Source: Candidatus Gastranaerophilales bacterium Zag_111
GTDB lineage: Bacteria > Cyanobacteriota > Vampirovibrionia > Gastranaerophilales > Gastranaerophilaceae
Direction: 5' to 3'
Length of the DNA: 32,280 bases
NCBI GenBank assembly: GCA_001899395.1
Contig: MOYD01000047.1
Coordinates: 1 to 32,280, forward strand
In this document: positions 1-32,280 of the stretch, piece by piece
Layout: each line of letters begins with the position of its first letter
How positions within the stretch are numbered: the stretch's first letter is position 1
Program-made: the position numbers and the translations under genes
Notes under the pieces: generated by a model
Databases searched by the model: none
What the model was told of the DNA's origin: nothing
What the model saw: only the letters and a program-made list of their open reading frames with translations

Positions 1-766
1 TTTCACGCCCGCATAAGTAAGCAACTCGATGTTTATCCTAATCTGTGAACCCCCCCACTTTGCTGGATAAATCATAGGCTGCATTACCCATATATCTAGC
101 AGGAAGATTTGCATTACCTTCACTACTACTTGCAGCAGATTCATAAGTCGCTTCAGTAGCAATAACTTCCCAACATCGACCCCAGCATCCAATTCCATTA
201 TTGCTACTACTTGAATTTCCTCCCGCATCAGTTGTATTTAAAAAAGTGCTTTCAAAAGAACCACCATTACTATTCTATCCATACCAAGTTGATAAACAAG
301 TTTTTTGATCGTCTGTCAACTAATCATATGTCAACCTTCCTTTTAATAATACGGGGTCTGTAGATGAAGCAAAATCTAAATGCAAATGCTAAGATGATGT
401 TACATCAGGATCTCCTACAGTTCCTAATACGTCTCCTTGTGCTACTGTATCTCCTTCACTAACAGAGGGTGTAATATGATAATATCTTATAATTAAAGTG
501 CCTCCTTCATTTGCAGGCCAGTAATCTCCTGAAACTTCAACCTAAACACTTGTGTATTCACCATTACTGTCTGATCCAGCTCTAACAACTGTGCCTGGAG
601 TCATAGAACGGACTTCAGTTCCCTCAGGACAAGTAAAATCTAATTTTCCAAGACCGTGTTGTGGCTAACTTCTGGTATCATCATAATAAGAATGTCCTCC
701 ACGATAATTGTATCCATCATTAACATTATAATATTCATCAGGTAACGGATATAAGAATTTACCCAT
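1..766 (-). CDS. M23-family peptidase, phage tail/lysis paralogue 2 (3' end off window)
   Basis: Read with TAG as Gln, this frame is open from ATG 764-766 to the window edge (255 codons seen). A ribosome binding site (AGAGGTGATG) precedes the ATG. It begins MGKFLYPLPDEYY and carries the M23 (lysostaphin/LytM) zinc-peptidase pattern: HGLGKLDF near residue 36, then HLHLDF near residue 117. Cleavage of peptidoglycan cross-links is the family's role. It is a close paralogue of the gene just upstream (782-1885), whose N-terminus is MGKYLFPLPDSYW. In-frame TAGs include the codon just before HLHLDF and one at 38-40. Past about residue 170 (GCWGRCWEVIATE) no domain is recognised, and the C-terminus is missing. 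It may be a tail-tip lysin that helps DNA entry or part of the lysis set; position after the tail genes fits either. Confidence 0.85.
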
Positions 767-781
767 TTTACATCACCTCTT

Positions 782-1885
782 TTATCCAGAATAAGGACTA
801 GAGAAAAAATTCCCATTTTTAGCAACATCTGCTGCATAGCCTATCGTATTTTTTTCACTATATCCGCTATCATAATAAATCCAACAAATCTTATGTAAGT
901 TGCTCATCCAATTATATGCTCCCCTCATATTACAATTGTATAAGTAATCATAGGTACTATATGCATCGTCTTCCCATCCGTCATTATCATCAACTAATTG
1001 TTCTAAATAAAAATAATTATATCCAAAAATAACATTTTCAACCAATTGTTGCTATTCAGAGGTATAATTCTAAAAAACCGACCAGCCATAAGTAAAATCT
1101 GATTGATTATAAGACTGCCCGTTACCAAGCCATGTCGCAGCAGCTTTCTCTAAATTTGAATTATATCCAGTACAAATTCTATTTCTCAATACTCTCGCCC
1201 ATCCTTCTAAACTACCCAGATTTGGATTTGCGCCATTTTCATTAGCAATTACGGCAAGGGCATTTTGTTTTTCTGTTTCCGTATAAGAAATATATTTGCT
1301 AATATCAACATTTGAGTCATAACTGCTACTGCCGCTGCTGGTTGTTAAATAATCACCATCAGTGGCTATGACTTCCCAACAACGACCAACTTTATCATCC
1401 TATGTCCATAAACTATTCCAATAACTTATCCATTCTGTATTTGTTCTAGAACCGTAATTCCCGCCAGTCAATCCACTCATTAATCCAGAGCCATCCTAAT
1501 TATTATATCCATCAATATCATAACAGAAGTCTAAATGTAAATGAGGTCCTGTACATTTTGGCTGTGTTTCATCAACAGTACCCAATTCTTGTCCCTAAGA
1601 AACATTATCACCAACACTAACTGAAGGAACTATATGATAATATCTTATAATTCCACCATTTCCCTAATTATAGCTAGTTGGAATTCTTACGTCAACGCTT
1701 GTGATATCAGCATTAGAATTGTCGCCGCCAGCTTTTACAACTGTTCCAGATGTCATTGAAACGACCTTTGTTCCTACTGTAGCTGAAAAATCTAATTTCC
1801 CAAGTCCATGGCTTGAATAAGTACTAGCGCCTCTATAATCTTTATCCCAATAGCTATCAGGCAATGGAAATAAATATTTACCCAT
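782..1885 (-). CDS. M23-family peptidase with C-terminal hydrolase-like region
   Basis: This is one 367-aa gene under code 15; read normally it breaks at TAG codons such as 1664-1666, 1070-1072 and 1052-1054. It starts at ATG 1883-1885 behind GAGGTGAT and stops at TAA 782-784. Residues 1-120 form an M23 zinc peptidase: H26 and D32 in HGLGKLD, H84 in RYYHI and the H115-x-H117 pair in GPHLHLDF. A GRCWEVIATDG motif follows, shared with the next gene. Residues from about 190 (ALAVIANENGANP, then EGWARVLRNRI) loosely resemble SleB/CwlJ-type cell wall hydrolases, but I would not assign that firmly. It lies 10 nt after the large tail-tip gene, so it is probably cotranscribed with the tail. It likely digests host peptidoglycan during infection or release. 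Confidence 0.85.
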
Positions 1886-1895
1886 TTATATCACC

Positions 1896-4800
1896 TCAAA
1901 CATTTGCATCGACATCTGCTTCATCGATATAATATCCGCTAACACCAGTAGTAGAACCACTACTGCCGCTTAAAGAGCTGAACGAAGATTTAGCTTGATC
2001 ATAGAAATCACCTAAACTATAGTTAGTAAAATAAATATTTCCATCATCATCTAATCCAAGCATAAAGAAATTATACCAGTCACAGAATATTTGACCATTA
2101 TTTGTCATAATAATCTTAGGATTTTGAATTGAAATTTCATCAGGCAAATATTGAAGGCTTGCGATATCTAAATCGGTTCCATATTGAGATTTTATTTCGC
2201 CGCCCATGTATAAAATACCATTTTTAAGAACGGTTAATACATTATTTGTTTTAAGCTCAGTTGAAGATGCGAGTGCGCTAGAGATTGAAAATACACGTTC
2301 AGAACCCATCAATATCTTAACATATTGTTCATTATTACTTTCTATCGTTGTTGAGTCGGTTCCATGTCCAATATCAATTAAATCAATTGACTCCTCTGAG
2401 TAATCTTCATCAACTGTTTTCTTATTATTAATAAAAATACCAACTTCGCTAAGAGAAAAATCTGATGATACCTCAATTTCAGTCGATGCTTCGCCGCCAT
2501 CTGCTATATCAGAATAATAGGTCTTTCCACCAGATGAATTACTTACCATATAAAAGGTTCCTGATTTTTCAGCAATTATATTGCCACTTGAATCGACCTC
2601 TATATAATCTAGAGTTTGTATTGTATAACTGGATGTATTATAAGTCTCATCCTCATCATAATAATATAAAGTATATACGACTTCGTCTTTTACTTCAAAA
2701 CAAAACTCAGTACTTTCTTCATTTGTGTAATAAAGCCCTGATGCCATTGTTGTCAAATTCTTTTCTTTTATGCAATAGAATAAACAAGTCTCACCATTCA
2801 CTTCGATTTCTATTTCATTTTCGCCACTCCCCAAAGCTACAAATATATCTTCAATGAGTGAGCTGTCTAAAGTAATAGTGGTACTTGAAATATTATTATA
2901 TATTGCAACACTACTTAACTGATAATATTTAGCATCAACTAAATAGGTATCGTTAGTACTATTAACAGTTGAAACACAATAGAAATTCATAGAAGTAGTA
3001 TCTCCAACCGTATATTTATAAGTATATCCATCTATGTCTGAAGAAGATACTCCAGTATTAAAAGTAATACTGTCATAAAAATTACTATTCATGTAAACTA
3101 AATATCCAGTATATGATGAGGAATCAAAAACTCCTGAAATACTACTAGCAAGACTTCTTAAAATAGGAGTTGCAGTCACATATTCGTTTGTGTTAGCAGT
3201 ACTATTAGTATGGAATCTATATGCTTTAGATAAAGTATAAACCTTAGTTGTACTAGTTGTGCTTGTGGTTGCTGAACCCCTAGTATCTGCATCTAAAACT
3301 CTATTAGTAGCAAAAATTTCGCCATTAATACTTAATCTAGCTGAATAATCTGTATCTTCTGAATCACTGTACAAAGAATTTGTTTCTGTCTTAAAAATTG
3401 GCTGTCCTTTTTCGTTATATAAATAAAAGCCAACATTCTAAGTTGTTAATTCTAGCTCTTCGCTATAATCACCTGTTGTATTGCGACCACCTTCTGGATT
3501 TGATTTATATTCATATCCAGCACGAAGTCTTACACTATCATCTTCGATTAATGATAATCCATATCTATTAAATCTCGCAAAATCTTTAAGTCCGTCAGTA
3601 GAAGTAGAAGGATTTCTATATGCATTTATCCCATCTTTATCCCAGAGGAAATAAATATAATCTCCATCTACTATTTGAATTTTTGAAGCATCAAGTGAAC
3701 CAAACTTTGCATAATCAAGATTAATACCTTCTGCGCCAACTCCATAATCCCATGTTTCGCCGCCATCCGTAGAGAAGTAAATTCCTTCACCAGTAATCTT
3801 ATATTGACTTGCAGTATTATCAATATCATTGCCCTCTGTTCCTGACTCATCAAGAACAATATTCTCATTTGCTGTATCTAACAATGTTAGGTCGCCAATA
3901 TCAAGAGTTGATTGTAAGCTTTCAGTTGAAACATATTGTTTTGCAGTAAAATTAGAAGCTCGCTTATAAACATTTTCATTATATGTTAAAGATTGAACAG
4001 AAGCAGTTACAGCTTCAAACAAGTCATCAAACTAACTTGTATAGTTTTGTAACGTAATTGAATTACTCTTTGGTTCGTCTAAATTATATTCGATTGATGA
4101 AATTATAACTTTTTCTCTATTTGGGAATCCAGTGTGAGAATTAACACCAAAGAAATCAATATCTTCTATATAAGTTGTATCTGCAATTTCAAAAGTATAA
4201 TCATCTCTAAATATTTCGAGCGGCGCCAAATCAATTACTTTAAAAGTATAAGATACTTGCGGCTCACAAGAATCATCAAGAACAGAAACTCCAGCCCAAT
4301 AATATTCATTATCTGTCGTATAATTACTATCAGTAAAAGTTCCTTCTTTAATATAAGGCTCATATTTTTGATAGAATTGCTCGCTTAAATCATTTATTTT
4401 ATTTAAGATTTTTGCACGCTCACGTTTCCAATATTTAACTTCATTATAAAGACTCTTATACTCACCTAAACTACCATTAATCTCATAAAGTTTAGGCTCT
4501 ACAATTTCTTCATTAAATTCTTGCCAATATGCAAAAGGAGGTTCATATTCATCATCATCTGTAAATCCTTCCATTAAGAGCCGCCAGAATAGTTCTTCTT
4601 TACAATATTTACCAGATTCTGAATAAGAATTAAATTTAGTTCTAAAGGTACCTAACCACCATTCTTTTCCATCATCAGAAAGCACACTTCCATCCAAACT
4701 ATTAATTTGATTAAAAAGAGCGTCTGATTCGCTATAACTCTTTCCATATTGTAATGTATAGAATTTATAAATAGTTTCATCATTAACTTCAATTGCTACA

Positions 4801-7800
4801 GGAATAGAAAAATAATCATTAGAGAAGAATAGCGTTTCAACATTGCCCCAAAGAATAGAAGCCTACTCTCTATATTTTGCAACATAATTTTTATAAGAAT
4901 CTGACGTGGTATAAGATAATGTTGTCGTTGTTCCGTTTGAATCTGTGGTTGTAGTAGTATAAGTTGTCTTAAACTAATACATAGTTTGCGCTACAGACTG
5001 TCTTTCTTCAAGGGCAGTTGTAATACCTTCTGTACAAACGGTGATTTCGGCTTCAAGCTCTGTTAGTGTTTCGCCCGTCATAGTGATAATTAAATTAGAA
5101 TAATCATCATAAATTCCATTATACTCACCAATTCGTGGTAAAAATGCAAAGTCACCAGTGTCAATTCCATAAATGTCACGTTGAACTTGTTCAGCATCTA
5201 ACATTCCCATCTTTGTGTAATAAGAAAAATCAAGAATATAAGATGTTAGACCTATATTATCAGTTGCGGTTTGAATTGAACATAAACCAGTATCTGAATA
5301 TTCAGAATCAATGCTTTCTACATAAAGTTTTGTCGTAATAGACGATGAATCAAGTGTTCTAGTAACACTACTTAAGTTTTTCTCATAACGGAATCCAGCA
5401 TAATTTTCGCTACCTTTTTCAGTCATAAAGAAAACGTGCTTTTTCATATTGCCATTTTCGTCTAATTTAACTTTACCATTGTTTTCATGTTCAATATAGA
5501 AATATGGATAAAATTCAAATACTTTACAAAGTTCTTGAATTAAATTAAATCTATTCGACTTAGATTGCTCTAATGTTCTTATTCGGCGAGGATGTTTTTC
5601 AGTTTCAAAACGATAAGGACAATAGCCTAGTTTTTGATAGATACATTCTACTATTGGTTCACCATCATCGTCTGTTCTTGCCATACAATCGCACCAACCA
5701 TTATCTGTTGTAGCTTTTAATGGCTCATAATATTCACATTGTGTTAAATCTATTTTACAAGTTAATACTTCAATATCTTCTTCTGAATATTCAGTTGGAT
5801 CAAATAAATAATCATCTTCATCTAAATAATCTTTTGATTTAAAAGTATCTTTATAAATATAGTTACCTGTTGTTTTCTTTATATAATAATCATCATCAGC
5901 TTCAACAATTGGATTACCATTTTCATCTACTTCCCATTCAGGAACTCTCGCAGCTTCAATAAAATATAAATATTCTCCATATGTTTCACCAAGAGTCACA
6001 TCTGATTCAAGTAATATATCTGTAGAATGGGCGGCAGCACAATAAATTGGGGCAAGTTTTTCCTTATTTTCATATCCCATTGTTAATCTGAAACAATCTT
6101 CTTTAGCTTTTCCCCCAAAAATATCAATGTCGCGCCCAGTGTATTTATAGGTAAAATAATTATCTTCGAAACTCATTATTTTAGAAGTTTCACTATCATC
6201 TTCTGGATCTCGTTCTTCAGCTCTAACTGTTGTATAGTTTTCTTGAATAAAATCATGTCCACGAGTATAAGCTTCAAACAACTCTAAGCTATAAAGATTT
6301 AAAGTTTCTCTCTCCTGTTCTGTACTTAATTCAACATCAAAGCGATAAGAATAATCACCCTTTTTCTCTACTAAAATATTATATAATGAATCTGTAATCT
6401 CATCTAAAAATAACGAAAAATCAAAGTCTTCAAGAGGTTCTTCATCATCTTCATCTTCGCCTCTATAAGACCAAGATGTACTAGATGTGTGTAATTTATA
6501 AAAGCTAAAATCATATTTTCCTCTATAAGTATCATTCTCATCAATTTCTGTACTAAAATATGTACTTAATGTAATTTCATCGCCATCTTCTTTTGGAACA
6601 ATTTTTACTATATAAGGAAGTAATAACCTTTCATCAAATGACGAAAGAGAACCAGCAGAGTTTAAAGCATAATAATAAGAATCAACTACATTTCCATCAG
6701 GTAAGGACCATCGAATTGCTTCGTCTATTATTGCACAAAAATCTAGTAAATCAATTTCACGTTTATTCAGTGACATTAAAGGCAAGGTAATTTCAGTATT
6801 TTTCATATCATTTGTGAAGATTCTATCCTCATTTTCTTCTCCATCTTCATATGAATGCCCGTTTTCTGCAGTTCTTGTTCTATTAACAAAATCAAAATCT
6901 AAATTTAAAACTTTATGATTTTCAACAATACGAAAATCACAAGTTTCAGTTTCTGTCGAGGTGATAGATTCACAAGGAATATACGGGATAAATTTTAAAT
7001 TCCAATCTCGAAAATCTGATATATAATTTGCTGATACTGACGAAGCATAATTTGCATAATTTGCATAATCTTCAAGCGCACTCTCAAAGCTATTAATAGC
7101 AGTATCGTCTACATTTGAAGTGCCGCCACCTGAACCAGAGCCGGAATTACTTGAACTTGAGCTTTTTATTACTGTATAATGAATCTCATCTGCTGCATCT
7201 GTGTCTCCATCCGAATATAATTGATAAATTGAATCATATGAGGATAAACTCGAATATCCACTTTTAGAAAGCTAATAAGAAGAAGTCATAAAAGTGCTTG
7301 AAGAATCATTTACACCCATGTACCATGAAGAGTTTTCTATTACATCCCCATTATTTCTAGCATAATATCCAGCATTTAAAAAGAAACCAGACTATTGCCC
7401 ACTCGATTTTAGATTAGTTTCAAAAGACGTATCATCAGAATCAAAAATACCCACAGCATTAATCTGTTGAGCGGAGAAAGAACTTAAATTAGTATATGAA
7501 AGAGATTCAACTCGATTAACTCTTCTTATCTGTCCTAAATCATCACAATGAGCAATAATAACGTGACTATCAGTCATTCCAATTGCCCAAATACGATATG
7601 TTGAATTAGTTTTTATAAAACTATTAAAATGATTCTAATCAACAAAACATCTTACTCCAACGCACAAGGCATTTAATCCTACCCTTTCAACCTTAGAATT
7701 ATATGTCGTATAAAATTCAAATCCATTTTTGCCCCCTAATGTATAACACTCGTCAGTTGTAAAAATTCCATTATTACTCCCACCAAAAGTCGTTGAATTA

Positions 7801-8003
7801 CTTTTTGTAGCAAACAAGTAGAATCTTGGGTGGCTATTTAGGGGATATAATGATGTACCAGAATGTTTAACAACAAGACTCCCATCACTACTATTTCGAA
7901 TAAGACTAATAAACTAGCTACTATTAGAATCAGTTGATGTAGTTATATATGAATCAGAAGTTCCTTTTACTCTCTAATAACTATAAACTCCGAAACCTGC
8001 CAT
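1896..8003 (-). CDS. Giant tail-tip / receptor-binding protein (Tal-like)
   Basis: A single 2035-aa frame under TAG=Gln, from ATG 8001-8003 (RBS GGAGGTGAGG; its A overlaps the upstream TAA) to TGA 1896-1898. Interrupting TAGs include 7635, 7392, 4974, 4032 and 3438. About residues 820-930 match the hub/endopeptidase-tail type of Clostridia phages: LIQELCKVFEFYPYFYIEHE, NYAGFRYEKNLSSVTRTLDS and YILDFSYYTKMG. A Cys cluster (CDCM, then CIYQKLGYC) sits near residues 770-797 and might bind a metal. Around residues 1400-1500 the text GDYIYFLWDKDGINAYR and FARFNRYGLSLI is typical of the late part of such tail proteins. The C-terminal 500 residues are Ser/Thr/Asp-rich and look like exposed fibre or adhesin. 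The N-terminus is unrecognised. It likely forms the baseplate tip and binds the host surface. Confidence 0.8.
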
Positions 8004-11000
8004 TAATCCTCACCTCCTGACTCTTCCTCATCATCCTCACTATCTGAATCACTGCTTATATTAGCTTCTAAATAGACAATTCCCCTAAATTTGTTACTAA
8101 TAAATAATAAATAAGGATAACTTTTATCTTCATTACTATTCTTTAAAAAACTACTACAATAGGCAGGATTCTCAACATCTATTGTATCAGTCCATGCATT
8201 CCTTGAGGACTAGAGAAGATAATCATCTGAATCACTAGAAAACATATCTCCCGAATCTGTTTCTTCTTCCTCATCATCATCTGCTGTCATAATCTAATTC
8301 CACCCAGCAGAAGATGTAGTAGAATCTGAACCAGAACTGCTCTCTCCACGATATAATAATGCTATTGCAGTTTCAACATCAAAGTCGCCAGTTGAATCAT
8401 CGAATCCAATAGCAGTTCTAAAAGCATCTGATACATTCGTAGAATTGACTTGAACTAACTTAATATCAGCGCCCTCATAATAGTATATACCATCTGTAAC
8501 ATTAAACTGAACACCATTGATATCATCGTATCCATATTTGTTCTCAACAATACTATCAAAACAAATTTCAAGTGGCGCCGACTCAACTTTTACTGCCACA
8601 TAGGGGTTTTCAAGTGTTTGATTAGCTTTAAATAGTAAGAGAGGATAATCAATTATTGCGCCTGTTTCGCTTGTTGATTCAATTTCTTCTGTACTACCTA
8701 ACTTCCATTCCCATGTTTTTCTTGGTGTATTTTCAGGAGTAGAGTAATAATGATATTGAATTCCTGTTAAAATTGATTCAGTACTTCCAGCAGAAGTAAT
8801 ATTTCCTCCATTATCAGGAATGAAATCGATATGTCCACTTCCATTCTCATCTTCATCAGAAGTAAATATTGTATCAAAACTAATATATTCATTACCAGTA
8901 GTAATACTTCCACCAGTAAAAACAGTACCTTGAACTTGATAATTTCCTGATAAGTCAACAGCGCCCTCACCAATCAAAACTTTATCCAAATCAACATTTA
9001 CTTTCTTTTCAAATTCCTTGTCCTAAAGTAAATATTCACTAATCCAAGTTTCAATAGTAGACTTTGTTAATTGAGTACTATAAGAAGCTGCATAAGTTGA
9101 TACGGTTGCTTGTTGTGACTCAACTATATGCCAATAGAGATAAAATTTTAAATATTGAATATCAGAACTCTTATAATTGGTTTGGAGTTCACCACTATAA
9201 GAATTCGTTTCACTTGATTCTTCAATTGCTAGTGAACTTAATTTTTGCCACTAATATTCTTTACCTTCATCATAAAGACTTATTAACCCATCTAAAGAAA
9301 CTCCTGTCCAATCTGAATCGATTGATACAGAATCTTCATCATCTGAAGTCGTATTTGTTTCATTCCATAATTTAATTTCTCCTTCTTCGGCGCCAAATAA
9401 TATAGCAGTTAAAAGAGCATCTAATAAACCGATTTTATCAGATTGTACAACATCAGAATTATCAGGCCAACGATCTATTATTGTATAAAAAAGATTTAAT
9501 TCATTATAATCATCTTCGCCTGTTGATAAATCAATTCCTAATTCTGCTAATGCCGCACCAGCACTTTCTCTATCTTCTTCAGCAAAGCAATCAAATAATG
9601 CTTTATAATCCTAGAATAATTGTTCATATTGTGCAATAGCTTCGTCTAAAGATATTTCTTCGGATGAATCACTATAAATATACTGATATTCACTCACTTC
9701 TTCAACATCAGCAGATGCCTCATCAACTGTAAATATTTTAGTTACTGAAAAAAGATCCTCATCCAATTCGGCTTCTTCATCAGTAATCCCTCTATACTTA
9801 AACGCTGCACCAGTAGTAATCATATTACCAGTAATCATTCTAATAGCATAAACTTTATCTTTTTCAATTTGTTTCTCTTGACTTACAATACCAAAATTTA
9901 GAGCGTAATCAATTTCAGTTTGCCCTTCTTTTGAAAAATCAAGTATATTATTAACACAAGGACTTAATAACTCAAGATAATAATCACTTACAGATAAATC
10001 TTCGTCAGTACCTTCAATATCATAATCCTCAATTGTAACTGAAGTACTATTTGTCAATGATGTGGCATTTTGAACAACAGTAGACTGAGCAGTTAATGTC
10101 AAAAGAGTTGAATAAGATGATGTGCCTGTGATTTTTTCACTATTCTTATTTTGAATTCTAGTTTCCCATCCATTAGTGTCTGTAATAGAACTTCCATTTT
10201 CTACTAGATTCGCCGCCAAAGTTGGAAGAATTTGTCTAGTATTCAATTTTGAACAAACCCTAAACTCAGTGTCACCATATTCATCTGGTTCACCATCATA
10301 ATTCATTAGAACTCGTTTTTCAAGTTTATTATCTGTATATAGCGTTAAATTATGAGTTATTTCCTCCCCATCAATATATTCTGTTATAACCTAATCTGTA
10401 ACATATTCATCCGATTTATTATTATAAACCGTAACAAACATATCAGCTTCAGCATTATATTCTGTTCTATCGGTAACAGAAATTTTTCTTGCCTGGGTAA
10501 CATCAGTGTCACCAATCTATGTTAAATATCCTTCATAATAAACGGGATACCAAGTAAAATCATCTATTGTAGAAGATGATGGCATAGCATCAGTTGTCCA
10601 CATATATCCGTCATCATCTGGTCCATCATATGAGTATTTTGTAGTTAATGTTACACTTGTAGAAGTAGTTGGTACTACTTGTTTCCAATAGATAACACAT
10701 TCTTCACTACCTAACTTAGCTTTTAATAGTTCATTCCATTCCTCAATTGGGATTACATAGTGGAAATCATTATTACACAAAACATCTTCTTCATCTATAT
10801 TAAATACATCACCATCATCTAAGAAAATGAATTGAACAAAGGCACGAGGATTCTCAGAGGATGGCTGTAATGCATATCCTAAATCTTTTTCATTATAATA
10901 AGAACCATATCTTGCTGGTTCTTCAACAGCAGTATAAGCGTCTTCATAAATAGAACCCATTATCATTGAGAGATCAGTAATTGGAACGTAGATATAATCT

Positions 11001-11944
11001 CCTGTTAGAGTATATTTATTCTCGTCTGATAGAAGACCAATTCCATTATCTTTATAATATGGATCCCAAAATAATTCTCTTTCCCTTGCAAGATCATCAC
11101 CAAATTCAATCATTCTCTCATCATCGGTAAAGATATTATAGATGGTTAAGAGATTTTCAATAAAACTATATTGTTCATCTGTCATAGAATCAAGTGTCAT
11201 TGTAGATGAACCAATATCATCATCATAAGTATATTCCATCATTTCATAAGTATCTTCATAGTTTTCTTCGCCATAAAGAATATGTAAATATCTTAACAAA
11301 TAATCGTTTGGATTTCCATCTGCATCAAACATCATTGACAATTTAACTTCCAACTTAATCTTATATCCAGTGATTGAGCCGCCGAACTATTCTAATGGAA
11401 TCTTATAAAACCTATTCTCATTAAATTCTGTAAAGTCGCCAACATTATGTTCAGGAGTATAATCCCAGATACTCATATCTAGGATGTCCTCCATAAAATC
11501 ACCTGTTTCAGCAACACTATTATTTAAATCAGAAGCAAATTCAATCTCATATCCAGTTCGAGAAAGCTCATCAATAAAAGCATCTTCACAAGAGTAACTA
11601 ATCATTAAGGCTTTGAATTTTTTATTCTCTGTAATTTTCTTTACATAAAACTCATACCAATCTTCGCCGAACTTTAGTTTAATTTTTGTTTCATTATGAA
11701 TTAAATCAACTAACTCATTGTGAACATAATCGCCAACTTGTGAATCAAAATATTTAGAAGGCATTTGGAATGTTAAAGTATTAGTTCCTTTTAATTCTCT
11801 TTTTAATTTAACTTGCGTGGCACGCCCTAAGAAAGTCATATCATGACCTCCTATTATTGCGCCAAAAATTTCTTCTTTTATTCCATCGTCATTTAGCTTC
11901 TCAGACCAAACACTTAATTCATATGGCTGTTTAGTTATTGCCAT
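8003..11944 (-). CDS. Tail-tip hub protein, N-terminal Tal-like
   Basis: 1313 aa under TAG=Gln, from ATG 11942-11944 (RBS AGGTGAAAGGAG) to TAA 8003-8005, overlapping the next start (TAATG). TAG codons that would truncate it lie at 11387, 10517, 9611 and 8294. The first 185 residues look like the N-terminal hub domain of Firmicutes phage tail-associated proteins: QPYELSVWSEKL, MTFLGRATQVKLKRELKGTN, TLTFQMPSKYFDSQVGDYV and CEDAFIDELSRTGYEI. The middle is acidic with no clear family. The last 50 residues are extremely Asp/Glu/Ser-rich. With the following 2035-aa gene it may make up one functional hub plus adhesin, as though a very large Tal were split in two. Function is from family resemblance and gene order. 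Confidence 0.75.
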
Positions 11945-11962
11945 TTACTCCTTTCACCTCCA

Positions 11963-14900
11963 TTAATAGAATAAGGGGATGTATTTTATTTTAATGTCGT
12001 TCAGTAGATCCGCAAGCGCCCAATAGAGTGGGGGAAAGTTGGACCAAAAATAGTTGCATGCATACCACCACCAGTCACTAATGTCGCCATTGATGCAACG
12101 AAGTGGAAGCCCCATCACGTCATAATCACTATTTTGCGGCGCCAAACCAGTATCTGGATCAAAATATACACCCTTTAATGATGTCCAACTATAGTATGAC
12201 GAGATCATTTGCCAAATCTCATCAAGCATTTTGAGATAAGTATATTCTGCGTTTTGCTGCCGCTTTTTATAAATTGAATATGCAAAATAGTTTTCTTCTG
12301 CTGGATAGAGGGCTAGATTAGCTTCATACCAGACTTTAAATTTTAACCATTCATCTATATTATCTTCTGAACCTCGAACATTATCTTCCCCTGTAATAAT
12401 CGCGTTTGAATATAGATTTACATAATTATAATCTTCAGTTGGCGGCTCCACTTTTCTCATTAAGGCATTATCCTCTGAAACTGTGCCACTATATTTTTCA
12501 TGAGAAGAAGATACTTTAATCTCATCAACAGTCTTATAAGTATCAAAAAATTCCTCTCTTGCACGAACATTGACAAAATCAAACAATTGCTGAACTTCTC
12601 TCTTATTACTATTGACGTCGCCGCCATATCCCCAATCATAAGGTCTAGCATCACGCCATCTTTTGCCGCCCCAAAGTGATTCATCCATTACAGGTTCAAT
12701 TGCAAGCATTGACCAGCCAGGCGGCAATTTAAACCACTTGCCTTTTGTAATAGCATCATTCATTATGTTCTTTGAGGGCTTATAAGTAAATTCCATTCCA
12801 TAAGGATTTTCAGTTGCATAAAGCATACGAGTTTCAGAATTGAAATAATATCTGTCGTCAAGTAGGTCGTTTAAGCAGCCGCCATCACCTAATTGTTCAT
12901 CTAGTTTTTTCTTTAGAGTTGAATAATTATCATCTAATAAAGAACTATCATAATAGATTTGCCGCCCTATGAATACTGCATCAGGATCTTCTTCAATTGC
13001 AGCGAGATACTGAGTAATCAAATCAACACCAGACAACTCACTCTAATCAATTTCAATATAATCTTCTGTCGTCCATTCTGGATATTTAAAAGCATTGAAT
13101 ACTTCTGAATCGTAATCTAAATCACGAGTATCAGATAAGATATATTCTGCTGGACAATTTATAAAATCATAAATAAAATCTTCAATTGAATAAGCACCAT
13201 CTGAACCAGTATATGGCGAATCATATTCTCCACTCTCTAGATCTTCTAGCATTGGCTCAAAATTAGACAATAGTTTTCTTAATGTATCCCAATAAAGTTC
13301 ATATTCTTCCTCAGGAGAAATACACTAATCAAAACATTCCTAATATCTATTTGCAAAAGCAATTCCATCTTCAAAATCTAAATCTTCAAGTTTTTCTCTA
13401 AAAGTATCGACTCTATCTCCAATCACACCATTCTCACTAACATGATAGAACATTCTAACAAAATTAACAAGAGGATGACTCATATCTGCAATTGTAGTTT
13501 TAGTTGAACTATTTTGCCAGAACGAATCAGGCATCATATCCTTCCATAGTTCAGTATTAACCCATTCACCTGTTACAGTTTTGTTGCCGCGCCACTGTAT
13601 TGTCTGCCAATAAAATAGTTTAATAAAGTGCGCCATTCTTTGTCTAGGAATTGGCTCTACATAATAACAATGATGTGGATGAGCTTCACCGAGTAAATCA
13701 TATTTTAGAACGCCATCAAACCAAGCTTCAAGCACATCGGTATGTAAGTTAAAAGCAACTTTTAAGCTTTCAGTCCAGCTTTCATCTGTTCCATCTCTAT
13801 GCGCTTTATAATCAGATTTTGAAGTATCCCAATCTTCATATTGCCAAGAATAATCTTCTTCATCTCGTGACCAATGATTGTTCCAAATCTTTTGCCAATG
13901 TTTGTCAGCAACCATATGACCTTCTTTTACAATTGTAATGATCTCAGTTACTGTATAGTAATCACTTGATTCTAAAACCTCTGTCGCCTTTGAAGCAGAA
14001 TCTGGTTTAACAAACCAAACTTTTTCTCCATCTGTATCATCTTCAATTGACTCAAAATCGCCATAGTAATCTCTAATATTCTGAATCAATTGCGCTCTGT
14101 CAAAATAGCGGCGGCGAAAATATTTACTACCATATTTGAAAGGAGTATCATCATCAGGATCGTAAGTTGTCAATCCGCACCAGTCAACAGCATTTGGAAT
14201 AGATAATCTCTCAACATTAAAACGTCTAATTCTAAATTTTTCGCCGCCACGGCAAGACCAAAAAGCTCTTTTATTCTCATTAAACTTAATCTCCCACTCG
14301 ATAGGTAGGTCGCCAGGATTATAAACTAGAACTCTAGTTCCAATCATAGGACGATAGTTATTATATCCAATATCTGTATTAATGAAATCAACTTTAGAAT
14401 ATTGCGGCATATACATTAATTCTTGTTCGTAATCTAATGTAGGGGTAGTTAATAACTTAGCAGTTCCTTCCCATTCTGGAACATTCTCCCAATATCCTCT
14501 AACATCTACAATTGATTTCTCACCAAAATCAGTATCAAAATATAGCTCGCCGCCCTGTACTTGTTCAATTGTAGGGAATCCTGTTTTCCAAACTGTTTTG
14601 TCATTTGGATCCCAGTAACGATCTATTGTTTCGCCAGATTCATAGTTCTCATAACTCAAATATCCAGCACGATTTTGATGAGGTTCATCACGTAAATCAC
14701 GACTTGTATCACCTTCACCGCCAACATAGTTACTAGGGTTTGTATTGTAGTGATACTTTATATCTTCAGGTAGTACTCTACCATAATTTTTATTTCTAGA
14801 AGAATTAATAAAATAATTCTCTTCATTTTCATTGTCATTTATAATACATTCTGGTGGCTTAGTTAAGTAATAATCTGCCGCAGTAACAACATATTTATCA

Positions 14901-16782
14901 AATCCAAAGGCATAAGGAAAGTAACATTTGAATTTTAAAGTTCCTTCGCCCTTGTAAACACGTTGTCCAGAATCTTTATCTATAAAACAAATATACTTGA
15001 ATTCTGGCGCAGAGCTTATTTTAGCCCGCCAATGCTTATACGGTTCTTCCTGTAATATTAAATTTAGAGCATTACTTCTAAATCAATTAACCATGCTATG
15101 GTTTTAAAGGGTATTACAGATACCCCTTGCAGCTATGTTAATAGCCGCATTAACGTCTCTATCCAATTCTAAGCCACAATCACATTTAAAGATTCTATCC
15201 TCTAGTGTGATATAATGCCGTTTGTGACAATTACTGCATTCCTAACTGGTATATGCAGGATTAACTTCTACAAAATGGGTTCCAAATTTCAAGCATTTCC
15301 ACTTAAGTTTCTCGACAAAATTGCCTCTTGGCGCTATCATCTATAGCCGTCTACGATTTCTATTTGAGCTTACTATTTTAGCATTAGTTAAATCCTCAAC
15401 CGCTACGTTATAATCTCTACATAATTTAGTTGTAGTTTGTTCAATAAAATTATTCTTAAGATTATCGAAACGTTCATAAGCTTTGCTTAATTTATTAAGA
15501 ACTTTTTTGTAATTATTAGAATCTTTTTTCTTTTTATCTTTAATTGATTGCAGTTTACGAATACGCATATATTCTCTAGAAACTTCTTCTGGATAATTAA
15601 GATATTCACCTGTTGAAGTCGTCATAAAATTTTTAATCCCCCAGTCAAGCCCTATAAAAGTTGTTTCTTTTTGCTTCACATTAATATTATCTTCATAACA
15701 TCCCGTAAGATACCACTTACCATTTTTGTAAGTATATCTTGGCTCTTTTATTTCAGTAATATTAAATTTTTCTATGTACTGCTTTGCAACTTTTATTTTA
15801 GATATACCTTTTACGGAAAATTTTTGATTAGATGGAATTTTTATAAGTCCATTTTCAATCTTTTGCACCTAAGATGGTATATAGAATGATTGTTTATTAG
15901 GATTGTATTTATGGAATTTTGGTTTCTTGCCTGTTTTATTATATACTCTTTTTACAGATTGAGAATAATTTATTAAAACACCTTTTAACATTCTTTGCGG
16001 TAAAGGAATTTTAACTTTTTCTCTCTCATTAAAATCATTTAATAAATCCTGCTCTTTATACCCAATAATTCCAAACTGACTTACATCAGGTAAATTATCA
16101 TTAAATTTTTCTACTAAAAATTTCTCATTTTATGTGCATATTCACAATAAATAAGAAGAATTTCTTCCTATTTTTTGTTGGGATAGATTCTTATCTTAAA
16201 ACCTTTTAACATTGAGTCTCACCTCCTTTTATTTTATTTATAAGCCTATTATAACATAAAACATCTAAGAGGTCAAATTTTCGACTCACTAATTCTCTAT
16301 ATCACTATAGAGCATAGATTATATCTTCATCCTTTGTCTAAGGAGTCTATTACTTCCAGCTATTTAACTGTACTTCTTTTCAGAATAATCGTTGAACCTT
16401 TTTAATAGGCTGCTGATTGTCTCATTTTTTAATAAGATGTCCCAGCAATTCAATAGTTTTTCAATAGCAATTATTTGCTAAAGCGACCAAATTAATCGAA
16501 GGTCAAATCACACAGCTTGTCATTGGAGAACAACTGACGTATCTTGCGAAAGATTTGTTCTGTTACACTATCAAAAGCAAGATTACAAGTAAATTCTCTA
16601 TTTTTATAAATTTGCCCAAAGTAGTAAGTTCCATCGCCGCCTGGTACTTCAACAGTTTGGTCTGTAGGAGTAGGCAAGGTTCTATTAGTATATCTATTCG
16701 ATGAAACTACAACTTTCAATTGCAAATCATTTGTATGAATGCCATCAAATGTAAAACCAAGAAAGTCTTGATGCTCAACCAT
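11963..16782 (-). CDS. Giant distal tail (Dit-like) protein, interrupted by an IStron
   Basis: Exon 1 is 16782-16495 and exon 2 is 15049-11963; joined they give 1124 aa with TAG=Gln, ending at TAA 11963-11965. ATG 16780-16782 follows AGAGGTGATATAA. Exon 1 is a textbook Dit N-terminus (FLGFTFDGIHTNDLQL, TVEVPGGDGTYYFGQIYKNR, FRKIRQLFSNDKLCDLTFD). The family continuation, E-x-PYK then KYICF and RVYKGEGT-KFKCYFPYAFG, appears only at 15049 (EEPYKHWRAKISSAPEFKYICF), which fixes the splice junction at FD|EE. Dit forms the hexameric ring that joins tail tube and tip. Usual Dits have about 250 residues; the extra 850, rich in Trp/Tyr/Asp, resemble the carbohydrate-binding insertions of evolved Dits only in principle. 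TAGs occur at 13340, 13325 and just after 13036. Confidence 0.87.
15050..15093 (-). repeat. IStron right end / omega-RNA 3' hairpin (copy 1)
   Basis: The final 44 nt of the IStron contain a hairpin, TTTAGA paired with TCTAAA around the loop AGTAATGC, then TTTAATATTACAG and the splice site. The same element ends intron 22826-23268, with one compensatory pair change. In TnpB systems the guide RNA scaffold ends here and the guide is the adjoining host sequence. Confidence 0.75.
15065..16212 (-). CDS. tnpB: TnpB RNA-guided nuclease (TAG-recoded, -1 frame change)
   Basis: ATG 16210-16212 follows GGAGGTGAG. The protein starts MLKGFKIRIYPNKKQEE (Q = TAG 16168-16170). After residue 32 the frame must slip back by one base to continue as LVEKFNDNLPDV and so on to TAA 15065-15067, about 382 aa in total. 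All RuvC residues are present: D190 in GLDWGIKNF, E273 in VAVEDL and D353 in LDRDVNAAIN. The zinc finger has C326, C329, C344 and C346. The conserved NPAYTSQECSNC has its Q (324) encoded by TAG 15242-15244; further TAGs are 15869-15871 and 15341-15343. TnpB cuts DNA matching a guide copied from next to the element's right end. The slip sits on A-AAT-TTT (16117-16123), so it could be programmed frameshifting, a disabling deletion or a homopolymer error. The last residues overlap the right-end hairpin. Confidence 0.87.
16280..16494 (-). ncRNA. Group I intron catalytic core of the IStron
   Basis: On the minus strand the four classic core segments appear in order: P (AATTGCTGGGA, 16440-16450), Q (AATCAGCAGCC, 16409-16419), R (GTTCAACGATTA, 16386-16397) and S (AAGATATAATCT, 16316-16327). 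P1 can form between the exon end CGAU and intron GUCG, with the required U-G pair at the splice site. The core is near-identical in its P segment region to the intron at 22826-23268. Confidence 0.88.
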
Positions 16783-16802
16783 TTATATCACCTCTCTTCT
16801 TA

Positions 16803-16831
16803 ATTATATCACACTATTGTAATAAAGTCAA
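16803..16831 (-). promoter_or_regulatory. Sigma70-type promoter for dit and the tail-tip genes
   Basis: On the minus strand, TTGACT (16826-16831) and TATAAT (16803-16808) are separated by exactly 17 nt. It lies just after the tape measure terminator and about 20 nt before the dit start codon. It would let dit and the downstream tail genes be expressed separately from the tape measure transcript. The -10 is perfect and the -35 has one mismatch. Confidence 0.75.
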
Positions 16832-16871
16832 ATAAACGTCTAAATATAATGTAGATTTTATATTGGTAAAT

Positions 16872-16912
16872 CTAAATAAAAACACCGCTATAGATAGTAC
16901 TATAACGGTGTT
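16872..16912 (-). terminator. Rho-independent terminator after the tape measure gene
   Basis: On the minus strand AACACCGTTATAG pairs with CTATAGCGGTGTT across a short loop, then comes a T-rich run (TTTTATTTAGA). It begins about 17 nt past the tape measure stop codon. Confidence 0.8.
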
Positions 16913-16928
16913 AGGTTTCAAATTTTTA

Positions 16929-19900
16929 TTAGTAAGATTTTGTCAGTATGTTAGATGAGCCTACTGGATTTGCTGCATCTACAATTTCTTGTTTCATTAG
17001 TTCTATCATATTGTCAACATCTACATCGGAGGAGAGGGAGTCAATGTTGAGGTTGATTTCAATAGTTGTGTCACCATAAGATGTTGAATTGATATTGTCG
17101 GTTGAAGAGGTTGAGTTGAGTAGAGGGAGATCAGCTAGGATTTCTGCCGCTCTACCTATACGCTCAGTATCCTCTGCGGACAGGAATGCTTCTGGGGAGG
17201 ATGGAGTACCATCGACCCATGCGGGACCTGTGTAATCAACTAAGCCGCCAGAGGCAAATTTATGAGCATAGATAGTTCCATCTCCGAGAAACTCATAAAG
17301 GAGAGAATCTGAAACATCCTTAGTATTTTCATCACTTAATCTCCAAGAAGTACCATTGCCAGTAATTTCATTAAACCAACCTCCTATTGTCCAAAGATTA
17401 TTGTCACTACTATAAAAAGTACCGGAAGACGGCCAAGTAGTATAATTTGTCCCTAATAGAGAATTAATGCTGTCTAAAGACCAATATCCCTCTGCGCCAG
17501 CGTTTTGTAGAGATGTTAAATTATTAGAGTATATATATGAGCCATCACTTTTGTATCCTCTATACTAATATGCATTACCATCTGAATCTTCAGGCGTCTT
17601 ACTAACGCTAGCAGAACTAGAACCAGCATAGCTCTAATCAATATGAGTACCACTAGTATACGTACCTGTACCACCTGGACTTGAAGTATCAGTATCACCA
17701 CTAGTGATCTCAAATTCCTCAATCAAAGCTATTGTATCCTATAATGTGCTATTAAACGTATTTAAATTTGTCGTTGCATTAGACAAATTACTCTAAGCAT
17801 TTGATAATGCTAAATTGGCATTATTTAAAGCGTCTTCTGCATCAGCAACACTTTTCCTAGCATCATCTATCGAATTAATAGCGGCTTCTAAATCTTCAGT
17901 AACCTAGGTTGTTGTTTCATTTGCTTGTCTAGTAACTTCTGTTGTCAATGCTTCACCAGTAGTATTAACGATAGTAGCAACTTCATCAGCAGTAACCGTA
18001 ACATAGCTCTCAATAGTATCACTACCATCAATAGCATACTTAGTTAGTGCCGCTGTCGCTGTATCAGTCCATTCATCCATTAACACTATCTGTTCTGTCA
18101 TTGTAGACTCAATAAATTCAGTTGAATTCTCAGTCATCCAAGCAACATAGTCCTCTGCTGAGGTAAAACTTGCCGCAATCGTTTCCGCCTATGAATTCCA
18201 ATAAGCGGTATTATCAAGAATTGCCTATTTTAATTCAATTTCAGTCTCATGAAGTTCAGAAATATTATCATTCATTTCTTCCATATTATCAAGAATATTA
18301 TCGACTTCTTCATCAAGTAAATCCTATCTAGATTCCTCAACTTCATCTTCAAGCTCCATTACTTCTGTCTAATTTGCACCAGAAGTATCTCTCTACATTA
18401 ACGCAAGTTTGCGCTCTTGTTGTGCTAAATCTTCATATTCATTTTCCTGATCTCTTAGCTCTCTTTGCTTATCAATCGCATCTTTTAGTGCGTCTAAATA
18501 ATCACTATCTGCTTCTTCCATTGCTTCATATTTTTCTTCTAATGCATCAATTTCATCTTGATATTGTTCTTGTAGAACTGAAGCAATTTCTTCTTCCATA
18601 GATGCATAATCTTGATATGCTTGTTTGCGAGCTTCTTGTAGAGCTTCTTCCGCTTCTTTCTATTGTTCTTCTAATGAGAGAAGTTCTTCTGAATATTTAT
18701 TATAATTTTCAACTTGAGTTTCTAGCAATTCCTTATAATCATCATTAAACTCAGCCTAATTTAATAATTGCTAATCAAGAACATACTTTCCTGTATTTTC
18801 ATCATAAGTAACATAATCACTATAATTAATCGTAATAGTATTTCCATTTTCTTCATCAACATAAGATGACGTTGCGTTTTCAATCCAATCAGAATAGTTA
18901 GCAAGAGCTTCTTCAATAACCTAAGATTCGGCTTCTGTATATGCAATCACATTATGATAAGCATTTGCATAATCTTGCCAAGCTTGTGTTGCTTCTTCAA
19001 TTGTTGTCGCATCACTCAATTCATCTTCTGCCCTTGATGCCGCATTAGTATAACTATTAATTGCTTCAGTGTAATTATATAAATTATCTAACGTAGATGC
19101 TCTATTATCTGAACCATATAGTAGTTCACTATAATCTTCTAGTGCATCTGCTAATTTTTCCTCTGCTTCAGCTAAAGATTCTTCTGCATCAGCGACTGAT
19201 TCTTCTGCATCTTCAACATCTTTTAGCGCATCATCAACGGCATCTTGATATTCATCTTGCATATCATAAAGTTGAGAAAGAACTTCATCAGTGCCAACCT
19301 ATTCTAAAAAAGCTTTAAGAGTGCCTGTATCTTGTTCCCCATTATACCATTCTTGCATATCAGAGACAGCTAATTCTTGGGAAGTTAAAGTATTTTCAAA
19401 ATAGTTGTACGTCTCTTGCGATATTGTTATTTTCTAATTGCTATCTATACTATATACATCTTCGGTCGCACCACTATCTGCTAATAACTGTGCGGCAGTT
19501 TCAGGATCTATCTTTGTAGCATCGGCAAATTCCTAAACGGTATATGATTGACCAACTTCAATATTGTTTAATATCCTTTCTAAGCTTTCTATTTCTTCTT
19601 TTATTTCTTCTATTCCATCTCGAGTTCCATTCATTATATCATTATAAGAATCTTCTAAATCATCTAATACTCCAGCTATTTGAGTCTCTACTAACTCTCC
19701 ACCGGTTACTTTTATCTGAACCTCACCATTTTCATCTAACTCTACCCACTCATCTAAATCTGTCCAATCAAAATCCCCCGCCTCGTTTAATTCCTATAAA
19801 TATTCATATAAGTCACCAGTGTTATAATCTTCATCAGTTACAGAATCTATTAACTCTTCAACTGCTCCTGTTATGCTGTCTAAATCGTCAGATAATCCAT

Positions 19901-22900
19901 CAAATAAATCATCTAATGACTATTCAACACCAGACATTGTTTTTATTGTGAAGTCGGCTAAATCAGCAGCTTCTAAAGTAGCAATATATTCATCCGCAAA
20001 AGCTTCAGCTTCCTGTTTTCCTAAGGCGCCCTCTAAATCTTCATTTGAAACCAAATCAATTAAAGCTTCTCTTAAATCCGATTTTGATTCATAAGAATCA
20101 AGAGCAGTAAAATCAAAACCTATAACTACATTAGATACCTCATCTGAAAAATCCTCAGTTATTGAATTCAAAGAGTTTGCTAAAATTCTCTATTTCTCTT
20201 CTAGCTATACCGCACCAGTTTCATATTCTTCACCCATATTTGCAAAATAATTACTTATTGCATCTACAGCAGTCATTGTTAAATTATCATAATTTAATCC
20301 ATATTCACTTAATTGTTCAAAAATCCCATCATTTGTATAATTCTCTGCATCAACTAACTCATTTACAATAGCTTTTTCATCTTCAGTGGCGTTCTTCCAA
20401 AAGTCAGCAAGATTATTATATCCAAGCTCAGAAGTAACATATTCACTCAAATAATCTTGATATTCTGATGCTGTCATTTCATCAAAATTAGTTGTAAATT
20501 CTGAATAAAAATCAGTTAAAAGGGACGATATGTCAGTAGATTCTAAATCTACCCCTAATTGAGTAAGAATCATACTCATTGCTTGTTGATAAAAGTTGTT
20601 TGCGAACTCGGCGTCATCAAGATCTACAAGAACTTCTTCATAATATTCCTGTACGGTTTGACCTTGAGCTTCTGCTAAATCTCTATATACTGCTGAAAGC
20701 GCATTTTTTTCATCGTTTGTCAATGAACTCCAGTTGGTCTAGTTCCATCCATTAGAAATGCCTTCCATTTGATCTAAAATTCTACTAGCTGTTATTGTAG
20801 AATCTTGCCCTCCAACAGTTGTATATTCAAATGTTACCTTTTTTAACTCATCAGCAGTTGTACCAAATTCTTCAGCCAAGTCCTTCATCATATCTTCATA
20901 TGCGTTCTCAGCCTTGTCTTCATTACCCTAAGCAGAACTTCCAAACTTACCACTTAAGTAGCTATCAATCTTATCATTATACTCATCTATTAATGCAGTA
21001 GCTTCACTACTCAATACTGCCTATTCGCTCTCTGTTAAATCAGGAAATTTCTCTTCAACATAGGTTGAAATAGAATCAAATAAATTATAAAAATCAAAAG
21101 ACAAATCTTCTAATTCCTAAGCCGCGTCCACTACAGTTTCTCGCATAGTTTTTGCTAATGTTTCTACTTCTTCGTATCCATCTAAAACTTGTTCGTTCCC
21201 TGTAAAGGCGTAAGAATAAATGGCTCTTAACTACTTCATCTATGCATCTGTTAATTCTTCAACTTCACTATCAATATTATCTTGATAATATGACAATAAA
21301 CTATTCTAGTCTACAGTAAAAGAGGTTCCTCTACTGGATAAGGTAATCCCCTCGGCGGTCGTTCCACCAAACCAAGCTTCTCCCCCATAACTATCATCAG
21401 TGTAATTAGTTACTTCAACACTAACATTACTTTTTTCAACTGCGGCAGATATTAATCCAGCATAATCTTCCCCAAATCTTTCATAATCACTATAATCAGT
21501 AGAACTGTATGTGTCACTATTTTCAGAAAAAGAAAGGTCTGAAGCTACACCCTACATTGTACTTAAAACATCAGCCTGATTCTATAAATTTTCAGTATAA
21601 ACAGTTTGTGAAGCTGTTGCTCTAGCCGCCAACTCGGCTTCTTGATTAAGACTTTCAATTTTTTCGTCCAATAATTCATTATGAAGTCTTAACTGTCCTG
21701 TTTCTTCATTATAATAAGAAATCAATTCAGGATACTCATTCTACAGAGTTTCAATCATATCATCCCATTCTTCTTGCTCTTCATCAGATAAAATCGTTTT
21801 ACCATTAAGATCTTCGTAAATATCCTAAATATCCTCTAAAGTATCTGCACTTTCACTTAAATCACTATAAGAACTTTTTAAAGAAGTTATATTTTCCTCT
21901 TGCTCCTCAATCTTATCATTAAGTTCAGAGAGCTAATTTGAAACTTTTCCACTATTCCATTTATTATACGCAGCAACAACTAATGCTACCCCCGCTGCCA
22001 GTGCAGCAACGCCAGCGACTATTAATAATAACGGCCATAGTACAGCCCACTCAGTTGCTGCCGCTGTCGTATTACCAGCAATTACTGCTGATATAAGTTT
22101 TACAAACTATGGCAATATAGACGTCAATCCCGATGCAAGTGTAGAGAAAAAGACTGTTGATGTATCAGCTCCTCCTGCTATCATTACTGCTGCAGTTGCA
22201 GCCTATGTTGCCACAGTTGAAAATGCATCACCAATAGATAATCCAGCTTTTTCAGTTTTTTCTTTACTTTCTTCTGTTTTATCATTCATATCATCTTCAG
22301 CTATCGACACTTCATCCATTGCATCGACTGTTATGTCAACAACCGTTCCAACTTCATCTTCAACTTCTGAACTATTAAAAGGTAAAAACTAAGGGCTTTC
22401 ATCCTATTCTCCTTCAGAAGAGGCTGTAATAATATCTAAATCTTTTAGCCCTTGCTCATCTGAGTCATCTTCATGGCTTTCTTTGTAAATTACATCTATT
22501 ACAACTGGTGATTTATTCTCTATTTCACTAATAGATCCAATTATATTTTGAACCTCTTTTTTTACTTCGCTTTCATTAAGAGAAACTTTTCCTTTTATAA
22601 TTGATTTTTCTTTTAATTCTTCAAATTTTTTTCCTATAGAAGATATTCCCTACGTAATAGGTTGAAGAACTCCTGTTATTAAAGTACTCGCTAACTACCT
22701 TCCGACTACAAGGATTGCTGCGCCTAAAGCAACAATACCAGCAGTTGGAATGTTATTTAATTTATCAAATAAATTACTAACTATATCTAAAACATTCTTA
22801 AAAATATCACTACTTAGCAAATTCTCTGTCATATTAAACCTAGCCCATTACCTCTAGACCAATTCACTTGATTTTAGTAAAACACTTCCATGTCCAATTC

Positions 22901-25900
22901 CATTATAGGTTATTAAGGTAACGATCTTTTGAGAGGTTCTTTGGCAAAAGACCAAATATATAATAAAACCCCACTATTCAGAATAATAATATTTTATTTG
23001 AGCATTATATTTAATGGAATTGTCTCTCAAAACTCTTAATAACCATCTAAAACCATCGTCTTTCTCCTCTAAGACGACCAATTCTCTACATTACTGTAAA
23101 GCATAGATTATATCTTCACCCCTTAAGGGGACTATTACTTCCAACTATTTAGTTGTACTTCCATATGGAATAATCGTTGAACCTAAATCGGCTGCTGATT
23201 GTCCTCTTGGGACTTCCCAGCAATTCAATAGTTTTTCAATAACGATTGCTCGTTAAAGAGGCCTTTTGACCTAAATTCTTCCCACTTTGTAGAAATCTAG
23301 TTTAATTTATATTCTACAGTGTCTGCATATTTGCTAAATTGTTGATCGGCTTGACCTTCTGAGTCTGCCGCAATATCTTCTAGTTCAAGGGTATGATCGT
23401 AGTCATCCAGTAAAGCGATTAGACGCGATTGCTCGTTAATTCAGACAGGTTTCCCTATCTGACAGACTATATCTTCATTGTTAGGCACTTCGGGATTAAT
23501 CCCTACTAATTAGTCGTTGAACTTTATACTTCATCTATATTCTTCCAATAATATCCGCAGCTACAGTATCCTTTATGAATAGCACTCCATATTGATGCAG
23601 GCTTAATACCCATATCTCTTGCTGCGTCAGCATTATTTAAATAAATTTTTACTAATTTTCCTTCTTTATCATAACAGGCAGTTTTCTAAAATTTTAAGGT
23701 TTTTGTATCATAAATTGCTTTCATTACATTTTCCTAATTTGAAACATTTTCTAAATTACACAATCTATTATCTAACTTATTACCATTTATATGATTTATA
23801 ATATCCTGTTTATCGCCAACCCATACTTCCCATACCAACTTATGTCCAAAATGACTATGTTTTCTTTTATCGTAGGTTAAGCAATATTCTCGATATCCAG
23901 CATCAGTAATCTTACCTTTTGAAATTTTATTTGTTTCTTTATTTTTTACTCTACCTAAATTCGATACAAGATATCTTGTATCTCTAAAAGGTTTCCATTC
24001 TTCTATATTTAAATCATATTCTTGATAATCTGTGTGATCTTTACCAGAAGGCTTCTTGTTTTTCTTTAAATTATTTTCAGAAATACTAACCCATTGTAAA
24101 TTTTCTATAGAATTATCTAACCTATTATTATTAATATGATGGACATAAGGTAAATTATTTGGATTTGGAATAAAAGCCTCAGCAACCAATCGATGCTAAC
24201 TTCTTGAATATCTTTTCCCTTTCCAATTTAGGTCAAAAGATAAATATCCGTTCCTTACCGTTCCTTTATAAAAAGAGCCTGTCTTTTCACTCATAAGTCG
24301 TCCATCATCATATATCCTAAAATAAGTCTCTTCTCCGTTTATATAAACTTTTCTGTACATTATTCTTCACCTCTTCTTAGTAAAGAATAAAATGAAGTAT
24401 CTTAGCTGCGGATTGCCCAATTTTTTCTATTTTTACCATACCAAAATCATTACTTTTGCCCTATAACATATCACTATCTATAGTTGGTAAGAAAAACTCT
24501 AAGGGGATTCCCGCAATTCACCTAATTTATTTCTTCTCAGTTTTACGCCGCGAGACGAAGTCGGTTACAATCATCACCTAGCCGACTTCCGGCTATTGTC
24601 GTTGCAAGCTCTTGTTATTACTAACAAAATAGACTATATCATGAGAATCAAAATTCTCCCTATTACTTCCGATTGCAAAATCGTACTTCCTTTCAGAATA
24701 GTCGTTGAACCTTTACCTAATAAGGTAAGTGGCTGCGGATTTTCCAAAACTTTAACTTGTTACTATACCTAAGGTCTTTATCCTTCGCCGCAAAAATATT
24801 ACTATTTTTGCTTAGTATTAAAGTTCTAAGGAGGTTCCCGCAATTTAATTGGTTAAGATACCTTGTTTATTCTTTTGTGAAATCATTATATCATGGGGAC
24901 TGATTAATGATGACACACGTAGTTACCACAATATCTTTGGGTATTCCTATCCAGCGTGTCCCAAGACGTACCCAAGTCATTGATTACGTCATCGAGATCT
25001 CTAATTTGTCCTGTTGAATCTCTCAAGGCAATTCCAACTGATTTCAATGCGGTTTCAACATCGTTTACATCAAGTTCAGCATCGGAATCTTCTTGAGAGA
25101 TATTCGTTTGCATTTCTGTAAAATTGGCTACACAATTCTATAATTTTCATTATAGATTAGACTATATCTTCTCTTACGAGTTTTTCATTTCGGACTGTAA
25201 ATCCTACTCGGCTAAATTCATCACCGATAGTCGTTGAACGTTTGTTCTTCGCTGCTGATTAGCAGTTAAGCTTTCCAGCAATTAGAAAAATTTATAGACA
25301 ACTGTATCTGGTCAATCGTCTTCAAGGACGTGCCTATGTTCTCCGCACTCTCCTAAGTGGTCTCTACCATCTTAGTCAAGAAAGCGCTTGTGTTTTCGAA
25401 GGACATACCAGCGTTAGATGCTATGCTGGCCGTTCTACTCATTGCGGATGCGATATCCTCAACAGAGGCTGCGGCACTTGCGGCCAAGGTTGAGTATACG
25501 TCCGTTACATGAGAACCTTCTTCCATTTCCATTTTAAAACCACGAATTGCAGCTGTCATTTCTTGTGTTGCAGTTGAATAGTCAATGCCAGCAAGAGTTG
25601 CCAGCTTCATTGTGTCCTCTGTCAATGACAAAGCTTCGGCTGTATCCAAGCCCATAGTGATAGGTAATCCTTTGATACTATCTCCAAATTTTCCCCCACT
25701 CCACACCGTACGTGACAGTTTCCCGTCATACGGCGTTCCATCATATAATTATGACTTGTGCCTATCCCTCCACTACTTATTATCATAGTTTCATCGGTAC
25801 TGTGGCACTACTCTCACAGTTCTTAATCAGCTTATACAATATTGCTTTCGTCTGAAATTAGTATTGGATTGTAAACTCCACTAATCGAACTGCTTTCTAC

Positions 25901-27186
25901 GTTCCATTATTCCTAGCATGAGCATAACTTAGGTCAATCCTATAGTCCTGTAAATGCATTTTGCTTATTGCCTATAACAATAAAAGGTATTTCATACCAA
26001 CAATTCTTACTCTACCTTATTTACACACTATTGTGCATCAACATTTCTATTGATTTTTCTATAGAACCGTACATTCGGATTTTCGTCAGGTTTAACCATT
26101 CTAACCATATTATGCCGCCGCCCGCACTATAGGTAACATATTATACCTCTATAATACTTTCCTCAACATTACTTGTTAGGGCTACTCTCGTGCGACTTTA
26201 GCGAACTTACGACTTAAATATTTTACACTATTCAGCCGCCCGCAGATCAACGTGAACCTTTCAAGACGTTACTCTATCATTCGATTCATCGGAATAATAG
26301 TTCTCCATAGCAATTAAGCTATGTGTTGTAACTTTTCATTACAAAACGTATCATACTATTGGTAAAATAATGCCGAACTCTCGATTACACTCTGCGTAGA
26401 CTGACCTAGTTCAGCGGCCATGTCAGCATAGTCACTATAACTAGACCACATATCTTCTACAGAGTAATCAGTTACCATCGCAATTGAAGCAAAAGCTTTA
26501 TCAAGATTTTGAGTATCTTGGAATGTTTGTTGAATTACTTTTCTAATTTCTCTAAAAGCAGTACCTATACCAAATAGCTAGTTAATTCTTTGTCCCATTC
26601 TTTCAAAACTTTTATCAAGCTATTCATTACTTTCTGCTGCTTCTCTAGTCTTATTCACTTGCTCTTGAGTTGCTTGTGCGCCCTACTACATTGTATTGTT
26701 TGCAGCATTTCCTGCACTTTGCATTGAGTTCAAGAACTGCTAGAACTATTGAGTTAAAGTTGAAATTTGTGCTGTTAAATTTGTAATTGTCGTTTGCTGG
26801 TCAGTAATATTCTAACTATCATTTTGGAATTGTGATAGAGAATTATTTGCTAGGTCGCTATTTCTAGCTCCATTACCAACTAGCTAATAGTTTGAAGCCG
26901 CCTAGTTATATGCCTGTCCTTCTGGAGTATTATCAAGTGCGGCACTTCTAGCAGAGAAAGCTTCTTCTAAAGCAGTTTTTAATTCTTTTGCATGAGTAAT
27001 TTGTTCAATTATTTCCTCATCAATATTTTCTTGTTCACCCAATGAAGTCTTTAAGGTAGTGTTTAGTGCTTCTTGAGTTTGTTCCATTCCTGAGCCGCTA
27101 CCTAGACGACTTTGAATTGTCTTATTCAATTCCTCAATGACTTGCTAAGCTTTAGTATCGTCTAGATTAAGTTCGGCTGTAGACAT
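16929..27186 (-). CDS. Tail tape measure protein, five introns, TAG-recoded
   Basis: Exons 27186-26357, 25653-25315, 25132-24931, 24608-24581, 23433-23269 and 22825-16929 total 7461 nt, giving 2486 aa and TAA 16929-16931. By hand I count about 50 in-frame TAG codons. The spliced product shows the Firmicutes tape measure core without gaps: FYQQGLDTAEALSL, DTMKLATLAGIDY, MVETTQESAENIGTSLKTI, LDRNTQRYLATTIAGSRQQS, LIALLDDY and WEEFRQNLLSSDIFK. Hydrophobic stretches lie near residues 545-570 and 770-800, coiled-coil Glu/Ala/Asp repeats in the C-terminal third, and the usual end motif (FASGGLVDYTGPAWVDGT, PEAFLSA). At about 0.15 nm per residue it implies a tail near 370 nm. The start ATG 27184-27186 has no ribosome binding site because the upstream DNA is foreign (see the junction). 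Confidence 0.9.
22826..22869 (-). repeat. IStron-type right end (copy 2)
   Basis: Aligned with 15050-15093 it matches at about 33 of 43 columns plus a one-base indel. The hairpin is TCTAG with CTAGG here and TTTAG with CTAAA there, so a T-A pair has become C-G, while the loop centre GTAATG is kept. Confidence 0.7.
22826..23268 (-). ncRNA. Group I intron in tape measure, TnpB-less IStron relative
   Basis: Core segments on the minus strand: P 23215-23225, Q 23190-23200, R (GTTCAACGATTA) 23171-23182 and S (AAGATATAATCT) 23105-23116. The 5' exon end AGGU pairs with intron GCCU, giving U-G at the splice site. The last 13 nt, TTTAATATGACAG, match the dit IStron end (TTTAATATTACAG). Removing 443 nt restores WEEFR-Q-NLLSSDIFK, with the Q codon TAG split T|AG. 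About 230 nt past the core carry no ORF; they may be a leftover guide-RNA scaffold. Confidence 0.85.
23434..24580 (-). ncRNA. Group I intron in tape measure, carrying an HNH gene
   Basis: Core: P (GAATTGCGGGAA) 24508-24519, Q (AATCCGCAGCT) 24404-24414, R (GTTCAACGACTA) 23511-23522 and S (AAGATATAGTCT) 23464-23475. The HNH gene fills the loop between Q and R (P6 region). The exon end GAAGTCGG pairs over 8 bp with intron CCGACTTC, and the splice-site pair is then C opposite A instead of U opposite G. Removing 1147 nt restores AGSRQQSRLIALLDDY. Confidence 0.83.
23524..24360 (-). CDS. HNH homing endonuclease with NUMOD-type domains (intron-encoded)
   Basis: 278 aa under TAG=Gln, from ATG 24358-24360 (RBS GAGGTG) to TAA 23524-23526, which abuts the intron R segment. 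Two HNH-like repeats are visible. The first is HRLVAEAFIPNP, VHHINNNRLDN, IENLQW. The second is EEWKPFRDTRYLVSNLGRV (NUMOD4-like), HKLVWEVWVGD, INHINGNKLDN, LCNLENVS. A C-terminal NUMOD1-like segment follows (NADAARDMGIKPASIWSAIHKG), a helix-turn-helix type DNA-binding module. TAG codons lie at 24196-24198, 23734-23736 and 23686-23688. Such enzymes cut intron-less alleles near the insertion site, so the intron is copied in during repair. The target here would be the tape measure gene at AGSR|QQSR. Confidence 0.88.
24581..24608 (-). other. 28-nt micro-exon of the tape measure gene
   Basis: Between two group I introns only 28 nt remain; they encode LATTIAGSR plus the first base of the next codon. 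They complete RY|LATTIAGSR|QQSR, the conserved tape measure motif (usually RYIAT-AAGSRQQSR). Both flanking splice sites are set by P1 pairing and by the reading frame. Confidence 0.8.
24609..24930 (-). ncRNA. Group I intron in tape measure, 322 nt, no ORF
   Basis: Core: P 24835-24846 (AAATTGCGGGAA), Q 24731-24741 (AATCCGCAGCC), R 24699-24710 (GTTCAACGACTA) and S 24631-24642 (ATGATATAGTCT). Exon end GAUAU pairs with intron GUGUC, with U-G at the splice site; the intron ends in G. Without splicing the exon runs into TAA soon after RY. Confidence 0.85.
25133..25314 (-). ncRNA. Minimal group I intron in tape measure, 182 nt
   Basis: Core: P 25273-25283, Q 25251-25260, R (GTTCAACGACTA) 25228-25239 and S (AAGATATAGTCT) 25159-25170. 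P1 pairs exon AGACGAU with intron GUUGUCU over 7 bp including the U-G. Splicing gives SLKTI-VANFTEMQTNIS, the expected tape measure text. It is close to the smallest size known for group I introns. Confidence 0.87.
25654..26356 (-). ncRNA. ORF-less group II intron in tape measure, 703 nt
   Basis: Domain V is clear on the minus strand at 25703-25737: CGCCGTATGAC, then GGGAAACTGTC, then ACGTACGG, a stem capped by a GAAA tetraloop. A domain VI-like stem GATAG/CTATC follows, then ...CACTAT at the 3' end (AY rule). The 5' end reads GTATG instead of the usual GTGCG. Exon end TACCAATA can pair over 8 bp (one G-U) with TGTTGGTA at 25995-26002, a candidate EBS1. No reverse transcriptase is encoded. 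Splicing restores FYQ-Q-GLDTAEAL, with the TAG codon split TA|G. Confidence 0.85.
27167..27186. other. Junction between phage and conjugative-element DNA
   Basis: On the left, TAG is a sense codon and the DNA is AT-rich; on the right, genes use the standard code and are GC-rich. The last SH3 codons (GYVYS) and the tape measure start (ATGTCTACAGC) are the same bases in different frames, so the two DNAs meet in a short shared word. No integration site, direct repeat or integrase is seen. Confidence 0.8.
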
Positions 27187-27631
27187 ATCCAGTCTGGCCG
27201 TCCACCGTCACCTGATACCAGCCGTTTTCCTCGCCAATGACCTCCACCTCTGTGCCGTTGGCCAGTTTGCCAATCACGCCATAGTTCATGCCAGCGCCGG
27301 AACGCAGATTCAGATAGCTGGTGATGCCGACCACAGTGCCGGTCAGAACGGTGGTTCCTTCCTCGCCCTCAGTTTCCTTCTCGCTGTCCACTGCCCACGA
27401 CCAGTCGCCGTAGGTGTAGGTGGTGGTGCCGTCCTCGGAGACGGTTACTTCCAGAGTCGGCTCCGTATCGTCGTCGACTTCCTCATCGGTTTCTGCCGTA
27501 TCCGTAGTGACTTCGGCCTCCGCAGTTTCCTCCGCATTGGCGTCGCCCTCCACATAGGCAAAGACCGTAGTGGAGAACATCCCCACACAGAGCAGCAGAG
27601 CGGTCATAACAGAAATGATTTTAGTCCTCAT
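27167..27631 (-). CDS. Secreted SH3-domain protein of the conjugative element (C-terminus probably foreign)
   Basis: I choose ATG 27629-27631 because GAGGAGG lies 9 nt before it; the earlier in-frame ATG at 27647-27649 has no such site. A signal peptide follows (MRTKIISVMTALLLCVGMFSTTVFA), then a Thr/Glu-rich linker and a bacterial SH3 domain (TSYLNLRSGAGMNYGVIGKL, EVEVIGEENGWYQVTVDGQTGYVYS). SH3 domains of this type often bind cell wall peptides. It overlaps the DUF4315 gene by 11 nt, as in translational coupling, in a position where related elements carry CD1107-type secreted proteins. The final RT and stop TAA come from bases shared with the phage join, so the true end is probably lost. 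Confidence 0.75.
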   Translation of the reverse strand: MRTKIISVMTALLLCVGMFSTTVFAYVEGDANAEETAEAEVTTDTAETDEEVDDDTEPTLEVTVSEDGTTTYTYGDWSWAVDSEKETEGEEGTTVLTGTVVGITSYLNLRSGAGMNYGVIGKLANGTEVEVIGEENGWYQVTVDGQTGYVYSRT

Positions 27632-27890
27632 GTGCTTCGTCCTCCTCATGAATAAAAGAATTGGTGACTTCCTGCGCCGGAGCAGTTTCCGGCATGGTCT
27701 CCTTCACCATGCGGAGCAGCTCGGCAAGCTGGTCAGGGGTCAGGTTGTAGGAGTGGGTGATGTCGCAGATCTCCGTGTTTTCCTGCTCCCGGTAGCGGGC
27801 CTCCAGCTCCTTCGTTTTGGCCTCCCACTCCCGCCATTTGGCACGGGCTTTCTCCAAGTCCGCACCGATCTTGTTCAGTTTTGCGCTCAT
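27621..27890 (-). CDS. DUF4315 family protein of conjugative elements
   Basis: 89 aa, starting ATG 27888-27890 behind AAAAGGAGG and ending TAA 27621-27623. It begins MSAKLNKIGADLEKARAKWREWEAKTKELEARYREQE, a charged coiled coil, then THSYNLTPDQLAELLRMVKE, which is the DUF4315 pattern seen next to NlpC/P60 and CD1107-like genes in Clostridia conjugative transposons. The molecular function is not known. It starts 35 nt after the hydrolase gene. Confidence 0.85.
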   Translation of the reverse strand: MSAKLNKIGADLEKARAKWREWEAKTKELEARYREQENTEICDITHSYNLTPDQLAELLRMVKETMPETAPAQEVTNSFIHEEDEAHED

Positions 27891-27925
27891 AAACGCCTCC
27901 TTTTCCGTTAAAAGAAGGCCCCCGG

Positions 27926-30316
27926 TTACATTCCGGGAAGCCTCCCGAAGCAGTAGAAATGCTGCTGCCAGTACGATGTGTTGATACTGCTGACCTGACA
28001 GGGGTTGCCGCAGTGGATCATTTGACCGTTCCCCAGATAAATACCCACATGGCTTGCGCCGCTGGTGGAATACGTTCCCTGGAAGAAGATCAGGTCGCCC
28101 GGCTGTGCCTCCGATGACGATACCTTTGTGCAGATACCCAACAGACCGTTGGCGGTCAGTCGTCCCACATTCCAGCCTGCCCCGCAGTTGTTGATGCAGT
28201 AGGACACGAAACCGGAGCAGTCGAACCCGCTGGGGGAATAGCCGCCCCAGACATAGGGAACACCCAGGTACTGATACGCCTTGGCAATCAACAGCGCCGC
28301 CTTGCCGGTGGCATCACCCACATCCACATCACCGAACAGGCTTCCTTCTCCCACATCCAGATAGAAGTAGGGGTTAAAGCTGGTGCCGTTGTAAGTGAAG
28401 GAAATGGTCAGGATGCCGGAACTGCCGACCTCACCGATGCTCTGCCCGTTGGTTACTTCCTCGCCTGCGGACACGCTGATATTTTTCAGCCCGCCCAGCT
28501 TGATGATATAACCGCTGTCGTTTTTCAGGGCAACGGCGCCGCCGGACACGGATTTGACCGTGCCGTCCATGACGGAAAGCACCTCCGTTCCGGTGGGAAC
28601 GGTCACATCCAGGCAGTCAGAGGAGACCACGCTGGTGCCGCTGCACCGGTAGCCATACTCGCCGGTGATATACAGATGCCAGTTGAAGTCCAGAGGGGTG
28701 CCGAAGATGACCCGGTTGCCCTTGGTCTCCTGATAGATGTCGTACATCTCGGTCTGTTCCTCGTCCAGACGGCCAGTCAGGATGCTCTCAAAATCGGTGA
28801 CAGTCAGGGTTACATAGCAGACCTTCACGGTCTCCGTGGTGGTCACTTCAATGGATTCTCCGTCGCCGCCTGCGTAGTAGGCAGACCAGGTCTGATGCCC
28901 GTGAGCAAGTGCTGTGGAGTGGTCATCATAATAGACATCGAAGTCCACACCGTACCGGGCGAAGTTGCCGGTGCCCTCCACTGTGTAGAGAACGCCGTTC
29001 ATAATGATCTGTGTCCCGATGGGGACAATGGGATTGTTTGCGTCCACCGCTATCGTGTGGTTGGCTGTGGGGTACACGCCGGACGCCGTTGCCCCGCCTG
29101 CCCATTTGCCGCAGCAGATGGAGCAGTTGCAGTAGCCGCTGGTGACGACCTCGCCAATATACTCACCGGCCTGCACAGTCTTTGTCACCGTCCGGGTCTC
29201 GTTGGCGGTCTCCACATCCAGGTCATACTGCAAGGCAAAAATAGTATCCAGCTCGGATTTCACCTCGCTGAACGTAAAGTCGCCGTACTTGGCACACAGA
29301 TAGCTGATGAGCGCTGTGGAATCGTGGCCGATCTCACCGATGCTGTAATTGAACTCATCACAGTTAGAGTGGGTGGATTCCATGTTGTTGATCTTTTTCT
29401 GTAGCTGCGCCTCCAGTTTGGTGTAGTAGGCGTCGGCCTTGGTGATCTCGATGTCCTCCGCTGGCCAGGATGTGGCTGTTACAGACGTGAGCATACCGCC
29501 CGCCAGCATGGAACAGGACTGGAGCTGGGTGATAAGCAGAAGCACCACCAGGCACAGAAGCAATGCGACCTTCACACCGCTGCTGTTCTTCGTGAAGAAG
29601 CCTTTTATCGACGCCAGCACAGATTCACCCTTTTCTCTGGCGGATTCCACCGTTTTGGCGGTTCCCGCTGCGGAGGTGGTGGTCTTGCCGGTCTGCGTCG
29701 CCGCCCGTGCCGCCGCATACTCCTTCTTGATTTTCTGTTTCTGCATCCACCGGGATAATGGATTAGTGGACACACCGGGATTTTCCTTCAGGAACTTCTG
29801 GTACAGCGCCTCCACGTTGGCGTTATCCGATTTCCGAACCAGCTTTTCCGCCTTTTCGTACTTTCTCAGCTTGCTGGAGTAGACCGCCTGCTCCGTCACA
29901 TGGGCGGCACCCTCTACGGCCTCCTCGGACTGGTGCGCCGCCTGTACGCCCACGTTGTCATCCTCATACCGGCTAATCTCCCTGTGGGCGGTGCCGGAGA
30001 CGGTATCCAACGGCGCTTTCGCAGCGGCGTGTTTCCCCCTGGCCTTTGGCTTGGGAGCCTCTACCTCCTCGATTTTCAGCTTGCCGAACCGCAGCTTTTC
30101 TTTACTCTTGGCGGCAGCGGTGGATTCCCGCCGCAGCTTCGATTTCTTGCTGCCCGCAGTGGCAGGCTCCCGGCGAAGCCTGCGCTTTGTCGGGAGCCTG
30201 GAAACTGCCTTATCTGCCTTGTCCGCCGCTTTTCCCGCTTTGGAGGCGGCTTTCGCCACCTTGTTGTCTGCCAGGTCGTCCTCAGTGAAGCGGAGGCGCA
30301 CAGGTTTTTCAGCCAT
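27926..30316 (-). CDS. Membrane-anchored NlpC/P60 conjugation hydrolase
   Basis: 796 aa. The N-terminal 240 residues are basic and Lys/Arg/Ala-rich (cytoplasmic); one membrane helix follows (VALLLCLVVLLLITQLQSC, about 249-268). Outside lie a 3D-type domain (VTSGYCNCSICCGKWAGGATASG, then IPIGTQI-like text), a LytM/M23-like fold (about 540-640) and a C-terminal NlpC/P60 domain with Cys700 in DCSGFV and His756 in SHVGIYLG. The M23-like part lacks the HxH ligands (LTISFTY in their place), so only NlpC/P60 looks catalytic. It would open the donor wall for the type IV secretion channel, like CwlT/VirB1 of Gram-positive elements. Its ATG directly follows the TAA of the VirB4-like gene (GGAGG inside that gene's end). 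Confidence 0.88.
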   Translation of the reverse strand: MAEKPVRLRFTEDDLADNKVAKAASKAGKAADKADKAVSRLPTKRRLRREPATAGSKKSKLRRESTAAAKSKEKLRFGKLKIEEVEAPKPKARGKHAAAKAPLDTVSGTAHREISRYEDDNVGVQAAHQSEEAVEGAAHVTEQAVYSSKLRKYEKAEKLVRKSDNANVEALYQKFLKENPGVSTNPLSRWMQKQKIKKEYAAARAATQTGKTTTSAAGTAKTVESAREKGESVLASIKGFFTKNSSGVKVALLLCLVVLLLITQLQSCSMLAGGMLTSVTATSWPAEDIEITKADAYYTKLEAQLQKKINNMESTHSNCDEFNYSIGEIGHDSTALISYLCAKYGDFTFSEVKSELDTIFALQYDLDVETANETRTVTKTVQAGEYIGEVVTSGYCNCSICCGKWAGGATASGVYPTANHTIAVDANNPIVPIGTQIIMNGVLYTVEGTGNFARYGVDFDVYYDDHSTALAHGHQTWSAYYAGGDGESIEVTTTETVKVCYVTLTVTDFESILTGRLDEEQTEMYDIYQETKGNRVIFGTPLDFNWHLYITGEYGYRCSGTSVVSSDCLDVTVPTGTEVLSVMDGTVKSVSGGAVALKNDSGYIIKLGGLKNISVSAGEEVTNGQSIGEVGSSGILTISFTYNGTSFNPYFYLDVGEGSLFGDVDVGDATGKAALLIAKAYQYLGVPYVWGGYSPSGFDCSGFVSYCINNCGAGWNVGRLTANGLLGICTKVSSSEAQPGDLIFFQGTYSTSGASHVGIYLGNGQMIHCGNPCQVSSINTSYWQQHFYCFGRLPGM

Positions 30317-32280
30317 TTATGCCTCCTTCCCGGCAGACAACTCTGACACCTCGGACAGCTTCGTGGTCATGATGCGGTACAGTTCCGTATCCTGGGGGAA
30401 GTGGTCTACAAAGGGCAGAATCACATTCCCATAGAACAGCAGTCCCTCGCCCTCGCCGGACTGGGTGACATAGGAAAGCTGGTGCGGGGAGATGCCGAGC
30501 TGCTTGGCCAGAATCTGCCGGTCTCCGCTGGCCTGGTTCAGCATGATAATGAAATCGCTGTTCTCGAAGATGTTTTCCACCTCTCTGGAGGACAGCAAAT
30601 CCTTCACGTTCTGAGTAATCCCAGTCGGTACGCCGCCCCATTTTCTGAACCGTTTCCAAATCTCTACGCTGTACGCCGCCGTCTGCTCCTCTTTCAGCAG
30701 CAGATGGAACTCATCCATATAATAGCGGGTGGTTTTGCCCTCGCTGCGGTTGGCCGTGACACGCCCCCAGACCTGATCCTGTACCACCAGCATCCCGATC
30801 TTCTTGAGCTGTTTTCCCAGCTCCTTGATGTCGTAGCAGATGAACCGGTTTTGGATGTCCACGTTGGTGCGATGGTTGAACAGGTTCAGGGAGCCTTTGA
30901 CGTAAATCTCCAACGCCGTGGCAACGTGCCTGGCCTCCTTTTCCTCCTGCTCCAGCAGGGCGTGGTACAAGTCCTCCAGCAGCGGCATATTCTCCGGCAC
31001 TGGATTCTCGAAATAATTCTGATAAATCTGGTGGACACAGCGGGCAATGACCGTCTTTTCGATGGGCTGCAAGCCCTCTTTGCCGCCCACGATCAGCTCG
31101 CAGAGCGACAAAACGAAGTCACTTTTGAGGGCGATGGGGTTATCCTCCTCGGAGTAATTGCTGTTGATGTCCATTGGGTTGATATACTGCTTGCTGGCCG
31201 GGCTGATTTTAATGACCTGCCCGTTGAGCCGCTGCACCAGCGCCGCATACTCTGCCTCCGGATCGCAGACGATGATGTCATCATCCGTGGTCAGGAACGC
31301 ATTGGCGATCTCACGCTTTGCGGCGAAGGATTTGCCTGCGCCGGGGGTGCCGAGAATCAGGCCGTTGGGGTTCTTCAGCTTCAGCCTGTCCACCATAATC
31401 AGGTTGTTGGAGAGGGCGTTCAGCCCGTAATACAGAGCAGTCGGGCTTTCCTGAAACAGCTCCTGAGTGGTGAAGGGGATGAAGATGGCGGTGGAGCTGG
31501 TAGTCAGCCCCCGCTGGATGTTGATCTGGTTATCCGCCAGCGGCAGGCAGCTCATAAGGCCCTGCTCCTGCTGGAAGTCCAGCCGCCGCAGGTTGCAGTT
31601 GTGCTTCTGCGCCAGAGAGGACACCCTGAACACGTTGGTCTCCAGTTCCCGGAACGTGCGCCCGGTGGACAGGATGAGAAACGTCACCATAAACATCCGC
31701 TCATTCTGGCTCTGCAACTCCTTCAGCAGCGCCTTGGCGTCCTTGCCGTAGGTGGCCAGGTCGCTCGGAATTATATCCATGTCATACCCGGAACGGACGG
31801 CCTTCTTCTGTTCCTCAATCTTGCTCCTGTCCAGCTCTGTGATGGTGCGCTTCACCGTCTTGATGGCCTTGTTCTGGTCTACCGACTGGATGTGCATTGT
31901 CACCACCTGGCTGCTGTCCACGTCCAGAAACTCCTTCAGCAGCCTGTCGCTGATGTCCGAAGCGGTAATCGCCAGATAGGACATAGCCCCGTAGAGGTTC
32001 CCCATCGTGAACGTCCTGCTCTTGAAGGAGAAGGACGTGGGGGCGATGAAGTCCTTCACAGACAGACCGGATTCCGGGAGCCACTTCCAGTCAAAATGGA
32101 ACTTGTCTGTATCGCCCATGTGGAACATATCGTGCATCAGTGCCAGGCGTTCCTTGCCGTTCAGGGCTTTGGCTCCAACGCCCAGCCGGTGGAAGTTGTT
32201 CAGGATGTCGGTCTCTACATGGTCAAGCCGGGGCTTGGCCTGTTTCATGGAATCCGCCTCGATGCCGAAGGTCAGGTACT
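30317..32280 (-). CDS. VirB4-like conjugative transfer ATPase (5' end off window)
   Basis: The frame is open to the right edge, and text before the first Met (YLTFGIEADS-MKQAKPRLD) belongs to the family, so the N-terminus is outside the window. Visible signatures: the VirB4 N-terminal region (NNFHRLGVGAKALNGKERL, FKFDWKWLPESGLS-like), SMHIQS-type text (TMHIQSVDQNKAIKTVKR), Walker A GTPGAGKSFAAKRE and Walker B RYYMDEFHLLL, then ITQNVKDLLSSREVENIFENSDF and GISPHQLSYV. It powers the type IV secretion system of Tn1549/CTn-type elements at the inner face of the membrane. It ends at TAA 30317-30319 with no gap before the hydrolase gene, so the two are probably translationally coupled. Confidence 0.93.
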   Translation of the reverse strand, partial: YLTFGIEADSMKQAKPRLDHVETDILNNFHRLGVGAKALNGKERLALMHDMFHMGDTDKFHFDWKWLPESGLSVKDFIAPTSFSFKSRTFTMGNLYGAMSYLAITASDISDRLLKEFLDVDSSQVVTMHIQSVDQNKAIKTVKRTITELDRSKIEEQKKAVRSGYDMDIIPSDLATYGKDAKALLKELQSQNERMFMVTFLILSTGRTFRELETNVFRVSSLAQKHNCNLRRLDFQQEQGLMSCLPLADNQINIQRGLTTSSTAIFIPFTTQELFQESPTALYYGLNALSNNLIMVDRLKLKNPNGLILGTPGAGKSFAAKREIANAFLTTDDDIIVCDPEAEYAALVQRLNGQVIKISPASKQYINPMDINSNYSEEDNPIALKSDFVLSLCELIVGGKEGLQPIEKTVIARCVHQIYQNYFENPVPENMPLLEDLYHALLEQEEKEARHVATALEIYVKGSLNLFNHRTNVDIQNRFICYDIKELGKQLKKIGMLVVQDQVWGRVTANRSEGKTTRYYMDEFHLLLKEEQTAAYSVEIWKRFRKWGGVPTGITQNVKDLLSSREVENIFENSDFIIMLNQASGDRQILAKQLGISPHQLSYVTQSGEGEGLLFYGNVILPFVDHFPQDTELYRIMTTKLSEVSELSAGKEA

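What the first reader, a model, noticed from the sequence alone, without database searches (positions are those of the whole stretch)
15050..16494. IStron in a recoded phage dit gene, with a TnpB adapted to TAG=Gln
A complete IStron (group I core plus tnpB, no tnpA) sits in the most conserved Dit motif, LTFD|EEPYK. The spliced frame is exact. Its tnpB itself uses TAG as Gln at four or more codons, so the element cannot make full-length TnpB in a standard-code cell and has lived in recoded genomes for some time, or came from another recoded phage. I know of no described IStron tied to an alternative genetic code.
Basis: partly seen in the sequence, partly recalled or inferred. Interest (0 to 1): 0.88.

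Follow-up and report, generated by a model that had tools for sequence, protein, structure and literature searches.

The report
IStron family inside TAG-recoded phages
A self-splicing intron that carries an RNA-guided DNA-cutting gene sits in a tail gene of a phage that appears to read the stop codon TAG as glutamine; intact relatives in related phages need the same altered code to make the cutting protein, so the element looks tied to the phages' private genetic code.

Summary
The IStron is real: minus strand 16494-15050 interrupts a phage dit gene at LTFD|EEPYK. It has a group I core (55.6 bits), a TnpB and an exact exon join (64.6 bits to Dit joined, 44.4 for exon 1 alone). No Y1 TnpA was found in 7 of 7 genomes or records searched. 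One correction: the copy is not complete. Its tnpB changes frame after residue 32, so the four in-frame TAGs lie in two pieces (1 + 3). Relatives rescue the main idea: four tnpB copies on two phage contigs of one metagenome are open throughout except for 6, 4, 3 and 1 TAGs; two are IStrons, and one contig has a CUA tRNA. Glutamine is nine-fold enriched at the TAG columns. New: the tape-measure gene holds a tnpB-less sister intron (443 nt; core 78% identical, same 3' end) whose splice junction makes a TAG codon. Against: no suppressor tRNA in the window's own bin, no RNA data. Best reading: a phage-borne IStron lineage whose RNA-guided nuclease can be made only while TAG is decoded; this copy probably keeps splicing and has lost the nuclease.

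The parts
16495..16782 (-). dit exon 1 (96 codons, ends ...CDLTFD)
   Evidence: phrog_33 distal tail protein Dit 44.4 bits; PF05709 24.2 bits
15050..16494 (-). whole IStron / intron, 1445 nt
   Evidence: exact exon join; last exon base T(U), intron ends ...ATTACAG
16295..16494 (-). group I ribozyme core (the Rfam match starts in exon 1 at 16515)
   Evidence: RF00028 55.6 bits, E 6e-13
16484..16498 (-). P1 worked out by hand: exon CGAU with intron GUCG, U.G at the 5' splice site
   Evidence: sequence
16248..16276 (-). promoter-like site before tnpB inside the intron, TTGACC-17-TATAAT, 11 of 12
   Evidence: 8 sites found against 8.7 expected at the looser cut-off, so suggestive only
16117..16212 (-). 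tnpB piece 1, residues 1-32, one TAG
15107..16117 (-). tnpB piece 2, 337 residues in the next frame, three TAG
15050..15148 (-). four hairpin stems over the end of tnpB and the 3' end (omega-RNA-like): 15148-15129, 15128-15106, 15101-15091, 15083-15062
   Evidence: Rfam IS605-orfB-I only 17.7 bits against gathering 94.2
11966..15049 (-). dit exon 2 and continuation (1028 codons, three TAG)
22826..23268 (-). sister intron without tnpB in the tape-measure gene, 443 nt; spliced frame ...KWEEFR-TAG-NLLSSDIFK
   Evidence: RF00028 61.4 bits at 23278-23084; core 78% identical to the IStron core over 200 columns; 3' end 78.6% over 42 nt, E 8e-4, and frame join

Best explanation
It is an IS200/IS605-like IStron belonging to a small TnpB lineage found here only in phage contigs. 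The group I ribozyme removes the element from the dit transcript so that the tail protein is made (inferred from anatomy). In intact relatives TnpB, with an RNA from the element's 3' end, would be an RNA-guided nuclease whose guide is the sequence next to the 3' end; it would cut copies of the target that lack the element and so drive copying of the element into them, as an intron homes (inferred from what is known of TnpB). Because the intact copies on the TAG-recoded contigs carry TAG codons ahead of the catalytic residues, active nuclease can be made only while TAG is decoded as an amino acid, which ties the element to recoded phages and probably to the stage of infection in which the code is switched. 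The copy in the window has a frameshifted tnpB and most likely survives as a plain self-splicing intron.
For: Core, TnpB and exact exon join. Intact relatives: L009 6 TAG, L008 4, L010 first copy 3, L010 second copy 1, no TAA or TGA inside; in these four the first TAG precedes the first of the three catalytic columns (191, 274, 356). L009 and the first L010 copy have a core upstream (Rfam 34.3 bits, below gathering 50, E 4.3e-7 for L009; the L010 core is 87% identical to it) and exact exon joins, into a TAG-bearing ORF and an MFS transporter (MFS_1 102.7 bits). L015 has a core of 52.8 bits. TAG as Gln: at the 13 TAG columns 16 of 74 other cells are Gln, 1.8 expected. CUA tRNA on the contig of L008 and L010. 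Nine phage TnpB rows lie on one side of a 100/100 branch from six bacterial rows. Gene-drive action of IS200/605 TnpB in plasmids is reported in PMC11870625 (abstract seen).
Against: No RNA or protein data. The window's tnpB is frameshifted, and so is the copy on C24. No CUA tRNA among the 46 tRNAs listed for G000. The four intact, clearly recoded copies come from two contigs of one metagenome and may be one phage population. For L012-L015 (one TAG each; four near-identical contigs) recoding is doubtful: TAG share 0-0.10 in the L015 ORFs counted, no CUA tRNA seen at the tRNA loci of its contig. The omega-RNA is only inferred, with an Rfam score far below threshold; C24's 3' end lacks the terminal hairpin. 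TAG positions shared by window and L009 (2 columns) are not significant: 6 columns are Gln in both, with 2 and 3 TAGs. The Gln enrichment rests on related rows. The viral scans used patterns containing DWGIK, so more divergent carriers would be missed.
Confidence: 0.7

Rival explanations
1. Ordinary decaying IStron: the TAGs in the window copy are stop mutations in a dead tnpB and say nothing about adaptation.
For: The window tnpB is frameshifted, as is the C24 copy; the IS part of IStrons often decays while splicing stays (PMC4227781, passages seen).
Against: Four relatives are open throughout except for 1-6 TAGs, with no TAA or TGA. Gln is enriched nine-fold at TAG columns. The TAG share of Gln codons in the window tnpB piece (0.21) lies within that of the other phage ORFs there (0.00-0.67).
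Confidence: 0.13
2. The window tnpB is expressed through programmed -1 frameshifting at the A-AAT-TTT run, so the copy is functional.
For: A -1 slip there gives RNF-LVEKF, as in relatives.
Against: None of the six relatives compared at this place has the shift; the C24 copy is broken at another place, as decay would give; no stimulatory structure was tested.
Confidence: 0.1
3. The tnpB element and the group I intron met more than once: the window IStron was made from the phage's own intron pool and not inherited as a unit with L009-type IStrons.
For: The window core is 78% identical to the tnpB-less tape-measure intron and 69% to a core on C24, but 61-63% to the L009/L010 cores and 51-52% to L015/L038; in a core tree it groups with the former at 0.81 and L009, L010, L015 and L038 group at 0.96. 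tnpB also occurs without a core directly upstream (L008, second L010 copy, C24).
Against: The tape-measure intron shares the IStron 3' end, so it may equally be an IStron that lost tnpB; short alignments, modest support; two other C24 cores are 65% identical to the window core.
Confidence: 0.35

Closest known systems
Group A IStrons (CdISt1 and kin, IS200/IS605 type), PMC4227781 (passages and sections 14 and 15 seen)
   Same: Group I core 5', ORF B after the core, U as last exon base, 3' end in CAG, loss of ORF A common, splicing kept when the IS part decays
   Different: In phage genes; TnpB about 31% identical to the best-ranked annotated ones; 5' flanks TCGAT (window), TTGGT and ATGGT (relatives), not TTGAT/ATTAT/TTTAT; 3' end ACAG, not TCAG; TAG codons in tnpB
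IStrons of Clostridium botulinum phages c-st and D-1873 (CbISt3, CbISt4), PMC4227781
   Same: IStrons carried by phages
   Different: IS607 type (group B), inserted after GG-ending sites; the term 'genetic code' does not occur in the paper
Intron-dense crAss-like phages, some TAG-recoded (PMC7886860, passages seen)
   Same: Recoded phages with many self-splicing introns in core genes
   Different: TnpB, transposase, OrfB and IS605 do not occur in its main text
TnpB genes in epsilon crAss-like phages (PMC11054128, passages seen)
   Same: TnpB in gut phages
   Different: In the passages seen not linked to group I introns; sequences not compared here

Membership tests
IStron | Group I intron core at the 5' end | tested here: met
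   RF00028 55.6 bits
IStron | IS200/IS605 or IS607 ORF B downstream of the core within the intron | tested here: met
   PF07282, PF01385; frameshifted in this copy
IStron | Exons join in frame when the element is left out | tested here: met
IStron | Splicing of the RNA in vivo | not testable with these tools
   no reads on hand
Group A IStron (IS200/IS605) | Last base of the 5' exon is U, with U.G inside P1 | tested here: met
   CTTCGAT|TAATTTGGTCG, by hand on the sequence
Group A IStron (IS200/IS605) | 5' flank TTGAT, ATTAT or TTTAT and 3' end TCAG | tested here: not met
   TCGAT and ACAG: similar, not the published motifs
Group A IStron (IS200/IS605) | Y1 TnpA (ORF A) | tested here: not met
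   PF01797 in 0 of 7 genomes or records; often truncated or missing in known IStrons too
TnpB RNA-guided nuclease | RuvC D, E, D residues and zinc ribbon | tested here: met
   (residue roles recalled)
TnpB RNA-guided nuclease | Omega-RNA overlapping the 3' end of tnpB | tested here: inconclusive
   the four stems can be drawn in 6 of 6 3' ends, but minimum-energy folds form stems 1 and 2 in 6, stem 3 in 3 and the terminal stem in 4 (not in the window); Rfam 17.7 bits below 94.2
Genetic code 15 (TAG=Gln) phage | Long ORFs opened only by reading TAG through | tested here: met
   coverage by ORFs of 150+ codons over window 1-27100: 0.50 standard, 0.89 TAG open, 0.52 TGA open
Genetic code 15 (TAG=Gln) phage | Suppressor tRNA with CUA anticodon | tested here: not met
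   0 of 46 tRNAs listed in G000; phage may be incomplete; present on relative contig G407

The most novel reading that the evidence does not exclude
A phage-confined IStron lineage whose RNA-guided homing nuclease is switched on by the phage's own change of genetic code: TAG codons ahead of the catalytic residues keep TnpB silent in a standard-code cell and let it act only after TAG is captured for glutamine, when many phage genomes are present to be converted. In the tape-measure copy the splice junction itself creates a TAG codon, so correct splicing and correct decoding would depend on each other.
Probability: 0.33. Interest if true: 0.82.

Novelty: new variant of a known kind. Interest (0 to 1): 0.6.

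Why it matters
It joins three things that the paper searches made here did not show together (listings): an IStron, an RNA-guided TnpB nuclease and a reassigned stop codon. If right, an alternative genetic code acts as a barrier and a timer for a selfish element. That is directly testable, and the lineage supplies TnpBs about 30% identical to the best-ranked annotated ones.

Tried and rejected
Relatives of the joined Dit in viral contigs: 6 stretches, none confirmed. DNA match of the element in INPHARED phages: none. Genome-contig scan with the TnpB alignment: 58 stretches, none confirmed; its patterns are narrow, so this is weak alone. Rfam on whole L008, L009, L010, L012, L015 and L016 listed nothing up to E 0.01, yet short slices of L009 and L015 matched, so the whole-locus scan had missed them. 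Shared TAG columns as proof of common descent: not significant, dropped. The count of structure pairs was not run, because the alignment did not register the terminal stem. No structure prediction was run; IS607-type TnpA was not searched. L015's host gene looked like a terminase large subunit to my eye, but neither Pfam nor PHROGs names it so, and its exact splice junction was not worked out. The contig of L016 looks standard-code and that of L038 is unclear.

In one search I looked at 19 bacterial loci (L044-L062); my script kept 6 and dropped 13, and the tree warned of a long branch (L016). Alignment A1 contains phage rows themselves, so their scores are inflated against bacterial ones. Cut-offs differed: 1e-30, 1e-40, 1e-25; the samples overlap.

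Full report
What is there. On the minus strand a phage dit gene is split between 16495 and 15049. Exon 1 (96 codons) is a Dit N-terminus (phrog_33, 44.4 bits). Joining the flanks gives LTFD-EEPYKHW in frame and raises the Dit score to 64.6 bits in one stretch; exon 2 alone scores nothing. Thirteen Paenibacillus phage records hold Dit genes that align in one piece across the junction (28-31% identity). The 1445-nt insert starts with a group I core (55.6 bits, E 6e-13), with CGAU|...GUCG as P1 by hand, and ends ATTACAG.

The nuclease gene. After the core come a promoter-like site (suggestive only) and a TnpB with PF07282 and PF01385 that aligns to solved TnpBs. The gene is not intact: residues 1-32 and the remaining 337 lie in different frames, with one and three in-frame TAGs. 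Six other long phage ORFs on the contig, about 20.9 kb, have no such break. A second tnpB on contig C24 of the same assembly (72% DNA identity), perhaps the same phage, also changes frame and lies beside a methyltransferase-like sequence (Eco57I 72.2 bits). C24 is TAG-rich in parts and carries six tRNAs and a tmRNA. Four host-like contigs gain little from opening TAG; RF1 is present (489.9 bits, over the cut-off), with a second, weaker hit that I take to be RF2.

Intact relatives. Five scans of viral contigs with TnpB queries returned nine contigs in all, one of them C24 itself; all five pattern sets contained DWGIK, so more divergent carriers would be missed. L008 and two copies in L010 (contig G407) and L009 (contig G406), both contigs from metagenome 3300031867, are open throughout except for 4, 3, 1 and 6 TAGs. 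In these four the first TAG precedes the first catalytic column, and every TAG-bearing row compared has a TAG before the last one (columns 191, 274, 356). At the 13 TAG columns Gln makes up 16 of 74 other cells against 1.8 expected; the rows are related, so cells are not independent. G407 encodes a tRNA with a CUA anticodon. L009 and the first L010 copy have a group I core and exact exon joins, the second into an MFS transporter gene. L008, the second L010 copy and C24 show no core directly upstream, so the same kind of tnpB also travels without the intron. L012-L015 carry one TAG each and a core of 52.8 bits in L015; recoding of that phage is doubtful. The matched tnpB stretches of L016 and L038 hold no TAG.

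Bacterial relatives. No match at 1e-30 in 58 relatives and none at 1e-40 in 381 other genomes of the class. In the phylum 104 of 385 other genomes match at 1e-25, the best at 155 bits, E 3.6e-45, with no stop inside, against 514-680 bits for the full-length phage rows, most of which are in the model. Best-ranked phage and plasmid records reach 31.0% and 30.7% identity, and 308 of 308 and 2050 of 2050 matching records are below 60%. In a tree, nine phage rows lie on one side of a 100/100 branch from six bacterial rows.

3' end. Four stems over the end of tnpB can be drawn in 6 of 6 3' ends (stem 1 with one mismatch in L009; in L015 a different hairpin stands in its place), and the terminal stem keeps pairing while its letters differ. 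Minimum-energy folds form stems 1 and 2 in 6 of 6, stem 3 in 3 and the terminal stem in 4, not in the window's 241-nt fold, though it forms when the last 60 nt are folded alone. C24 lacks the terminal hairpin. This resembles an omega-RNA, but Rfam's IS605-orfB-I scores only 17.7: an inference.

Sister intron. In the tape-measure gene the intron 23268-22826 (443 nt) has a core 78% identical to the IStron's and the same 3' end (78.6% over 42 nt). A blastn of its 253 nt behind the core against 11 held sequences hit only itself and that 3' end, so no tnpB remnant was seen. Its spliced frame is KWEEFR-TAG-NLLSSDIFK, the TAG being made by splicing. Either it is an IStron that lost tnpB, or tnpB joined an intron of this kind; a core tree puts the window IStron with it, not with L009-type IStrons, at modest support (0.81).

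Mechanism. Shown: anatomy, exact frames, TAG-only interruptions in the intact relatives, a contig that opens up only when TAG is read through. Inferred: splicing, guide RNA, homing, and gating of TnpB by TAG decoding. Gene drive by IS200/605 TnpB in plasmids is reported in PMC11870625 (abstract), and late expression of TAG-bearing genes in recoded phages is argued in PMC10879173 (passages), so code-gated homing is a reasonable hypothesis. Not explained: the window's own assembly shows no CUA tRNA among 46 tRNAs listed.

Literature. 'IStron' is held by 43 papers, many by chance word matches; 25 were listed. IStron with phage and genetic code: none. TnpB with phage, stop codon and recod: two papers, unrelated by title. 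The library holds openly licensed papers only, so this is limited evidence of novelty. I recall work on the conflict between IStron splicing and guide RNAs from the Sternberg group; I did not see it here.

Verdict.

Noticed in passing
window 26305-26111, 25738-25654: Group II intron parts (148.5 and 62.4 bits) in the same tape-measure gene.
   Followed up: no
window 25391-25138 and 24916-24611: Two more group I introns in the tape-measure gene (76.4 bits, and 46.4 bits, just below gathering); an HNH_3/NUMOD4 ORF with three TAGs lies at 24366-23527.
   Followed up: partly
window about 27190: The right 5 kb (NlpC/P60 and TraG-like ORFs, no TAG, Gln almost only CAG) looks like a conjugative element; the contig may be chimeric or the phage integrated there.
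   Followed up: partly
L021 15155-15430 and 15487-15778 (contig C24): Two group I introns 56 nt apart (69.3 and 66.0 bits).
   Followed up: no
L019 12473-13885 (contig C24): A group I core lies downstream of the C24 tnpB, the reverse of IStron order, and the tnpB follows a methyltransferase-like sequence.
   Followed up: partly
L010 4379-5940 (contig G407): An IStron near the start of an MFS transporter gene on a phage contig that uses TAG elsewhere.
   Followed up: partly
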